Assembly (NCBI RefSeq): GCF_028023675.1
Contig: NZ_JAQIOZ010000006.1
Span: forward strand, 1 to 64,000
Reading direction: 5' to 3'
Source of the DNA: Primorskyibacter aestuariivivens
Lineage (GTDB): Bacteria; Pseudomonadota; Alphaproteobacteria; Rhodobacterales; Rhodobacteraceae
Length of the DNA: 64,000 nt
The number at the start of each line of letters is the position of its first letter. Position 1 is the stretch's first letter. This document shows positions 1 to 64,000 of this stretch, piece after piece. The position numbers and the translations under genes were made by a program. Below the pieces are notes generated by a model. The model saw only the letters and a list, made by a program, of their open reading frames with translations. It ran no database searches and was not told the origin of the DNA.

Positions 1-172
1 CGGCAAACCCCCAGCCGTGGTCTACTGGCTAAGAAAAGACGAAACCCAATCAGGTCAGCAGGAGCAAAGAGTAGCTTAATTTACGCTGAACACTGTCCAA
101 ACACTGGGGAGTAGCTCAGTTATCTGGTTGCCTGTGATAAGCACGTATTGCACTCCAAAGGGACGCCGAAGC

Positions 173-706
173 ATGGAAATTTTCAACTGTGATAGATGGG
201 ATGCCCGGTTCTTTGCAATGGCAGACCTCGTCGCGTCGTGGAGTGAGGATCGCAGCAGACGGGTCGGTTGTGTTGTCGTCGGCGATGCCAACGAGGTCAG
301 ATCGACCGGCTACAATGGCTTGCCGAGAGGTGTGAATGCAGAACACTCGGAGCGCCATTCACGCGACAACGGCGAAAAGTACCTGTGGTTCGAACACGCC
401 GAGCGAAATGCGCTGTTCAACATGCTCCGTGCTGGCGTGTCCACGTCGAACTGCCGGATGTATTGCAACAGCTTTCCCTGTGCTGATTGCGCTAGGGCAA
501 TTATCCAATCTGGGGTTGGCGAGCTTCGGACCTTTGCGCCAGATTTGAAGGACAAGAAGTTCGGCAGACACTTTGAGGTCGCCTTGGAGATGTTCAAAGA
601 AGGTGGCGTGACTGTAAGATTTTACTCGCGAAACGACGATTTGATATCCGGTGTTTTTGGTGTCTTAGAGGAAACACGCAACCCAGACAGCGGTTTTTTT
701 CGATAG
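173..706 (+). CDS. dCMP deaminase-like protein (ComEB/deoxycytidylate deaminase family)
   Basis: The 177-residue product has the zinc site of cytidine/deoxycytidylate deaminases: HAE at residues 75-77 and PCADC at 102-106 (Zn ligands H75, C103, C106; catalytic E77). It also has the GYNGLPRGV motif near residue 47 that is typical of dCMP deaminases, which make dUMP for dTMP synthesis. The family is usually 150-190 residues, so it looks complete. The ATG at 173 is preferred over one at 128, because the family begins close to the WDARFFAMADLVASWS helix. It is the first gene of the island and lies beside a DNA methyltransferase and Vsr. A role in phage-type nucleotide metabolism or defence is possible but unproven. 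A related nucleoside deaminase specificity cannot be excluded. Confidence 0.8.
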   Translation: MEIFNCDRWDARFFAMADLVASWSEDRSRRVGCVVVGDANEVRSTGYNGLPRGVNAEHSERHSRDNGEKYLWFEHAERNALFNMLRAGVSTSNCRMYCNSFPCADCARAIIQSGVGELRTFAPDLKDKKFGRHFEVALEMFKEGGVTVRFYSRNDDLISGVFGVLEETRNPDSGFFR

Positions 707-764
707 TTTGTTCGGGCAACCACGCATCGAAATGCCTCTTTGAGGCTAAGTGCCTCTCGCTTGG

Positions 765-2282
765 TCAAACCAGATCAGAAAAGACGGGTAACAGAGCCTC
801 CGCAATCTGCCGCGCAAGAAACGGCGGCACTGCATTGCCAACCTGCACGAACTGCTCAGTGCGATTGCCCATGAAGTGGTAGTTGTCTGGGAAGGTTTGC
901 AGCCGTGCGGCCTCGCGCACCGTCAGGCTGCGGCACTGCGTCGGGTCGGGATGAATGAAGTAGTGCCCGTCCTTCGAGATGTGGCTCGTTACCGTCGAAG
1001 CCGGAGCATTACCGACCTGCACACGGAACCTGTCGTTGAACTTGCCCGTTTTCCAGTTCCTGTGGTTTGGCGCCAGGATGTCTGGAAACTGGTGCGCGCG
1101 CGGGCTCTGACCCTCGGCCTTCGCGAAACAGGCGGCATAGAGGTAGCGGGCAAGATCGGATGGCATATGACCTCGAGTTTGATGACCCGAAACTCCGATC
1201 AGGTTCGGGTCGTCGAGGAACGCGGCAAGCTCGGGCTGCAGTTTCATTGATAGGGGTTTTCGCGCGTGGTTCGTTCGGCCCATCTGCGACGTTGCCAGCA
1301 ATCGCTCCTCGACACGATCCAACTCATCTCGAAAACTGCGAAAGTTCTCACCTGGGTATTCCCGAGTGATCTGACCAACGGCTTCGATCGCATCTACAAC
1401 AGCGTCATACCAGGCATGTTCGTCGTCGCGTCTGCTCAATCCGCTTCTCAGCCGCGGCAATCCGGTCAACATGTCCTTGACCTGGACCATCGTGCTCCGC
1501 CGATGAAGTCTGGGCGCGGAGACCGCGTCAATATCCGATCTGATGCCAACGATGATCACCCTGTGGCGTGCCTGCGGCACTCCGTGGTGTTCTGCGCGAA
1601 TGACGAAATCCTTCGGTTCGGGATGATCGCCCGGCTGGATGTTGGCCGTCAAGGACACGAGTCTGTAGCCGGGACCAGCATGTTGGAGATCAGACAAGAC
1701 CTGTTCGAAGATCGCCAACCCCTCGACAGACGAAGAGAGCATGCCCTTGACGTTCTCCATTACGAAAACAGCGGGACTCAACTCATTCAAGACACGACAA
1801 TATTCGCGGTAGAGGAAGTTGCGCTCATCGTCTTTCGGTCTGTAGTCCTCAATGCCTGCGTTACGTGAGCGCCCGGCAAGGGAGTAAGCTTGGCAAGGCG
1901 GGCCACCGATCAACAGCGTTCGATTGCCCGCCGTTCTTTTTGTTTCGGTAATCCTCTCCGACAGGAGCGCGGCGGTTTCTGGCTTCCCGAGCTCTGCGCA
2001 AACGGTCTCATTCTCGGCGGCATTCCATTCACGCGGATAGAGATTCTTCCAATCCGGGCAGTCGTGCTTCCCGGAAATCCATGAATAATACTCGGGTGGC
2101 AACTCGCTGAACTGGCGCAAGAACGCGCGAAGTCGGAGTGTCTTGTGCGCAGCACTATCCTTCTCAATCGAGACAGAAATCTCGTAGGCACGAGAACCAT
2201 CCGCGTGCATGCACGATGAAAATCCCTCGCCAAGGCCGCCCGGGCCGGAAAATAGATCAATTATCTGAACGGGTTTTGACAC
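765..2282 (-). CDS. DNA (cytosine-5-)-methyltransferase, solo
   Basis: This 505-residue enzyme transfers a methyl group from S-adenosylmethionine to C5 of cytosine in a specific DNA site. Visible C5-MTase motifs are motif I DLFSGPGGLGEGF (residues 9-21), the catalytic loop GGPPCQAYS with nucleophile C130, ENV at 176-178, QARHR (motif VIII) and the C-terminal TVREAARLQTFP plus VQVGNAVPP (motifs IX-X). The start is GTG at 2282 with GAGGAG about seven bases upstream. A nearby ATG is in another frame. It is divergent from vsr with 57 bases between. No partner restriction endonuclease is recognisable in the window, so it is a solo enzyme or its partner lies further left. The recognition site cannot be read from sequence. 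Confidence 0.93.
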   Translation of the reverse strand: MSKPVQIIDLFSGPGGLGEGFSSCMHADGSRAYEISVSIEKDSAAHKTLRLRAFLRQFSELPPEYYSWISGKHDCPDWKNLYPREWNAAENETVCAELGKPETAALLSERITETKRTAGNRTLLIGGPPCQAYSLAGRSRNAGIEDYRPKDDERNFLYREYCRVLNELSPAVFVMENVKGMLSSSVEGLAIFEQVLSDLQHAGPGYRLVSLTANIQPGDHPEPKDFVIRAEHHGVPQARHRVIIVGIRSDIDAVSAPRLHRRSTMVQVKDMLTGLPRLRSGLSRRDDEHAWYDAVVDAIEAVGQITREYPGENFRSFRDELDRVEERLLATSQMGRTNHARKPLSMKLQPELAAFLDDPNLIGVSGHQTRGHMPSDLARYLYAACFAKAEGQSPRAHQFPDILAPNHRNWKTGKFNDRFRVQVGNAPASTVTSHISKDGHYFIHPDPTQCRSLTVREAARLQTFPDNYHFMGNRTEQFVQVGNAVPPFLARQIAEALLPVFSDLV

Positions 2283-2339
2283 TGCATTACTCCTCGATCT
2301 CCTCTTTCCAGGTTTTCGGACTCATGGCAAGGAGTAGGA

Positions 2340-2804
2340 ATGGTAGACATCGTTGATGCCAGAACCCGCTCACGGATGATGAGCAACATTCGCGGCGAGG
2401 ATACAAAGCCCGAGCTTGCTCTCAGAAGGGCTCTTCACGCGCGAGGATTTCGATTCCGGTTGCATGTGAGGGATGTCCCCGGAAGGCCTGACATCGTGTT
2501 TCCAAGGTATCGCGCGGTCGTGTTCGTTCATGGGTGCTTCTGGCACCGTCATGCCGGTTGTCGATATGCAACCGTTCCCAAGACCCGCGCGGACTTCTGG
2601 AACAAGAAATTTGCCGCAAACGTATCCAGAGACGCTGCCGTCCACGAGAAGTTGACCAGCAAGGGGTGGCGAGTTGCGACCGTTTGGGAATGCGCTGTCC
2701 GGAACCCTGACGCATTGACGCAAACGGCAGAGAAGGTGGCAATTTGGCTCAAGTCAGATGAGCTTGGAATGGAACTCGGCGAACTTCAGGTTGAGCCGGA
2801 TTAG
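2340..2804 (+). CDS. vsr: Very short patch repair endonuclease Vsr
   Basis: Vsr nicks next to T:G mismatches that arise when 5-methylcytosine deaminates, so it protects sites methylated by a companion Dcm-type enzyme. The 154 residues carry the family signature MMSNIRGEDTKPE near the N-terminus, the PGRPDIVF motif whose aspartate falls at position 51 as in E. coli Vsr, and the zinc/aromatic segment VHGCFWHRHAGC at 63-74. An AAGGAG Shine-Dalgarno precedes the ATG by five bases. It is divergent from the cytosine methyltransferase, which is the expected partner. It is full length with no missing key residue. Confidence 0.93.
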   Translation: MVDIVDARTRSRMMSNIRGEDTKPELALRRALHARGFRFRLHVRDVPGRPDIVFPRYRAVVFVHGCFWHRHAGCRYATVPKTRADFWNKKFAANVSRDAAVHEKLTSKGWRVATVWECAVRNPDALTQTAEKVAIWLKSDELGMELGELQVEPD

Positions 2805-2879
2805 ACAATGGCGCACCGGGCCGTTGTTGTTGCCCTGTCAATATGCTTGAAACATCTGGATCGAACGCCGCCCCATAAG

Positions 2880-2895
2880 GTTGTCGATTGACAAC
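2880..2895. promoter_or_regulatory. Palindromic operator in front of the HicA-like/HTH pair
   Basis: GTTGTC-GATT-GACAAC is a perfect 6-4-6 inverted repeat. Its right arm contains the TTGACA hexamer (2888-2893) of the putative promoter, so a protein bound here would occlude RNA polymerase. That is the usual layout for antitoxin autoregulation. The likely binder is the helix-turn-helix protein encoded two genes downstream (inference). Confidence 0.55.
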
Positions 2896-2916
2896 TTAAT
2901 TCAGAAAGCCTATATC
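2888..2916 (+). promoter_or_regulatory. Putative sigma-70 promoter of the HicA-like/HTH operon
   Basis: A consensus TTGACA (2888-2893) is followed after exactly 17 bases by TATATC (2911-2916). The ATG at 2917 comes immediately after the -10 hexamer, so a normal start site would fall inside the first codons. Either the transcript is nearly leaderless with an unusual start site, or the true -10 or translation start differs. Confidence 0.4.
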
Positions 2917-3195
2917 ATGTCCCGAAAGCCGCACAAGTCCAAGGAGATCGAGGCGGTCTTGCGTGAGCTGGAAGCCTTGGGGTGGACGGTCACTCTGCGT
3001 TCCGGGCGCGGGCATGCCTGGGGCCTGATCAGGTGCCCGAACAACGATCCGGACTGCCGGTGCGGTGAGTTTTGTCAGATGGGGGTCTGGTCGACGCCCC
3101 AAAATCCGAGCCGGTTTGCCCGGCAACTGAGGAACCGAGCGCTAGGCTGTACGAAGCTCGACAATGCCGATGATGGCGCTCAAGAGGATGAATGA
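2917..3195 (+). CDS. HicA-like small protein (putative toxin of a toxin-antitoxin pair)
   Basis: The product is 92 residues from the ATG at 2917. A TTG at 2881 would add 12 residues but sits in the operator. The pattern is that of a small double-stranded-RNA-binding-like fold: a helix (KEIEAVLRELEALGW), a strand with GRGHAWG where HicA has its GSHH catalytic-histidine loop, a Cys-rich turn (CPNNDPDCRCGEFC), then WSTPQNPSRFARQLR. HicA toxins are mRNA interferases, but the assignment here rests only on this layout. The next gene begins one base after the stop (TGA-g-ATG), so the two are translationally coupled. I recall similar pairs in other proteobacteria and actinobacteria without known function. 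Confidence is high that it is a gene and low on the activity. Confidence 0.6.
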   Translation: MSRKPHKSKEIEAVLRELEALGWTVTLRSGRGHAWGLIRCPNNDPDCRCGEFCQMGVWSTPQNPSRFARQLRNRALGCTKLDNADDGAQEDE

Positions 3196-3196
3196 G

Positions 3197-3790
3197 ATGG
3201 CAGAAATCGAATTCGAACTGGTCTTCGCTCTTCCCGAAGGCGATCACGACGCATTCGATCTGATGGACGCTGTCTTCGAGGCCGGGTTCGAGGACGCCAT
3301 CGTTGGCACTGGAGTCCCTAGTATGATCGGGATCGCACTGGAAGCAGCCAGCGATAATGCCGAAGACGCCATTCTAGACGCTGCACGCGCGATCCAGAAA
3401 CAGCTTCCCGCTGGCTCTGTATTGCGCGAAGTGCGCCCGGACCTTGTCAGCCTTGCTGATGTCGCAAAGCGGCTCGACGTGACACGCCAGTCGCTCCAGA
3501 AGCGTAAAATGCCGTTGCCCAGCCAAGGCGGCCTTTTCCGCATGGAAGAGGTTGCCGTCGTCATCATGGAAGCTGCGCAAGGTAAGGGCGCAGGAACCCG
3601 CAAGGGGCGTTTCTCCGTCGAGAAGGCTGCTAGATGGCTGAGTGCTGGCAAGCCCGCGCGCAGGGTCAACGCTGGTCTTGCCGTTGGCGTCATTGACGGT
3701 ACGACGCTGGAAATCCGTGAAGATGCCAAGCACCTCCTCTACGCGGACAATCCGGCAGGCGACTCACTGAATAGTGCTGGTGCGGCCTGA
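3197..3790 (+). CDS. Helix-turn-helix protein, putative antitoxin/repressor partner
   Basis: The 197-residue product has an N-terminal alpha/beta segment (IEFELVFALP, then FDLMDAVFEAGFEDA) and a central helix-turn-helix, VSLADVAKRLDVTRQSLQKRKMPLP (about residues 87-111), followed by a basic linker and a poorly conserved tail. The start is the ATG at 3197 with AGAGG eight bases upstream. An ATG at 3188 would overlap the previous gene. The tight coupling and the operator-promoter upstream fit an autoregulating antitoxin. No enzymatic motif is visible. The N-terminal domain may contact the HicA-like protein, which is inference only. Confidence 0.6.
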   Translation: MAEIEFELVFALPEGDHDAFDLMDAVFEAGFEDAIVGTGVPSMIGIALEAASDNAEDAILDAARAIQKQLPAGSVLREVRPDLVSLADVAKRLDVTRQSLQKRKMPLPSQGGLFRMEEVAVVIMEAAQGKGAGTRKGRFSVEKAARWLSAGKPARRVNAGLAVGVIDGTTLEIREDAKHLLYADNPAGDSLNSAGAA

Positions 3791-3837
3791 ACTTCCAAAA
3801 GCTCGTGTCGGGGGAGGCGCGCTTGCTATACCGTAGT

Positions 3838-3862
3838 TTGGCAAACGGTCCCCATTTGCCAA
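3838..3862. repeat. Inverted repeat between convergent gene ends
   Basis: TTGGCAAA (3838-3845) and TTTGCCAA (3855-3862) form a perfect 8-bp stem with a 9-base loop. A further small palindrome, TTGGCACCAA, lies at 3871-3880. The site is in the only gap between the HTH gene (+) and the relaxase gene (-). There is no T-run for an intrinsic terminator. A factor-dependent terminator, or part of an oriT next to the mob genes, are both possible. Confidence 0.4.
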
Positions 3863-3882
3863 CCCACGGCTTGGCACCAAAC

Positions 3883-5439
3883 TCAATGCGTCAGCCCCCG
3901 GTCCATGTCCCGATCCCGCGCCTCTAGCTCTGTCTCAGCCACTCTTCGGCGTGCCTCGCTAAGCTCAAGCTCTCGTTCAACTTCGCGTCCAGCGCGTTGT
4001 AGGTGGCCTCTTCGCTCAGCAAGCCACGCAACGCCTGCATTGACGCGATCTGCGAGCGTATGAGCAACGTCGCGCAGCCCGCGATACCATCCAACTGGGC
4101 TTGCAGCCTCTTCGTCGAGCGCGCTTCCAAACCGCTCAATTCCTGCGCTGAGGTTTCGCAGGCCGTCACCAACCGTTCGACGCAGGCGAGCAAGTCGCGC
4201 TCCAAGGCTGTCAGGGGTGTCGTCATTCATTTCTCCTCGATCTTGATGCAGATGACCGGCGTCCCGGCCAGTGTGCAGGTCTTCAACTCGGTCCTGGCGG
4301 GGTCCAGCGTCAGCCAGGTCTGCTCCCCCTGGTCGATCCGCGTCAGGCCCAGTTCCGTCAGCTCCGAGCGCGTCAGCAGCGACGTCCAGAACCAGCTCGC
4401 GGCCATCATCGAGGCGATCCCCGTTACGATCAGCCCCGAGATCAGCCAGGGCGAGATCGTCAGCCAGCGCCTGATCTGCTCGGTCCGCGTCTCGAACAAG
4501 CTCCTGTTCTCGTTCAGGAAGCGGCGCGTATCGTTCTCGATGATACGCCGCGCGTCGTTCGCAATACCCGTCAAATCGCTCCTGAAGCTCTCCAGCTGGG
4601 ATGCCATCGAGGCGGCGTAGTCCTGGCGTATCGTGTCCAGCTCCGCGTTCAGTTTCTCGCTCAGCCGGGTCGGCTTGCCAGTCTTCATGGAAAATCTCTC
4701 CTTTCAGGCGCCAGCGTTCGCCGGTTTCGGGGTCCTGTGCGGTCAGGTAGGCTTTGCCGACGCGCGGCAGGTCGAAGCCTGCGTCCGTGAGCACGTCGAT
4801 CATGCTGGCGCGATCCTCGATCAGACCCACCGATATCTGATCGAGGATCCACGCATGCAGCTCGTCGCGGCCTTGGGCGCGGGTCGGGGCCTCGATGGTG
4901 TCGCGCACTTCTTGGGCGCGTTCCAGCTCCATCGGGTCGGCCCAGCCGTGGCGCTGGTTCATCATGTCGCGCAGACTGTCAAAGGCGTCCTGGTAGCCCG
5001 GGGGCGCGATATTGAGGCTGCGCCCGGTGGTCAGCTCAAGGCGCGGGGTGCAGAAGTGCAGCTCGATGCGGTCCTCGTGGCTGTGACGGACCCAGAGCAT
5101 GTCGTATTGCTCGCCGTCCAGCCCTGCGAAGGCGAGTAGCTCGAAGGCGTCCATCACCTCGGCCTGCTGCGCCTCGCTGGGGGCGTCCTGAGCGGCGAAG
5201 CTGATCACGCCTGCGCGGTAGGTCCATCGGTGTCGGCTGGCGTCGATCAGCGCCTCGGTGCGGCTGGGATCACCTCGCAGCACCTCGGGCAAGGGATCGC
5301 GCGTCACCATGAGGGGCTGGCCCTCGGCATCGCGTATCAGGTCGCGGTTGTCGTCATAGGCCAGCACACGCTCGGCCACGAGATAGCCGACCGGCCCCGC
5401 GCCCGCGCCCTTGCCGTTTGGGAAGAACTTGATCAGCAC
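3883..5439 (-). CDS. mbeA: Relaxase, ColE1 MbeA-like (MOBP family)
   Basis: This protein nicks oriT and pilots single-stranded DNA in plasmid mobilization. I place the start at GTG 5439, overlapping the mobC stop in GTGCTGA, because only from there (VLIKFFPNGKG...) does the protein look like a relaxase; the open frame upstream is the shadow of mobC. From this start (518 residues) the candidate catalytic tyrosine falls at Y19 (GPVGY), the same position I recall for ColE1 MbeA. The metal motif reads H119-x6-E126-x-H128 (RHSHEDRIELHF), that is HEH where ColE1 has HEN. The last third is Asp/Ala/Arg-rich, and two other genes are read there out of frame. Transfer genes (type IV secretion) are absent, so it would depend on a helper. 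Confidence 0.85.
   Translation of the reverse strand: MLIKFFPNGKGAGAGPVGYLVAERVLAYDDNRDLIRDAEGQPLMVTRDPLPEVLRGDPSRTEALIDASRHRWTYRAGVISFAAQDAPSEAQQAEVMDAFELLAFAGLDGEQYDMLWVRHSHEDRIELHFCTPRLELTTGRSLNIAPPGYQDAFDSLRDMMNQRHGWADPMELERAQEVRDTIEAPTRAQGRDELHAWILDQISVGLIEDRASMIDVLTDAGFDLPRVGKAYLTAQDPETGERWRLKGEIFHEDWQADPAERETERGAGHDTPGLRRLDGIPAGELQERFDGYCERRAAYHRERYAPLPEREQELVRDADRADQALADDLALADLGADRNGDRLDDGRELVLDVAADALGADGTGPDADRPGGADLADAGPRQDRVEDLHTGRDAGHLHQDRGEMNDDTPDSLGARLARLRRTVGDGLRNLSAGIERFGSALDEEAASPVGWYRGLRDVAHTLADRVNAGVAWLAERRGHLQRAGREVERELELSEARRRVAETELEARDRDMDRGLTH
3924..4226 (-). CDS. mbeD: MbeD/MobD-like mobilization protein nested in the relaxase gene
   Basis: This is a 100-residue, predicted largely helical protein beginning MTTPLTALERDLLACVERL, which resembles the short coiled-coil MbeD proteins of ColE1-type plasmids (entry exclusion/mobilization). 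It starts directly after the mbeB stop (TGA-ATG) with a strong GGAGA ribosome-binding site. It lies entirely inside the 3' part of mbeA in another frame. Its position as the last gene of a mobC-mbeA-mbeB-mbeD order supports the call more than the weak sequence likeness. Confidence 0.65.
   Translation of the reverse strand: MTTPLTALERDLLACVERLVTACETSAQELSGLEARSTKRLQAQLDGIAGCATLLIRSQIASMQALRGLLSEEATYNALDAKLNESLSLARHAEEWLRQS
4227..4688 (-). CDS. mbeB: MbeB/MobB-like mobilization membrane protein nested in the relaxase gene
   Basis: The product has 153 residues: an N-terminal helical, charged half (residues 1-70), one hydrophobic segment (about 77-99, ISPWLISGLIVTGIASMMAA) and a C-terminal domain ending in a small strand-rich motif (TLAGTPVICIKIEE). 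This is the architecture of ColE1 MbeB/MobB, which anchors the relaxosome at the membrane. It is read in a different frame within mbeA and has its own AAGGAGAG ribosome-binding site eight bases before ATG 4688. That site argues that it is a genuine overlapping gene and not a shadow. Confidence 0.72.
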   Translation of the reverse strand: MKTGKPTRLSEKLNAELDTIRQDYAASMASQLESFRSDLTGIANDARRIIENDTRRFLNENRSLFETRTEQIRRWLTISPWLISGLIVTGIASMMAASWFWTSLLTRSELTELGLTRIDQGEQTWLTLDPARTELKTCTLAGTPVICIKIEEK

Positions 5440-5891
5440 CGTCGCGCCTCTTCGAGAAGCTGGGCGAGCTGGCGTTCGATCACCAAAAGGCGGCGCGCGA
5501 CGGTCAGACTGTCGAGGTCGGCGCGGCCCACCAGCATCGCGCGGTTCAGCCAGCGCGCGATCTGGTTGAGGTTGCCGCCGATGCGTCCGACGGCCAGCAC
5601 CAGCGCCGGATCGACGCGCGGGACCGGCTTGCGTCGGCGCGCTTCGGTCAGACCAAGCGCCTCGCGCAAGAGCGTTGCGGCGGGCAGGCCTGCGGCTTCG
5701 GCCTTGGCGCGCAGCAGGGCCTTCTCTGCCGCCGTGCACCGGAAGACGAAGGTCTCCGTCAGCGGCTCCTTTGCGCGGGCTTTTCCCGCGCCGGCGGGGT
5801 TCGAAGGGGAGGCTTGCCGCCCCTCGCAAGGTCCCGTGTCAGAAGCGCCAGCGTGTGACATGGGTCGCCTTGCTGTTTCCTCAGACCGCAT
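5433..5891 (-). CDS. mobC: MobC/MbeC-like relaxosome accessory protein
   Basis: The 152-residue basic protein has the MobC layout: an N-terminal ribbon-helix-helix-like part (ETFVFRCTAAEKALLRAKAEAAGLPAATLLREALG) and the hallmark GRIGGNLNQIARWLNRA segment near residue 100. MobC-type proteins bind oriT and help the relaxase open it. The start is ATG 5891, preceded by GGGGGAGAA and overlapping the end of the upstream initiator gene by 11 bases. The stop overlaps the relaxase GTG start by seven bases. The three overlaps make initiator-mobC-mbeA one transcription unit. Confidence 0.85.
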   Translation of the reverse strand: MRSEETARRPMSHAGASDTGPCEGRQASPSNPAGAGKARAKEPLTETFVFRCTAAEKALLRAKAEAAGLPAATLLREALGLTEARRRKPVPRVDPALVLAVGRIGGNLNQIARWLNRAMLVGRADLDSLTVARRLLVIERQLAQLLEEARRC

Positions 5892-6732
5892 GGCGGTTCT
5901 CCCCCACGGTCGGGGCGACATCCTGCGGAAGACGTGAAGCGCGATGCATCTGGCGTGGTGCAAAGGACGTGATGCGGGGTGCTGACGACGCGGCGCATGC
6001 ACCAACCTGCGCCTGACGGATGACATCCCGCAGAAGACGCAACTGCGCCTGCCATGCCGCGCTGTCCGCCGGGGCCGGTGTCCGTGCTGGAAGCCAATAG
6101 CCCAGGTGATGCTCATGCGGTGACAGGGGCAGGCTGCGCTCCAGCGTGGTCATCCCTTCCCGGGCCAGCCGTGCATCCCAATCCCGGACAAAGCAGATGC
6201 CCCTTGGGACAAAAACCAACTCCGGGCGCGTTCCGCCGGATTGCCCTTCATCGGGCAAATCCGGCGCGGACGCGGCCCCCTGTTCTTTTCTAAGTTCTTG
6301 ATCTCTGTTCGGGGGGCGATCCTGTCCCCCTTTGCCGGACAGGTCTGTCCCGCTTTGCGGACAGGATTGTCCCCCTTTGCCGCGGCTAAGCGGGACAACC
6401 TTGTCCCCCTCCCGGCGGCGCTCGGTGGCCATTCTCAGGGCCGCTTCGGTCGGGCGGTAGCGCGAGGATTTCCCCTTGTTGGTCCCGCGCTCCACGGTCA
6501 TGTAACCCGCCGCCTCGACCTTGTTCAGCGCGCGTTTGACTGACTTGGCGTGCTTGCCGATGGCTGCGCCGATAGTCTCGAAGGACGGGCGGCTCTCGCC
6601 GGTCTCGTGGTCGGCATGGGCCAGCGCCAGGTAGAGGGCCACGCGCAGGGCGTTGTCGTCCAGCTCGTGGTCGGTGACCATCTCCAGCAGATATTGCAGC
6701 TTGATCTTGCAGAAAGGCAGAACCTCAGACAT
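5881..6732 (-). CDS. Plasmid-type replication initiator / helix-turn-helix protein with an internal repeat array
   Basis: The 283-residue product begins with a winged-helix-like domain (DNALRVALYLALAHADHETGESRPSFETIGAAIGKHAKSVKRALNKVEAAGYMTVERG, residues 25-83 in rough terms) of the kind found in plasmid and phage replication proteins (HTH_36-like). The middle (about 110-150) is a low-complexity linker with recurring KGGQ, produced by a cluster of DNA palindromes. The C-terminal part has no recognised enzyme motif. ATG 6732 has a GGAGGGG ribosome-binding site. It heads the mob operon and is the gene nearest the tRNA. It may be an initiator, or only a regulator, of the element. Confidence 0.6.
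   Translation of the reverse strand: MSEVLPFCKIKLQYLLEMVTDHELDDNALRVALYLALAHADHETGESRPSFETIGAAIGKHAKSVKRALNKVEAAGYMTVERGTNKGKSSRYRPTEAALRMATERRREGDKVVPLSRGKGGQSCPQSGTDLSGKGGQDRPPNRDQELRKEQGAASAPDLPDEGQSGGTRPELVFVPRGICFVRDWDARLAREGMTTLERSLPLSPHEHHLGYWLPARTPAPADSAAWQAQLRLLRDVIRQAQVGACAASSAPRITSFAPRQMHRASRLPQDVAPTVGENRHAV
6314..6406. repeat. Array of four 14-bp palindromes inside the initiator gene (candidate iterons)
   Basis: Units on the + strand are GGGCGATCCTGTCC (6314-6327, degenerate), GGACAGGTCTGTCC (6337-6350, perfect 6-2-6), GGACAGGATTGTCC (6359-6372) and GGACAACCTTGTCC (6393-6406, perfect 6-2-6). Each is followed by C-rich sequence, and after three of them CTTTGC. Start-to-start spacings are 23, 22 and 34 bases, close to two, two and three DNA turns, so all face one side of the helix. 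The layout resembles origins located within an initiator gene, as in lambda O. Confidence 0.6.
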
Positions 6733-6828
6733 CAGCCCCTCCCGCGATTGCGATCACGGGCGCGATCTGGTATTCATACCGTGCAAACTTTTCGATTTGG
6801 CCGTTGACGGGGGTTCCAGCCCAGTCAG

Positions 6829-6882
6829 CGGCTTTTCGGTTTCTGAGGCGAAGAGACTCACGAAACCGCCGCCGAAAAGCCG
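6829..6882. repeat. Long inverted repeat upstream of the initiator gene
   Basis: CGGCTTTTCGG (6829-6839) pairs perfectly with CCGAAAAGCCG (6872-6882), and an inner GGTTTC/GAAACC pair (6838-6843 and 6862-6867) strengthens the structure. It lies in the 222-base gap between the initiator gene and the tRNA. Such repeats occur at oriT, oriV and recombination sites; which one this is cannot be told from sequence alone. Confidence 0.5.
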
Positions 6883-6904
6883 CATAATCCGGATCAAATC
6901 CGGA

Positions 6905-6925
6905 CCGGCCCTGACTGAAGGCCGG
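6905..6925. repeat. Hairpin next to the tRNA 3' end
   Basis: CCGGCC (6905-6910) and GGCCGG (6920-6925) enclose a 9-base loop. It could end tRNA-Pro transcription, which runs leftward, but no T-run follows. It may instead belong to the element's origin or attachment region. Confidence 0.35.
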
Positions 6926-6954
6926 AACAGCACACGCTAAATCATTGAAATTAT

Positions 6955-7031
6955 TGGTCGGAGTGAGAGGATTCGAACCTCCGGCCCCTGCCTCCCGAAG
7001 ACAGTGCTCTACCAGGCTGAGCTACACTCCG
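6955..7031 (-). tRNA. tRNA-Pro (anticodon CGG)
   Basis: The 77-nt cloverleaf on the minus strand has acceptor stem CGGAGTG/CACTCCG, a D-arm with AGCTCAGCCTGGTAGAGC, an anticodon stem CTGTC/GGCAG around loop TTCGGGA (CGG at loop positions 3-5), a T-arm with GGTTCGAATCC and an encoded CCA end. It reads CCG proline codons. The 3' end points at the mobile island, which fits use of the tRNA 3' half as an integration site. Confidence 0.96.
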
Positions 7032-7075
7032 ACCGTGACGCGCGGAGTATATAAACTTCTGCCCTTTGGCAAGGG

Positions 7076-8014
7076 TCAGTTTGGCGTGTTTTTGTTGCGC
7101 AGAAATGGCGAGATCCGGAATGACGTCGGATAGGCGCGGGAGCGGGTGCGCAGCACCGGGGTTTGCGAGTCCGGGCCGCGATGGCTTTCGCGGGCGACGA
7201 TGTAGATGCCCGAGGCGATGATGATCCCGGCACCGATGACCGTGGCCACATCCACGCTTTCGCCAAAGATGAAATAGCCAAAGATCGTGGCCCAGATGAT
7301 CTGGGAATATTGCATCGGGGCAACCAGCGCGGCCTCGGACCGTTTATAGGCTCCGATCAGGAAGATACCGGCGATAAAACCCATCACCGAGATCAGTCCG
7401 ATGCCGCCCATATCGAGCAAGGGCATGGGTTCGTAGACCGGGATCATCAGCACCGCCATCAGCAGGAAATTCGCCGCCAGCGGGTAGAGCAGCAAGACCA
7501 CGGAGCGTTCTTCCCGCCCGACTTTGCGCACGATGATCGAGGCCATGGCCCCGAACACCGCTGACCCCATCGCCGCGAAATGGCCCGATGACAGCGGCGC
7601 CGATCCCGGGCGCAGCACCACGATCACACCGATCAGACCGACGAGTACGGCCAATCCACGCCGCCAGCCGACCTTTTCCCCCAGCATCGGGATCGACAGC
7701 AGTGTGATGAGCAGGGGTGACGCAAAGAGAATCGCGTAGGTCTGGGCCAGAGGCAGTACCGAAAACGCATAAAAGGCGCACATGCCGTTGATCACGGCGC
7801 AGGTAGTGCGAATGATGGTCCAGCCGGGATGAACGGGGCGAAGATTGGCCTGCGCCGTGTCCTTGATCAGCATGAAGGTGACCAGCGGAAAAGACATCAG
7901 CGTCGCGAAAAAGATGATCTGAAATGGTGAATAGGTGGCGCCCAGATGCTTGATCACCACGTCATGGGTGGCAAAGATCGCAAAGGCGATAAGGGCGAAG
8001 AAAGAGCCTTGCAT
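7076..8014 (-). CDS. EamA/DMT-family membrane transporter
   Basis: The 312-residue inner-membrane protein has about ten hydrophobic segments arranged as two EamA repeats (first repeat from FFALIAFAIFATHDVVIKHLG, second from FAAMGSAVFGAMASIIVRKVG). Drug/metabolite transporters of this type export small metabolites, but the substrate cannot be told. A hydrophilic tail of about 35 residues (from RESHRGPD) follows the last membrane helix. It stands alone beside tRNA-Pro on the same strand and is the first clearly chromosomal gene right of the island. Confidence 0.88.
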   Translation of the reverse strand: MQGSFFALIAFAIFATHDVVIKHLGATYSPFQIIFFATLMSFPLVTFMLIKDTAQANLRPVHPGWTIIRTTCAVINGMCAFYAFSVLPLAQTYAILFASPLLITLLSIPMLGEKVGWRRGLAVLVGLIGVIVVLRPGSAPLSSGHFAAMGSAVFGAMASIIVRKVGREERSVVLLLYPLAANFLLMAVLMIPVYEPMPLLDMGGIGLISVMGFIAGIFLIGAYKRSEAALVAPMQYSQIIWATIFGYFIFGESVDVATVIGAGIIIASGIYIVARESHRGPDSQTPVLRTRSRAYPTSFRISPFLRNKNTPN

Positions 8015-8096
8015 GGGGCGCGTCCGGAGAATGAGATCACGTTAGCGCTACCTCATACATCATGAGGGGACAAGGCGTCCGGTCAAATGATTTCGC

Positions 8097-8483
8097 TTAT
8101 GGGCAGGGATCGACCTGCCAACCGGTCATGTCCCTACGCCCGCATTTCTGGCGGAAGCCATAGGCGACAAGTTCCCAACGCCAATCCTCGGTGCGGCGCA
8201 GATCAAAGCGTTTCTGGATCGCGCTGACGGAATCGTCCGCCACCCCGTTTTCGGTGACTTCAACAGTCAGAAGCCCATCGTCGGAGAACCCTGCAGTCAC
8301 CTGGAGGGACGCATTGCCGCCTTCTTCCGGGAAGGACATCACCCAGTCCTGCACGTAGCTCATGGGCTGGTCGACAATCGTGGTCTCGGGGGTACGGAAA
8401 TTGGAATAGCCGGGAAGTGTGGGGATGCCATCCGCAATAGCAGGCGTGGCAAGGGTGGCGCAAATAATCAGGGTGCGGAACAT
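8097..8483 (-). CDS. Small secreted protein of unknown function
   Basis: The 128-residue product starts with a clear signal peptide (MFRTLIICATLATPAIADG, cleavage probably after AIA). The mature part is a compact, strand-rich domain with two cysteines near the C-terminus (QKCGRRDMTGWQVDPCP) that could form a disulfide in the periplasm. It is followed by a gap and then leuB on the same strand. I do not recognise the family; similar short periplasmic proteins are common in Rhodobacteraceae genomes. Confidence 0.75.
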   Translation of the reverse strand: MFRTLIICATLATPAIADGIPTLPGYSNFRTPETTIVDQPMSYVQDWVMSFPEEGGNASLQVTAGFSDDGLLTVEVTENGVADDSVSAIQKRFDLRRTEDWRWELVAYGFRQKCGRRDMTGWQVDPCP

Positions 8484-8557
8484 GGACTACCTTTCGAAAA
8501 TGGGCTGGCCCAAGCCTAGCCCATCCCCGAAAGGCAATCCGTGTTTAGATCACAGTC

Positions 8558-9664
8558 TCAGAGCGATGCGTCCAGCGCGCCAAGGATCGCGTCGCCCATC
8601 TCGGACGTGCTGACCGGGGTCACGCCCTCTTCGCCGAGCAGGTCTGCGGTACGCTTGCCGTCGGCCAGCACCTGTTCCACGGCAGCTTCAAGCCGGTCTG
8701 CCTCGTCACCTTGGTCGAAGGAGTAGCGCAGCGCCATGGCGAAGCTGAGGATACAGGCGATCGGGTTGGCCTTACCTTGTCCTGCGATATCGGGGGCGGA
8801 GCCGTGCACCGGCTCGTAAAGCGCCTTGGGACGGCCATTGGCCATCGGCGCGCCCAGAGAGGCGGAGGGCAGCATGCCGAGCGAACCGGTCAGCATGGCG
8901 GCGGCGTCGGACAGCAGATCGCCGAACAGGTTGTCGGTCACGATCACATCGAACTGTTTGGGCCAGCGGCAGAGCTGCATGGCACCTGCGTCAGCATACA
9001 TGTGGCTCAGTTCGACATCGGAATATTCCGCCTGATGCACTTCGGTCACCACGTCGCGCCACAGGATGCCGGATTCCATCACATTGGCCTTCTCCATCGA
9101 GCAGACCTTGTTGCTCCGCTTGCGGGCCAGTTCAAAGGCAGACCGCGCGACGCGGGCAATCTCGGATTCGGTATAGCGCTGGGTGTTGATGCCGACGCGC
9201 TCATTGCCTTCCTTGATGATGCCGCGCGGCTCACCAAAGTAGATGCCGGAGGTCAGTTCGCGCACGATCATGATGTCGAGCCCGGCGACCACGTCTTTTT
9301 TCAGCGAGGAGAAATCGGCCAGCGCGTCAAAGCATTGCGCGGGGCGCAGGTTCGCGAACAGGTCCATTTCCTTGCGCAGGCGCAGAAGGCCGCGCTCAGG
9401 CTTTACGCTAAAATCCAGATTGTCGTATTTCGGCCCGCCCACGGCACCCAAAAGGACGGCGTCCACTTCCTGCGCCTTGGCCATCGTGTCATCATGCAGC
9501 GGCGTGCCGTGCTTGTCATAGGCAGAGCCGCCGACGAGATCGTGGCTCACCTCAAACTTCAGCCCACGTTTGTCGCCGTACCAGTCGATGATGCGGGACA
9601 CTTCGGCCATGACCTCGGGGCCGATACCGTCACCGGGCAGGATAAGAAGGGAAGGCGTGCTCAT
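8558..9664 (-). CDS. leuB: 3-isopropylmalate dehydrogenase
   Basis: LeuB oxidatively decarboxylates 3-isopropylmalate to 2-ketoisocaproate with NAD+, the third step of leucine synthesis, in the cytoplasm. The 368-residue length is typical. Signatures are [10 protein letters not shown] (residues 8-17), [10 protein letters not shown] (substrate site), the metal-binding [13 protein letters not shown] segment, and [17 protein letters not shown] (NAD site). It is separated from leuCD by about 4 kb containing LysR, epimerase and envelope genes, so it is transcribed apart from them. Confidence 0.97.
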
Positions 9665-9723
9665 GGGCTTTGGTCCTTTGTGTGACTACGTTGCGCACCG
9701 CCTAGCCAAACCCTGCCCCATGG

Positions 9724-10620
9724 TCAAGAAACGAAGGGCAGAAGCCCGTCCCGCAGCCGGTCCCAGATCAGCGCGATACGCGGCGATTTTCGCAGGCTCT
9801 GATGCGCCGCGAGCCAGAGCGGCAGGCCAGGCAGCGGCATCTCGGGGAAGAGTCGCACAAGGTCAGGATAGCGTTTGGCCACATTGCATTGTGCAAAGCC
9901 AACGCCGCACCCCGCAAGCACCAGTTCGAAATAGACCGAATGCAGGTCGCAGCGCGTCGAGAACCAGTCACGGTCCACGTCCCACCCGGCCTGTCGCATG
10001 CCCCGGATGATCAGTTCCGAGCGATCATAGCCCACGAAATCCAGCTTGCTCAGGTCTTCCATGCTTTTGGGATGGCCGACATGGTCGAGATAGGCGCGGC
10101 TGGCATAAACCCCCAAGGGCGCGTCGCCCAGATGTTGGGTTACGATATCAAGCTGTTCGGTACGATACATGCGTACCGCGATATCGGCCTCGCGGAACAA
10201 CAGGTTGTCGCTCGCGTCGCTGGGAGCCAGCTCGATCTTGAGCTCCGGAACCTCCCGCCGAAGCTTGGCGATAATCGGGGGGAGCAGGTGATGCGCGGTG
10301 AACACGCTGGCGGTGATCCGGACCGTCCCGGCCATGTCACTGGCGCGCCCGGCGGCGGTCAGTTCGATCTGCCGGGCCGCTTCGCGCATGGCCTGTGCCG
10401 GTCCAAGAAGCGCGGCCCCTTCGGAGGTCAGGGTCAGCCCCTTTGAGTGCCGGTCAAACAGGGTGAGGGACAGCGCATCCTCCATCTGCCGGATCTGGCG
10501 GCTAACGGTGGGCTGGCTGGAGCGCAGGGCGCGGGCCGCGGCGGAGAAAGACCCGGTATCCGCGACCGTCACAAAGGTCTCGATCAGGGTCCAGTCAAGT
10601 GAGGTGAGGGATTTATCCAT
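9724..10620 (-). CDS. LysR-family transcriptional regulator
   Basis: The 298-residue protein has an N-terminal winged helix (LIETFVTVADTGSFSAAARALRSSQPTVSRQIRQME, residues 12-47) and a periplasmic-binding-protein-like effector domain from about residue 93. It is divergent from the NAD-dependent epimerase gene, the usual layout for a LysR protein controlling its neighbour. A 14-bp direct repeat overlaps its start codon and recurs 42 bases further on, so autoregulation is likely. The inducer is unknown. Confidence 0.92.
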   Translation of the reverse strand: MDKSLTSLDWTLIETFVTVADTGSFSAAARALRSSQPTVSRQIRQMEDALSLTLFDRHSKGLTLTSEGAALLGPAQAMREAARQIELTAAGRASDMAGTVRITASVFTAHHLLPPIIAKLRREVPELKIELAPSDASDNLLFREADIAVRMYRTEQLDIVTQHLGDAPLGVYASRAYLDHVGHPKSMEDLSKLDFVGYDRSELIIRGMRQAGWDVDRDWFSTRCDLHSVYFELVLAGCGVGFAQCNVAKRYPDLVRLFPEMPLPGLPLWLAAHQSLRKSPRIALIWDRLRDGLLPFVS

Positions 10621-10669
10621 TCATATGTGAATATCATAGCGTCATATTTTGGCAATATCCATTCATATG
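10614..10669. promoter_or_regulatory. Paired 14-bp direct repeats in the LysR/epimerase divergent promoter
   Basis: TATCCATTCATATG occurs at 10614-10627 and again at 10656-10669, exactly 42 bases (four helical turns) apart. The first copy spans the LysR start codon; the second lies 44 bases before the epimerase gene. A regulator bound to both copies would lie on one DNA face. The LysR protein is the natural candidate. Confidence 0.6.
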
Positions 10670-10712
10670 ATGCGCACCTAACGTCTCCTGAGATTTTGCA
10701 GGAGAGCATAAC

Positions 10713-11651
10713 ATGTCTGGTACAGCACTCATTCTTGGCGGCTCGGGCCGTTTCGGGCGTCACATGGCGGCGGAGCTTTGGAACAAAGGCTGGACCGTTC
10801 GCCAGTTTGATCGCGCACGCGATGAGCTTGCGCAGGCGGCTCAGGGTGTTGATGTCATCGTCAACGGCTGGAACCCGCCCTATCACAAATGGCAGTCCGA
10901 CCTGCCGGGACAGACCGATGCCATCATTGCCGCCGCACGCGCCAGCGGCGCGCGGGTGGTGCAGGCGGCAAACGTTTATGTGTTTGGCGAAGGCAATGGC
11001 GGCGCGTTCGGGCCGGATCATCCGCATAAGGCCACGAACCCGCTGGGGCGCATCCGCATGGAGATGGAAGCCAAGCTATACGCTTCTGACGTCCCGCTCC
11101 TGATCCTGCGGTCCGGTGACTACCTTGATACCGAGGCTTCGGGAAACTGGTTCGACCGTTTGATCACCAAGCCGCTGGCCAAGGGGCGGATCGCCTATCC
11201 CGGCGACCCGGATGTGCCACATGCATGGGCGTTTCTGCCCGATGTTGCGCGGATGGGGGCAAGCTTTCTGGCGCGGGATGACCTTCCCCATCAGCTTGAG
11301 GTCACAACGGCGGATTACACCCTGAGCGGTCGGGACATGGCCGCGGCCCTTGGCGAGATTTTGGGCCGCGACATTCGCGTCACGCCGTTTGCGTGGTGGC
11401 AATTGCATCTTGCGCGGCCGGTCATGCCGATCCTGAAGGGTGTGATCGAGATGCGCTATCTCTGGAGTCGACCGCACTGGATGGATGACAGCGCGTGGCG
11501 GGCATGGTGCACCGGCTTTCAGCCGACGCCATTGGTCGAAGCGCTGTCGCAATGCGCCGGGGTCAGCGATCTGTTGGCCAGACAAGATCAACCCAGACCA
11601 GCCCATGACGGCTTGCCTGTGCAGCAACGCTCTCAGGCTCCGGCCAGATAA
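10713..11651 (+). CDS. NAD-dependent epimerase/dehydratase-like protein
   Basis: The 312-residue protein has an N-terminal Rossmann fold with the nucleotide motif ILGGSGRFGRHMA (residues 7-19) and looks like an atypical short-chain dehydrogenase. The usual YxxxK pair is not evident: the expected position reads NPLGRIRMEMEAK, with the lysine but no tyrosine, so catalysis may differ. It is divergent from the LysR gene, which probably controls it. Its last 89 bases overlap the end of the convergent endonuclease/phosphatase-family gene. The substrate is unknown. Confidence 0.8.
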   Translation: MSGTALILGGSGRFGRHMAAELWNKGWTVRQFDRARDELAQAAQGVDVIVNGWNPPYHKWQSDLPGQTDAIIAAARASGARVVQAANVYVFGEGNGGAFGPDHPHKATNPLGRIRMEMEAKLYASDVPLLILRSGDYLDTEASGNWFDRLITKPLAKGRIAYPGDPDVPHAWAFLPDVARMGASFLARDDLPHQLEVTTADYTLSGRDMAAALGEILGRDIRVTPFAWWQLHLARPVMPILKGVIEMRYLWSRPHWMDDSAWRAWCTGFQPTPLVEALSQCAGVSDLLARQDQPRPAHDGLPVQQRSQAPAR

Positions 11652-12681
11652 TACCGTTGTCACGCACGGTCAGATCTGCGGAAGGAAGCACATAGTCCAC
11701 CCGCAGATCCCCGGGCGCGGGCTCGTCCCAGTTGGCGGTGTCGAGCGCTGGGTCGCCCGACTGGCCCGGCCCTTGCGGCGGGTCGGCGTGATCGCGGCGC
11801 GGTTCGGGGTCTTGCAGCCGTGGATCGCTGAGCAGCTCCATAATGGCTTCATGCCGTCCTTCACCGTCCACGGGATCAAGATTGGCGGTTCCCATCAGCG
11901 CGTAGGGACCCGGCAAGACCGGCCCAATCGCGCCATCGAGGTAATGCTGCCAGAAGCGGATTTCGTCATGATTGCGCCGCCCGTTGCGGTCCTCTGGCCC
12001 GTCAAAAACCGGCGGGGTCGCGTGAAAGGCGAGGATCGTAATAGGGCCGCCGGGGGTCTCGACCGGCACCACCCAATGCGCGGCGCTGGACAGGCGCTGC
12101 ACGTCGCGCAGTTCGGGCGGAAGAACCGCACCCGTGATCAACGCATCGGGCAAGTCGGCCCAGAGAAAAGACGAGAAATCCTGCGCATGTTCAAGGTTCA
12201 GAGGATAGCGTGACAGCAAGGCCATTGCGCCATCACCGGTGAACCGCCCGAACCCGTGCGAATCCTCGGCCTCGCCCAGTCGTCTGTCGCCATCCAGATC
12301 CGCGCTGCTGTCCAGCCCGGCGTTTTGCGGGGGCGCGTAGGCATGGGAATAGTCCAGCCCGACATCCGTCAAGGCCGCCCGCAGGGCGTCGAGGGTCAGG
12401 TGACCCGCATCGTGATCAAGATCGGTCAGCAGCACGATGTCGGGCGATGCCTTTGCCATGATGTGGACGAAACCGATGATCTGTGGGTCATCTCCGCGCT
12501 GCAAGTCCCGCAGCAATAGGCCGGGGCCGTCCCGGCTCAGGTCAGTGTGATAGGTCGCGATACGAAGCGTGTCGGCCTGGGCAATCCCGCCCATCAGGCA
12601 CAGCGCCGCGATCAGCCCGCGTGTTGTGCCCGCGCATAGGCGCGCCGCCGCTTTTCCTCGATAAGCTCGGCGACGCGGCAC
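11563..12681 (-). CDS. Secreted endonuclease/exonuclease/phosphatase (EEP) family protein
   Basis: The EEP fold is visible from RIATYHT (start of the domain), SPDIVLLTDLDHD, ALLSRYPL, ILAFHATPP and ALMGTANLDPVDGEGR to a final RVDYVLPS. These are the usual metal and phosphate positions of DNase I-like hydrolases. A signal peptide-like stretch ends in GGIAQA. The start is uncertain: GTG 12681 gives 372 residues with a basic n-region, and the first internal ATG would leave almost no signal peptide. It overlaps the upstream membrane gene by 70 bases and the convergent epimerase gene by 89. The substrate (nucleic acid, lipid or other phosphodiester) is unknown. Confidence 0.75.
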   Translation of the reverse strand: MPRRRAYRGKAAARLCAGTTRGLIAALCLMGGIAQADTLRIATYHTDLSRDGPGLLLRDLQRGDDPQIIGFVHIMAKASPDIVLLTDLDHDAGHLTLDALRAALTDVGLDYSHAYAPPQNAGLDSSADLDGDRRLGEAEDSHGFGRFTGDGAMALLSRYPLNLEHAQDFSSFLWADLPDALITGAVLPPELRDVQRLSSAAHWVVPVETPGGPITILAFHATPPVFDGPEDRNGRRNHDEIRFWQHYLDGAIGPVLPGPYALMGTANLDPVDGEGRHEAIMELLSDPRLQDPEPRRDHADPPQGPGQSGDPALDTANWDEPAPGDLRVDYVLPSADLTVRDNGIIWPEPESVAAQASRHGLVWVDLVWPTDR

Positions 12682-13439
12682 ATGGCGATGCCGCGCATGA
12701 TCATGCTGGCGGGGATAAAGGCCCATGCCACCATGGTCCACACAAAGCTTTGGGATTCAAGCAGGGAAAAGTCGTTCACCAGCCCCGAGGCCACGCGGAA
12801 GGCGAATGGCATGAGGTAGGGCAGCAGGACTCCCGCCGCAATGTTGACATAGCCATCCCGGCGCAACCGCGGCAACACATCTCCGCCCCGCGTCGGGTCG
12901 AACAGGGGCAGGTTCACCCAGACATTGAAGGCACCGTTGCGCGACGGCCAGTCATAGAGATGGACCAACATGACAAAGGACACCAGCGCACAGATCGACA
13001 AGGCATAGCAAAGCGCAGCCGCATCACGTGCCAGTTCCAGTTGTGCCACCGATGTATCCGCCGGCATGCCAAGAACAAAGATGCGGACCGGTGAATAAGG
13101 AATGTCCAGCAGACGCCCCAGAGTGGATGCGCCTTCGCTGACCACATGGCCAAGAAAGCCGGGAGCTACGGTATTACGGGCCAGAAAAGTTATGCTCAGC
13201 ACGATCATGAGCAACATGGCAAACCGCATACGGTTGAACGGGGGTGCGTGCCGGAATTCGGTGAAGCTTGGATAGGATGACACGTATTCAAGAAACACGA
13301 ACATCGCTGCCAGCATGGCCACAAGAACCGAGACTTGGGCCGCGTCAGCATCAATCATGGGCAACATCAGGGCCGGTATCATGACGACACATGCCACAAG
13401 CATGCCGCGTATGGCCGCACTGATGATGCGTGAAATCAC
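12612..13439 (-). CDS. Multi-spanning membrane protein of unknown function
   Basis: The 275-residue product has about six hydrophobic helices (for example VACVVMIPALMLPMI, VSVLVAMLAAMFVFLEYV, MLLMIVLSITFLA, ALCYALSICALVSFVMLV) and a basic C-terminus. GTG 13439 with GAAGGGAA upstream is preferred over the TTG at 13457. It is followed by, and overlaps, the secreted EEP-family gene, so the two are probably co-expressed at the envelope. I recognise no family motif. Confidence 0.75.
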   Translation of the reverse strand: MISRIISAAIRGMLVACVVMIPALMLPMIDADAAQVSVLVAMLAAMFVFLEYVSSYPSFTEFRHAPPFNRMRFAMLLMIVLSITFLARNTVAPGFLGHVVSEGASTLGRLLDIPYSPVRIFVLGMPADTSVAQLELARDAAALCYALSICALVSFVMLVHLYDWPSRNGAFNVWVNLPLFDPTRGGDVLPRLRRDGYVNIAAGVLLPYLMPFAFRVASGLVNDFSLLESQSFVWTMVAWAFIPASMIMRGIAMCRVAELIEEKRRRAYARAQHAG

Positions 13440-13754
13440 TGCCCGTTCCCTTCGCAATGGACGGATGCGATACGATGCCGCGTCCTTGTTCCATAGTCTC
13501 GCCGCTTGGGTGCGCGGCCTGCCTCATTCTTGCCCAATTCTTGCCCCTTTTCGGTCGCTGTCTCAACCGTCCGTTAAAGGAAACGAAACTTTTGCGGCGA
13601 TTTCATGGGGTAAGTGGTGCGCGATTGCATCATTGCCGGGGCAGAAAAATGTCAATGATATCAGCCCCCACCATATGTTGTGGGGGTCGTGCAGCTTGCT
13701 ACAATAAACGATGGCGCAGCCTTGCCGCGCCATCGTCTGAATTCAGGTCAGGGA
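13440..13754. other. 315-base intergenic region between the membrane gene and leuD
   Basis: It holds the leuD terminator (13702-13735), a second hairpin CCCCCAC/GTGGGGG (13665-13671 and 13680-13686), and on the minus strand a TTGACA (13655-13650) that could be the -35 of the membrane-protein operon with a weak TGATGC 17 bases on. Nothing else was recognised. Confidence 0.5.
13702..13735 (-). terminator. Rho-independent terminator of leuCD
   Basis: On the minus strand CGATGGCGC and GCGCCATCG form a 9-bp stem around GGCAAGGCT, followed by TTTATTG. It lies 20 bases after the leuD stop. Confidence 0.8.
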
Positions 13755-14360
13755 TCAGACCCAGGGACGTGCCTGGCTGGCTTCGGCCTCGAACGCGTCG
13801 ATCGAGGCGGCCTTTTCCATGGTCAGACCAATGTCGTCCAGGCCATTGAGCAGGCAGTGTTTCTTGAACGGGTCAACATCGAAATTGATCGTGCCGCCAT
13901 CCGGGCCCTGAATCGTCTGGTTTTCAAGATCCACGGTGACCACGGCATTGGCACCGCGTTCTGCGTCATCCATCAGCTTGTCCACATCTTCCTGCGGCAG
14001 AACGATGGGCAGGATGCCGTTCTTGAAGCAGTTGTTGTAGAAGATGTCGGCGAAAGACGTGGATATCACGCAGCGAATGCCGAAATCGGCAATCGCCCAG
14101 GGCGCGTGTTCGCGCGACGAGCCGCAGCCGAAATTGTCGCCCGCGATCAGGATCTTGGTCTCGCGGTATTGCGGTTTGTTCAGCACGAAATCCGGGATCT
14201 CGTTGCCCTGACGGTCATAGCGCATCTCGTCAAAGAGGTTCACGCCAAGGCCCGAACGCTTGATGGTCTTGAGAAAGACCTTGGGGATGATCATGTCGGT
14301 GTCGATATTGACCAGCGGCATGGGCGCCGCGATCCCGGTGAGTTTGGTGAATTTTTCCAT
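13755..14360 (-). CDS. leuD: 3-isopropylmalate dehydratase small subunit
   Basis: LeuD with LeuC isomerises 2-isopropylmalate to 3-isopropylmalate. The 201 residues match the bacterial small subunit in length. They include [20 protein letters not shown] near the N-terminus and the swivelling-domain motif [17 protein letters not shown] (residues 74-90). It lies downstream of leuC in the same orientation and ends at a clear terminator. Confidence 0.97.
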
Positions 14361-14380
14361 TGGTCTTGTCCTTGTCGGGC

Positions 14381-14419
14381 GGTGCGCCGTGAATGCGCAC
14401 CCTACGGGGTGGCGTAGGG
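14381..14419. repeat. REP-like tandem hairpins between leuC and leuD
   Basis: GGTGCGC (14381-14387)/GCGCACC (14395-14401) and CCCTACG (14400-14406)/CGTAGGG (14413-14419) form two adjacent, slightly overlapping hairpins in the 85-base leuC-leuD spacer. GTAGGGTGCGC-type palindromes of this kind are, as I recall, common between genes in many proteobacteria. No second copy was spotted in the window. Confidence 0.55.
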
Positions 14420-14445
14420 TGTGCGGTTCCCGCGCACCTGTTCCG

Positions 14446-15852
14446 TTACATCATCTCGCGCACATCGGTCAGGTGGCCGGTCACCGCCGCCGCCGCCGCC
14501 ATGGCGGGCGAGACGAGGTGGGTACGGCCCTTGTAGCCCTGACGCCCCTCGAAGTTGCGGTTCGAGGTCGACGCACAGCGCTCACCCTCGGACAGCTGAT
14601 CGGGGTTCATGGCAAGACACATGGAACAGCCTGCAAGGCGCCACTCAAACCCGGCTTCCTTGAAGATATCGGCAAGACCCTCTTCTTCGGCCTGCGCACG
14701 GACAAGGCCCGAACCCGGAACCACCATGGCGCGCATGCCATCCTTGATCTTCTTGCCCTTGAGGATCGCGGCCGCGGCGCGCAGGTCCTCGATCCGGCCA
14801 TTGGTGCAGGAGCCGATGAACACGGTGTCGATCTCGATATCGGTGAGCTTCTGACCGGGGGTCAGGCCCATGTAGTCCAGCGCGCGGCGTGCCGCGTCCA
14901 CCTTGCCGCCTTTGAAATCCTCGGGCGCGGGGACATTGGCGGAGATCGGCAGAACATCCTCGGGCGAGGTGCCCCAGGTCACGACCGGTTCGATCTCTTC
15001 GCCCTTGAGCGTGATCACCTTGTCGAAATGCGCGCCCTCATCGGTATAGAGCGTTTTCCACCAATCCATCGCCGCTTCCCATTGCGCGCCTTTGGGGGCG
15101 TGCGGGCGGCCTTTGACGTATTCAAAGGTGGTCTCGTCGGGTGCAATAAGTCCCGCGCGTGCGCCGCCTTCGATCGCCATGTTACAGACGGTCATGCGGC
15201 CTTCCATCGACAGATCGCGGATCGCTTCGCCGCAATATTCGATAACATAGCCAGTACCGCCCGCGGTGCCGGTGGCGCCAATCACGGCCAGCGTGATGTC
15301 CTTGGCGGTCACACCGGGATTCAGTTTTCCGGTGATCTCGACCTTCATGTTCTTGGACTTTTTCTGGATCAGCGTCTGCGTGGCCAGAACATGTTCCACC
15401 TCGGAGGTGCCGATGCCATGGGCCAGCGCGCCGAACGCGCCATGGGTCGCGGTGTGGCTGTCGCCGCAGACCACGGTCATGCCGGGCAGGGTCCAGCCCT
15501 GTTCGGGGCCGACGATATGCACGATGCCCTGGCGGATGTCGGACACCGGGTAGTAGTGAATGCCGAATTCCTTGGCATTGGTGTCAAGGGCTGCCACCTG
15601 AATGCGGCTGTCCTCGGTCATCTGCTCGGGGTTCTCGCGGCCCGCGGTGGTGGGCACGTTATGGTCCGGAACGGCAATGGTCTTTTCCGGGGCGCGCACC
15701 TTGCGACCTGCCATGCGCAGACCTTCAAAGGCCTGCGGGCTGGTCACTTCGTGAACGAGGTGCCGGTCGATATAAAGCAGGCTGGTGCCGTCTTCGGCTT
15801 CGTGGGCGACATGGGCATCCCATATCTTGTCATAGAGCGTTTTGGGGGACAT
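14446..15852 (-). CDS. leuC: 3-isopropylmalate dehydratase large subunit
   Basis: This is the [4Fe-4S] aconitase-family subunit that works with LeuD in leucine synthesis. The 468 residues are typical. Iron-sulfur ligands are visible in FIGSCTNGR and [12 protein letters not shown]. Other conserved stretches are the N-terminal [21 protein letters not shown] and [16 protein letters not shown]. It starts at ATG 15852 with a purine-rich GGGAGAGG upstream. leuD follows after a spacer that carries REP-like hairpins. Confidence 0.97.
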
Positions 15853-15915
15853 GGCTGGTCCTCTCCCTTGGCTTGTGAAATTCGAATTTTCAGGGGCGGA
15901 TTGGCAAAAGACCGC

Positions 15916-16002
15916 TCATAGGCGGGCGAGCACCGTATGTGTCGCACCGTAAAACCGCTCGTTCAGGCGGTCCCGGTCTTGAATATCCATCTGCATTTGC
16001 AT
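15916..16002 (-). CDS. Candidate 28-residue small protein upstream of leuC
   Basis: An ATG at 16002 with AAGGGG upstream opens a 28-codon frame (MQMQMDIQDRDRLNERFYGA...) ending 63 bases before leuC. It has no run of leucine codons, so it is not an obvious leucine attenuation peptide. The composition is protein-like and the ribosome-binding site fair, but it is too short to judge from one sequence. Confidence 0.3.
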   Translation of the reverse strand: MQMQMDIQDRDRLNERFYGATHTVLARL

Positions 16003-16023
16003 AGCTGGCCCCTTACAGGTTGA

Positions 16024-16036
16024 GCGAGATTCTCGC
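16024..16036. promoter_or_regulatory. Palindrome upstream of the leuC side
   Basis: GCGAGA-T-TCTCGC is a perfect 6-1-6 palindrome in the divergent region between the leuC operon and a small secreted-protein gene. It is a plausible regulator-binding site; the regulator is unknown. Confidence 0.35.
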
Positions 16037-16104
16037 AAGCCTTGGCGGATCTTTCGGACAAATCGTGATCTGGTACGCGCCTTGCGGCGTAACAATGGTG
16101 ACTT

Positions 16105-16118
16105 GCCCAATGTTGGGC
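16105..16118. promoter_or_regulatory. Palindrome before the small secreted-protein gene
   Basis: GCCCAA-TG-TTGGGC is a perfect 6-2-6 palindrome, followed by GGTATTTTTG and lying 24 bases before ATG 16143. It could be an operator or a short hairpin in the leader. Confidence 0.4.
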
Positions 16119-16142
16119 GGTATTTTTGATGGGCGAAACGAC

Positions 16143-16304
16143 ATGAAGAGCAAACTGAACGCCATCTATATGGTTCTCTGCGCCACGATCATTGTGGCCG
16201 GTCTCTCTGTGCATGCGTCTTATGCCCATGGTCACGATTCCCTGACGAGCGCGTCTGAAAATGGCGTGATCGCGTTGATCGAAGCTGCCACACAGGTGCA
16301 CTGA
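16143..16304 (+). CDS. Small secreted or membrane-anchored peptide, unknown function
   Basis: The 53-residue product has a textbook signal peptide (MKSKLNAIYMVLCATIIVAG, then SVHASYA with probable cleavage after AYA-type residues). The short mature part starts HGHD and ends QVH, rich in histidine. ATG 16143 is chosen because the signal peptide starts there. Palindromes flank it on both sides. It lies before mscS with a 66-base gap. I do not recognise it; the histidines hint at metal binding, which is speculative. Confidence 0.5.
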   Translation: MKSKLNAIYMVLCATIIVAGLSVHASYAHGHDSLTSASENGVIALIEAATQVH

Positions 16305-16311
16305 CGCTCTT

Positions 16312-16327
16312 GTTTGCCGTGGCAAAC
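16312..16327. promoter_or_regulatory. Perfect palindrome between the small peptide gene and mscS
   Basis: GTTTGCC-GT-GGCAAAC is a 7-2-7 palindrome located 8 bases after the small-peptide stop and about 44 before the mscS ATG. The two-base centre is too tight for an RNA hairpin loop, which favours a protein-binding site over a terminator. Confidence 0.4.
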
Positions 16328-16370
16328 TTGTGCAAGCCTGTATGCATGGCTATGACCCGCATCCGCCGAC

Positions 16371-17720
16371 ATGGAACCTGAACCCGATCAGATCGGCGCT
16401 CCCGCCACTTTCGAGAATATCGTGACCCTGCTCTGGGCACAGATCGAGGCGTTGCAGGCCAATCTGCTGCGCCCCTGGAACGCGTATCAGGTGCTGATCG
16501 CGCTGGCTGTTTTCGTTGCGGCCCATCTGCTGGCCAAAGTCCTGCATCCGCGTGTCAGTGAATGGATGCGCGCGCGCGAGGGCTGGCCCAAATGGCGCAT
16601 GCGGGTGCTGGTCGTCATCCGCCGCCGCATTCGCATGATCCTGTTTGTCGCGCTGATCTGGGCCGTTGTGCTCCTGATGCGCGAGCTGACCTGGCCCAGC
16701 CGCTCTTATCTTCTGGGCATATTGGCGTCGCTGGCCACCGCCTGGCTCTTTGTGACCTTTGCGACCCGGTTGATCGGCAATGCGCTTTTGCGATCGATGG
16801 TGCGCTATGGCGCGTGGATTTGGGTGACGCTGCATATTCTGGGTCTCAAGGAAGAGGCGCAGGCCGCGCTGGATTCCATGGCGTTTGAGATCGGGGAATC
16901 CCGCTTTTCTCTCTGGCTGGTCGTGCAGGCGGTTGTGATGGTGGCTGCGCTGGTCACGGCGGCACGGTTTGTCACCACCGCCACGGCCGCGCAGATCCGG
17001 CGCAATGACGATATCTCGCCCTCGATGCAGGTGCTGGCGGTCAAGATCCTGCAGGTGATCCTCTACACCTTCGCATTTGTGGTGGCGCTGCGGCTGGCCG
17101 GGGTGGACCTGACCGGGTTGGCGGTGCTTTCGGGTGCCATTGGTGTGGGGCTTGGCTTTGGCCTGCAAAAGGTGGTGTCGAACCTTGTTTCGGGTATCAT
17201 CATCCTTCTGGATAAGTCGATCAAGCCGGGGGACGTGATCAGCCTTGGTGAAACCTTTGGCTGGATCAACTCACTTGGCGCGCGCTATGTCAGCGTCGTC
17301 ACCCGCGACGGGCGTGAATACCTGATTCCCAACGAAGACCTGATCACCGGACAGGTGGTGAACTGGTCGCATTCGTCGGATTACGTGCGGCTCGATATCT
17401 TTTTCGGCACGGCCTACGGCGATGACCCGCATGTGGTGCGCAAGCTGGCGATCGAGGCGGCCAGCGGGGTCGAGCGCGTGCTGTCCCATCCCAAGACGCC
17501 GGTCTGTCACATCGTGGGCTTTGGCGACAGTTCGGTGGATTACATCCTGCGCTTCTGGATCAGCGATCCGACCGGCGGTCTGACCAATATCCGGGGCAAC
17601 GTCTATCTGGCGCTCTGGGACAGTTTCAAAGAGCATGGGATTTCGATCCCGTTCCCGCAGCGCGAAGTCAGAATGCTGGAAGGGTCCCAGTTGCGCACTG
17701 GTGAAATACAGGACGGGTGA
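16371..17720 (+). CDS. Mechanosensitive ion channel, MscS family
   Basis: The 449-residue inner-membrane channel opens under membrane tension to release solutes on osmotic downshock. There are about five membrane helices. The last (TM3, pore-lining) is seen in LAVLSGAIGVGLGFGLQKVVSNLVSGIIILLDKSIKPGD (about residues 249-287), with the alternating Gly/Ala pattern of MscS, followed by the beta domain (VSVVTRDGREYLIPNEDLI) and an alpha/beta cytoplasmic cage domain. The extra N-terminal helices make it longer than E. coli MscS (286 residues), as in YnaI/YbdG-type members. Confidence 0.92.
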   Translation: MEPEPDQIGAPATFENIVTLLWAQIEALQANLLRPWNAYQVLIALAVFVAAHLLAKVLHPRVSEWMRAREGWPKWRMRVLVVIRRRIRMILFVALIWAVVLLMRELTWPSRSYLLGILASLATAWLFVTFATRLIGNALLRSMVRYGAWIWVTLHILGLKEEAQAALDSMAFEIGESRFSLWLVVQAVVMVAALVTAARFVTTATAAQIRRNDDISPSMQVLAVKILQVILYTFAFVVALRLAGVDLTGLAVLSGAIGVGLGFGLQKVVSNLVSGIIILLDKSIKPGDVISLGETFGWINSLGARYVSVVTRDGREYLIPNEDLITGQVVNWSHSSDYVRLDIFFGTAYGDDPHVVRKLAIEAASGVERVLSHPKTPVCHIVGFGDSSVDYILRFWISDPTGGLTNIRGNVYLALWDSFKEHGISIPFPQREVRMLEGSQLRTGEIQDG

Positions 17721-17748
17721 CGCGTCCGCAGAGCAGGGGGGCTGACGC

Positions 17749-18567
17749 ATGTCTTTTGAGGAATTCGGTCAACGCGAGCGCGATGGGTGGTCCGATGCAG
17801 CGTTGGCGCAAGGATATGTGACCTATTTCGGGCGCACCGCCGAGGAGATCGGAGACAGGCTTATTGCGCAGTGCGCGATTGATGACAGCATGAATGTGCT
17901 GGACCTGTGCTGCGGGCAGGGCGCGCTCACGTCACAATTGCTGGATGCGGGGCATCGTGTGACGGGGCTGGATTTTTCGCCCCCGCTGCTGGAAATGGCG
18001 CGCCGGGTGGCGCCCGGGGCGGAATTCATCGAGGGCGATGCGCAGGATATGCCGTTTGACACTGGGCGCTTTGACGCGGTGATGTGCAATTTCGGGATGA
18101 TGCATATCCCCGATCAGGACAAGGCAATGGCCGAGATCACCCGCGTACTGAAGCCCGGGGGCCGCTTTGGCATGGCGACCTGGGCCACGCCGCCGGACAA
18201 TCCTGCATTTGGCGTGATGATAGGGGCCATGCGGCAATTGGCCGATCTCACTGCGGCACCGAGCCAGCCGGACCTGTTCCGCTTTGCCGATGAAGCGCAG
18301 GCCCGCGACGGTTTTGCCGGGGCGGGGATCACGCTCGAGCAGTTCTGCACCGAAACCGACACTTGGTCTTTCGATGCGCCCGACGGTCTTTTCCGGTTGT
18401 TCGCGGAAGGTACGGTTGGGGTGGGGATGACTTTGCGGTCGCAAACACTCGAGGTCATCGAACAGATACGTGCACACGTGGCCGATATTTTGGCCCGCGA
18501 ATATGCTACTGAGAACGGATTTGATGTGCCGGTGCGTGCGGCAATTCTGTGCGGCACTGCGACTTGA
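17749..18567 (+). CDS. Class I SAM-dependent methyltransferase
   Basis: The 272-residue protein has the methyltransferase-11 motifs: NVLDLCCGQGALTSQLLDAGH (motif I, about residues 47-67), GLDFSPPLLEMARR, EGDAQDMPF, FDAVMCNFGMMHIPD and LKPGGRFGMATWA. It resembles UbiE/small-molecule methyltransferases; the substrate is not evident. It starts 28 bases after mscS and may be read through from it. A promoter for rsfS follows it. Confidence 0.85.
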   Translation: MSFEEFGQRERDGWSDAALAQGYVTYFGRTAEEIGDRLIAQCAIDDSMNVLDLCCGQGALTSQLLDAGHRVTGLDFSPPLLEMARRVAPGAEFIEGDAQDMPFDTGRFDAVMCNFGMMHIPDQDKAMAEITRVLKPGGRFGMATWATPPDNPAFGVMIGAMRQLADLTAAPSQPDLFRFADEAQARDGFAGAGITLEQFCTETDTWSFDAPDGLFRLFAEGTVGVGMTLRSQTLEVIEQIRAHVADILAREYATENGFDVPVRAAILCGTAT

Positions 18568-18590
18568 ACATCTGTGATGCGGCACTGTCA

Positions 18591-18619
18591 TTGAACTGAG
18601 ACCACTCCTTTGCTACTTT
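18591..18619 (+). promoter_or_regulatory. Putative sigma-70 promoter of rsfS-rlmH
   Basis: TTGAAC (18591-18596), a 17-base spacer and TACTTT (18614-18619) lie 54 bases before the proposed rsfS start. This is a reasonable housekeeping promoter by eye. Confidence 0.45.
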
Positions 18620-18672
18620 AAGAGCATCCCGGCGCCGGGGATCTGCGGCGCGATTGAAAGGAGGACTGAGTC

Positions 18673-19098
18673 CTGACACCTACTGTCGATACGGCCAATC
18701 CGGCCGTGCAAGGCACGCCCCAAACGGGCATTCCCGCAGAAGTTTCGAGCGAAGAGCTTCTCGCGCGTATCCTGAAATCCCTCGATGACAGCAAAGCCGA
18801 AGACATCGTGCAGATCGACCTGCGCGGCAAGACCGCTATGGGCGATTACATGGTGATCTGTTCGGGCCGGTCATCGCGCCAGGTGGCGGCGATCTCGGAA
18901 AAGCTGGCCGATACGCTGAAAAGCGATCTGGGTCGTCTGTCCAAGATGGAAGGCAAGGACGCGGGCGATTGGGTTCTGATCGACACGGGCGATGTGATCG
19001 TCCATGTGTTCCGCCCGGAAGTGCGCGAATTCTATCAGCTGGAGAAAATGTGGCTGCCCGCCGAAGAGGCGGCGAAACTGGCGACGCCGCGCGCCTGA
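18673..19098 (+). CDS. rsfS: Ribosome silencing factor RsfS
   Basis: RsfS binds uL14 on the large ribosomal subunit and blocks subunit joining when nutrients are short. The domain is clear: ARILKSLDDSKAEDIVQIDLRGKTAMGDYMVICSGRSSRQVAAISEKL, then WVLIDTGDVIVHVFRPEVREFYQLEKMW. The reported start is CTG 18673 (141 residues), because a near-perfect AAAGGAGGA ends eight bases before it and a stop codon lies just upstream. The next candidate, GTG 18706, has no ribosome-binding site. rlmH follows nine bases after the stop, the common order. Confidence 0.9.
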   Translation: MTPTVDTANPAVQGTPQTGIPAEVSSEELLARILKSLDDSKAEDIVQIDLRGKTAMGDYMVICSGRSSRQVAAISEKLADTLKSDLGRLSKMEGKDAGDWVLIDTGDVIVHVFRPEVREFYQLEKMWLPAEEAAKLATPRA

Positions 19099-19107
19099 GC
19101 CCGGCTG

Positions 19108-19578
19108 ATGAAAGTGCATATTTGCGCCGTGGGCCGTCTTCGGGCGGGCCCGGAAAAGGCGCTGATTGACGACTACTCCCAACGATTTGACCGTACGGGC
19201 CGGGCCTTGGGGCTTGGCCCATTGTCATTGCACGAGGTCGAGGACAAGAAGGGCGGCGGTATGGCGGGGGAAGCCCCACTGCTGCGCAAGGCCATGCCTG
19301 ATGGCGCGGTGCGGGTGATGCTGGATGAGCGCGGCAAGGTGATGTCGTCGCCGGATTTCGCCAACATGCTGGCCCGGTTCCGCGATGATGGGCGCAGCGA
19401 TACGGCATTCGTCATTGGCGGGGCAGATGGTATCGACCCCGATCTGAGACGCGAGGCGGATGTGACGCTGTCCTTCGGAAAAATGGTCTGGCCGCATATG
19501 CTGGTGCGGGTGATGCTGACGGAACAGCTCTATCGCGCTGCGGCGATTCTGGCAGGAACCCCCTATCACCGCGTTTGA
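19108..19578 (+). CDS. rlmH: 23S rRNA (pseudouridine1915-N3)-methyltransferase
   Basis: RlmH methylates pseudouridine 1915 in helix 69 of 23S rRNA using S-adenosylmethionine. The 156 residues match the SPOUT-fold family, with the N-terminal MKVHICAVGRLRAGPEKAL, the knot loop FVIGGADGIDPDLRREA and the C-terminal WPHMLVRVMLTEQLYRAAAILAGTPYHR signature. It is co-transcribed with rsfS. Confidence 0.97.
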   Translation: MKVHICAVGRLRAGPEKALIDDYSQRFDRTGRALGLGPLSLHEVEDKKGGGMAGEAPLLRKAMPDGAVRVMLDERGKVMSSPDFANMLARFRDDGRSDTAFVIGGADGIDPDLRREADVTLSFGKMVWPHMLVRVMLTEQLYRAAAILAGTPYHRV

Positions 19579-19801
19579 TCGCGTGTCCGATAGTGGAGAG
19601 GGTGACGTAAGGGAAAGAAAATTCCCCCTCATAGCGGTTTCGTGCAAAAATTCAGGGACATAAGCGCCTGAGCAGGTGATTTCGTTCCGAATAATTGTTG
19701 CGAGCCATTTGCAACTTGTGTCTGTACCCCGCACATACTAGCCATGCTGCGGCGCAGCGTCGCCGCGCATCTGAACCGTGACCAGAGAAGGAGGCCGCGT
19801 G

Positions 19802-20836
19802 ATGAACATGATGAAATCCGCCGCCCTCGCCGCCCTTCTGGGGCTGACTGCAACTGCCAGCATGGCGCAAGAGGTGACTCTGCGCTTCCAGCATTTCGTA
19901 TCGCCAAACTCGGCGAACCCGAAATACTTCATCGAACCCTGGGCCGAAAAGGTCGAAGCCGAGTCGGGTGGACGCATCAAGGTCGAGATCTATCCGTTCA
20001 TGCAGCTTGGTGGCAAAGCCCAGAGCCAGTATGACCTGATCCGCGACGGTGCCATTGACGGCGGCTGGGTGATCCCCGGCTATCAGCCCGGCCGCTTTGC
20101 CGAGGCCGAGGCGCTGGAACTGCCCTTCATGGTCACCAAAAGCGCCGAAGAAGCCAGCCGCGCGGCGTGGAACTTCACGCAGAAGCATCTGGCCGACGAT
20201 TTCAGCGACGTGCACCTGATTGCCGCGCATATGCATGGCCCCGGGCTGGTGCACAAGAAAGGCCCGGCCATTGAAAGCGTCGAGGATTTCAACGGTCTGA
20301 AACTGCGTGGCCCGTCGCGTCCCGCAACGCTGCTCCTGGACAAGCTGGGTGCCACGCCGATTGGTATGCCGGTTCCGGCCTTTCCCGAAGCGATGGCGCG
20401 CGGTGTTGTGGATGGCGGTGTGATCACCTGGGAAATGTCGCCCTCTCTCAAGCTGGACGAGTTGGCTGACAGTCACACCGACGTGGCGGGCGATCATTCG
20501 CTCTACAACCTCTATTTCATCTGGGCGATGAACAAGCAGGTGTATGAGGGTTTGCCGGATGACCTGCGCGCGGTGATTGACGCCAATTCAGGTTACGAGA
20601 CCTCGGCCTGGGCCGGTCGTGCCCATGACACCGGCGACAAGGACGGCTTGGCCGCGATGGAGGCCAGTGGCAACGAGATTGCCGAGCTGTCCGAAGAAGT
20701 AACTGCCAAGATCAAGGAGCTGGGCGCGGAAGTGACCCAGGAATGGATCACCGAGATGACTGATCGTGGCCTCGATGGTGCCGGGCTTGTCCGGGATGCG
20801 CAAGGCATGGTCGAAGAAGCGCGGGGCGAGATGTAA
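19802..20836 (+). CDS. TRAP transporter periplasmic substrate-binding protein (DctP family)
   Basis: The 344-residue product has a signal peptide (MNMMKSAALAALLGLTATAS, cleaved near MAQ). DctP-fold motifs follow: RFQHFVSPNS, IEPWAEKVEAESGGRIKVEIYPFMQLGG, LKLRGPSRPATLLLDKLGATPIGMP (the conserved organic-acid arginine region) and VVDGGVITWE. ATG 19802 follows AAGGAGG. It would deliver a carboxylate-type substrate to a DctQM permease, but neither permease gene is adjacent; it stands alone and ends at its own terminator. The substrate is unknown. Confidence 0.9.
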   Translation: MNMMKSAALAALLGLTATASMAQEVTLRFQHFVSPNSANPKYFIEPWAEKVEAESGGRIKVEIYPFMQLGGKAQSQYDLIRDGAIDGGWVIPGYQPGRFAEAEALELPFMVTKSAEEASRAAWNFTQKHLADDFSDVHLIAAHMHGPGLVHKKGPAIESVEDFNGLKLRGPSRPATLLLDKLGATPIGMPVPAFPEAMARGVVDGGVITWEMSPSLKLDELADSHTDVAGDHSLYNLYFIWAMNKQVYEGLPDDLRAVIDANSGYETSAWAGRAHDTGDKDGLAAMEASGNEIAELSEEVTAKIKELGAEVTQEWITEMTDRGLDGAGLVRDAQGMVEEARGEM

Positions 20837-20929
20837 TCAGTCTTCGGACCGGTCGTCCCATCGCTGCCAGAGCAGGTGGAGCAATGTGCTCCCCTGTGCG
20901 GGTGCCACGGCATCGTAGATGAACACTGG

Positions 20930-20953
20930 CCCACCCTTTGGGGTGGGTCTTTT
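20930..20953 (+). terminator. Rho-independent terminator after the TRAP binding protein
   Basis: CCCACCC (20930-20936)-TTTG-GGGTGGG (20941-20947) is followed by TCTTTTC. It lies 93 bases after the dctP-type gene. The remaining bases of the 20837-21060 gap show no convincing gene. Confidence 0.75.
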
Positions 20954-21060
20954 CGTATTGTCCCGCGCCGTGGCCTGCTGTGCCTGCGGCCACAAGGCCG
21001 CTGTGAGGGAGTGGCTTTGCATGAGACCAGCATATCATGTTTTGCGGCGCGTGTCGCGGG

Positions 21061-21624
21061 TCACGCGGAGGGTTCAAGCATGGTGATATGCGTGTCGCCG
21101 TATCGGCGGCTTTCCAGAAGGTCGAACCCGTCAGGCGCGGTTTGCGCGCTGGCTTCTTCCCAGACGATCAATGCATCCGGTGCGATCCAGCCCTGCGCCA
21201 TCGCGGTGATCAACGCTTTTTCGCCCAAACCCTTGCCATAAGGCGGGTCGAGAAACACCAGATCAAAGGGTGCGCCCTCATTGACCGGCAGCCGCGTTGC
21301 ATCGCGCGCGATCAGTCTGGCCCGCCCCTGTTCGCCCAGCAGGGCAATATTGGCGCGGATCAGCTTTTGCGATTTGCGCCCGTCATCGACAAACGCCACT
21401 TCGGCCGCGCCCCGAGACAACGCTTCCAGCCCCAACGCCCCCGTGCCGGCAAACAGGTCCAGTACACGCGTATCATCAAACGGGTTGCCGAACCGCCCGC
21501 CGCCCAGCATTGAAAACAGGCTTTCCCGCACCCGGTCCGTGGTGGGCCGCAGATGGGCGCCCGCATCGCCCTTGCCCACGGGGGTCAGCGCGCGGCCGCG
21601 ATGGGTTCCGGCGATGATCCTCAC
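21061..21624 (-). CDS. rsmD: 16S rRNA (guanine966-N2)-methyltransferase
   Basis: RsmD methylates G966 of 16S rRNA. The 187 residues show MRIIAGTHRGRALTPV at the start, LRPTTDRVRESLFSML, the SAM motif VLDLFAGTGALGLEALSRGA and the catalytic LDPPYGKG. The start ATG overlaps the stop of the upstream flavoprotein gene in ATGA, so it is translationally coupled to that gene. Confidence 0.95.
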   Translation of the reverse strand: MRIIAGTHRGRALTPVGKGDAGAHLRPTTDRVRESLFSMLGGGRFGNPFDDTRVLDLFAGTGALGLEALSRGAAEVAFVDDGRKSQKLIRANIALLGEQGRARLIARDATRLPVNEGAPFDLVFLDPPYGKGLGEKALITAMAQGWIAPDALIVWEEASAQTAPDGFDLLESRRYGDTHITMLEPSA

Positions 21625-22829
21625 CCGCGCATCAGGGCCTTCAGGTCCTTGTCGGACGCGTGAACCTGTTCCCGCGTGGGCGATTTGCCCATCTCGATCA
21701 GCCGCTTGCCGATCATGTAACCACGCGGATCGTTCATCGCATCGACCGAGACCAGCCGGTCGCCCTGAAAATACCAGAAGGACACGGAGCCGCCGCCGCC
21801 CTCGCGCGTTTCCACATGGTCATAGCCGGTGTTCAGCCCGGCGATCTGCAGTTTCACGTCATACTGATCCGACCAGAACCAAGGCGTTGCCACGTAGTCC
21901 AGATCAGCGCCCATCATGTTCTGGGCCACCACTTCTGCCTGATCGATGGCGTTCGGCACGCTCTCCAGCCGGATGCGCGCCCCGTGGAACGGGAAAGATG
22001 CGCAATCACCTGCGGCCCAGACATGGGGGGCCGATGTACGCCCGTGGCTGTCGGTCTTGATGCCGTTGTCGATCTCAAGTCCCGCCGCGTCGGCCAATTG
22101 CGTTGCCGGGGCAATGCCCACGCCCACGATCACAAGATCGACCTCCAGCTCGCTGCCGTCGGTCAGCCGCGCGCCGGTCACCTTGCCGTCACCCAACAGG
22201 GTGTCCAGCCCGACGCCTTCGCGGATATCGACACCGTGGCTGCTATGCAGGGCGCGGAAATAGTCCGAGGTCTGCGGGGCCGCCACACGTTGCAGGATAC
22301 GGTCGGCCATTTCGACCAGCGTGACCTGCATGCCCTTTTTGGCGGCAACGGCGGCGGCCTCAAGCCCGATATACCCACCACCCACGATCAATGCCCGCGC
22401 GCCTTCGCGGACCTGCGGGGCCATCGCATCCACATCCGCCAGCGTCCGCACGACAAAGACACCGTCGAGCGTGCCACCAATCGCGGCAGGCAGGGTCCGG
22501 GGGGTGGAGCCCGTGCAAAGCGCCAGTTCATCGTAGTTCAGCACGTCATCGCCAATTGTGACGGTCTTGGCGGACGTGTCGATGCCAGTCACCTCTTCGC
22601 CAAGACGCAGAGAGATATTCTGATCCGCATAAAAGCTTTCGGGTCGAAGATAGAGCCGTTCCTGCTCCATTTCCCCAAGCAGATACGCTTTGGACAGCGG
22701 TGGGCGCTGATAGGGCGGCACCGCTTCGGCACCGATCAGCGTGATGTCGCCGTCAAAACCCGTGCTGCGCAGCTTGGCCACCAGCGATGCCCCCGCCTGG
22801 CCGCCGCCTATCACTATGAAATGCGCCAT
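21621..22829 (-). CDS. FAD-dependent NAD(P)H oxidoreductase, ferredoxin/rhodocoxin reductase-like
   Basis: The 402-residue flavoprotein has an N-terminal FAD motif (IVIGGGQAGASLVAKLR), RPPLSKAYL, a central NAD motif (ALIVGGGYIGLEAAAVAAKKG) and the second FAD site VWAAGDCASFPF. The fold and the C-terminal domain match putidaredoxin/rhodocoxin-type reductases that pass electrons from NAD(P)H to a [2Fe-2S] ferredoxin. ATG 22829 (MAHFIVIGG) is chosen over an in-frame start at 22847. No ferredoxin or P450 partner is adjacent. The stop overlaps rsmD by four bases. Confidence 0.9.
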   Translation of the reverse strand: MAHFIVIGGGQAGASLVAKLRSTGFDGDITLIGAEAVPPYQRPPLSKAYLLGEMEQERLYLRPESFYADQNISLRLGEEVTGIDTSAKTVTIGDDVLNYDELALCTGSTPRTLPAAIGGTLDGVFVVRTLADVDAMAPQVREGARALIVGGGYIGLEAAAVAAKKGMQVTLVEMADRILQRVAAPQTSDYFRALHSSHGVDIREGVGLDTLLGDGKVTGARLTDGSELEVDLVIVGVGIAPATQLADAAGLEIDNGIKTDSHGRTSAPHVWAAGDCASFPFHGARIRLESVPNAIDQAEVVAQNMMGADLDYVATPWFWSDQYDVKLQIAGLNTGYDHVETREGGGGSVSFWYFQGDRLVSVDAMNDPRGYMIGKRLIEMGKSPTREQVHASDKDLKALMRG

Positions 22830-22934
22830 GGTTTCCCCCCCGTTCAACGAGCCACTTTCTCACTGGCTCTTTTCCGGTCGCAGCCTATATCTCGCTACTG
22901 GGAAAACGCAATTCCAATACAGGGAAGAACGGGA

Positions 22935-23420
22935 ATGATTTCAGTTGGTGACAAGTTGCCCGATGCAACGGTGCTGCGCATGGGCGAAAAGGGGCCGGAG
23001 CAGGTGGCGCTGGGCGACAAGATCAGAGGCCGCAAAGTGGTGATTTTCGGCGTGCCGGGGGCTTTCTCGGGGCTGTGTTCAACCGCTCATGTGCCAAGTT
23101 TCATGCGGACCAAGCCCGAGTTTGACGCGCGTGGCGTCGATGAGATCATCTGCCTTTCCGTCAACGATCCCTGGGTCATGCACAGCTGGGGCGAGGCGAC
23201 GGGCGGTTCCAACGCCGGTTTGACCTTTCTCGCGGATGCGGGGGCGGAGTTCACCAAGGCGATCGGCGCGGATTTTACCGCGCCAGTTGTCGGGTTCTAT
23301 GATCGTTCGATCCGTTATGCGCTCTATGCCGAGGATGGCGTCGTCAAAACCGTGCAGCTCGAAGAAGGCCACGGCGTTTGCAATGCCACGGCGGGCGAGG
23401 GGCTCCTCGCCGCGATCTGA
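22935..23420 (+). CDS. Peroxiredoxin (Prx5/PrxII type)
   Basis: This thiol peroxidase reduces H2O2 or organic peroxides using glutaredoxin or thioredoxin. It is 161 residues from ATG 22935, preceded by GGGA; the open frame extends far upstream but only as a shadow of the divergent flavoprotein. The peroxidatic cysteine lies in VPGAFSGLCSTAHVPSF (about residue 49). The family has a Thr four residues before this Cys in PGAFTPxCS, here Ser. LEEGHGVCNATAGEGLL near the end contains a second cysteine. It is divergent from the flavoprotein gene. Confidence 0.92.
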   Translation: MISVGDKLPDATVLRMGEKGPEQVALGDKIRGRKVVIFGVPGAFSGLCSTAHVPSFMRTKPEFDARGVDEIICLSVNDPWVMHSWGEATGGSNAGLTFLADAGAEFTKAIGADFTAPVVGFYDRSIRYALYAEDGVVKTVQLEEGHGVCNATAGEGLLAAI

Positions 23421-23425
23421 ACTGC

Positions 23426-23722
23426 TCAGCCCGCAAGTTGCTCCATCTTGCGGGCGAGCTTTACGTCCAGCGACGACAACCCTCCCACATCATGGGTTGT
23501 CAGGGTGATCTTGACGGTCTTGTACACGTTGAACCATTCCGGATGGTGGTTCCACTTTTCCGCATAAAGCGCCACGCTGGTCATCCAGGCAAAGGCCTCG
23601 ACAAAGTTTTCGAATTCGAATGTCTTGGACATGGCGTCGCGTGTCTCGTCTATCTCCCAACCGGCGTCGACGAAGGGCGCCAGCATGGTTTTCCGTCCGG
23701 TATCTGACAACTTCTCGGTCAT
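23426..23722 (-). CDS. phhB: 4a-hydroxytetrahydrobiopterin dehydratase (PCD/DCoH)
   Basis: The enzyme dehydrates 4a-hydroxy-tetrahydrobiopterin in pterin recycling, classically for phenylalanine hydroxylase. The 98 residues include the signature [22 protein letters not shown] (residues 57-78) with its catalytic histidines, plus [18 protein letters not shown] 23722 overlaps the stop of the FemAB-like gene in ATGA. No phenylalanine hydroxylase gene is nearby, so a general pterin repair role is as likely. Confidence 0.93.
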
Positions 23723-24906
23723 TGCTGTTCCTCCTGTTGGTCGCGCCGGAAAGGCCCGTAGCTGGTGAGTATTTCGATATCATCATCAACCGCCGCGCGC
23801 TCGGCCTCTAGATAACGCGCGATGGCGTCGGCAAAACCCGGATCCGCCACCCAATGCAGGGAATGGCAGGGCACCGGAAGATAGCCGCGGGCCAGTTTGT
23901 GTTCGCCCTGCGCCCCGGCTTCGACCCGTTTGAGCCCGTGCTCTATCGCGAAGTCGATGGCGCGATAATAGCATGCTTCAAAATGTAGGCAGGGGTGATC
24001 TTCGATACATCCCCAATACCGGCCAAAAAGCACATCACGCCCGATGAAATTCAACGCTCCGGCCACGGGCACGCCTTCGCGTTCGGCCATCACAAGCGCC
24101 ACGTCGTCACGCAGCGTCTCATGCGCGATGTCAAAGAACCGCCGCGTCAGGTACGGCGTGCCCCATTTGCGCGCGCCGGTATCCTGATAGAACATCCAGA
24201 ACGCCTCCCAATGGGCGGGCGTAATTTCGTCCCCGGTCAGGTTGCGGATCGTGCCGCCAAAGGCGTTTGCCCGCGCGCGTTCCTTGCGGATCGTCTTGCG
24301 CTTGCGCGAGGACAGGTCGCCAAGGAAGCCGTCAAAATCGTGGTAGCCGTGGTTCACCCAATGGAATTGCTGGGTTTGCCGCCGCATAAGCCCCATTTCG
24401 GACCCGACTTCGGCCTCGTCTGCGGTACAAAAGGTGACATGCAGAGACGACAGCTCGCTGTTCGCCGCGATCTGGACCGCTCCCTGGACCAGCGCGGACA
24501 TGCCCGTTTGCTCAAAGCCGGGACGGCAGAGGAAACGGCGGCCCGTGGCCGGGGTGAACGGCACGGCAATCTGCAGCTTGGGATAATACCGCCCGCCCGC
24601 GCGCTCATAGGCGTGGGCCCAGTTGTGATCGAAGATATATTCGCCCTGGCTGTGCGATTTCGCATAAAGCGGTGCGCAGGCAATGACCTGTCCGCCCAGC
24701 GATGCGGTCAGGTAGCTGGGCTGCCAGCCGCTGCCGGGACCAACCGATCCGCTGGCCTCAAGCGCATGAAGAAAACGGTAGGTGGTGAAGGGGTCGCGCG
24801 GCCGCCCGCCATCCGCAGTCTCGGGGCAGGCACAGGCATCCCAATCGGCCTGACCAATCTCGGCCAGCCGGTCAAATGTGCTGATTTCAATCTGTTGTTC
24901 GCTCAT
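23719..24906 (-). CDS. FemAB/GNAT-like acyltransferase (DUF482/peptidogalycan biosynthesis family)
   Basis: The 395-residue soluble protein begins MSEQQIEIS at ATG 24906. Further upstream sequence belongs to the GDPD region. Motifs of the DUF482/FemAB-like family include [24 protein letters not shown] and the C-terminal block [39 protein letters not shown] with [12 protein letters not shown]. Proteins of this type transfer acyl or aminoacyl groups in cell-envelope metabolism, but the substrate is not established. It is coupled to phhB by ATGA and lies 46 bases after the GDPD gene. Confidence 0.82.
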
Positions 24907-24952
24907 CGCACGTTGCCCCATGCGCGCAAACGTGGCGCATTCGCGGGCCGGT

Positions 24953-25705
24953 TCAAGGCAAATAGCCTTCAAAGGTGATGTTGTCCGCCACGCGCAGTGC
25001 TTCTGCCTCTTCTTCGGGCGACCGGATGGTCCAGCACAGGACGGGATGCCCGTCCTGTTTGATCCGGGTGACGGCATCCGAGTGCAGGTTTCTGGCGTGA
25101 TGGCTGATGAAGCTGGCACCAGTGCTGGCGAAATCGGGGATGTCGCGCAACCGCCTGCGCGTGGCATCGGGGATCAGAAGCCAGTCGTCTTTGGGAAAGT
25201 CACAGGTTGTCAGGCCACGCGGAATGTCAGGTGCGAGCGTGCCCATCAAACTGACGGAATGCGGATTGAATGACATCACAGCGACAGGGCCGGTGTAACC
25301 GGACAGAGCCTCTGCCGTCGCGCGTTCCAGCGCGCCGACATTGGGCCCAAGCGTCCCGTCCTGATCCTTGAGCTCGATCAGCAGGGGCACGCGGCCTGCC
25401 ACAAGGGTCAGCAGGTCTGTCAAAGTCGGAATGCCTTCGGTGCTGCCGGTCAGGGCAAGCGTCCGCAATTCCGCGCTGTCGCGTAGCGCAATCGGTCCCC
25501 GCGCCCTGGTCAGGCGGCGTAGGTCGTAGTCGTGAAAGACCATCGCCAGCCCATCACGGGAACGCTGCAGGTCGATCTCGATTCCGTAGCCGTTCTCAAT
25601 TGCGGCGCGGACTGAGGACAGGGCGTTTTCGGGACGTCCGCGCTCCAGATCATGCAGCGCGCGGTGAGCGATGGGCCGCTCCAGAAATGCCGGGGGCAGC
25701 ATCAT
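24953..25705 (-). CDS. ugpQ: Glycerophosphodiester phosphodiesterase
   Basis: GDPD hydrolyses glycerophosphodiesters to glycerol-3-phosphate and an alcohol. The 250-residue cytosolic protein (no signal peptide) shows the TIM-barrel motifs IAHRALHDLERGRPENALSSVRAAIENGYGIEIDLQRSRDG (catalytic H, R, E and E-x-D), VFHDYDLRRLT (second catalytic H) and LLIELKD. The stretch RALHDL replaces the more usual HRG-x-PEN spacing only slightly. ATG 25705 overlaps the ridA-like stop (ATGA). Confidence 0.92.
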   Translation of the reverse strand: MMLPPAFLERPIAHRALHDLERGRPENALSSVRAAIENGYGIEIDLQRSRDGLAMVFHDYDLRRLTRARGPIALRDSAELRTLALTGSTEGIPTLTDLLTLVAGRVPLLIELKDQDGTLGPNVGALERATAEALSGYTGPVAVMSFNPHSVSLMGTLAPDIPRGLTTCDFPKDDWLLIPDATRRRLRDIPDFASTGASFISHHARNLHSDAVTRIKQDGHPVLCWTIRSPEEEAEALRVADNITFEGYLP

Positions 25706-26166
25706 ATGATCTCGAATATGCCCTCGATTTCCACGGCAACCCCAAGCGGCAGGGCGGCGGCGGAAACCGCGGAGCGCGCGTGTCGGCCCGCATCGCCGAG
25801 GATTTCGACCATCAGGTCGGACGCGCCATTGACCACCTTGGGCTGGTCGGTGAAATCGGGCGTGGAGTTCACGAAACCGGTGAGCTTCACCACCCGTTTC
25901 AGGCGCGTCAGGTCGCCCTCGCAGGCTGCACGGACTTGTGCCAGAAGGCCAAGCGCACAGGTCTTGGCGGCCTCGGCGCCTTGGGCCACATCTATCGTGT
26001 CACCCAGTTTACCGGTGATGAACCCGTCTGCGTTCATCGAGATTTGGCCGGACACGTAGAGCGTGTCGCCGGTTCGGACAAAAGGCACATAGTTGGCCGC
26101 CGGGGCCGGTGCGTCAGGCAGGGTTAGGCCCAGTTCGGCGATCCGTGCTTCGATTGCGTTGGTCAT
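25702..26166 (-). CDS. RidA family protein (YjgF/YER057c/UK114)
   Basis: The family deaminates reactive enamine/imine intermediates from PLP enzymes. The 154-residue length and YVPFVRTGDTLYVSGQISMNADG followed by VVKLTGFVNSTPDFTDQPKVVNGASDLMVEILGD and a final RSAVSAAALPLGVAVEIEGI match the longer RidA subgroup. The archetypal substrate arginine is seen in HARSAVSAAALP. ATG 26166 is used, since upstream codons lack family similarity. It heads a coupled ridA-GDPD-FemAB-phhB run. Confidence 0.92.
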   Translation of the reverse strand: MTNAIEARIAELGLTLPDAPAPAANYVPFVRTGDTLYVSGQISMNADGFITGKLGDTIDVAQGAEAAKTCALGLLAQVRAACEGDLTRLKRVVKLTGFVNSTPDFTDQPKVVNGASDLMVEILGDAGRHARSAVSAAALPLGVAVEIEGIFEII

Positions 26167-26227
26167 GATGGTTCCCCGTTGCGTTTTTCGGGACGCTAAC
26201 GGCGGCGCGTGGCGCAAGCAAGAGCCG

Positions 26228-27529
26228 TCAGCTTTCGCGGAAGGCATGGGCGAAATAGTCGGCCAGCGGCTTCATCAGGTAGGCGATGGGCGAGCGTTCG
26301 CCGGTCTGAACAAAGGCTTCGACCGGCATGCCGGGGATCAGGCGGGTGCCACTGGGCAGCTTTTCGATCTCGCCGGGACGCATGGTAATCTCGGCCCGGT
26401 AATAAGACAGCCGGGTTGCTTCATCCACGAAAGCATCCGCCGAGAGCGAGGTGACCTCACCTGTGATTTCGGGTGTGTTGCGCTGATCCAGCGAGGTGAA
26501 GCGCAGCAGCACATCCTGCCCCACATCCAGCTCGTCGATATTGATCGGCGCGACCCGTGCGGCGATGAGCAGCGGACGGTCCTGCGGGACAAGGAACATC
26601 AGCGGTTCGGCCGGGCGCACCACCGCTTCGCGACCGAAAATTGCAAGGCCGTAGACCACTCCCGAGACCGGTGCGCGGATATCCATGCGGCTCAGCCGGT
26701 CGCGCAGGCTGTAGATCTCTTCGGCAAGCTCGCGTTCGCGGACCTGAAGGTCGCGCAGCTGGGTGATCGCCTGTTCGCGAAGCTGCGATTGCAGCGACAG
26801 GATCGCGATATCAAGCTCGGCAATGCGCCCGCGGGCCCGTGCGCTTTGCGAGGTGAGTTCCCCGGATTGTCCCGCAAGCTGTGCCTTTTGCCGCCGCAAG
26901 GCCAACACGCGCGAGGCCTGGGCAAGACCCTTGTCCAGCAGGCTTTGCTGATTGACGAGTTCTTCTTCGATCAGGGCAAGTTGTTCCTGAAGGGCGGATT
27001 GCTGGGCTTCGATCCCGGAGATCTGGACCGTGATCTGCTCGGCCTGTTTGCGCAATTGCTCGGTCTCGCGGGCAAGCGATTCCTGCCGCGCGTGAAAGAG
27101 CCGTGTCTGGCCATTGACCAGATCGGCGACATCCGGATCGGTCGAGGCGCGAACGGTCAGGACATCGGAAAACTCGGGTTCGGACCGTTCGTCCCGCTCT
27201 GCCTCAAGCCGGCCGCGGCGGGCCAGGACCTCGTGATACTGATCCTCGGCGACGACAAGCTGCGAGCGCATGAGCGTTGGATCGAGCCGGATCAGAACGT
27301 CACCCTTAGCGACTGTATCACCTTCGTCCACGGTCAGTTCGGCCACCACTCCTCCGTCCGGGTGCTGGATCGCCTGTCGGTTTCGTTCCACCTCGATCTG
27401 GCCGCTGGCAATCACTGCGCCGGAGATCTGGCTGAGCACGGCCCAGGCCCCGAAACCGCCCAGAAGCAATGCCAGCGACAGGATGCCCAGAATGACCGGG
27501 CCGCGCAGAGGGAAGCTTGGCGTGGTCAA
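26228..27529 (-). CDS. Type I secretion membrane-fusion (HlyD/PrtE-type) protein
   Basis: The 433-residue adaptor has one N-terminal membrane helix (VILGILSLALLLGGFGAWAVLSQ), the barrel-sandwich segment GVVAELTVDEGDTVAKGDVLIRLD, a long central coiled coil (about residues 90-260), a second lipoyl-like half (IRAPVSGVVYGLAIF) and the family C-terminus LIPGMPVEAFVQTGERSPIAYLMKPLADYFAHAFRE. It links the inner-membrane ABC protein to an outer-membrane TolC. The start overlaps the ABC gene by four bases. Confidence 0.93.
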   Translation of the reverse strand: MTTPSFPLRGPVILGILSLALLLGGFGAWAVLSQISGAVIASGQIEVERNRQAIQHPDGGVVAELTVDEGDTVAKGDVLIRLDPTLMRSQLVVAEDQYHEVLARRGRLEAERDERSEPEFSDVLTVRASTDPDVADLVNGQTRLFHARQESLARETEQLRKQAEQITVQISGIEAQQSALQEQLALIEEELVNQQSLLDKGLAQASRVLALRRQKAQLAGQSGELTSQSARARGRIAELDIAILSLQSQLREQAITQLRDLQVRERELAEEIYSLRDRLSRMDIRAPVSGVVYGLAIFGREAVVRPAEPLMFLVPQDRPLLIAARVAPINIDELDVGQDVLLRFTSLDQRNTPEITGEVTSLSADAFVDEATRLSYYRAEITMRPGEIEKLPSGTRLIPGMPVEAFVQTGERSPIAYLMKPLADYFAHAFRES

Positions 27530-29256
27530 TGGATGCCCCCCGATTGCGGGCGTTTAAGCTGCGCCGCGTTCTGCACCGTTTTGGCCAGAACCTCATCCCG
27601 CGGGCCAAAGGCGACGCGTGCGCCCTGATCCAGAACCAGCAGCTTGTCGCATTCCTGAATCGCGGCGGGGCGGTGCGCCATGATCAGAACTGACCCGCCC
27701 TCTTCCTTCACTTTGCGGATGGCCGAGTTGACAGCGTTGCTGCCCTCGTTGTCGAGATTGGAGTTGGGTTCATCCAGAACCAGCAGGACCGGGTCGTTAT
27801 AAAGCGCGCGGGCCAAACCAATGCGCTGCATCTGGCCGCCGGACAATCGGCTGCCATGGCCGTCCAGCCGGGTGTCGTAGCCGCCGGGCAGTTTGAGGAT
27901 CATCTCATGCGCGGCGGCCATCTGCGCGGCCTTGACCACCTTGTCGGCATCCGGGTTGGGCGACAGCCGGGCAATGTTTTCCGCAATGGTGCCGTCAAAA
28001 AGCTCCACTTTTTGCGGCAGGTAGCCGATATACTGGCCAAGCTTTTCCGGGTCATATTGCTCCAGCGTGGCCCCATCCAGCCGGATACGCCCCGATGCCG
28101 GTTTCCAGAGTCCGGTCAGGGTTCGGGCCAGTGATGATTTCCCGGCACCCGACGGGCCGATCACGCCAATGGCCTGCCCCGGATGGACATCGAAGCTGAT
28201 CATGCGCAACGCCGCCTGTTGTTCGCCGGGGGCAATCACGGTCAGATTCTGCACATCCAGTCGCGCCCGTGGCTTGGGCAGTTCGGTGCGTGGCATGTCG
28301 GGCGGCACATTGCCCAGCAGTTCCGCAAGCGAATGCCAACCCTGATGGGCACGTTGCACAACGCCCCATTGCGAAATCACCAACTCGATCGGGGCCAGCG
28401 CCCGACCCAGCAGGATAGAGCCCGCAATCATCGCGCCCGGGGTCATTTCCCCGCGCAGAACCAGCCAGGCCCCAAGCCCCAGCATCGCCGATTGCAGGAG
28501 CAGGCGCAGCGATTTCGTCAGCGAGGTAAAGCCGCCGCTGACATCCGCGACGCGCAACTGACCGCTCAGGGTTTCGTTGCGGGATTTTTTCCAACGCGTC
28601 AGCGCGGCATTGCGCATGCCCATGGCCTGCACCATCTCGGCCTCGGCGCGGAGTTTTCCGGCCATGCTTTCGGATTGAAACGCCGCGCGGCCATAGGCTG
28701 TGGTTGGCCCCTTTTGCATCTGCTGGGAAATCAGCGCGATCACGACCAGCACCGCGCCGCCGCCAACCGCGAGAAACCCCAGCCAGGGGTGGAATAATGC
28801 AATTCCGGCAAGGAAGAACGGCGTCCAGGGCAGATCGTAAAACGCGATAAGCACCGGCGACGTCAGAAACCGCTGCACCGATTCCAGATCGCGCAGCCCG
28901 GTGGCCGCGGATTCGTCCTGCCGCGTTGCTGTTCGGCTGAGAGACGCGTTGAACACCCGGTCATCAAGCCGAGCCTGAAACCGCGCCCCGACACGCCCCA
29001 TGATGCGCCCCCGCGTGAGGTCCAAGAGCGCCATGATGCCATAGAGAAAGACGACGATGAGCGACAAGGCCACCAACGTGGCCTCGGACCGGCTGGACAG
29101 GACGCGGTCATAGACCTGCAGCATGTAAAGCGGGCCGGTCAGCATCAGCAGGTTGGCAAACAGGCTGAACAGGCCAACGGCCCAGTAATATCCACGGCTT
29201 TCGCGCCGCGCTTTGCGCAGTTCAGTCAGCCCGGCCTGTTTTGCGCGCGTATCCAT
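27526..29256 (-). CDS. Type I secretion ABC transporter (PrtD/AprD-type)
   Basis: The 576-residue permease-ATPase fusion has about six membrane helices in the first 300 residues, then an ATPase with Walker A GPSGAGKSSLAR, Q-loop YLPQKVELFDGTI, signature LSGGQMQRIGLARAL, Walker B VLLVLDEPNSNLD and H-loop MAHRPAA. There is no N-terminal C39-like domain, as in PrtD. ATG 29256 has GAGG upstream. The TTG at 29274 is less likely. It exports an unfolded C-terminal-signal substrate, often an RTX protein, but none is encoded beside it. It is divergent from mlaA. Confidence 0.93.
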   Translation of the reverse strand: MDTRAKQAGLTELRKARRESRGYYWAVGLFSLFANLLMLTGPLYMLQVYDRVLSSRSEATLVALSLIVVFLYGIMALLDLTRGRIMGRVGARFQARLDDRVFNASLSRTATRQDESAATGLRDLESVQRFLTSPVLIAFYDLPWTPFFLAGIALFHPWLGFLAVGGGAVLVVIALISQQMQKGPTTAYGRAAFQSESMAGKLRAEAEMVQAMGMRNAALTRWKKSRNETLSGQLRVADVSGGFTSLTKSLRLLLQSAMLGLGAWLVLRGEMTPGAMIAGSILLGRALAPIELVISQWGVVQRAHQGWHSLAELLGNVPPDMPRTELPKPRARLDVQNLTVIAPGEQQAALRMISFDVHPGQAIGVIGPSGAGKSSLARTLTGLWKPASGRIRLDGATLEQYDPEKLGQYIGYLPQKVELFDGTIAENIARLSPNPDADKVVKAAQMAAAHEMILKLPGGYDTRLDGHGSRLSGGQMQRIGLARALYNDPVLLVLDEPNSNLDNEGSNAVNSAIRKVKEEGGSVLIMAHRPAAIQECDKLLVLDQGARVAFGPRDEVLAKTVQNAAQLKRPQSGGIH

Positions 29257-29390
29257 GCTATTGAAATACCTCAAAAACGAGATGCTATGCTACTATGCTA
29301 TTAGCAGACATCGTCCTACTGTGTCGCCATTGGGTCACAGAGATGTGTGAACCTGATGCGGCCCATGGGCTTTGACGCTGAAATCACTAC

Positions 29391-30197
29391 ATGTCATTTA
29401 TTGCTAACGAATTGAGATTGCCAGTGCTGCCCGAAACTCTCCTCCACTCGCCGATTGCATCGGCCCGCCGGATTATCGCCGGATTGGCCCTTGTTGCGCT
29501 TGCTGCCTGCACAACACCCGGACCGGGTGATGCGCCAGACGGAATCTTTGATCCCTATGAGGCGCAGAACCGCAAGGTTCACGAAAGCAGCAAGAAATTC
29601 GATAAGAACGTGCTGCGCCCGGTTGCCGTGTCCTATGCTGAATCCGTGCCCGAACCGGCGCAGGAGATGGTCAGCAATTTCGCGGGCAACCTGTCGGTTC
29701 CCGGTGCTGTCGTGAACCAGGTTTTGCAGGCCGATCTGGAAGGCGCGTTCCGCAACACGATCCGGTTTGGCCTGAACTCCACGCTGGGTTTTGCCGGGCT
29801 GTTCGATGTGGCACGGGAATTCGGCATCAATGAGGATGATGCCGATTTCGGCCAGACGCTTGCGGTCTGGGGTGTGCCAGAGGGGGCCTATCTTGAATTG
29901 CCGCTGCTGGGCCCGAGCACCGAGCGCGACGCCTTTGGGCGTGTGGTGGATTTCGTCATCAATCCGACGCGGCTGATCCCTGCGCCGGAATCCTATTACC
30001 TCACCGGTACGCGGATTGTTGCGAGGGTCGGGCAACGCGGGCGATTTGCTTCAACAGTCGATTCCATTCTGTATGATAGTGCGGACAGTTATATTCAGAC
30101 GCGCTTGCTCTACCTGCAGAACCGGCGGCACGAAATCGGCAGCGACGCGGCGCAGGCCGAAGAAATTGACCCGTATGAAGACCTTTATGGAGAGTAA
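29391..30197 (+). CDS. mlaA: Outer-membrane phospholipid-removing lipoprotein MlaA (VacJ)
   Basis: MlaA extracts mislocalised phospholipids from the outer leaflet and passes them to periplasmic MlaC. The 268-residue protein has a lipoprotein signal (GLALVALAAC, lipobox cysteine near residue 39) and the family blocks DPYEAQNRKVHESSKKFDKNVLRPVAVSY, NQVLQADLEGAFRNTIRFGLNSTLGFAGLFDVA and QTLAVWGVPEGAYLELPLLGPS. The N-terminal extension before the signal is long, so a downstream start is possible. mlaC follows at once. Confidence 0.94.
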   Translation: MSFIANELRLPVLPETLLHSPIASARRIIAGLALVALAACTTPGPGDAPDGIFDPYEAQNRKVHESSKKFDKNVLRPVAVSYAESVPEPAQEMVSNFAGNLSVPGAVVNQVLQADLEGAFRNTIRFGLNSTLGFAGLFDVAREFGINEDDADFGQTLAVWGVPEGAYLELPLLGPSTERDAFGRVVDFVINPTRLIPAPESYYLTGTRIVARVGQRGRFASTVDSILYDSADSYIQTRLLYLQNRRHEIGSDAAQAEEIDPYEDLYGE

Positions 30198-30201
30198 GAT
30201 T

Positions 30202-30801
30202 ATGGAACGCAGATCCTTTCTCGGAACAGCTCTGGCCGGCGTTGGCGCGACGATATTTGCCCCGGCGCTTCCAGCATTCGCGCTGACGACCGCGCGTGCC
30301 AAAAACCTTGTCGACAAGCTGGTGGGTGAGATCAACCGCGTGATCGCCTCGGGCAAGTCGCAAACCGCGATGTATGCGGATTTCGAACGTATTTTTAACC
30401 GCTATGGTGATGTTCCGACCATTGCTTTGTATGCGCTTGGGGTGGATGGGCGGCGCGCCACTGCGGCGCAGAAACGCGCATTCCAATCGGTGTTTTCCAG
30501 CTATATTTCGCGCAAGTACGGTGCCCGGTTCCGCGAATTCATTGGCGGTCGGATCGAGGTGAACGGCGTCAAGCAGGTCAAGAGCTTTTATGAGGTGAAC
30601 TGCACTGCGCATCTGCGCGGCGAGGCACCTTTTGCGCTCGATTTCATGGTTTCCGACCGGTCGGGACGTGACCTGTTCTTCAACATGAAGATCGAGGGCG
30701 TGAACCTATTGCTGACCGAGCGCGCGGAAATCGGCGCGATGATCGACCGGCGCAAGGGCGATATCGACGCCATGATCCGGGATCTGAAATCCGCAGGCTA
30801 A
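30202..30801 (+). CDS. mlaC: Periplasmic phospholipid-binding protein MlaC (Ttg2D)
   Basis: MlaC shuttles phospholipids between MlaA and the inner-membrane MlaFEDB complex. The 199-residue product begins MERRSFLGTALAGVGATIFA, a twin-arginine (RRSFLG) signal, where E. coli MlaC uses Sec. The family core is AKNLVDKLVGEINRVIAS, FNRYGDVPTIALYALG and FSSYISRKYGARFREF. ATG 30202 has GGAGAG upstream. It lies four bases after mlaA. The mlaFEDB genes are not nearby. Confidence 0.9.
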   Translation: MERRSFLGTALAGVGATIFAPALPAFALTTARAKNLVDKLVGEINRVIASGKSQTAMYADFERIFNRYGDVPTIALYALGVDGRRATAAQKRAFQSVFSSYISRKYGARFREFIGGRIEVNGVKQVKSFYEVNCTAHLRGEAPFALDFMVSDRSGRDLFFNMKIEGVNLLLTERAEIGAMIDRRKGDIDAMIRDLKSAG

Positions 30802-30820
30802 GAAAACCGATGGCTGGGTG

Positions 30821-31147
30821 TCAGACCCGGCCCATCAACGCGTCTTCTTCCTCGGTGGGGGAGATCCCCAGCGCGTCAAGCCCCGCTTCGAGATTGTCCG
30901 ACAGATGCGGTGTGCCCAGCAGGTAATCAGCCGTCGGCGTCGTGGCCTCGGCCTGCGCGGTGCGAATCGCCTCTTCAAGGTCCTCGGGTTCAAACGCGCC
31001 GCGACCAATCCACATCACGGCCACGAGCGACGTCTGTTCTTCCTCGTTCAACCGTTCGAGAAAGCCGCGCAATTCGCCTTCGGCGCGGCCCAGTTCGCGG
31101 GCCATCAGAATGACCTGCGCAACCTTGTGTCCGGATATTTCCAACAT
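30821..31147 (-). CDS. DUF3775 domain protein
   Basis: The 108-residue protein starts MLEISGHKVAQVILMARELGRAEGELR at ATG 31147 with an AGGAGA ribosome-binding site. An in-frame start at 31186 would add unlikely residues. It continues with LVAVMWIGRGAFEPEDLEEAIRTAQAEATTPTADYLLGTPHLSDNLEAGLDALG. This matches my recollection of DUF3775, a small alphaproteobacterial family without assigned function. It is convergent with mlaC and precedes nothing on its strand, so it is probably monocistronic. Confidence 0.8.
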   Translation of the reverse strand: MLEISGHKVAQVILMARELGRAEGELRGFLERLNEEEQTSLVAVMWIGRGAFEPEDLEEAIRTAQAEATTPTADYLLGTPHLSDNLEAGLDALGISPTEEEDALMGRV

Positions 31148-31209
31148 CTTCGCGTCTCCTGTCCAAGTGAGGGTAGCATTGGTCAAGCGTCAGGCAAGAG
31201 TCTTTGATC

Positions 31210-31941
31210 TTACGCAAAGAGCCGGTAATAGAGCCAGTCGGGCAGGAATTGCGAGCCGCGAAACACCCATGAAAAGAGCGTGGGGAAGCTTTTCTTGAAT
31301 CGGTTCGATTCCATGTGACGGAACATGATGTCGGCTGCGTCCGCGGACTCCATGATAAAGGGCATCGCGAAATCATTTTTTTCGGTCAGTCTGGTTCTGA
31401 TGAAGCCAGGGTTGACCAACTGGACCTGAACGCCGGTCTTGTGCAGGTCGGCGTAGAGGCTTTCGGCCATGGCCATGACGCCAGCCTTGGACGCGGCATA
31501 GCCCGTGGCTCCGGGAAGGCCCCGAAATCCCGAAAGCGATCCGGTCAGCACGATATGCCCCGTATTACGGTCTGCCATATCCGGCACCACCTGCGACAGC
31601 ACCCGCGCCGCGCCGGTAAAGTTCACGTCGCACATGGCGTTGACCTCTTTGGCCTGCCACTCCTGTGCGGGTTGCGGCCAATACACCCCGGCAAGATAAA
31701 CGAGGCCATCAATGGCCCCGGCCTGGCGCGCCGCCGCTTCGACCGAGGATTGATCGCTTACATCGCAGGGCACCACCTCGGACGGGCCGGGCAGCGCGTT
31801 GGACAGGGCGGTCAGCTTGTCTTCGGAGCGCGCCGACAGGATCAGATGCGCGCCCGCCTTGCTCATTCGGTGCGCCAGCGCCTGCCCCAGCCCTTCGCTC
31901 GCTCCCACCAGCCAATAGCGTTTTCCGGTCCAGTTCCGCAT
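31210..31941 (-). CDS. Short-chain dehydrogenase/reductase
   Basis: The 243-residue SDR has the NAD(P) motif GASEGLGQALA (residues 13-23), the helix/strand LVYLAGVY, catalytic serine in LTGSLSGFRGLPGATGY and YAASK (Tyr-x3-Lys). It is the last gene of a three-gene run: flavin oxidase, DUF1365, SDR. In Rhodobacteraceae such a run commonly sits next to rpoE-chrR and is induced by singlet oxygen, which the promoter upstream supports. The substrate is unknown. Confidence 0.9.
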   Translation of the reverse strand: MRNWTGKRYWLVGASEGLGQALAHRMSKAGAHLILSARSEDKLTALSNALPGPSEVVPCDVSDQSSVEAAARQAGAIDGLVYLAGVYWPQPAQEWQAKEVNAMCDVNFTGAARVLSQVVPDMADRNTGHIVLTGSLSGFRGLPGATGYAASKAGVMAMAESLYADLHKTGVQVQLVNPGFIRTRLTEKNDFAMPFIMESADAADIMFRHMESNRFKKSFPTLFSWVFRGSQFLPDWLYYRLFA

Positions 31942-31947
31942 TATGCG

Positions 31948-32703
31948 CTACCTTGAAACGTCTTCTGTGGGCGGCAATGGGCGCGTGCGATAGTTTGCTC
32001 CCTTCCACCAGAGTTTGAGCGCTTGCCAGTGGATCAGGCCCAGTACGCGACGCGAGCCAAACGGGCGGCGCAGCAGCATGCCCAGCAGCCCCCGATTGGT
32101 CATTGGCGCGCGCCGACCGGTGAGCGTGGCGGTGACACCACCGCCGGAATGAGTCAGGTCGATCCAGATCCCGATACGCCTGTCCGTGATGTCGAAACGA
32201 AAGGCGTAGTCGCCCTCGATGGGCTGGAACGGCGAGACATGAAAGATTTTGTGCGCCTGTACCCGGTCATGAGGCCCGATGGGGCCGTGATCGGGGCGGT
32301 GGCACAGATAGCTGTGGCGGTCGCCAAAGGTGTTCGTGACCTCGGCAATCACGGCGCGCAGGTTGTGCCGCGCGTCATGCGCCAGCCAGAAGCTGACCGG
32401 ATTGAATACATGGCCCAGCACGCGTGGCTGCGCCAAAAGGAGCAGGGGCCCGTCCTGTGGTATCTGATAGTTTTTCAGCACCTCCCGCGCCCATACGGCC
32501 CCCGCGCCATCGCCCGGCGCGCCGCCATGGTCGCGATCATGCAGCGAAACAACGCCGGAACCGTTTCGCTTGAAGAGCGATGGGGCCGCGACCTCTTGTT
32601 CGGCGTCGAGCAGCACGTAATCGACGGAATAGCGAAAGGCGTTTTTGATCGCGCCCTTGCGCCCGTGCCAGGTATGGCCGACGATATGTTCGGCCGGTGT
32701 CAT
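31948..32703 (-). CDS. DUF1365 family protein
   Basis: The 251-residue protein begins MTPAEHIVGHTWHGRKGAIKNAFRYSVDYVLLD at ATG 32703, overlapping the stop of the flavin oxidase gene (ATGA). DUF1365 landmarks include LLLLAQPRVLGHVFNPVSFWLAHD and VEVTNTFGDRHSYL-like and KIFHVSPFQPIEGDYAFRF blocks. The family is linked to modified fatty-acid or stress-lipid metabolism by gene context only. It sits in the middle of the putative RpoE-controlled operon. Confidence 0.9.
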   Translation of the reverse strand: MTPAEHIVGHTWHGRKGAIKNAFRYSVDYVLLDAEQEVAAPSLFKRNGSGVVSLHDRDHGGAPGDGAGAVWAREVLKNYQIPQDGPLLLLAQPRVLGHVFNPVSFWLAHDARHNLRAVIAEVTNTFGDRHSYLCHRPDHGPIGPHDRVQAHKIFHVSPFQPIEGDYAFRFDITDRRIGIWIDLTHSGGGVTATLTGRRAPMTNRGLLGMLLRRPFGSRRVLGLIHWQALKLWWKGANYRTRPLPPTEDVSR

Positions 32704-33998
32704 TGCGCGGCAATCATCGGCTTTTGCACAGCACGCAGGCGTGTCGCCACGTCCAGAGCGCTGCTCAGCCCGTCCTCGTGAAACCCGTTTTTCATCCATG
32801 CGCCACAGAACCACGTGTTGTTTGTTCCGTTCATGGCGCGCGCCCGGTCCTGCGCGGCGAGCGCGGCAAGGTCATAGACCGGGTGGCGCAGCGTAACGCG
32901 ATCATAGATCAGCTCTTCGCGGATGTCGCGGCGCGTGTTGAGCGTCACGAACATTGGATCATCCTTGGGGATCGGTTGCAGCTTGTTCATCCAATAGGTC
33001 AGGTCGATCCGGTCCGAGGCCATGGTCTTGTCTTCGGCATAATTCCACGAGGACCAGCACTGCCGCCGTTTGGGCATGATGCTCTCGTCTGCATGCAGCG
33101 TGATGTCGTTGTCCTGATAACCGATGGCGCCCAGCACGGCGCGTTCCTCCTCGCTCGGGTCGGCGAGAAGCGACAGGGTGTCGTCCGAATGCGTGGCAAA
33201 GATGACCTCGTCGAAATGTTCCCATTCACCACCCCAGGCGCGCAGTTGCACGCCCGGTCCATCGCGGCGCACCGTCTGTACCGGTGCCCGGGTGCGGATA
33301 TCGGTCCCCTTGCGGCGCAAAGCTGCCTCCAGCCGTGTGACATAGGCCTGTGATCCGCCCTGAACGGTGTACCACTGATGTTGCCCGGTATGGTGCAGCA
33401 GCGCGTGGTTTTCGAAAAACTGGATCATCGCATGCGCCGGAAAATCCAGAATTTTTTCAACCGGCGTGGACCAGATCGCCCCGGACAGGGGCAACAGGTA
33501 GTAGTCCCGGAACCAATCCCCGGTGCCCAGTTCCTTGAGAAAGGCGCTCAGCGGCAAGGTCCGATCCTGCGCGACATCAAGCGCTTTGGCGTTGAAACGG
33601 AAAATATCGCGGACCATGCCAAGGAACCTGGGGTTCACCAGATTGCGTTTTTGGGCAAACGTGGCGGCCAGGGTTTCAAGCCCATACTCGAAATCTCCCC
33701 CCCTCAACGAGGCGGCAAAGCTCATATTGCTTTTGCAGACCGGCACATCCAGCTCATCGAACAGAGCCGCCAATGAGGGGTAGTTGGCATAGTTGAAAAC
33801 GATGAAACCCGTGTCTACCGGTTGATCACCATTGCGGCCCGCGACGACGGTGCGGGCGTGCCCGCCAATACGCGCTTCTGCCTCGAAGAGTGTTACATGA
33901 TGATCATCGGCCAGGGCGTGTGCGGCCCCCATTCCGGAAATACCTCCTCCGACGACGGCGATACGACGATGCGAGGCGGGGGCAGGGTCAAAAGGCAT
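32700..33998 (-). CDS. FAD-dependent amine-oxidase-like flavoprotein of the RpoE-linked operon
   Basis: The 432-residue protein has the dinucleotide motif AVVGGGISGMGAAHALADDHHVTLFEAEARIGGHART and the second FAD segment near the C-terminus (NNTWFCGAWMKNGFHEDGLSSALDVATRLRA). It belongs to the NAD(P)-binding amine-oxidase-like group usually found with DUF1365 and cyclopropane-fatty-acid-synthase-like genes. It is the first gene of the operon that is divergent from rpoE-chrR, and an ECF-type promoter lies 33 bases before its start. A role in unusual fatty-acid formation under photo-oxidative stress is inferred from context. Confidence 0.88.
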   Translation of the reverse strand: MPFDPAPASHRRIAVVGGGISGMGAAHALADDHHVTLFEAEARIGGHARTVVAGRNGDQPVDTGFIVFNYANYPSLAALFDELDVPVCKSNMSFAASLRGGDFEYGLETLAATFAQKRNLVNPRFLGMVRDIFRFNAKALDVAQDRTLPLSAFLKELGTGDWFRDYYLLPLSGAIWSTPVEKILDFPAHAMIQFFENHALLHHTGQHQWYTVQGGSQAYVTRLEAALRRKGTDIRTRAPVQTVRRDGPGVQLRAWGGEWEHFDEVIFATHSDDTLSLLADPSEEERAVLGAIGYQDNDITLHADESIMPKRRQCWSSWNYAEDKTMASDRIDLTYWMNKLQPIPKDDPMFVTLNTRRDIREELIYDRVTLRHPVYDLAALAAQDRARAMNGTNNTWFCGAWMKNGFHEDGLSSALDVATRLRAVQKPMIAAQ

Positions 33999-34030
33999 AC
34001 GGGGTCCAGTCCATTTTGTCGTTCCTGCTT

Positions 34031-34058
34031 GTTACGGAACGCGCCTGCGTCCGGATGA
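34031..34058 (-). promoter_or_regulatory. Putative RpoE (ECF11) promoter of the flavin oxidase operon
   Basis: Minus strand: TCATCC (34058-34053), 17 bases, GTAAC (34035-34031). It differs by one base in the -35 from the divergent rpoE promoter and has the same spacing. The implied start would give a leader of about 25 bases before the oxidase ATG at 33998. Confidence 0.55.
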
Positions 34059-34079
34059 AAAAGATTTTTGCCGTTCGAG

Positions 34080-34108
34080 TGATCCATCCAGCACGCGCCC
34101 GCGTAAAC
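34080..34108 (+). promoter_or_regulatory. Putative autoregulatory RpoE (ECF11) promoter of rpoE-chrR
   Basis: TGATCC (34080-34085), a 17-base spacer and GTAAAC (34103-34108) lie upstream of rpoE. TGATC-type -35 elements are those I recall for the RpoE-ChrR sigma group, which controls its own operon. Confidence 0.65.
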
Positions 34109-34221
34109 CTCACATGTTGGAAGTTCTGGACATTTCGGAAACGTTAGACAATCTGCCGCCTCCCTCCCGGGCCAGTAATGCTGTTAAGTGTCGGAAGGGG
34201 ACAGGGAAAAAGCATGTTGCG

Positions 34222-34767
34222 ATGACCGAACCAAACACCAAACCCGCGTGGGTGGACCATGTGACACGCATACGGGATCACAAGGATGAAACGGCATTTG
34301 CCGAGCTGTTTGCGCATTTCGCACCACGCGTGAAATCATTTCTGATGCGCGGTGGAGGTGACGCCACGATCGCGGAGGAATGCACGCAGGAGGTCATGGC
34401 GACACTCTGGCAGAAAGCGCATCTGTTCGATCCGTCGCGCGCAAGCGTGTCAACCTGGGTCTTTACCGTGGCTCGGAACAAGAAGATCGACCATTTGCGC
34501 AAGCAAAAGCGACCCGAGCCAGAGGATCTGCCCTGGGGTCCGGAAGTCGAGCCGGAGCAGAGCGACGTGCTTGTCATGCAGCAGGAAACCGAAGCTTTGG
34601 GGCGCGCGCTGTCCGAGCTTCCGGAAAAACAACGCGACCTCGTTGAAAAAGCTTATTTCGGCGACATGTCGCATACCGAGATCGCCGAGGTGACGGGGCT
34701 CCCGCTTGGCACGATCAAATCCCGAATTCGATTGGCGCTGGACCGTCTGCGCCATGCTATGAAGTGA
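34222..34767 (+). CDS. rpoE: ECF sigma factor RpoE (ECF11, ChrR-controlled)
   Basis: This is the singlet-oxygen-stress sigma factor. The 181 residues from ATG 34222 carry sigma region 2 (FAELFAHFAPRVKSFLMRGGGDATIAEECTQEVMATLWQKAHLFDPSRASVSTWVFTVARNKKIDHLR) and region 4 (LSELPEKQRDLVEKAYFGDMSHTEIAEVTGLPLGTIKSRIRLALDRLR). The open frame extends 36 codons upstream but overlaps the promoter. chrR begins at its stop. It is divergent from the flavin oxidase-DUF1365-SDR operon, the likely targets. Confidence 0.95.
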   Translation: MTEPNTKPAWVDHVTRIRDHKDETAFAELFAHFAPRVKSFLMRGGGDATIAEECTQEVMATLWQKAHLFDPSRASVSTWVFTVARNKKIDHLRKQKRPEPEDLPWGPEVEPEQSDVLVMQQETEALGRALSELPEKQRDLVEKAYFGDMSHTEIAEVTGLPLGTIKSRIRLALDRLRHAMK

Positions 34768-34775
34768 AAACCAAG

Positions 34776-35429
34776 ATGATGAAACAGATCAAACACCACC
34801 TGACGGATGAGCTGATCATGGGGTATTCCGCGGGCACGTTGCCCGAGGCGTTCAACCTTGCCATCGCAACACATGTGTCGATGTGTGATGCCTGCCGCGC
34901 CGCGGTGGAAAGCTACGACGCCGTGGGTGGCACCGTGCTGGAGCAGTGTGAAACGGTTGAGATGAGCGCACAGGCGCTGGCCGACACGCTTGCGATGATC
35001 AAACAGGATGGCCCGGCGGCACCTGTCGCAGCCACAAGTTCGCGCGCAGCCGACGTGCCGGCACCGCTGGCAGATTACATTTCTGGCTCTCTCGATGACG
35101 TGAAATGGAAGCCGGTTGGCATGGGCGTGAAACAGGCCATTCTGGAGACCAGCAAAGAGGCGTCCGCGCGGCTGCTCTATATTCCGGCGGGCACGGCCGT
35201 GCCGGATCATGGCCATAACGGGACGGAACTGACATTGGTGCTGCGTGGTGCGTTCTTTGACGAAGAGGATTATTTCGGTCCCGGAGATATCGAAGTGGCG
35301 ACCGAAGCGGACGAGCATACACCGGTTGCCGATATCGGCGCGGACTGCATTTGTCTCGCTGTGACTGATGCTCCGCTGAAATTCCGCGGGCTGCTGCCGC
35401 GTCTGGCGCAACCCTTCCTGCGGATTTGA
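34776..35429 (+). CDS. chrR: ChrR-type zinc anti-sigma factor with cupin domain
   Basis: ChrR holds RpoE inactive until singlet oxygen appears. The N-terminal zinc anti-sigma domain is visible as KHHLTDELIMGYSAGTLPEAFNLAIATHVSMCDACR; counted from the ATG at 34779, the ligands fall at H7, H32, C36 and C39, one residue off the H6/H31/C35/C38 that I recall for R. sphaeroides ChrR. The C-terminal cupin shows PDHGHNGTELTLVLRGAF and DEHTP, which supply a second metal site. The start may instead be GTG 34764 (overlapping the rpoE stop as GTGA) or ATG 34779. Its TGA abuts the rmuC stop. Confidence 0.94.
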   Translation: MMKQIKHHLTDELIMGYSAGTLPEAFNLAIATHVSMCDACRAAVESYDAVGGTVLEQCETVEMSAQALADTLAMIKQDGPAAPVAATSSRAADVPAPLADYISGSLDDVKWKPVGMGVKQAILETSKEASARLLYIPAGTAVPDHGHNGTELTLVLRGAFFDEEDYFGPGDIEVATEADEHTPVADIGADCICLAVTDAPLKFRGLLPRLAQPFLRI

Positions 35430-36596
35430 TCAGGGTTTGGACAGGGGGACAACCTTGTCCGCTTCGTCCGGAGCCAGTTCCTCGAAATCGAAATTGTCAA
35501 GCTTGCGGGCGCGGCGTCCGGCCTTGTCGGCGCTGATCTTGATGTCCGAGATATCCTTGGACGCCTGATGGAAATGCCGGTCAAGGTTTTCGACCCGCGT
35601 GCTCAGCCGATCCACATCGGCAAAAAGTAACCCCAGTTCGCGGCGGATTGCGCCCGCCTGTTCGCGCATGCGGGCGTCTTTGAGGATCGCGCGCATGGTG
35701 TTCAGCGTGGCCATGCAGGTGGTGGGCGACACGATCCAGACCCGCGCGGCAAAACCTTCGCGCACGATCTCGGGGAAATTGGCGTGCAGCTCGGCATAGA
35801 CCGCCTCGGAGGGCAGGAACATCAATGCTCCGTCGGCAGTTTCGCCGTCGATGATGTATTTTCCGGCAATGTCTTTGATGTGCTTGCGCAGTGAAACGCG
35901 CAATTGTTGGGCGGCACGTTGCAATCGCTCTGGGCTGTCGGCCCGGCGCAGCGCCTCATAGGCTTCCAGCGGGAATTTGCTGTCGATGGCGATCGGCCCA
36001 GGCGGATTGGGCAGATGGATCAGGCAATCGGCGCGTTTGCCGTTCGATAGTGTTGCTTGCATCGTGTAGCTGTCTGACGGCAGGGCCTTGTAGACGATGT
36101 CATTGAGCTGGATCTCGCCAAAGGCCCCGCGCGTCTGCTTGTTCGACAGGATGTCCTGAAGGGACAGCACATCGCCAGACAGTTTGGTGATATTGTCCTG
36201 CGCCTTGTCGATGGCGGTAAGCCGCTCCTGCAATTCCCCAAGGCTCTTGGCCGTGCGCCGGGCCGAGCCATGCAGGTTTTCATTCATATGCTGCTGCACA
36301 TCCGCCAGCCGCTGTTCCATCATCTGCAACATCTTGATCTGGCTTTGCGCCTGCGCTTCCGACACGTGATGCAAGCCGCCCGAAAGCCGTTCCTGTCCCT
36401 CGCCCAACGCCTGCACACGCTGGCCCAGGGATCCAAGCTGATGGGCCAGCGGCTCGACCGCCTGCGCGGACCGACCCGCTGCGCGCACGGCGGTGATGAG
36501 CAGGGCAAGGATCAGAAGGACCAAGATCGCCCCGCCGAGAGCGGCCAGAACCAGCGGATCGCTGAAGGAATAGGATGTGTCGCCAATGGTGATCAT
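35430..36596 (-). CDS. rmuC: DNA recombination protein RmuC
   Basis: RmuC restrains inversion and rearrangement at short repeats and has a PD-(D/E)XK-like nuclease core. The 388 residues have one N-terminal membrane helix ([21 protein letters not shown]), a coiled coil (about 50-140) and the conserved core [49 protein letters not shown] and [43 protein letters not shown] links it to mutL upstream. It ends tail to tail with chrR without a gap. Confidence 0.94.
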
Positions 36597-38437
36597 GTGC
36601 GGCCAAACAGCCTTTCGATGTCAGAGAGCTTCAGTTCCACATAGGTGGGCCGCCCGTGGTTGCATTGGCCGGAATGGGGCGTGGCCTCCATCTCGCGCAG
36701 GAGCGCATTCATTTCCTCGGCCTGCATCCGACGACCCGAGCGGATCGAGCCGTGACAGGCGACACGCGACAGGATCGCATCAATGCGTTCGCGCAGCTGG
36801 CCGGATTGGCCCAGATCATGCAATTCATCAAGGATATCGCGGATCAGCGCTTCGGCATTCACCTCGCCCAGAATGGCCGGGGTCTCGCGCACGGCAACAG
36901 CGCCACCGCCAAAAGGTTCGATGGTCAGGCCCAGATCATGCAGCGCTTCGGAGTGTTCCAGGAGCAGAGCTGCGTCGATGTCGGACAGTTCGACGATTTC
37001 GGGGATCAGCAGGGCCTGCGCGGCAACGCCGGTGTCGGCCATCTGGGTCTTGAGCCGTTCATAGACCAACCGTTCATGGGCGGCGTGCTGGTCCACGATC
37101 ACGATGCCGGTCCCGGTCTGGGCAATGATGTAGTTTTCATGCACCTGCGCCCGCGCGGCCCCCAAGGGGCGCTCTTCAAGCTCTTGCGGTGTGTCGTCGG
37201 TCCGGACCGGCTCAACCCGCGCGCTGTAGCTCTCGGTCATCTCGCTGAAACCGGGGGCTTGCGCGGCAAAACTGGCCTCGCGTGCGAGCAGGGAGGGGCG
37301 GTCCATCTGGTAGATGCGCGGTTGGCCCACGGGTTCAGGACGCATCGCGCCCAGCGTTGCACCGGCCACCGTGGTGGACGCGCGATGCCCGGCCTCGGCC
37401 AGCGCATGGCGAAGCCCCGAGATGATCAGCCCGCGCGCGAGCCCCGGATCGCGGAACCGGACCTCGGATTTCGCGGGGTGTACGTTCACGTCCACCAGAT
37501 GCGGATCGCAGTCGATGAAAAGCGCCACGGAAGGGTGCCTGTCGCGGCTCAGAAAATCGGCATAGGCCCCGCGCATCGCGCCGATGAACAGCTTGTCGCG
37601 CACCGGGCGGCCATTGACGAAGAAATACTGCGCCACGGCAGAGCCGCGCGAATAGGTGGGCAGCGCGGCAAACCCGGTCAGGTGCAGCCCCTCGCGCTCG
37701 GCATCCAGCGGCACGGCGTTTTCGCTGAACTCACGCCCCAGAATCTGGCGCAACCGTCCTTTCAACGCATCGAACAGATCGCCGGTCTCGGCGTCGGCAC
37801 GGAAGCTCACCCGTTCCTTGCCTTCGGTGGTCACGTCGCGCAGCACGAAGCTGACGAAAGGCTCGGCCATTGCGAGCCGTTTGACGGTGTCAGAGATCGC
37901 CTGCATCTCGGCCCGGTCGGAGCGCAGGAATTTCAGCCGCGCGGGCGTGGCGAAGAACAGATCGCGCAGTTCGACCGTGGTGCCGCGATTGCAGGCGGCG
38001 GGTTTGACCGGGGCCATGTCGCCGCCATCCACGCGGATCATCGCGCCGTCCTGGCCTTCCGCGCGCGTCGTGATGTTCAGCCGCCCCACAGCCCCCAGCG
38101 AGGGCAGCGCCTCTCCCCGGAAGCCAAAGGAATGGATGTCGAGCAGGTCACTGCCGTCGATCTTGGAGGTGGCGTGCCGCGCCAGCGCCAACGGCAATTG
38201 CTCCGGGCTCATCCCGCAGCCATCGTCGCGCACACGGATTAGCGTTTTGCCGCCCGCGGCGATGTCGATCTCGATCCGCGTGGCCCCGGCATCGAGCGCG
38301 TTTTCAACCAGTTCCTTGACGGCAGAGGCGGGGCGTTCCACCACCTCGCCCGCCGCAATGCGATTGACCGCCGCTTCATCAAGCTGGCGGATCACGGGGG
38401 TCGATCTGTCGCGGATATTGGGGGGCGTGTCCTTCAT
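36593..38437 (-). CDS. mutL: DNA mismatch repair protein MutL (with endonuclease motif)
   Basis: MutL couples MutS to strand incision. The N-terminal GHKL ATPase shows [26 protein letters not shown] and [16 protein letters not shown]. The C-terminal domain carries [12 protein letters not shown], which fits the endonuclease motif DQHA-x2-E-x4-E, and also ACHGSIRSG and [11 protein letters not shown]. So it should nick DNA itself, as in organisms without MutH. The start is ATG 38437 (614 residues). rmuC follows by ATGA. Confidence 0.97.
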
Positions 38438-38481
38438 GCCCCCAGATGTAGCGGGGATGCGCGATTCTGAAAAGGGCAAAG

Positions 38482-38508
38482 AAAAACCCCGGGCGCGGAC
38501 GCCCGGGG
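38482..38508 (-). terminator. Rho-independent terminator of glnK-amtB
   Basis: On the minus strand CCCCGGGCG-TCCG-CGCCCGGGG is followed by TTTTTCTTTG. It lies 33 bases after the amtB stop. Confidence 0.88.
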
Positions 38509-38541
38509 CCGTTTCGTCATGGAATGTAGGGGCTGCTCACA

Positions 38542-39867
38542 TCAGCCTTTGGAAAATTCCGGATAGGCTTCCATACCCAGTTCAGCCATGTCGAGACCGT
38601 TGATCTCTTCTTCTTCGCCAACCCGGATGCCCATGGTGGACTTGAGGATGAACCAGACCACGCCCGAGACCACGAAGGTGAAGATACCCACCACGAGGAT
38701 CGAGTAGAGCTGGGTGCCGATCGAGGCGTCACCATTGGTCAGGACCACGGCGATGGTGCCCCAGATGCCGGCGAAGAGGTGCACCGGGATGGCACCAACC
38801 ACGTCGTCGATTTTCAGCTTGTCGAGGAACGGAACCGCGAAGACCACGATCGCGCCACCGACAGCACCGATCAGGGTTGCTGCACCAAGCGAGGGCGTCA
38901 GCGGCTCTGCGGTGATCGACACCAGACCGGCCAGCGCGCCGTTGAGCACCATGGTGAGGTCAGGCTTCTTGTACATCACCTGGGACAGGATCAGGGCTGC
39001 AATCGCGCCGCCTGCTGCCGCAGTGTTGGTGTTCGAGAAGATGCGGCTGATGTCAGCGACGTTGCCAGCGGTGTCCATGTAGAGCTGCGAACCGCCGTTG
39101 AAGCCGAACCAGCCGAGCCACAGGATGAAGGTACCCAGCGTTGCGAGCGGCAGGTTGGAACCCGGGATAGGAACGGTTTTGCCGTCTTTGTTGTACTTGC
39201 CGATACGCGGACCCAGGATCAGCGCGCCAGCAAGAGCGGCCCAGCCACCGACCGAGTGCACAACGGTCGAACCGGCAAAGTCGAGGAAACCCATACCGTC
39301 AAGGAAGCCACCGCCCCATTTCCAGGATGCCTGGATCGGGTAGATCAGCGCCGTCAGAACGATCACGAAGATCAGGAAGGGCCACAGTTTAATGCGTTCG
39401 GCCAGCGTACCGGACACGATCGACGCGGTGGTGGCACAGAACATCAGCTGGAAGAAGAAGTCCGAGCCAACCGAGGCATAGGTCAGGTCAGGTTCTGCCC
39501 CTGCCAGCCCAACGGGCTCAAGCGCGGCGAAGGCAAAGGCACCCAGAATGCCGTCAACCGACCAGCCGTCGCCCGGATACATCAGGTTGTAGCCAATCAG
39601 GTAGTAGAAGATCGCAGCAAGCGAGAACAGCGAGATGTTCTTGGTCAACTGCATGGTCACGTTCTTGGAGCGGACAAGGCCCGCTTCGAGCATGGCAAAA
39701 CCAGCCGCCATCCAGAAGACGAGGAAGCCAGCCACGAGGAACATGAAGGTGGTGAAGATAAAGCCGATTTCAGAGTTCGGCGGCGTTACGTCGGCCTCTT
39801 GTGCAAGGCCAAGGCTCGGTGCAGCGATAAGTGCTGCGACAGGAGCCAGTTTCAGTAGCGTTTTCAT
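38542..39867 (-). CDS. amtB: Ammonium transporter AmtB
   Basis: This inner-membrane channel takes up ammonium and is blocked by GlnK when nitrogen is plentiful. The 441 residues have a cleavable signal (LLKLAPVAALIAAPSLGLAQ) and eleven membrane helices with the Amt signature DFAGSTVVHSVGGWAALAGALILGPR, FILWLGWFGFNGGS, and pore residues in VPVHLFAGIWG-like context (IPVHLFAGIWGTIAVVL). It lies directly after glnK, the conserved order, and ends at a strong terminator. Confidence 0.96.
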   Translation of the reverse strand: MKTLLKLAPVAALIAAPSLGLAQEADVTPPNSEIGFIFTTFMFLVAGFLVFWMAAGFAMLEAGLVRSKNVTMQLTKNISLFSLAAIFYYLIGYNLMYPGDGWSVDGILGAFAFAALEPVGLAGAEPDLTYASVGSDFFFQLMFCATTASIVSGTLAERIKLWPFLIFVIVLTALIYPIQASWKWGGGFLDGMGFLDFAGSTVVHSVGGWAALAGALILGPRIGKYNKDGKTVPIPGSNLPLATLGTFILWLGWFGFNGGSQLYMDTAGNVADISRIFSNTNTAAAGGAIAALILSQVMYKKPDLTMVLNGALAGLVSITAEPLTPSLGAATLIGAVGGAIVVFAVPFLDKLKIDDVVGAIPVHLFAGIWGTIAVVLTNGDASIGTQLYSILVVGIFTFVVSGVVWFILKSTMGIRVGEEEEINGLDMAELGMEAYPEFSKG

Positions 39868-39893
39868 AAGAGTAATCCCCTTTCGCGCAGCGC

Positions 39894-40232
39894 TTACAGC
39901 GCGTCTTCGTTGGTTTCGCCGGTACGCACGCGCACGGCCTGAGCCACATCCAGCACAAAGATCTTGCCGTCGCCGATCTTGCCCGTCTGGGCGGTCTTGG
40001 TGACGGTCTCGACGACCTGATCCGCCATCGAAGCGGAGACGACGATTTCGAGTTTGATCTTGGGCACAAAGTTCACGGCGTATTCCGCGCCGCGGTAAAT
40101 CTCGGTGTGGCCGGACTGAGAGCCGAAGCCCTTGATCTCGGTCACCATCATGCCGCGCACGCCGATACCGGTCAGCGCCTCGCGTACTTCTTCAAGCTTG
40201 AACGGCTTGATCGTTGCAATGATGAGTTTCAC
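39894..40232 (-). CDS. glnK: Nitrogen regulatory protein P-II (GlnK)
   Basis: This trimeric sensor of ATP/ADP, 2-oxoglutarate and glutamine controls AmtB. The 112 residues show MKLIIATIKPFKLEEVREAL, the T-loop with uridylylation tyrosine exactly at Y51 (GHTEIYRGAEY), and TGKIGDGKIFVLDVAQAVRVRTGE. It is first in the glnK-amtB operon. Repeated TGCAC/GTGCA half-sites upstream suggest nitrogen control by NtrC. Confidence 0.97.
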   Translation of the reverse strand: MKLIIATIKPFKLEEVREALTGIGVRGMMVTEIKGFGSQSGHTEIYRGAEYAVNFVPKIKLEIVVSASMADQVVETVTKTAQTGKIGDGKIFVLDVAQAVRVRTGETNEDAL

Positions 40233-40336
40233 GTCTTTCCCTTTCGGTGAGCAGGAGGAGCCTGCGGATTTCGCACCTGCAGAAAGCCGGGAAGACGGGA
40301 TGTTTTGAAGGCTTTGCCGGGAAATTGGGCGCTCAA

Positions 40337-40364
40337 GGTGCAGCTAAATGCACAAAATCTGCAC
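40337..40364. promoter_or_regulatory. Candidate NtrC-type half-sites upstream of glnK
   Basis: GGTGCA (40337-40342), TGCAC (40349-40353) and GCAC (40361-40364) lie in the glnK/mrcA divergent region, about 105-130 bases before glnK. NtrC sites are built from GTGCA/TGCAC arms, but the spacing here is not canonical. No clear sigma-54 promoter was found by eye. Confidence 0.35.
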
Positions 40365-40488
40365 AAATTAACCGATTAGCATAAAAAATAGGCAGTAAAT
40401 TAACCGTGCCTTGGGGAGACGCCCCTCTACATCTGCGCGCATAAAGGGTATTTTCGGTCAAAACAAAAGTACCGAGCAGGTCAGTGAT

Positions 40489-42654
40489 ATGAGTGATTCC
40501 GGTCGCCGCAAACCGCGCCTTGTCGCGGACAAGCGCTATTCCTCAGCCAAGCCCGCATCCAAGGGGGCGGGGACCAAGAAGCCTGTGCGCAAGCGTCGCA
40601 AAGCGCCTGCACGGAAACCCGTTCGGCGGGGGCCCATCGGATATATCGCGCTGTTTGTCGGGTGGATTCTGCGGCTCTTTCTGCGCATTGGCATGACGGT
40701 TACAGCCGTCATTGCGCTCCTCGTGGCGGGGGGCGTATTTTACTACTATTCCACGCTGCCGCCGCTGACCGACCTGCTTGATGGGCGCGCACGCGGCTCG
40801 GTCACGATGCTGGACCGCAATGGTGAGGTTTTTGCATGGCGCGGCGATCAGTTCGGCGGGATTGTGACCGCAGAAACCGTGTCGCCGCATCTCAAGAACG
40901 CTGTCGTGGCGACCGAGGACAAACGCTTCTATCGCCATTTCGGTGTCAGCCCGCGCGGCGTGGCCAGTGCAATCCGCATCAACCTGCGCGAAGGGCGCGG
41001 GCCGCTTTCCGGTCATGGCGGCTCGACCATCACGCAGCAGACCGCGAAGCTTTTGTGCCTTGGCACGGCCTATGACGAAACCAAGTGGAAAAGCGAACGG
41101 GCCTATGAACAGGACTGCCGCGAAGGGTCGCTCTGGCGCAAGATCAAGGAAGCCACCTATGCCATGGCAATGGAGGCCAAGTATTCCAAGGATGACATCC
41201 TGACGATTTACCTGAACCGCGCGTTCCTTGGTGAAGGGGCGCGGGGGTTCGAGGCAGCCTCACAACGTTATTTCGGAAAATCCGCCAATGAGGTGGACCC
41301 GGCAGAGGCGGCAATGCTGGCCGGGCTTCTGGTGGCGCCGTCGCGTTATGCCCCCACCAACAACCTCGAACGCTCGCAGCGGCGGGCCGCGACGGTCGTG
41401 CGGTTGATGGAAGAGCAGCGCTACCTGACACCTGACCAGGCGCGCCAGGCCCAGGCCAATCCGGCCGAATTGTCCGAGGCCGCTGAAGCAGAGGCTGGCG
41501 GCTATTTCGCCGATTGGGTCATGGCGTCGGGCCCTGAGTTCTTTACCCGCAACACGACCGAGGATGTGATCATCCGCACGACGCTGGACCAGCGCATTCA
41601 GGCTGCCGCGGAAGAGGCGATGAAATCGGTCTTTGAGAATAAGGTGTCCAAGACGTCCAAGGCGCAGGCGGCGATTGTCGTCATGTCTGCGGATGGTGCG
41701 GTGCGGGGCATGGTGGGTGGGCGCAAGACCAAGGTGTCTGGCGTGTTCAACCGCGCGACACAGGCGGTTCGTCAGCCCGGGTCGGCCTTCAAACCCTTTG
41801 TGTATGCCACGGCGATGGAACTGGGCTATGACCCCAATGACATGGTGCGGGATGAAAAATATTGCCTGAACATTCCCGGGTCCGGCGAATGGTGCCCCAA
41901 GAACTATGTCGACAAGTATCGCGGTATGGTCACTTTGACCGAGGCGCTCAAGGATTCGCTCAATATCCCGGCGGTCAAGATCAGCGAGGCGCTGGGGCGT
42001 GACCTTGTGCAAAAGGTGGCGCGCGATTTCGGGATCGAATCCACGCTGGCCGATACCCCGGCCATGGCACTGGGCGCTTCCGAATCCACATTGATCGAGA
42101 TGGTGGGCGCATATGCCGGTATTCTGAATGGCGGGTCGTCGGTCACGCCTTACGGGTTGGTCGAATTGAAGCTTTTGGGTGATGACACACCGGTCATGGA
42201 CACCCAGGGCGGCATTGGCGAGCGTGTGATCCAGCGCGAAGCCGCGGGCAAGCTGATCTATATGATGGAAAAAGTCGTGTCCGAAGGCACGGGCCGCCGG
42301 GCCCGGTTGTCCGACAGGCAGGCTGCGGGCAAGACCGGCACGTCACAAGCCGCACGCGATGCATGGTTCATCGGGTTCACCGCAGATTACGTGGCGGGTG
42401 TCTGGATGGGCTATGACGACAACACCCCGCTCAACGAGGTGACGGGGGGCGGGCTCCCTGCCGAGATCTGGCGCGAGACGATGGTGCGTGTGCACGAAGG
42501 TGTGCCTGTCAGACCGTTGCCAATCGTGCCGCCAGAACCCAAAGCCGCACCTCAGACCCAACCCCTGCCACAACGCGGCAGAGACCCCGTGCAGGACGTG
42601 GCCGAGACGGTTCTCGAACAGGTGCTGCGCGATCTGTTCGGGAGTGGGAACTGA
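40489..42654 (+). CDS. mrcA: Class A penicillin-binding protein (PBP1A-type)
   Basis: This bifunctional enzyme polymerises (GT51) and cross-links peptidoglycan. The 721 residues have a basic cytoplasmic tail, one membrane helix (about residues 65-87), glycosyltransferase motifs ATEDKRFYRHFGV, GGSTITQQTAK and IYLNRAFLGEGARGFEAASQRYF, and transpeptidase motifs QPGSAFKPF (catalytic Ser), SLN and KTGTSQAARD. A segment with two cysteines (C190 and C210) is inserted in the GT domain between QQTAKLL and WRKIKEA. The start is ATG 40489; an in-frame start 26 codons upstream is less likely. The tail is Pro/Gln-rich. Confidence 0.95.
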   Translation: MSDSGRRKPRLVADKRYSSAKPASKGAGTKKPVRKRRKAPARKPVRRGPIGYIALFVGWILRLFLRIGMTVTAVIALLVAGGVFYYYSTLPPLTDLLDGRARGSVTMLDRNGEVFAWRGDQFGGIVTAETVSPHLKNAVVATEDKRFYRHFGVSPRGVASAIRINLREGRGPLSGHGGSTITQQTAKLLCLGTAYDETKWKSERAYEQDCREGSLWRKIKEATYAMAMEAKYSKDDILTIYLNRAFLGEGARGFEAASQRYFGKSANEVDPAEAAMLAGLLVAPSRYAPTNNLERSQRRAATVVRLMEEQRYLTPDQARQAQANPAELSEAAEAEAGGYFADWVMASGPEFFTRNTTEDVIIRTTLDQRIQAAAEEAMKSVFENKVSKTSKAQAAIVVMSADGAVRGMVGGRKTKVSGVFNRATQAVRQPGSAFKPFVYATAMELGYDPNDMVRDEKYCLNIPGSGEWCPKNYVDKYRGMVTLTEALKDSLNIPAVKISEALGRDLVQKVARDFGIESTLADTPAMALGASESTLIEMVGAYAGILNGGSSVTPYGLVELKLLGDDTPVMDTQGGIGERVIQREAAGKLIYMMEKVVSEGTGRRARLSDRQAAGKTGTSQAARDAWFIGFTADYVAGVWMGYDDNTPLNEVTGGGLPAEIWRETMVRVHEGVPVRPLPIVPPEPKAAPQTQPLPQRGRDPVQDVAETVLEQVLRDLFGSGN

Positions 42655-42677
42655 GTCTCAGGCCCGGTGTTTCCGGT

Positions 42678-42778
42678 AGATTTCAGGTATATCCACAGGA
42701 ATCCGGAACGCCCATAAGGTACGGCGCGATGATGGTGCGTGGCCAAGCGAGGTCTGAGCCCGTTGATATCTGAAATCT
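42678..42778. repeat. Widely spaced inverted repeat between mrcA and aspC
   Basis: AGATTTCAG (42678-42686) recurs as CTGAAATCT (42770-42778), with neighbouring GTATATC/GATAT extending the similarity, in the gap between convergent genes. It could close an RNA of about 100 nt just before the mrcA terminator. Nothing else was recognised here. Confidence 0.35.
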
Positions 42779-42786
42779 GATGTGAC

Positions 42787-42822
42787 AAGGGCCGCTCCCT
42801 GGGAAGCGGCCCTTGCTCTTTG
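42787..42822 (+). terminator. Terminator between mrcA and aspC
   Basis: AAGGGCCGCT (42787-42796) and AGCGGCCCTT (42805-42814) make a perfect 10-bp stem with an 8-base loop, followed by GCTCTTTG on the + strand. It probably ends mrcA and may also serve the convergent aspC. Confidence 0.7.
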
Positions 42823-42841
42823 ACGGTCTGGTCCTGCGGGA

Positions 42842-44026
42842 TCAGATTCCCGCGTCGACAATCGCCTTGGCCAGAATTGGAACCGTGGTCTCGTTGAGCC
42901 CGGCAATATTCATCCGGCTGTCTCCGATCATGTAGATCGCGTGCTCTTCGCGCAGTTTCTGAACAAGCTCCGGCGCGGCCCCCAGCCGCGAGAACATGCC
43001 GCGATGCTGCGCGATAAAGCCGAACCGGTCCGAACCAGAGGCTTTCTGCAACTCGCTTGCCATCTGTTCGCGCAGTTTCAGCATGCCAAGTCGCACATCT
43101 TCCAGCTCGGCCATCCAGTCGGCTTTGAGCTCTGCATCATTCAGGATCATTGTCACCAGCCGGGTGCCGTGATCGGGCGGGAAGGAATAGTTCTGGCGGT
43201 TCAGATACGCCAAAGTGTCCTGATTGAGCCCGGTCTGCGCGGCATCCTGGGTGATCGCCATGGCAAGGCCCGCACGCTCCCGGTAGATGCCGAAATTTTT
43301 CGAGCAAGACGCCGCGATCAAGAGTTCGGGCACCGATTTTGCCACCAGCCGCGTGCCTGCCGCGTCTTCCTCTAGCCCGTCGCCAAAGCCCTGATAGGCG
43401 ATGTCGATCATCGGCGTGGCCCCGGTCTTGAGCAGCAGGTCAACCACCGCCTGCCACTGGCTCAGGTTCAGGTTGGCCCCGGTCGGGTTGTGGCAGCAGC
43501 CATGCAGCAACACCAGGTCGCCGGGCTTGGCGTCCTTGAGATCCTCCATCATGCCGTCGAAATCAACTGCGCGGGTCTCATTGTCGAAATAGCGGTATTC
43601 GATCGTGGGCAGGCCCATGAATTTCAGGATCGACAGGTGGTTGGGCCAGGTCGGGTTGGACACAAAGACCCGCAGATCCGGATTGGCCATGCGGGCCATC
43701 TCGAAACATTGCCGCACCGCGCCGGTGCCGCCCGGCGTTGCCGCCCCGGCGATATTCTCAGAGGCCACCGCGTCGCCCAGGATCAGCCCGGCCAGCGCAT
43801 CGCGATAGGCCGGATCGCCGATCAGACCGACATAGGATTTGGTTTCTTCTTCTTCCCAGAGCCTTTTCTCAGCCGCCTTGATGGCGCGCATGATCGGCGT
43901 CTTGCCCTCGGCGTTCTTGTAAACACCGACGCCAAGGTCGATTTTCTCGGGCCGCGGGTCATCGCGGTACATCTTCATCAGCTGAAGGATCTTGTCCGCA
44001 GGTTGTTCTTTCAGGTTGGAAAACAT
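42842..44026 (-). CDS. Aspartate/aromatic amino acid aminotransferase (class I)
   Basis: This PLP enzyme interconverts aspartate or aromatic amino acids with 2-oxo acids. The 394 residues follow the AspC/TyrB pattern: MFSNLKEQPADKILQLMKMYRDDPRPEKIDLGVGVYKNAEGKTPIMRAIKAAE, VFVSNPTWPNHLSIL, LLHGCCHNPTGANL and the PLP lysine in AASCSKNFGIYRERAGL. Substrate preference (AspC or TyrB) cannot be decided by eye. ATG 44026 overlaps the sseA stop (TGATG). Confidence 0.93.
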   Translation of the reverse strand: MFSNLKEQPADKILQLMKMYRDDPRPEKIDLGVGVYKNAEGKTPIMRAIKAAEKRLWEEEETKSYVGLIGDPAYRDALAGLILGDAVASENIAGAATPGGTGAVRQCFEMARMANPDLRVFVSNPTWPNHLSILKFMGLPTIEYRYFDNETRAVDFDGMMEDLKDAKPGDLVLLHGCCHNPTGANLNLSQWQAVVDLLLKTGATPMIDIAYQGFGDGLEEDAAGTRLVAKSVPELLIAASCSKNFGIYRERAGLAMAITQDAAQTGLNQDTLAYLNRQNYSFPPDHGTRLVTMILNDAELKADWMAELEDVRLGMLKLREQMASELQKASGSDRFGFIAQHRGMFSRLGAAPELVQKLREEHAIYMIGDSRMNIAGLNETTVPILAKAIVDAGI

Positions 44027-44883
44027 CAGGCCTCTCCAGTGGCCACGGGCACGGTGGGGAACTGCCCCCACTCGGTCCAGGAGCCGTCATAAAGCGAATG
44101 GTCGGTTTTGCCCAGGCGCTCCAGCGCCAGCGACAGGATCGCGGCGGTGACGCCCGATCCGCAGGACGTGATCGCGGGTTTCGACAGGTCCACGCCCGCC
44201 GCCTCAAAAACCGCGCGGCAGTCTTCGGGGGTTTTCATCGTGCCGTCGTCGTTGAACAGCGTGGCATAGGGCACATTGCGCGACCCCGGGATATGTCCCG
44301 CCCGCAGCCCTTCGCGCGGTTCCGGCACATCGCCCCGGAACCGTTCGGCGCTACGCGCGTCGATGATGGAATGGCTGCCCAGCTTGGAGGCGGCAGAGAC
44401 CTGCGTCACGTCACGCACCAGTTGGTTCTGCACGCGCACCGTCATGTGGCGGTCGCGGATCATCGGCGGCAGGTCTTCCAACTCGCGGCCCTCGGCTTTC
44501 CACTTGGGCAGGCCACCGTCCAGCACGGCGACATTGTCCTGCCCCATCAGCTTGAAATTCCACCACACGCGGGCGGCGGAAAAGATGCCGGTCGTGTCAT
44601 AGATGACAACCTGATGGCCGTCGCCCACGCCCAACGCGCGCATGCGGGACATGAATTTTTCGACGGGCGCCGCCATATGCGGCAGGTCGGACCGCGCATC
44701 GCTGACGTCGTCGATATCGAAAAACCGCGCGCCGGGGATGTGTTCGGCCTCGTATTCGGCGCGTGCATCGCGCCCCTCGGCGGGCATGTGCCACGACCCG
44801 TCCAGAATGCGAAGGTCCGGATTCTTGAGATGTTGCGCCAGCCACTCGGTCGAGACCAGCGTCCTGGGATCGTCTTGCGCCAT
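44026..44883 (-). CDS. sseA: 3-mercaptopyruvate sulfurtransferase
   Basis: SseA moves sulfur from 3-mercaptopyruvate to thiol acceptors or cyanide. The 285-residue protein has two rhodanese domains. The active-site loop is CGSGVTAA, the mercaptopyruvate-type CG[ST]GVT signature, and IIDARSAERFRGDVPEPREGLRAGHIPGSRNVPY is the second-domain signature. ATG 44883 (MAQDDPRTLVST) is used in place of the open frame start upstream. It is coupled to the aminotransferase, which could produce mercaptopyruvate from cysteine. Confidence 0.94.
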   Translation of the reverse strand: MAQDDPRTLVSTEWLAQHLKNPDLRILDGSWHMPAEGRDARAEYEAEHIPGARFFDIDDVSDARSDLPHMAAPVEKFMSRMRALGVGDGHQVVIYDTTGIFSAARVWWNFKLMGQDNVAVLDGGLPKWKAEGRELEDLPPMIRDRHMTVRVQNQLVRDVTQVSAASKLGSHSIIDARSAERFRGDVPEPREGLRAGHIPGSRNVPYATLFNDDGTMKTPEDCRAVFEAAGVDLSKPAITSCGSGVTAAILSLALERLGKTDHSLYDGSWTEWGQFPTVPVATGEA

Positions 44884-44983
44884 GTGAGTGCCCCCAAAAG
44901 CCGTTGGCTCTCTGTACTCAAGGGGCGCTGCGGAAACAAGTGGCCGGGACGTGCAAGAGCCTGTCCCGGCCTGCAATCGCTGG

Positions 44984-45259
44984 TTATTTGCTCATCGCGC
45001 CGCGAATGGCGGAGACAATGGCCAGCACCACACCGCCGCCGACACCGCCGCTGGCGACCTGCCCGATGATTCCCATCAGGTCCATGCCGCCCTCGGCCAT
45101 GCCGCCAGCACCCAGCATCGACAGCACGGTGCCGCCCAGCCCGCCGCCGACGATCCCCGAGATCGAGTTGATCAGCGTGCCCTGGTCAATCTTGCCCAGC
45201 AGTTTGCCCGCCACGTTGCCGCCAACGGCACCCGACAACAGTCCGATAATGAGTTCCAT
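44984..45259 (-). CDS. Small glycine-rich hydrophobic protein
   Basis: The 91-residue product, MELIIGLLSGAVGGNVAGKLLGK..., has Gly-rich amphipathic stretches (IVGGGLGGTVLSMLGAGG, GQVASGGVGGGVVLAIVSAIRG) that look like membrane-associated helices. The ATG at 45259 is seven bases from AAGGGG, better spaced than the ATG two codons upstream. No family function is known to me; similar proteins of about 90 residues are frequent in alphaproteobacteria. Confidence 0.75.
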   Translation of the reverse strand: MELIIGLLSGAVGGNVAGKLLGKIDQGTLINSISGIVGGGLGGTVLSMLGAGGMAEGGMDLMGIIGQVASGGVGGGVVLAIVSAIRGAMSK

Positions 45260-45392
45260 ATCCATTCCCCTTGCTCTCCCGGCGCGTTGCACGCCGATCC
45301 GGAAACAGAATGCCCCCGGTTGCGCAGATGCTATGGACCGCGCGGAGCGCCCGAAACGGGAATGTATCTGAGCCGTTCCCCGTAACGTGGGA

Positions 45393-45869
45393 TCAGCCGT
45401 TCTGCTTCAAAAGCCGCTGTTTCTGACGATTCCAGTCGCGTTTGGATTCGGTGGCGCGTTTGTCATGGATCTTCTTGCCTTTGGCGATCCCGATCTTGAG
45501 CTTGGCCAGCCCGCGATGGTTGAAATAAAGCACAAGCGGCACCAGCGTCATGCCCTTGCGCTGGGTATCAGCCCAAAGCTTCGACAGCTCTTTCCGGCTC
45601 ACTAAGAGCTTGCGCCGCCGCCGCTCTTCATGGGCAAACATGGCGCGATTGTAGGGCGCGATATAGGAGTTGACCAACCACAACTCGCCGTCTTCGACAG
45701 CCGCATAGCTTTCGGCAATATTCGCCGAGTTTTCCCGCAGGGATTTGACCTCGGACCCGGTCAGGACGATACCCACCTCGATGTCATCCTCGATGGCATA
45801 GTCAAAGCGTGCCCTGCGGTTTTCCGCGAGCACCTTGTAATTCGGGTCTGTGGTTTTCTTCTTGGCCAT
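45393..45869 (-). CDS. smpB: SsrA-binding protein SmpB
   Basis: SmpB brings tmRNA to stalled ribosomes (trans-translation). The 158 residues contain [82 protein letters not shown] and the basic tail that occupies the mRNA channel. The ssrA gene is not in the window. Confidence 0.97.
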
Positions 45870-46028
45870 GGGACTTCCCTATATCGGGCGGGCTTGCCTG
45901 TCCATCAAGCCCTTATGGTCGTCATCTCCTTACGAAATCGTATTTGCGACACGGGCGGTCGGCACTGCGCTGGACAGGGGCGCAAAGCCCTGCCAGAATT
46001 TGATCAAATTTTGATTCCGGAGGCCATC

Positions 46029-47381
46029 ATGAAAGACGACAACTTCCTGCGTGAAAACAATGCCCGTCACCTCTGGCATCCGATGGGGGCGCCGGGCGTG
46101 GCGCAAGCCCATCCGCCCCGGATCATCAAGGCGGCCTGCGGGGTGGAGATCACCGATATCGACGGGCACAGCGCCGTTGACGCGGTGGGCGGGCTTTGGT
46201 GCGTGAACCTTGGCTATTCCAATCAGGCGATCAAGGATGCGGTCAGCGCCCAGATCCAGGAGCTGCCCTATTATTCGTCCTTCTTCGGCACGTCGAACCC
46301 AGCGGCCATCGAGGCGTCTTATCTGGTGCGTGAATTTTTTGAGCCCGATGGTATGACGCGGGTGTTCTTTACCTCTGGCGGCTCCGACGCGGTGGAAACG
46401 GCCCTGCGCCTTGCGCGCCAATATCACAAGCTGCGGGGTGAACCCGCGCGCACCAAGTTCCTGTCGCTGAAAAAGGGCTATCACGGCACCCATTTCGGCG
46501 GTGCATCCGTCAATGGCAACAATCGGTTCCGCATTGCCTATGAGCCGCTTTTGCCGGGCTGTTTCCACATCCCCAGCCCTTGTACCTATCGCAACCCGTT
46601 CAACGAAACCGACCCGGCCAAGCTGGCGCAACTGGTGGCGCAGGCCATGGAGGACGAGATCGCGTTTCAGGACCCCTCCACCATCGCGGCCTTCATCATG
46701 GAACCGATTCAGGGCGCGGGCGGTGTTATCGTCCCGCATGAAACGCTGATGCCGATGCTGCAGGAGATCTGCAATCGCCACGGTATCCTGATGATCGCGG
46801 ATGAGGTGATCACCGGCTTTGGGCGCACCGGCGACTGGTCCGGGGTGCGGCACTGGGGCGTGAAGCCGGACATGATGACCACCGCCAAGGGCATCACCAG
46901 CGGCTATTTCCCGGTGGGCGCGGCGCTGATGAGCGACAAGGTGGCGGATGTGTTTGAGAATGCAGATCCGGCACAGGGCGCAATTTACCATGGCTACACC
47001 TATTCGGCGCATCCGGTGGGCGCGGCGGCGGTTGTGGCCTGCATGCAGGAAACCGTGCGGCTGGACCTGCGCGCCAATGCGGCGGCGCGTGGCACCCAGC
47101 TTTTCGAGGGCATGCGCGCCTTGGCCGAGCGCTACGATATTGTTGGCGATGTTCGTGGTGGCCACGGGCTGATGACCGGGGTTGAACTGGTCTCGGACGC
47201 GGGGGCCAAGACGCCGATGGATGCGGATACAATGAACCGTATTCACACAGCGGCCTATGACGCCGGAGCCATGGTGCGGATCGGAGGCAACAACATTCTG
47301 ATGTCACCGCCGCTCACCATTTCCGAGGGTGAGGTGGATCGGGTGATTGCCGGTGTTGAAGCGGGGTTGGAAGCGGCCTGA
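46029..47381 (+). CDS. Class III aminotransferase (omega-amino acid/taurine-pyruvate type)
   Basis: The 450-residue PLP enzyme begins at ATG 46029 after GGAGG; the open frame continues upstream only through the smpB shadow. Motifs are HLWHPMGAPGVAQAHPPRI (N-terminus), FTSGGSDAVETALRLARQYH (phosphate cup), MEPIQGAGGVIVPHETLM, IADEVITGFGRTG and the lysine-bearing TTAKGITSGYFPVGA. The family uses omega-amino acids, taurine, putrescine or amines with pyruvate; the exact donor is unclear. No transporter or catabolic partner is adjacent. Confidence 0.9.
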   Translation: MKDDNFLRENNARHLWHPMGAPGVAQAHPPRIIKAACGVEITDIDGHSAVDAVGGLWCVNLGYSNQAIKDAVSAQIQELPYYSSFFGTSNPAAIEASYLVREFFEPDGMTRVFFTSGGSDAVETALRLARQYHKLRGEPARTKFLSLKKGYHGTHFGGASVNGNNRFRIAYEPLLPGCFHIPSPCTYRNPFNETDPAKLAQLVAQAMEDEIAFQDPSTIAAFIMEPIQGAGGVIVPHETLMPMLQEICNRHGILMIADEVITGFGRTGDWSGVRHWGVKPDMMTTAKGITSGYFPVGAALMSDKVADVFENADPAQGAIYHGYTYSAHPVGAAAVVACMQETVRLDLRANAAARGTQLFEGMRALAERYDIVGDVRGGHGLMTGVELVSDAGAKTPMDADTMNRIHTAAYDAGAMVRIGGNNILMSPPLTISEGEVDRVIAGVEAGLEAA

Positions 47382-47383
47382 TC

Positions 47384-48379
47384 TCAGCCGTTCAGGGCGC
47401 GGTCCAGTGCCGCCTCAAGCGTCGCATCATCCGTGATCTGCAAGCGCACGGGCACGGTGAGAACCTTTTGCCGGAACTCCTGCGGCAGGCGCACGGCGTC
47501 TTTCTCGGTGCAGACCAATTGCGCGCCCAGTAGCGCGGCTTCTTTTTCAAGCCGCGCAAGCAGCGCGGGTGTCAGCGGCTGGTGGTCCTCCAGAGCCTCG
47601 CCGCGTTTCACATCGGCGCCGAGGCTGCGCAACGTGGCAAAGAATTTCTCGGGGTAGCCGATCCCGGCAAAGGCCAGAACCGGTAGCCCTTCCCAATCCA
47701 TGCCGGTTTGCAACGGTGCGAGGTGGCCTTGAATATGGGGAACAGGGAGATCAGCCGCCCATTGCCGCGCAAAGCTGTCCTGTGCCGCCTCTTGCCCGAT
47801 GCTGAGCACCAGATCGGCGCGGGCCAGCCCCACATCCACCGGCTCGCGCAAGGGACCTGCGGGCAGGCAGCGCCCATTGCCGAACCCTTTGACCGCATCG
47901 ACGACGATGATCGACAGGTCTTTGGCCAGCCCCGGGTTCTGAAACCCGTCATCCATGACAAGGCAATCCGCGCCCTGCGCGATTGCATGGCGCGCGCCCG
48001 CTGCCCTGTCGCGGGCGATCACCACCGGGGCAAATGCGGCCAGCAGGAGCGGTTCGTCGCCGACATCTTCTGCAGAGTGGCGGCGCGGATCGACGGTTTC
48101 CGGCCCGGTCAGGCGCCCACCATGGCCGCGCGAAATCACGCAAGGATTGCGCCCCCGCGCACTCAGCCGCATCAGCAGGTCCATGACAGTGGGCGTCTTG
48201 CCCGTGCCGCCCGCGTTCAGGTTGCCGACGCAGATCACCGGGATATCCGGTGTGAACTCCGGCATTTGTGAAACGCGCCGTTCCGTCGCTCTGCGGGTCA
48301 GAGCGGCAAGCGGCGCGAGCAGCCGCGCGGCCCAGGTCGTGCGGTCGGGTGGCGTGTCCCAGAACCTCGGTGCGCGCAT
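47384..48379 (-). CDS. lpxK: Tetraacyldisaccharide 4'-kinase
   Basis: LpxK phosphorylates the 4' position of the lipid A disaccharide at the inner membrane. The 331 residues show an N-terminal amphipathic segment ([17 protein letters not shown]), Walker [46 protein letters not shown] and [23 protein letters not shown] 48379 overlaps the waaA-like stop by one base (TGATG). A GTG at 48382 is also possible. Confidence 0.95.
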
Positions 48380-49563
48380 CACGAAACCTCGGCCAGATCG
48401 AGCGTGTCATGGATCAGGTCCATGATCCGGTCGGTGACCTGTGCGCCTTCGGATACAACCTCCCAGGCGGCCAACGACATCGCCGCCGCCCGGTCCGGGG
48501 CGATCAATTGCTTGAGCGCCGAGGCCAAGGTGTCCGTATCGCGCACGATGCGCGCTGCCCCTGCCTCGGCCAGTCGCGAATAGGCATGCAGGTGCCGCCC
48601 CGAGTTCGGACCATAGAGAATGGCCGAGCCCAGCGCAGCCGGCTCAAAAGGATCGCAGCCGCCATGACCGGCCACCAGCGAAGAGGCCATGAAGGAGATC
48701 GGGGCAATCCGGTACCATAACCCCATTTCGCCATAGGTGTCGGCCAGCAGAACCTCGCAATTGTCATCGGGAAATTCGCCGTCAGACCAACGACAGAACC
48801 CCATGTTTCCACGTGACATCCGGTCGGCCATGTCGCCGCCCATCTCGGGGCGGTCAGGGACGATGACCAGCAGCAGGCGCTGGGCAAAGCGCGACACGAT
48901 GCGGTGGGCGCGCAGGATCGTGGCAAGCTCTTCGGGCTGCACCATTGCGGCAAGCCACACCGGCCGCGTGCCGATCACATCGCTAAGCTCTTCCAGATCG
49001 CTTTCATTGCAGGGCATGGCGGCGCTGCCTTCCTGCAATGGCCCGGTGATGGTGAGATCTTCCTCGGGGACACCGATCCGGCGCAACCGGCGCGCGGCAT
49101 TGGCGTCGGAGGCCATGATCGTGGTGAACAGCGACAGGGCCGCTGCGGTTGGATCCGGCAGCAAGGGCACCGGTTTGCCGGGAAACCCGTCTTCGGAGGC
49201 GTCGATCAGGTAGAGCGGGACATGCGCCATGGCCGTGGTGACGATGATCGAGGGCACGAGGTCGCCGGATGTCCACAGACAGAGTTCCGGGTTCCAATAG
49301 TCGAGAAAGGACTGAACGTCATCAGGATGCGGACCGGGCAGGTCCCCGAACACGATGCCTTTCTTGGTGCGGGCAGGCGGCTGAACCGACTTGGCCGTCG
49401 TCAACAGAACCGAGATATGATCGCGTTGCGAAATCAGCCGCGCAGAAAGCTGGAGCAACGCGGGCAGACGTTCGCTGCGGGCCACGTGAATCCAGATCAA
49501 AGGACCTTGCGGACGCGGCGGATCGGTCCGTTCGATGCGGGGCCGCCGCCGCGCCCATGTCAT
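48379..49563 (-). CDS. WaaA-like glycosyltransferase (Kdo transferase family), divergent N-terminus
   Basis: The 394-residue protein has the WaaA C-terminal half ([63 protein letters not shown]) and the N-terminal [16 protein letters not shown]. In standard WaaA this reads HGASVGE with the catalytic glutamate; here the glutamate is shifted by one and the glycines are gone. The usual N-terminal membrane anchor is also missing. The position before lpxK supports a Kdo or core-sugar role, but it may be a paralog with another acceptor or no activity. Confidence 0.75.
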
Positions 49564-49598
49564 ATGGGCCTGAAGCGCGAATGGAAGCTGGATATCGG

Positions 49599-49844
49599 TC
49601 AGTTGTCGATCTCTTGGGTGGCAGAGCCTTCGGCCTCTTCATCCAGCATGCGATGCAGGTGGCTGATGAAATAGCGCATATGGGCGTTGTCCACGGTCTT
49701 TTGCGCGTTGGCTTTCCACGCGTCATAGGCCGTCTGGTAGTCCGGGAAAATGCCGACGATGTGGATGTCGTCTACATTCTTGAACGTGGTGCCCGAGGGG
49801 TCTTCCAACTCGCCGCCGAAGACAAGGTGCAGGCGTTGCGTCAT
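49599..49844 (-). CDS. DUF4170 protein
   Basis: The 81-residue protein, MTQRLHLVFGGELEDPSGTTFKNVDDIHIVGIFPDYQTAYDAWKANAQKTVDNAHMRYFISHLHRMLDEE, matches my recollection of DUF4170, a small alphaproteobacterial family typically encoded next to the WaaA/LpxK genes. The function is unknown. The constant neighbourhood hints at lipid A or core assembly. Confidence 0.85.
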   Translation of the reverse strand: MTQRLHLVFGGELEDPSGTTFKNVDDIHIVGIFPDYQTAYDAWKANAQKTVDNAHMRYFISHLHRMLDEEAEGSATQEIDN

Positions 49845-49917
49845 GGGTCATATCCCTGTGTGTCCGAAGTTGGCCGCAACGTACAGGCCGCACAACACGG
49901 GTCAAGGCGTAATCAGG

Positions 49918-50706
49918 TCACGTCTTGAGCGCGCCCAGCAGTTCAGCATGCAGGACCGGATTGGCGGTGAGTACACCGGCGCTTTTCGGATCGCGTGTGT
50001 TAAAGACCAAATCCTGTCCGGAGGGATCTGTCACCCGCGCGCCCGCCTCGTTGGCGATGAGCGTTCCGGCTGCGATATCCCAGTGCCAGGCCGGGCGCAG
50101 CGTCAGCATCGCATCAAAACGCCCCTGTGCAATCAGGGCCATGCGATAGGCCAGAGACGGGCGATAGGCGCGTTTGACATCCGGCGGCCCGGCCTTCCAC
50201 CGGTCGGGGTGAAAGGAGGGTTTGGGGGCCATGAGCGTCGCGCCGGTGACCTCGGTGCGACCGCCAGTGAGAATGGCGGCACCGTTCAACGTGGCCCCCT
50301 GTCCCAACGCGGCGGCAAAGGTGAGGTCGCGGGCGGGCAGATGTATCACAGCGGCTGTGACCCGCCCCTTATGCGCGATGGCAATGGAATGCGCCCAGGT
50401 CCCTGAGCCTTCGATAAAACTCCGCGTGCCGTCAATCGGGTCGATGATGAACACATGATCGCGGTCCAGCCGCTCGGGCGTGTCGGGTGTTTCCTCGGAC
50501 AGCCAGCCATAATCGGGCCGCGCGCTGCGCAGAATGTCGTGAAAGACATCGTTGACCGCATAGTCCGCTTCGGTCACGGGTCCCTGTCCCGGTTTGTCCC
50601 AGGCACGCGCCGTCGGACCGGAAAAGCCAAGCGCGACCTCTCCGGCCACCTGCGCGGCCCGCAGCAGAAGATCGAGATCGGTTTCCTGCGCCAGAGCACC
50701 CGACAT
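49918..50706 (-). CDS. Inositol monophosphatase family protein (CysQ-like)
   Basis: The 262-residue Mg-dependent phosphatase has the family metal motifs PVTEADYAVNDVF, SEETPDTPERLDRDHVFIIDPIDGTRSFIEG (DPIDGT) and the C-terminal WHWDIAAGTLIANEAGARVTD. 3'(2'),5'-bisphosphate nucleotidase (CysQ) and inositol-1-phosphatase share these; the length and SEE-x-PD pattern lean to CysQ. ATG 50706 lies four bases after the pmbA stop. Confidence 0.85.
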   Translation of the reverse strand: MSGALAQETDLDLLLRAAQVAGEVALGFSGPTARAWDKPGQGPVTEADYAVNDVFHDILRSARPDYGWLSEETPDTPERLDRDHVFIIDPIDGTRSFIEGSGTWAHSIAIAHKGRVTAAVIHLPARDLTFAAALGQGATLNGAAILTGGRTEVTGATLMAPKPSFHPDRWKAGPPDVKRAYRPSLAYRMALIAQGRFDAMLTLRPAWHWDIAAGTLIANEAGARVTDPSGQDLVFNTRDPKSAGVLTANPVLHAELLGALKT

Positions 50707-50710
50707 GATG

Positions 50711-52057
50711 TCAGTTTCCGGCAAGCGACATCCCCTCGATCAGGACAGAAGACACAACACGCGACAGATAGGGGCGCGCATCATTGGCGGGGATCATGCG
50801 CGCGAACATGTCGCGCAGATTGCCGGCGATGGTGATCTCGTTCACCGCATGGGTGATTTCGCCATTTTCGACCCAGAGGCCCGCAGCCCCCCGGGAATAA
50901 TCGCCCGTGTTGGGGTTGATCGTCGAGCCGATCATCGAGGTCACGATCAGCCCCGTGCCCATGGCCGCGATCAGGTCGTCACGGCTTTGGTCGCCCTGCG
51001 TCAGTTCAATGTTCCAGTTGGAGGGCGAGGGCGGGGCCGATGTGCCGCGTGCGGCGTTGCCGGTCGGGGGCATGCCCAGCTTGCGCGCTGTGGCAAGGTC
51101 CAGCGTCCAGCCCGTCAGCACGCCGTTTTCCACAATGGCGCGGCGGGCGGTGGGCAGGCCCTCGGCATCAAACGGCCGTGACGCCGTTGCGCGGGGGCGA
51201 TGCGGATCCTCGATCACGCTCAGCGTGTCGGGCAGGATCTGTTTGCCCAGATCGTCGCGCAGGAACGACGCACCGCGGGCAATGGCGGTGCCGGAAATCG
51301 CGGACAGGAGATGACCGATCAACGATGACGAGATGCGTTCATCAAACAGAACGGGATAAGTGCCGGTGGGCGGTTTGCTGGGGTTCAGCCGTTCAACGGC
51401 GCGCTCCCCCGCTATGCGGCCAATCTCTTCGGCACTGCGCAGATCGGCGGCAAAAACCCGGCTGTCGCCGTCATAGTCGCGCTCCATATGCAAGCCTTCG
51501 CCAGCAATCGCCACGCAGGACAGCGAGGACCCGGTGCGGGCATATCCGGCGGAAAAGCCATTTGTGGCGGCCATATGGACCTGCCGCGCGGAATAGGCGG
51601 CTGAGGTGGCCTGAACCTGGCTGACGCCCGACACAGCCTGGGCCGCGGCTTCGGCCCGTTCGGCCAGCACCTGAAGATACGCCGGGTCGGGTTCATCCGC
51701 AGGATCGGCCATCTCAAGCGCCGATGGGGACAGGTCCTTCGCCAGTTGCTCCGGATCGGCCAGTCCTACATAGGGATCGTCAGGCGCTTCGCGCGCCATG
51801 GCGACGGCGCGTTCGGCCATGGCTGTCATGGTTTCGGGCCTTGTGTCGGAGGCTGAGACATTGGCCTGACGCTGACCCACCAGAACGCGAAGGCCGATAT
51901 CGGTTCCTTCGGCGCGTTCAGCCTGCTCCAATGCGCCTGCCCGAACATCCACCGTGACCGATGTACCCTGAAGGGCGATGGCATCGGCACTGTCGGCACC
52001 GGCTTTGCGGGCGGCGTCCAGAAGCGCGTGGGTCAGGGTGTCGAGCGATTGCGTCAT
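50711..52057 (-). CDS. pmbA: TldE/PmbA family metalloprotease-related protein
   Basis: The 448-residue protein is the TldE (PmbA) partner of the TldD-TldE protease, which degrades unfolded peptides and matures some RiPPs. Landmarks are GTDIGLRVLVGQRQANVSASDT, the SYSARQ- and ANGFSAGYARTGSSLS-type strands, SGTAIARGASFLRDDLGKQILPD and the final NPNTGDYSRGAAGLWVENGEITHAVNEITIAGNLRDM. TldD is not in the window. Confidence 0.93.
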   Translation of the reverse strand: MTQSLDTLTHALLDAARKAGADSADAIALQGTSVTVDVRAGALEQAERAEGTDIGLRVLVGQRQANVSASDTRPETMTAMAERAVAMAREAPDDPYVGLADPEQLAKDLSPSALEMADPADEPDPAYLQVLAERAEAAAQAVSGVSQVQATSAAYSARQVHMAATNGFSAGYARTGSSLSCVAIAGEGLHMERDYDGDSRVFAADLRSAEEIGRIAGERAVERLNPSKPPTGTYPVLFDERISSSLIGHLLSAISGTAIARGASFLRDDLGKQILPDTLSVIEDPHRPRATASRPFDAEGLPTARRAIVENGVLTGWTLDLATARKLGMPPTGNAARGTSAPPSPSNWNIELTQGDQSRDDLIAAMGTGLIVTSMIGSTINPNTGDYSRGAAGLWVENGEITHAVNEITIAGNLRDMFARMIPANDARPYLSRVVSSVLIEGMSLAGN

Positions 52058-52135
52058 TTGAAACCTTTCATGTCGCGCATGACCTAGGGCCGCGAAGGGC
52101 GTTGCGCAAGCTTGGCGCGGTACGTGCGGATCCTG

Positions 52136-52744
52136 CTATCGGCAAAGTTCCTTGATCCCTTGGGCAATCTCGGGCGTCGCGGCAAGCGTGTCGGTGGCCA
52201 GCGTGCGCGCCTCTTCCATGAGTGCGTCCCCCTCGACAATGCGCTCCACCAGACCAAAGCGCAAAGCCTCGTCCGCCGTCAGTTTGGCCCCGCCCATCAG
52301 GATCAACCGCGCCCGCGCCGGTCCGACCAACGCGGTCAGCCGCCCGGGATCGGACGGTTGCGGCAGAAAGCCCAGCTTCATCACCGGGTAGAAGAACTTG
52401 GCCCCCGGGACGCAGATCCGCAGATCACAGGCCAGCGCCATGCCGAACGCGCCCCCCGCCAGTGTGCCATTGAGCGCCGCGATGGTCAGGCAGGGCAGGG
52501 CGGCAATCGCCCCGGACAGCCGTTCCCAGACATCGGATTTCGCCAAACCCGCTTTTGCAGCCTCAAGATCAGCACCGGCGGAAAAAACCTTGCCGGTGCC
52601 GGTCAGGATCAGCGCACGCGCGTCCTGTGCCTCGGTGGCGATGCGGGTGAGCTCTTCCAGCATTTCCAGCGTCAGGGAGTTGGCCTTGTCCGGTCGGTTC
52701 AGGGTTACCGTCCAAAGCCCGTCTTCGCGTGTCAGTTCAATCAT
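52136..52744 (-). CDS. Enoyl-CoA hydratase/isomerase family protein, short
   Basis: The 202-residue crotonase-fold protein shows LNRPDKANSLTLEMLEEL, the oxyanion-hole segment VFSAGADLEA, and LNGTLAGGAFGMALACDLRICVPGAKFFYPVMKLGF. The usual acid/base glutamates are not obvious, and the C-terminal trimerisation helices are shorter than in typical hydratases of about 255 residues, so the reaction is uncertain. ATG 52744 overlaps the SDR stop (ATGA), which makes a two-gene unit. Confidence 0.85.
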   Translation of the reverse strand: MIELTREDGLWTVTLNRPDKANSLTLEMLEELTRIATEAQDARALILTGTGKVFSAGADLEAAKAGLAKSDVWERLSGAIAALPCLTIAALNGTLAGGAFGMALACDLRICVPGAKFFYPVMKLGFLPQPSDPGRLTALVGPARARLILMGGAKLTADEALRFGLVERIVEGDALMEEARTLATDTLAATPEIAQGIKELCR

Positions 52745-53493
52745 TCTGTCAGTCCCAGTTCGCGCCGCCAGTTCTCATCACGTAGCGACAATTCAGTTCC
52801 AAGATGCGCATCCGCCGCCTCGGAACACATCCACAAAAGCGCCTTGGCGGGCCAGTCGGGCGGAATGTGATCGGACCATTCCAGCTTGCTCACCGGGTTG
52901 ATGCCGGACGCCTTGATCTCGCGCTGCATCTGTGTGGCGACGGTTCCGGGAGACAGGCCCAGCGCGCGAATGCCATGGGCGCGCCCCTCCTTGTCCGCGC
53001 AGCGGGTCAGCATGGCCGCACCCGCCTTGGCCGCGCAATAGTGGCTCCAGGCCTCGACCGGGCCGTTGGCAGCGCCCGACGATATGGACAGGATGGTGCC
53101 GCCGCCTGCCTCGATCATCACCGGCATGGCCGCGCGCATGCCGTTGTAGACGCCCTTGAGGTTGATATCGATCGTATGGCCCCAGCTTTCGGGGTCGGAA
53201 TTGGCCAGAAGGGAAATCGGCTCGATCACGCCTGCGTTGTTGATCAGCACATCCAGCCGCCCGAATGTCTTGAGCGCGGCCTGCACGGCGGCGTCGACCT
53301 CCCAGTAGCGGCTGACATCGCAGGGCACGGCCAGCGCGGAGCGCCCGATTTCACCGGCCAGATCGGCAACCGCCTCTTCCGAGCGCGCGACAAGCACGAC
53401 ATTTGCCCCCGCAGCGACGAATTCCCGCGCGGCCGACGCGCCAATCCCCCGGCTTGCGCCGGTGATCATTACGCATTTTCCGTTCATATCCAT
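52741..53493 (-). CDS. Short-chain dehydrogenase/reductase
   Basis: The 250-residue classical SDR starts MDMNGKCVMITGASRGIGASAAREF at ATG 53493 (GGAGG seven bases upstream). It has TGASRGIG (NAD(P) binding), NNAG in LDVLINNAGVIEP, a serine in ILSISSGAANG and a YCAAK catalytic motif (HYCAAKAGAA). It is coupled to the crotonase-like gene, so an acyl-CoA or 3-hydroxy substrate is plausible but unproven. Confidence 0.92.
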   Translation of the reverse strand: MDMNGKCVMITGASRGIGASAAREFVAAGANVVLVARSEEAVADLAGEIGRSALAVPCDVSRYWEVDAAVQAALKTFGRLDVLINNAGVIEPISLLANSDPESWGHTIDINLKGVYNGMRAAMPVMIEAGGGTILSISSGAANGPVEAWSHYCAAKAGAAMLTRCADKEGRAHGIRALGLSPGTVATQMQREIKASGINPVSKLEWSDHIPPDWPAKALLWMCSEAADAHLGTELSLRDENWRRELGLTE

Positions 53494-53668
53494 GGTTTTG
53501 CCTCCGCAATCCCGAACCACCCGAATGGGAACAAGAGGTTTGGTAACGGCTTGGACGATGCGCGTCCAGAAGGGGAGGTCATGAATACCACACCATTGCG
53601 ACCCTTGACGTTGCTCGAGGGGCGAGGGAAGCTGAGTTCAGGACTTTAGACAGAAAGGCGCATTTCAG

Positions 53669-55186
53669 ATGACCTCTTGCAGAGCACTCACGACGACAAC
53701 AGCCCTCGCCACACTCATGATGGCGCAATCCGCCGTGGCCGATGTCACGCCAGCCGAAGTTTGGGCGGACTTCAAAGGCTATATGGAAGGGTATGGCTAC
53801 GCGGTTTCGGCAACCGAAACCGATACCGGCGATACGCTGACCGTGACCGACATCACCATGACCGTTCCGCTGCCCGAGGAAGAGGGCACGATGACCATGA
53901 CAATGTCGGAAATGGTCTTTGCTGCCGATGGTGGCGCGGTGGATGTCTCCTGGCCCGCGGAGATGCCGGTCGCACTCAATATCGAAGCGGATGGCGAGAC
54001 GGTCGATATCGGCCTGCTCTACAAATCGGATGGGCACCAGATGACCGTGTCTGGCGATCCGAACGCCACGCAGTGGGATTTTTCGGCGGCCTCGCTTGCG
54101 GTTGCGCTGGATGGGATCACCGTCGAAGGCGAGACGCTTGGCCCAGATGTGGCGCGGGGGGAGGTCGTGTTGGGCGATGTTGCCTCGACCACATCCATGG
54201 CCACCGACGAGATGCGCAATTTCGAGCAGTCGATGACAATCGGCGCGCTCACCTATGACATCGCGGCGCAAGACCCGGACAATGCGGAAAGCAATCTTTT
54301 GATGAAAGGCTCCATGGCCGGGGTCAACTACGGCGGTTCTGGCGCGTTGCCGATGGAGTTCGACCCCGAAGACCCGGCGGCAATTTTCCAGGGCGGTTTT
54401 GCTGTAAACGGCACGTTTTCCTTTGAAAGTGGCGAAAGCCAGCTCAACTTTGTCGACCGCAGCGATGCGTTTTCCTATCAATCTTCCTCGGCCGGGGGGG
54501 AGGGCGCTGTAACCATGGACGCCAAGGCCTGGGGCTATGATTACCTCATGCGCAATCTGGACCTGCAATTGTCCGGATCGGAAATCCCCTTCCCGGTGGC
54601 GCTCAAGGCGGCGGAATTCGGCGGCGCGGTGTTGGTTCCTGTGGGCAAGACGGAGGATGCGCAAGACGTGGCGCTTGGTCTGAACCTGACCGATTTCGAA
54701 ATGAATGACATCATCTGGCAGATCTTTGATCCCGGTGCCCAACTGGCACGCGATCCGGCGACGATCAAAGTGGACCTGACGGGTAAAGCCAAGATGCTGT
54801 TTGACCTGTTTGACCCGGAACAGGCAGAGATGATGGCCCGTGCCGATATGCCTGCCGAGGTTTACGAGCTGACGCTGAACAACCTTATGGTCAAGGCGGT
54901 TGGCGCGATGCTGACCGGCAGTGGTGCCTTTACCTTTGACAATTCCGATCTGGAGACATTTGGCGGCATGCCCAAGCCGACGGGCGAAATCAACGCGGAA
55001 CTGACCGGGGCGAACGCCCTGATCGACAAGCTGATCGCCATGGGGCTGCTGCCGGAAGAAGAGGCGATGGGCTTCCGCATGATGATGTCGATGTTTGCCG
55101 TACCTGCGGGCGACGATGTGCTGACATCCAAGATCGAGATCAACGAACAGGGGCACGTGCTGGCGAACGGACAACGCATCCAGTAA
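53669..55186 (+). CDS. DUF2125 periplasmic protein
   Basis: The 505-residue protein has a signal peptide (MTSCRALTTTTALATLMMAQ, cleavage after SAVA) and a long acidic, strand-rich mature part with regular DxTV/ALNIE-type strands. It matches the DUF2125 family seen mainly in Rhodobacterales. The function is unknown; an envelope scaffold or AsmA-like lipid-contact role could be imagined from the strand-rich build, but nothing here proves it. It is monocistronic and ends at a terminator. Confidence 0.85.
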   Translation: MTSCRALTTTTALATLMMAQSAVADVTPAEVWADFKGYMEGYGYAVSATETDTGDTLTVTDITMTVPLPEEEGTMTMTMSEMVFAADGGAVDVSWPAEMPVALNIEADGETVDIGLLYKSDGHQMTVSGDPNATQWDFSAASLAVALDGITVEGETLGPDVARGEVVLGDVASTTSMATDEMRNFEQSMTIGALTYDIAAQDPDNAESNLLMKGSMAGVNYGGSGALPMEFDPEDPAAIFQGGFAVNGTFSFESGESQLNFVDRSDAFSYQSSSAGGEGAVTMDAKAWGYDYLMRNLDLQLSGSEIPFPVALKAAEFGGAVLVPVGKTEDAQDVALGLNLTDFEMNDIIWQIFDPGAQLARDPATIKVDLTGKAKMLFDLFDPEQAEMMARADMPAEVYELTLNNLMVKAVGAMLTGSGAFTFDNSDLETFGGMPKPTGEINAELTGANALIDKLIAMGLLPEEEAMGFRMMMSMFAVPAGDDVLTSKIEINEQGHVLANGQRIQ

Positions 55187-55211
55187 CCGGCGATTATATG
55201 ACATGAGACGG

Positions 55212-55241
55212 GGCGGGCCTTTGGGTCCGCCTTGTTCTTTC
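55212..55241 (+). terminator. Rho-independent terminator after the DUF2125 gene
   Basis: GGCGGGCC and GGTCCGCC form a stem (one G:T pair) around TTTG, followed by TTGTTCTTT. It lies 25 bases after the stop codon. Confidence 0.78.
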
Positions 55242-55347
55242 CGGGTCTTGGCGTTTCCCGGCCTGATTTGGACACCACGCGCTGCCTGTCGCCTTCGGCT
55301 CCAACGCTAATACTCCCCCAAGCGGGTCTGTGTTTTCTGGAAACGCT

Positions 55348-55998
55348 TTAAGCGTTGAAATATCCCGCCATTGCCCGATCCATGCGTTGCTCCAGTTCTG
55401 CGCTTGCGCCCTCGCCGCGGGAGATAGCCGTAACAGTGAGGGCGCGGCATATGGCAAGCATGTCTTCTGCGATGGTTTCCGGGGCGTCCACGTAATTCAG
55501 CGCGAGAACATCCACCAATTGCGCCGTAATTCGCGTGCGCATCAGGGTGATTTCCGGGGTGTTCCCAAACTCGGCAGCCACGCGCTCAAGCGCCTGTGTC
55601 CGTCCCGGCCGTCGCAAGAGCTCTCTCTGGCTGGCACGGGCCAGAGCCTGGAGCGTCTGCAACAGGTCTCCTCCCGTCTCTCCTGCCGATGCGTCGACAC
55701 CTATATCGACCAGAGCGGCCTCCATGTCATCGACGATGGATTGATACATGTCACCGATCAGCGTGACCAAGATCGCGTGCTTGTTCGGAAAATACTGATA
55801 GAGCGCCCCGATCGACACACCTGCTCGGGCTGCGACGCGATTGGTGTTCAGGGCCTCTTGCCCGTCCTTGGAAAGAATGTCCGACGCGGCTTTCAGGATC
55901 GCGTCGCGCGTGGCCTTGCTGCGCGCCTGTATCGGTTTTTTCCTGAGTTGGGTTGCTTGTGGGCGGGGCATGGGATCCTCTGGAGCGGTATCGTTCAA
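55348..55998 (-). CDS. TetR family transcriptional regulator
   Basis: The 216-residue protein has the TetR DNA-binding domain RDAILKAASDILSKDGQEALNTNRVAARAGVSIGALYQYFPNKHAILVTLIGD (residues 31-83) and an all-helical ligand/dimer domain. It has no adjacent divergent target gene, so its regulon cannot be guessed. Confidence 0.9.
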   Translation of the reverse strand: MNDTAPEDPMPRPQATQLRKKPIQARSKATRDAILKAASDILSKDGQEALNTNRVAARAGVSIGALYQYFPNKHAILVTLIGDMYQSIVDDMEAALVDIGVDASAGETGGDLLQTLQALARASQRELLRRPGRTQALERVAAEFGNTPEITLMRTRITAQLVDVLALNYVDAPETIAEDMLAICRALTVTAISRGEGASAELEQRMDRAMAGYFNA

Positions 55999-56059
55999 GG
56001 ATGTCCCTCAGCATGTGTCAAAGGCAAGAGGATCGAGCGTGGTAGATGGGCGCAGCGTT

Positions 56060-56368
56060 TCAGCGTTTGCGCCGCCCTCCGGCAGAGCGCGAGTGGAAAT
56101 CGGCCGGGCGTTTGGACACCCAGCGAATGAATTTGGCGAGCCTCGGATGCCTACGCAGTGCTTCGGGCGTATTGAAGTCGCGGGCCAGTTCTGCCTCGGT
56201 CAGGGTTGCGTGGATTTCATTGTGACATATCTGATGCAACAATACCGTCGGCCCGCCCTTGCCGCCTTTGAGCTTGGGGATGAGATGATGCAAGGATTGT
56301 TTGGAATGCGGCGGAATCGGGCGTCCGCAAAGTGGGCAAATCGGGTGGTTTGTGTCTGCTGCGCACAT
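56060..56368 (-). CDS. HNH endonuclease family protein
   Basis: The 102-residue protein from ATG 56368 has the zinc/HNH architecture CPLCGRPIPPHSKQSLHHLIPKLKGGKGGPTVLLHQICHNEIHA, with paired Cys at the start, HH, then H-x3-H at the end. The C-terminal part is ARDFNTPEALRRHPRLAKFIRWVSKRPADF. The frame extends 50 codons upstream toward lacI but without family likeness. Small stand-alone HNH proteins of this kind are widespread; the target is unknown. The final SAGGRRKR is basic and may bind nucleic acid. Confidence 0.82.
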   Translation of the reverse strand: MCAADTNHPICPLCGRPIPPHSKQSLHHLIPKLKGGKGGPTVLLHQICHNEIHATLTEAELARDFNTPEALRRHPRLAKFIRWVSKRPADFHSRSAGGRRKR

Positions 56369-56439
56369 CTGATTGAACGGTAGGCGGTTTTGTGGAGCGT
56401 TCAAGGAGTGAAGCAGAATTTCGCAAGGCAATATTGATT

Positions 56440-56454
56440 TTTTACGCGCGATAA
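56440..56454. promoter_or_regulatory. LacI-type operator half/imperfect site upstream of the repressor
   Basis: TTTTACGCGCGATAA matches the left part of the perfect palindrome found before smoE. It lies 63 bases before the lacI start and suggests autoregulation. Confidence 0.55.
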
Positions 56455-56516
56455 GAAATTCTGAGAGTAGGACGAATGACGATAACACCCGCTTGGGTGT
56501 CAACTGGAAGAGAGAC

Positions 56517-57548
56517 ATGGGTCAGGTGAAGATCAGGAATATGGAGGAGTTCGCCGCGTTGAGCGGGATTTCCCGACCGACCGTGTCGAAGTATTTTCAC
56601 GACCCGGACTCTGTCCGTTCGTCCACGCGCAAGCGGATCGAAGAAGCGCTTGAGCAATATGACTACCGCCCGAATGTCTACGCGGTAAACCAGAACCGCA
56701 AGCTGACCAAGACAATCGGGATTGTCGTGCCCTATCTCGCAGACCCGTTCTTTGCCGAGATCGCACGCAATATCGAGCAGCGCTGCATTGATGCCGGCTA
56801 CCAGCCGTCGCTGTTCAGTTCGCATGGCAGCCAGGCGCATGAAAACGATATCCTTGACGGGCTGCGCGCGCTCAAACCCGCCGGGGTCTTGCTGGCGCCG
56901 CTTGGCCGGGCATCAGACCGCAAGCATATCGAACAATTCTGCGCCGATGTGCCGACCGTCCTGTTCGATTCGTATCTGGAGGGAATTGGCGAAGCGTTTG
57001 TCGGATCGGACAATTTCAGCTTTGTGCAGCAAAGTGTTGAGTATCTCTGCCGAACAGGTGAGGCGCCGTTTCTGTTTGAGATGCGCACCCCGGCGAACCC
57101 CAATGCGAACAAACGGCGCAATGCGTATCTGGAGGTCATGCAGCAACTGGGCCAGGAGCCGCATGTGGTCAAGATCGATGGCGAAGGCTGGGCGTTCGAA
57201 GAAATTGGACGGCGAGGTGCCCATCAACTTTTCGAAGAAAAAGCGCTGCCGACAAACACCATTCTGTGCAGCAATGACCGTTTGGCGATCGGTTTGCTGT
57301 CGGCCTGCTATGAGCGTGGATTGCGCGTAGGTCGCGGAGAAGGCTGCGCGCTTCGCGTAGCGAGCCACGACGATCATCCGTTCTCTCAATTCACTTGCCC
57401 GGCGCTTACCACCGTCGCGCATGACTACGATTCGGTGTCGAGTCGCAGTGTGGAAACATTGTTCGAGGTGATTGAAAACGACGGCAAGCTGCCTGAGCGG
57501 ACCGAGACGCTTTTCCCTGCACGCCTTGTTTTGCGGGCATCCGCATAA
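56517..57548 (+). CDS. LacI family repressor of the polyol operon
   Basis: The 343-residue regulator has the LacI headpiece (MEEFAALSGISRPTVSKYFHDPDSVRSSTRKRIEEALEQYDYRPN, residues 9-53) and a periplasmic-binding-like core (TIGIVVPYLADPFFAEIARNIE..., LCSNDRLAIGLLSACYERGLRVG). It lies just upstream of and co-directional with smoE. Matching TTTTACGCGCG sites before both genes make it the likely polyol-responsive repressor. ATG 56517 is used; the frame opens eight codons earlier. Confidence 0.9.
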   Translation: MGQVKIRNMEEFAALSGISRPTVSKYFHDPDSVRSSTRKRIEEALEQYDYRPNVYAVNQNRKLTKTIGIVVPYLADPFFAEIARNIEQRCIDAGYQPSLFSSHGSQAHENDILDGLRALKPAGVLLAPLGRASDRKHIEQFCADVPTVLFDSYLEGIGEAFVGSDNFSFVQQSVEYLCRTGEAPFLFEMRTPANPNANKRRNAYLEVMQQLGQEPHVVKIDGEGWAFEEIGRRGAHQLFEEKALPTNTILCSNDRLAIGLLSACYERGLRVGRGEGCALRVASHDDHPFSQFTCPALTTVAHDYDSVSSRSVETLFEVIENDGKLPERTETLFPARLVLRASA

Positions 57549-57549
57549 A

Positions 57550-57601
57550 TTTTACGCGCGTAAAAATTTAAATTGACACGAGGTAAGCGGCTCGGTTAGC
57601 T
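57550..57601 (+). promoter_or_regulatory. Operator and promoter of the smo polyol operon
   Basis: A perfect 16-bp palindrome TTTTACGCGCGTAAAA (57550-57565) is followed by TTGACA (57573-57578), a 17-base spacer and a weak TTAGCT (57596-57601). CG-centred palindromes of this type are typical LacI-family operators. smoE starts 37 bases later with a GGGAGG ribosome-binding site. Confidence 0.7.
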
Positions 57602-57638
57602 TGCTCGAGGTTACTCATCCATCACAGGGAGGAATAGG

Positions 57639-58955
57639 ATGACTATGAAGCACGTACTTGGTGCCACAACGGCGCTCACGCTTGGTGCAACGGCAGTCTT
57701 TGCCGACAGCCATGCGAAGACCATCACGATCGCCACCGTGAATAACGGCGACATGATCCGTATGCAGGGCTATACCGACAATTTCACCGAAGCCACGGGC
57801 ATCAATGTCGAGTGGGTGACGCTGGAAGAAAACGTGCTCCGTCAGCGTGTGACTACCGACATCACCACCAAAGGCGGCCAGTTCGACATCATGACCATCG
57901 GCATGTACGAAACCCCGATCTGGGGCTCGAACGGCTGGCTGGTGCCGCTGAACGGTCTGTCGGCGGAATATGACGTGGATGACATTCTGCCCGCGATGCG
58001 CGGCGGTCTGTCCCATGACGGAACGCTTTATGCGGCGCCCTTCTACGGCGAAAGCTCCATGGTCATGTATCGCACTGACCTGATGGAGAAGGCCGGTCTT
58101 GAAATGCCCTCCGATCCGACCTGGCAGTTCATCCGCGAAGCCGCGGCCGCCATGGACGATCCGGAAAACGACATCAATGGCATCTGCCTGCGTGGTAAAG
58201 CGGGCTGGGGCGAAGGCGGTGCCTTCATCACCGTCACCGGCAACTCCTTTGGTGCGCGCTGGTTCGACGAAGAGTGGAATGCCCAGTTCGACCAGCCGCA
58301 GTGGAAAGCCGCGCTGGAGTTCTACGTCAACCTGATGAATGACTACGGCCCCGAGGGTTATGCCACCAACGGCTTCAACGAAAACCTGTCGCTGTTCCAG
58401 CAAGGCAAATGCGGCATGTGGATCGACGCGACCGTTGCGGCGTCCTTCGTGACCAACCCCAACGATTCCACCGTTGCAGACAGCGTTGGCTTTGCGCTTG
58501 CACCGAACTCTGAGGGTGTTGAAAAGCGTGCCAACTGGCTCTGGGCATGGGCTCTGGCCATTCCGGCAGGCACCCAGCAGGAAGCCGAAGCCAAGCAGTT
58601 CATCGAATGGGCCACCTCCAAGGACTATATCGAACTGGTTGCTGAGAACGAAGGCTGGGCTAACGTGCCTCCGGGTGCGCGCACCTCGCTCTATGAGAAC
58701 CCTGAATATATCAAGGTTCCGTTCGCACAGATGACGCTGGACTCGATCAACGCGGCTGATCCGACCGATCCGACCGTTGATCCGGTGCCTTATGTCGGTA
58801 TCCAGTTTGTCGCGATCCCGGAATTCGCGGGTATGGCCACCGAAGTGAGCCAGGAGTTCTCGGCTGCCTATGCCGGTCAGCAATCTGTCGACGAAGCGCT
58901 TGAGAAAGCGCAGGCGATTGCCAACGAAGTCATGGAAGCCGCAGGCTACAAGTAA
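57639..58955 (+). CDS. smoE: Polyol ABC transporter periplasmic binding protein (SmoE)
   Basis: SmoE binds sorbitol/mannitol-type polyols in the periplasm. The 438-residue protein has a signal peptide (MTMKHVLGATTALTLGATAVFADSH) and the extracellular solute-binding family 1 fold: ITIATVNNGDMIRMQGYTDNFTEATGINVEWVTLEENVLRQRVTTDI, YAAPFYGESSMVMYRTDLMEKAG, FQQGKCGMWIDATVAAS and WLWAWALAIPAGT. The identification as SmoE rests on the order smoE-F-G-K-S-mtlK. A strong hairpin follows the stop. Confidence 0.92.
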   Translation: MTMKHVLGATTALTLGATAVFADSHAKTITIATVNNGDMIRMQGYTDNFTEATGINVEWVTLEENVLRQRVTTDITTKGGQFDIMTIGMYETPIWGSNGWLVPLNGLSAEYDVDDILPAMRGGLSHDGTLYAAPFYGESSMVMYRTDLMEKAGLEMPSDPTWQFIREAAAAMDDPENDINGICLRGKAGWGEGGAFITVTGNSFGARWFDEEWNAQFDQPQWKAALEFYVNLMNDYGPEGYATNGFNENLSLFQQGKCGMWIDATVAASFVTNPNDSTVADSVGFALAPNSEGVEKRANWLWAWALAIPAGTQQEAEAKQFIEWATSKDYIELVAENEGWANVPPGARTSLYENPEYIKVPFAQMTLDSINAADPTDPTVDPVPYVGIQFVAIPEFAGMATEVSQEFSAAYAGQQSVDEALEKAQAIANEVMEAAGYK

Positions 58956-58974
58956 GCCGCAGCTTCTACTCCCT

Positions 58975-59004
58975 CCCGGGGGCGGCCTTGACGCCGCCCC
59001 CGGG
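58975..59004 (+). promoter_or_regulatory. Intercistronic hairpin after smoE
   Basis: CCCGGGGGCGGC (58975-58986) and its exact complement (58993-59004) enclose CTTGAC, with no T-run after them. Such hairpins behind binding-protein genes protect the upstream mRNA from 3' decay and lower read-through, which gives more SmoE than permease. Confidence 0.7.
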
Positions 59005-59087
59005 GTCTCAAAACACTTCAACATCGTTAAAGTCGAGCAAGATGGTCCCGCATGTCCGTGGTCCGTCAACCGAGGAGATGCACCCAA

Positions 59088-59954
59088 ATGGCAACCAAGG
59101 CTTCCCGATCCGCGGCCCGGCTTATGATGGCCCCGGCAGTTGTTCTGCTCCTGGGCTGGATGTTGGTCCCGCTGATCATGACATTGTGGTTCTCGTTCCG
59201 GAAATACCTGCCGCTGCGTGGCGGTGATCTGGGCTGGACCGGTTTTGACAACTACGTTCGTTTCGTGTCGTCCAGCGCCTTCTGGCCCGCGGTTCAGACC
59301 ACCCTGGTCATCGTGTTGGGCGTTTTGGTCATTACCGTGGTGTTCGGCATTTTCCTCGCCATGCTGCTGGATCAGCCGATGTGGGGGCAGGGCGTTGTTC
59401 GTATCCTCGTCATCGCGCCCTTCTTTGTCATGCCGACCGTCTCTGCGCTGGTTTGGAAGAACATGTTCATGGACCCCGTGAATGGGCTTCTGGCGCATTT
59501 GTGGCGCTTCCTCGGGGCTGAGCCGGTCAGCTGGCTGTCCGATGCGTCGCTCTCCTCGATCATCATGATCGTGAGCTGGCAGTGGCTGCCCTTTGCAACA
59601 CTCATCCTTCTGACGGCCTTTCAATCGCTGGACAGCGAACAGCTGGAAGCGGCCGAGATGGACGGCGCGCCCAAGCCGCAGCGGTTCATCTATATTATTC
59701 TGCCGCATCTGAGCCGTGCGATCACCATCGTGATCCTGATCCAGACCATTTTCCTGTTGTCGATCTTTGCCGAGATTTTTGTCACGACCGGCGGTGCTTT
59801 TGGAACAAGAACGCTTACCTACCTGATCTTCCAGCGCGTGTTGGAAAGCCAGAATGTCGGGCTCGGATCTGCGGGCGGTGTCTATGCAATCATTCTCGCC
59901 AATATCGTTGCCATTTTCCTGATGCGCATCGTCGGCAAGAACCTGGACGCGTGA
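59088..59954 (+). CDS. smoF: Polyol ABC transporter permease (SmoF)
   Basis: The 288-residue inner-membrane permease has six helices and the ABC-coupling EAA loop EAAEMDGAPKPQRFIYIILPHL (about residues 189-210). ATG 59088 (MATKASRSAAR) lies ten bases after GAGGAG. It forms the channel with SmoG and docks on SmoK. It lies 132 bases after smoE, behind the hairpin. Confidence 0.93.
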   Translation: MATKASRSAARLMMAPAVVLLLGWMLVPLIMTLWFSFRKYLPLRGGDLGWTGFDNYVRFVSSSAFWPAVQTTLVIVLGVLVITVVFGIFLAMLLDQPMWGQGVVRILVIAPFFVMPTVSALVWKNMFMDPVNGLLAHLWRFLGAEPVSWLSDASLSSIIMIVSWQWLPFATLILLTAFQSLDSEQLEAAEMDGAPKPQRFIYIILPHLSRAITIVILIQTIFLLSIFAEIFVTTGGAFGTRTLTYLIFQRVLESQNVGLGSAGGVYAIILANIVAIFLMRIVGKNLDA

Positions 59955-59967
59955 GGAGGACCTGACC

Positions 59968-60798
59968 ATGGCACGCGCCGTAAAAACACAACGCAAACTG
60001 ATCAATACTGCGGTTGCATGGGCAATCGGACTGGTGATCTTCTTCCCGATCCTCTGGACCATCCTGACCAGCTTCAAAACCGAGGCACAGGCCATCGCCA
60101 GCCCTCCGATCTTCTTGGGCTTCGACTGGACGCTTGAGAACTACGCCATCGTGCAGGAGCGCTCGGATTATATGCGCTTTCTCTGGAATTCGGTGATCAT
60201 CGCAGGCGGCTCAACGCTTCTGGGCCTCATCGTTGCGGTTCCTGCCGCGTGGTCCATGGCTTTCGTGCCCTCCAAGCGAACCAAGGACATCCTGCTGTGG
60301 ATGCTGTCCACCAAGATGTTGCCAGCCGTGGGGGTGCTCTACCCGATCTACCTGATCTGCATCGAACTGGGCGTGCTCGACAACCGTGTCGCACTGGTGG
60401 TGATCCTGATGCTGATCAACCTGCCGATCATCGTCTGGATGCTTTATACCTACTTCCGCGAAATACCGGGTGAAATCCTTGAAGCCGCGCGGATGGACGG
60501 AGCGACGCTGAAAGAAGAGCTGCTTTATATCCTCACGCCCATGGCCATTCCGGGCATCGCGTCCACCATGCTCCTGAACTTCATCCTCGCATGGAACGAA
60601 GCCTTCTGGACGCTCAACCTGACGGCTGTGGATGCGGCCCCGCTGACGGCCTTTATCGCCAGCTACTCCAGCCCCGAGGGTCTCTTCTTTGCCAAACTCA
60701 GCGCGGCCTCGACCATGGCCATCGCGCCGATCCTCATCCTTGGCTGGTTCAGCCAGAAACAACTTGTACGCGGCCTGACCTTCGGCGCGGTGAAGTAA
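59968..60798 (+). CDS. smoG: Polyol ABC transporter permease (SmoG)
   Basis: The 276-residue second permease of the MalG type has six membrane helices, a large N-terminal periplasmic loop ([27 protein letters not shown]) and the EAA loop [26 protein letters not shown]. It starts 13 bases after smoF with a GAGGAGG ribosome-binding site. Confidence 0.94.
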
Positions 60799-60809
60799 GG
60801 AATAAGAAC

Positions 60810-61813
<1,004 letters not shown>

Positions 61814-61817
<4 letters not shown>

Positions 61818-62581
61818 CGCGGCTGGCGGGAAAACGGGCGCTGATCACCGGCGCGGCGCGTGGTATCGGCGAAGCCTTTGCCACGGCCTATATCCGCGAA
61901 GGTGCCGAGGTCATGATCGGCGACATTGATATGGACCGGGCGCGCGAAACTGCCGCTCGCATCGGGGCCCGCGCGGTCCCGATGGATGTGACGGATCAGG
62001 ACAGCATTGATGCGGCCGTGGCGGAAACGGTTGCGGAACTGGGCGGCATCGACATCCTGATCAACAATGCGGCGCTGTTTACTGCGGCACCCATCACCGA
62101 GATCACGCGCGCAGATTACAACCGGGTCTTCGACATCAATGTCGCGGGTTGCCTGTTTACCCTTCAGGCGGTCGCGAAACAGATGATCGCGCAAGGTTCT
62201 GGCGGGCGCATTATCAACATGGCGTCTCAGGCGGGGCGGCGCGGCGAGCCGCTGGTCGCTGTGTATTGCGCGTCAAAGGCCGCGGTCATCAGCCTTACGC
62301 AATCGGCGGGGCTGAACCTGATCGAGCACGGGATAAATGTGAATGCCATCGCGCCCGGTGTGGTCGATGGCGAACATTGGGACGGGGTTGACGCGTTCTT
62401 TGCCAAATACGAAGGCAAGGCACCGGGACAAAAGAAGAAAGAAGTGGGCGAAGCGGTGCCATTCGGACGGATGGGCACGGCTGAGGACCTGACAGGGATG
62501 GCGGTGTTTCTGGCCTCGGACGAGGCCCGTTATATCGTCGCACAGACGTATAACGTCGATGGCGGGAATTGGATGAGCTGA
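61814..62581 (+). CDS. smoS: Sorbitol dehydrogenase, SDR type (SmoS)
   Basis: SmoS oxidises D-glucitol to D-fructose with NAD+. The 255-residue classical SDR has [13 protein letters not shown], the NNAALF segment, catalytic serine in [18 protein letters not shown] and YCASK, and ends GGNWMS. The stretch [52 protein letters not shown] is typical of polyol SDRs in Rhodobacter-like operons. Start and stop overlap smoK (ATGA) and the region before mtlK. Confidence 0.92.
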
Positions 62582-62610
62582 TGGGATTTTCGCGCGAAGG
62601 AGCCAAGGTG

Positions 62611-64000
62611 ATGAAACTGTCGAATGAGACATTGTCGATGTTGCCGGAGAACGTGAAGCGTCCGGCTTATGACCGGACGGCTCTGACGCCGGGGATCGTA
62701 CATATCGGGCTTGGCAATTTTCACCGCGGCCATCAGGCATGGTATCTTCACCGGCTGATGCAGCAGGGTGAGGCGCTTGATTGGGCCATCATCGGCGCGG
62801 GTGTCCGTCAGTATGACGCCGAAATGCGCGGTCGGCTCTTGGCGCAGGATTGCCTGACAACGTTGATTGAGCTGGACCCGGCGGGCACCTCGACCGAGGT
62901 CATTGGTTCGATGATCGACTATCTTCCCATCGAAGAGGGCAACAGACCGCTGATCGACCGGATGTCACAATCCGATATTCGTATCGTTGGACTGACCGTG
63001 ACCGAGGGTGGCTATTACCTCGACCCGACCAGCGGCGCGTTTGACACTGCACATACCGATATCCAGCATGATGTGGCCAACCCGGATCGGCCGAAGACCG
63101 TGTTCGGCGCCATTGTGGCCGCGCTCAAGGCGCGCCGCGCGGCGGGATTCACTCCGTTCACGGCGTTGAGCTGTGACAACCTTCAGGGCAATGGAGCGAT
63201 CCTGCGCAGTTGTGTCGTTGGACTGGCGCGTTTGACGGATCCGGAACTTGCTGACTGGATCGATGGCCAGGGTGCCTTCCCCAATTCCATGGTCGATTGC
63301 ATTGTCCCGGCCACGGGCCCCGATGTGATCGCCAAGGCAGAAGCGCTTGGCATTTCTGATGCCGCGCCCGTGTCGCATGAAAATTTCCGCCAATGGGTCA
63401 TCGAAGATGACTTTTGCGCCGGACGCCCGGCATGGGAAAAGGTGGGCGTAACGCTGACTGATGATGTGCACAGCTACGAGTCGATGAAGATCCGCATTCT
63501 CAATGGCGGCCATCAGGTGCTTGCCAATGCCGGTGAGATCCTGTCGGTGCCAACCATTGCGGCCTGTATGCAGGATCCCGATATTTCCGCGTTTTTCCGC
63601 AAGGTCCAGGAAGAGGGTATTTTGCCCTATGTCTCTCCCGTACCGGGCATGACGCCTGCGGCTTATCTGGACCTCATCGAGCGTCGGTTCTCCAACCCTG
63701 AGATTCATGACACCACGCGACGGGTGGCCTTTGATGGCTCGTCGCGCCATCCGGGATTCATCCTGCCAACCCTGCGCGATACGCTGGCCGCCGGTGGGTC
63801 GGTCGAAGCGCTCGCGCTGATCGAGGCTCTGTGGGCACGCATGTGCGCGGGGACGCGTGAAGATAGCAGCACGATTGCGCCCAATGATCCGTTCTGGGAT
63901 GCTTTGCAGAACGTTGCGCTGCAGGCGCGCGATACGCCATCGGCCTGGCTTGCGCAGCGCGACACCTATGGCGATCTGGCCAAGCAAGCTGACTTCGCTG
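62611..64000 (+). CDS. mtlK: Mannitol 2-dehydrogenase, cut by the window end
   Basis: The enzyme oxidises D-mannitol to D-fructose. The frame is open from ATG 62611 to the window end (463 codons, no stop), so it is 3'-truncated here, not broken. Long-chain mannitol dehydrogenase motifs are present: GIVHIGLGNFHRGHQAWYLHRLM, IIGAGVRQYD, TVTEGGYYLDP, LSCDNLQGNG and the catalytic-lysine region ESMKIRILNGGHQVLANAGE. AAGGAG lies eight bases before the ATG; an in-frame ATG at 62581 overlaps the smoS stop (TGATG). It completes the smoEFGKS-mtlK order. Confidence 0.93.
   Translation, partial: MKLSNETLSMLPENVKRPAYDRTALTPGIVHIGLGNFHRGHQAWYLHRLMQQGEALDWAIIGAGVRQYDAEMRGRLLAQDCLTTLIELDPAGTSTEVIGSMIDYLPIEEGNRPLIDRMSQSDIRIVGLTVTEGGYYLDPTSGAFDTAHTDIQHDVANPDRPKTVFGAIVAALKARRAAGFTPFTALSCDNLQGNGAILRSCVVGLARLTDPELADWIDGQGAFPNSMVDCIVPATGPDVIAKAEALGISDAAPVSHENFRQWVIEDDFCAGRPAWEKVGVTLTDDVHSYESMKIRILNGGHQVLANAGEILSVPTIAACMQDPDISAFFRKVQEEGILPYVSPVPGMTPAAYLDLIERRFSNPEIHDTTRRVAFDGSSRHPGFILPTLRDTLAAGGSVEALALIEALWARMCAGTREDSSTIAPNDPFWDALQNVALQARDTPSAWLAQRDTYGDLAKQADFA

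Follow-up and report, generated by a model that had tools for sequence, protein, structure and literature searches.

The palindromes that recur within an initiator-like gene of Primorskyibacter aestuariivivens very probably belong to a lambda-type replication origin, made up of iterons and an unwinding tract, that lies inside the gene of its own initiator and is carried by a proposed integrative mobilizable element in tRNA-Pro. The stretch of DNA analysed, hereafter the window, consists of the first 64,000 nucleotides of contig NZ_JAQIOZ010000006.1. The array statistics of the single gene are suggestive, and it is the comparative evidence from homologs, viral contigs and other HTH_36 genes that decides.

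The initiator-like gene and its product

5881–6732, minus strand: initiator-like gene of 283 amino acids, matching Pfam HTH_36 and PHROG O-like replication initiation

With respect to its family, the encoded protein belongs to HTH_36 (PF13730), with a score of 31.6 bits against a Pfam cut-off of 25, and its residues 29–114 match the PHROG profile for O-like replication initiation (E = 6.4e-8). HTH_36 is the sole Pfam match at E up to 0.1, a threshold at which neither Phage_rep_O (PF04492) nor a RepA_N domain was matched. The protein is organized into a winged HTH domain corresponding to HTH_36 (approximately residues 7–107), a linker (residues 111–168) and a small C-terminal domain (residues 173–243). 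The AlphaFold2 model displays a confident winged helix, a pLDDT below 50 at residues 111–168 and then the small domain, and the linker, whose DNA carries the array, is predicted to be disordered. The top fold matches are of the MarR/ArsR type, two of them with E up to 0.001, and comparison with the PDB returned generic winged helices. Comparison with a viral library yielded mainly phage HTH proteins, with TM-scores by query length of at most 0.30, some of them named replication protein O, replicon initiation protein or replisome organizer. A search of the solved structures by sequence gave nothing convincing. The C-terminal domain matched no Pfam family at E up to 1, which leaves helicase recruitment unsupported.

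Relatives of the initiator occur in Roseovarius, Marivita, Salipiger, Ruegeria and other Rhodobacteraceae-type records. Used as a query, the protein itself found no relative among viral contigs and one weak match among phage records. In positions 1–12000 of the window, the tRNA is the sole Rfam match.

The palindrome array

6393–6406: palindrome 1, GGACAACCTTGTCC on the plus strand, an exact GGACA-N4-TGTCC
6359–6372: palindrome 2, GGACAGGATTGTCC on the plus strand, an exact GGACA-N4-TGTCC
6337–6350: palindrome 3, GGACAGGTCTGTCC on the plus strand, an exact GGACA-N4-TGTCC
6314–6327: palindrome 4, degraded, GGACAGGATCGCCC on the minus strand, with two mismatches in one arm

The extent given to the array in the preliminary description, 6314–6406 with start-to-start spacings of 23, 22 and 34, was confirmed on recheck. 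Its four recurring 14-mers consist, more precisely, of three exact copies and a fourth one altered in one arm, which is exact in the relatives L012 and L024 and in a Rhizobium homolog (L159). The array begins about 325 nt into the gene, and the three exact palindromes occur at gene offsets 326, 360 and 382, which correspond to three different reading frames, so that it is the DNA, not the protein, that is kept. The four palindromes are translated as GDKVVP, GGQSCP, GTDLS and GGQDRP; the description of the encoded segment as a KGGQ-rich linker thus held half of the picture, since the exact copies are read in three frames. For the same reason, protein repeats or a tandem duplication were rejected as the cause of the array.

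Over the whole window, the count of the motif is ordinary, with 4 matches at no more than one mismatch against a shuffle mean of 2.04, and 4 matches being reached by 13 of 100 shuffles; this raw count was rejected as evidence, as it does not exceed the shuffles. The unusual feature is the occurrence of three copies in 70 bp within one gene. None of 5000 synonymous shuffles of the gene reaches three exact sites (maximum 2), for a GGACA motif that was picked after being seen, and when any recurrent palindrome is counted, three copies are reached by 20 of 1000 synonymous shuffles. With one mismatch allowed in the linker, the four copies observed are reached by 0 of 200 shuffles. A lone exact GGACAACCTTGTCC, the same as palindrome 1, is located at 35447–35460, far from the element, and may be due to chance.

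Conservation of the DNA among homologs

6223–6402: codons 111–170, low in synonymous diversity among the window and 13 loci (14 sequences, all full-length); the in-gene origin is proposed to span this stretch

Synonymous diversity amounts to 0.11 in the palindrome sites and 0.04 in codons 141–150, compared to 0.32 in codons 1–108, among 26 sequences comprising the window and 25 of 35 loci, after exclusion of the indel-bearing or truncated ones. While synonymous diversity falls in codons 111–170, amino-acid diversity is not lowered, and 36 of the 56 variants found there alter the initiator protein. Homologs with a similar linker keep the palindromes at the DNA level, the opposite of the outcome that the preliminary description had regarded as damaging to an in-gene origin. 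The Rhizobium homolog, although 33% identical, possesses palindrome-like sites, each with no more than one mismatch, at offsets 327, 383 and 406, and these occupy three of the four array offsets. Two relatives, L030 and L031, have arrays with a smaller number of palindromes and encode shorter proteins, of 139 and 209 amino acids; their reduced arrays might result from recombination between repeats.

A second overlapping gene was considered as the cause of the low synonymous diversity. Of 33 sequences, 27 have a second forward frame that stays open from CDS position 325 to 510; on the antisense strand, 29 have such an open frame, though the window does not. The second forward frame is, however, closed in six sequences (L021, L026, L028, L029, L158 and L159) and altered by 41 of the 56 variants in codons 111–170, so that an overlapping gene is not supported.

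The AT-rich tract and a further inverted repeat

6281–6309: AT-rich tract, candidate DNA-unwinding element, 69% AT in a gene of 35% AT
6235–6265: further inverted repeat, GCCGGATTGCCC, loop, GGGCAAATCCGGC, with arms of 12–13 nt, past the AT tract

Located 3' of the array, the tract is the AT-richest of the gene, ranking top of its 824 windows of 29 nt, and is strongly conserved in homologs. Its position on a fixed side of the array extends to other genes: the 45 nt past the array are richer in AT than the gene average in 14/15, 9/9, 14/17, 64/65 and 30/30 genes of five sets (131/136), a comparison that covers the genes whose array lies above all shuffles, plus the window and L001–L029. The inverted repeat is kept in many homologs and in a Neotabrizicola plasmid, and is missing in the Rhizobium homolog; synonymous diversity around it is 0.12 in codons 151–160 and 0.03 in codons 161–170.

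Recurrence in viral contigs and in other HTH_36 genes

Similar arrays were recovered from viral contigs with a pattern based on DNA only, namely a pair of GGACA-TGTCC palindromes separated by 4 to 30 bp. At least 120 stretches correspond to this pattern, compared to 4 for one scrambled palindrome of the same composition. Among the matches listed, an open reading frame of at least 60 amino acids covers the sites in 116 of 120 stretches; with E up to 0.01 as the limit, 68 of these 116 frames hit HTH_36; phrog_270 (replication initiation) is hit by 70, and 75 are positive with an iterated HTH profile which, being seeded partly from GGACA-pattern genes, leans towards such genes. No HTH was found with this profile in the other 41 of the 116 listed frames, whose palindrome centres are also mostly N4. 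The 75 HTH-bearing genes listed form 36 clusters at 40% identity. Among them, the palindromes begin 12 to 53 amino acids past the HTH in 72 genes and use two or three frames in 51. The differing linkers of these phage initiators thus hold identical palindromes read in other frames, as the preliminary description had invited one to look for, and the peptides DKNV, GQKCP and RTKMS correspond to one DNA word read in three frames.

A family, A2, was selected by the protein N-terminus, using an alignment of nine rows over the N-terminal HTH, one of which (L092) extends slightly into the linker. At least two GGACA sites occur in 51 of its 70 genes, with a mean of 3.2 sites against 0.45 in synonymous shuffles; as the query genes came from the GGACA pattern, A2 was already known to carry GGACA. 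The 70 genes derive from 80 loci, of which eight without an ORF of 150 amino acids from the match start and two duplicates were dropped. Spacings in A2 cluster at 22, 24, 32–33 and 42, in related genes which are not independent.

The region past the HTH was also searched de novo for recurrent palindromes of any kind in four sets, the Rhodobacterales and phylum-wide ones being selected by Pfam score. This search used 154 of 192 loci, leaving aside those without an HTH match, those with fewer than 60 amino acids past the HTH, and duplicates. Arrays above all 50 synonymous shuffles occur in 106 of the 154 genes, compared to 2 of 136 control windows taken mid-ORF. Depending on the set, such arrays were detected in 15 of 24 genes (Rhodobacterales), 9 of 22 (phylum-wide), 17 of 33 (second viral family) and 65 of 75 (first viral family), and no array above shuffles was found in the other 9, 13, 16 and 10 genes, respectively; the arrays are not universal. 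Other subfamilies possess other arms, such as GTCCG-N5-CGGAC, GTCTC-N5-GAGAC, GTGAA-N5-TTCAC and TGACA-N4-TGTCA, among more, and their arrays hold 2–7 spaced copies. In phage Pam5, a tblastn match that overlaps no annotated feature lies in an initiator-like ORF (L160, positions 2902–3738), which contains GTCAGAATGTGAC three times in-gene.

Joint switching of the palindrome arms

6532–6534, minus strand: Arg67 codon, encoding a recognition-helix residue proposed to read the arms

In the A2 family, the arrays stay at approximately the same codons while all of their copies switch arms together, the arm types being GGACA, CGACA, GGAAG/CGGAA, CGGTA or GGCAG. The column of Arg67 tops the mutual information with arm type, narrowly, with a value of 0.85 followed by 0.84 and 0.83 for the next columns. 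It contains R in all 48 R-GACA genes and in the one CGACA gene, and S, T or N in all 12 GGAAG, GGCAG and CGGTA genes; R is also found in L265, which carries another palindrome, and in eight A2 genes with fewer than three sites. Among the listed HTH-bearing genes of the DNA pattern, the column is R in 72 of 75, and throughout in 33 of the 36 clusters, and it is R in 21 of 46 genes of the Rhodobacterales and phylum samples. From this association, Arg67 is proposed to read the palindrome arms.

The occurrence of R in 33 of 33 genes of the second viral family, with or without an array, indicates that lineage contributes to the pattern. On a tree built without the recognition helix, three arm switches are counted on the best tree and one on supported branches, so few that the phylogenetic test of covariation has little power. 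When tested on this tree, the covariation of arm and residue falls short of what the raw counts indicate.

The proposed mobile element and its plasmid relative

5433–6116, minus strand: NikA/MobC mobilization protein, whose listed ORF starts within the initiator gene
3883–5829, minus strand: MbeA-like relaxase ORF, with a Pfam Relaxase score of 24.1 bits, just below the cut-off of 24.6
6953–7000: 48-bp repeat forming the 3' part of tRNA-Pro(CGG), with a second copy on contig C4 by a tyrosine integrase

The relaxase ORF matches the NCBIfam MbeA model with E = 1.6e-34, at a score far under the cut-off of that model. The 48-bp repeat is proposed as an attachment end, and the whole as an integrative and mobilizable element in tRNA-Pro, the MOB genes of which occur in the window while the integrase and the second repeat sit on another contig. 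As contig C4 ends about 10.9 kb past its repeat and the contig of the window (C6) begins at window base 1, the element would reach at least 17.8 kb and have been split by the assembly. Genes for a deaminase, a C5-cytosine methylase and a Vsr endonuclease, located at 128–2804, are likely cargo of the same element.

An exact tRNA-Pro core is found 222–223 nt before the initiator gene in 11 of 37 related loci. In 16 related loci, a conserved block starting with AGTGGTGAGCCGTG occurs about 240 nt before the gene (L001–L007, L009–L014, L024, L028 and L032); the DNA preceding it differs in 15 of the 16, and the contig of L013 begins at the block. The initiator-MOB module may therefore, to judge from these flanks, also reside in another type of element that ends differently.

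The Neotabrizicola plasmid (L157, NZ_CP069374, 16.6 kb) encodes an initiator homolog, 66% identical, which keeps the array and is the sole HTH_36 match of the plasmid. No other replication domain was found in the scan of 10 of its 11 annotated genes and the relaxase frame, and the homolog is thus the sole replication candidate scanned there. Next to its initiator and MOB genes, this plasmid carries defence-like cargo (SIR2, HerA-like, PLD and DEAD helicase-like, Fic and DUF3427).

Relation to known in-gene origins

Origins located within initiator genes have been described previously. According to the available part of the source, lambdoid origins sit in the middle of the O gene (PMC7466680), and the record annotation of lambda places the iterons at approximately codons 117–145 of O. 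The origin of lambda and those of Stx phages resemble the window in their mid-gene iterons, in an overlapping codon range and in an AT-rich block on the same side. As in lambda, the iterons of the window gene lie between the DNA-binding and C-terminal parts, and an AT-rich tract adjoins them. The two differ by the arms, which are TCCCT-N7 in lambda and GGACA-N4 in the window, by the family PF04492 to which lambda O belongs and which the window protein does not match, and by the replicon, lambda being a phage whereas the window initiator sits on a mobilizable element. Used as a positive control, lambda yielded three of its four iterons in the de novo search; three copies were also reached by 1 of 100 shuffles, which makes this control modest.

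Among plasmids, pSK41 (RepA_N) contains four Rep boxes centrally in rep, and the protein part encoded by its origin is a dispensable linker, as stated in the accessible portion of the report (PMC5703833). The sites of the window similarly occupy the centre of the initiator gene and encode a linker, in a protein that, unlike that of pSK41, has no RepA_N match at E up to 0.1. The same portion describes the Gram-positive plasmid pPR9, in which an HTH_36-type N-terminus precedes a pSK41 C-terminus, with an exchanged segment of some 500 bp that covers both the DNA-binding domain and the origin, and with a mini-replicon that works (PMC5703833). By inspection, rep of pPR9 contains in-gene direct repeats followed by an AT-rich stretch, and no palindrome array above shuffles was detected in it (39 of 200 reach its score). 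It differs from the window by these direct repeats and by an HTH_36 score of 19.8 bits, below the Pfam cut-off.

In the Paracoccus plasmids pAES7, pMARC3 and pMOS2, which share an HTH_36 Rep with the window, the excerpt available differs in predicting an oriV with iteron-like repeats upstream of rep, outside the coding sequence; a host-range test in the same study included a clone of the pAES7 REP region (PMC3832669). Among the open-access articles listed, none gave an account of GGACA arrays within genes, or of an origin inside the gene as the norm in HTH_36 initiators. The preliminary description, which knew of no account for this family, agrees with that result but needs narrowing, since the exchange of an HTH_36 in-gene origin is known from pPR9 in the part of the report at hand (PMC5703833). 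The architecture itself is already known from lambda O and pSK41; the apparent novelty lies in the family, in its breadth, in sites that are read in several frames and in arms that switch jointly.

Proposed mechanism and alternative explanations

From this anatomy, we infer protein binding, unwinding, helicase recruitment and replication as follows. The N-terminal winged HTH, probably as dimers, would bind the GGACA-N4-TGTCC iterons, set at intervals of roughly two or three turns of the helix in the DNA that encodes the flexible linker. The initiator-iteron complex would then open the AT-rich tract just 3' of the array, and the C-terminal domain would recruit the host helicase. The integrative and mobilizable element would use this in-gene origin after excision or transfer.

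It is improbable, though worth weighing first, that the array is an autoregulatory operator that mainly represses transcription of its own gene as a roadblock, or counts copies, with the true origin elsewhere. The resemblance of the winged HTH to MarR/ArsR regulators agrees with such a role, and a simple promoter scan of 5800–7100, which gave no promoter, is of no help either way. An operator is, however, poorly compatible with an array about 325 nt inside the gene and with the 2–7 spaced copies of other arrays, with the AT enrichment of the next 45 nt in 131 of 136 genes of the five sets, and with a layout like that of the annotated lambda origin.

There is little probability that the segment, instead of being an origin, is bound by a host factor or serves in partition or incompatibility. 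In plasmids, copy control can be a further function of iteron arrays, according to the accessible part of the source (PMC3832669), but the switching of the arms at approximately the same codons, together with a change in the encoded HTH, points to a cis-encoded protein.

An RNA-level element, in which the palindromes act as hairpins of the initiator mRNA, is very unlikely. By inspection, each exact palindrome could form a stem of 5 bp with a loop of 4 nt; hairpins nevertheless require pairing alone, whereas the same arm letters are kept within a gene and switched jointly, the spacings are near helical multiples and the arms associate with a DNA-binding residue.

Least credible is a coding constraint, whereby useful peptide repeats of the linker or a second overlapping gene would preserve the DNA: the linkers appear repetitive (KGGQ, DKNV, RTKMS) and both additional frames are mostly open, but a single 14-mer occurs in up to three frames, most variants alter the initiator (36/56) and the second frame (41/56), the latter is closed in six sequences, and the linker is predicted to be disordered.

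Significance for HTH_36 initiators

Beyond the single element, we incline, with some reserve, to the view that an origin inside the linker is the usual design of initiators of the HTH_36 class in phages, plasmids and mobile elements, the arms being set by the recognition helix. Most origins of phages and small mobile elements are not known to have been mapped. If this class carries its origin at a fixed place past the HTH, origins would become predictable from the gene alone, and both the origin and the binding specificity of many unannotated initiators could be read from one gene, as a recognition code with a built-in target. The odd repetitive linkers of these proteins would then find their explanation in a single DNA word read in three frames. 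Plasmid iterons determine incompatibility, as the available text of one study has it (PMC3832669). Under the same condition, incompatibility groups might be guessed from the palindrome arms. The joint change of a DNA-binding domain and its site would also be open to study in many natural pairs that are physically linked.
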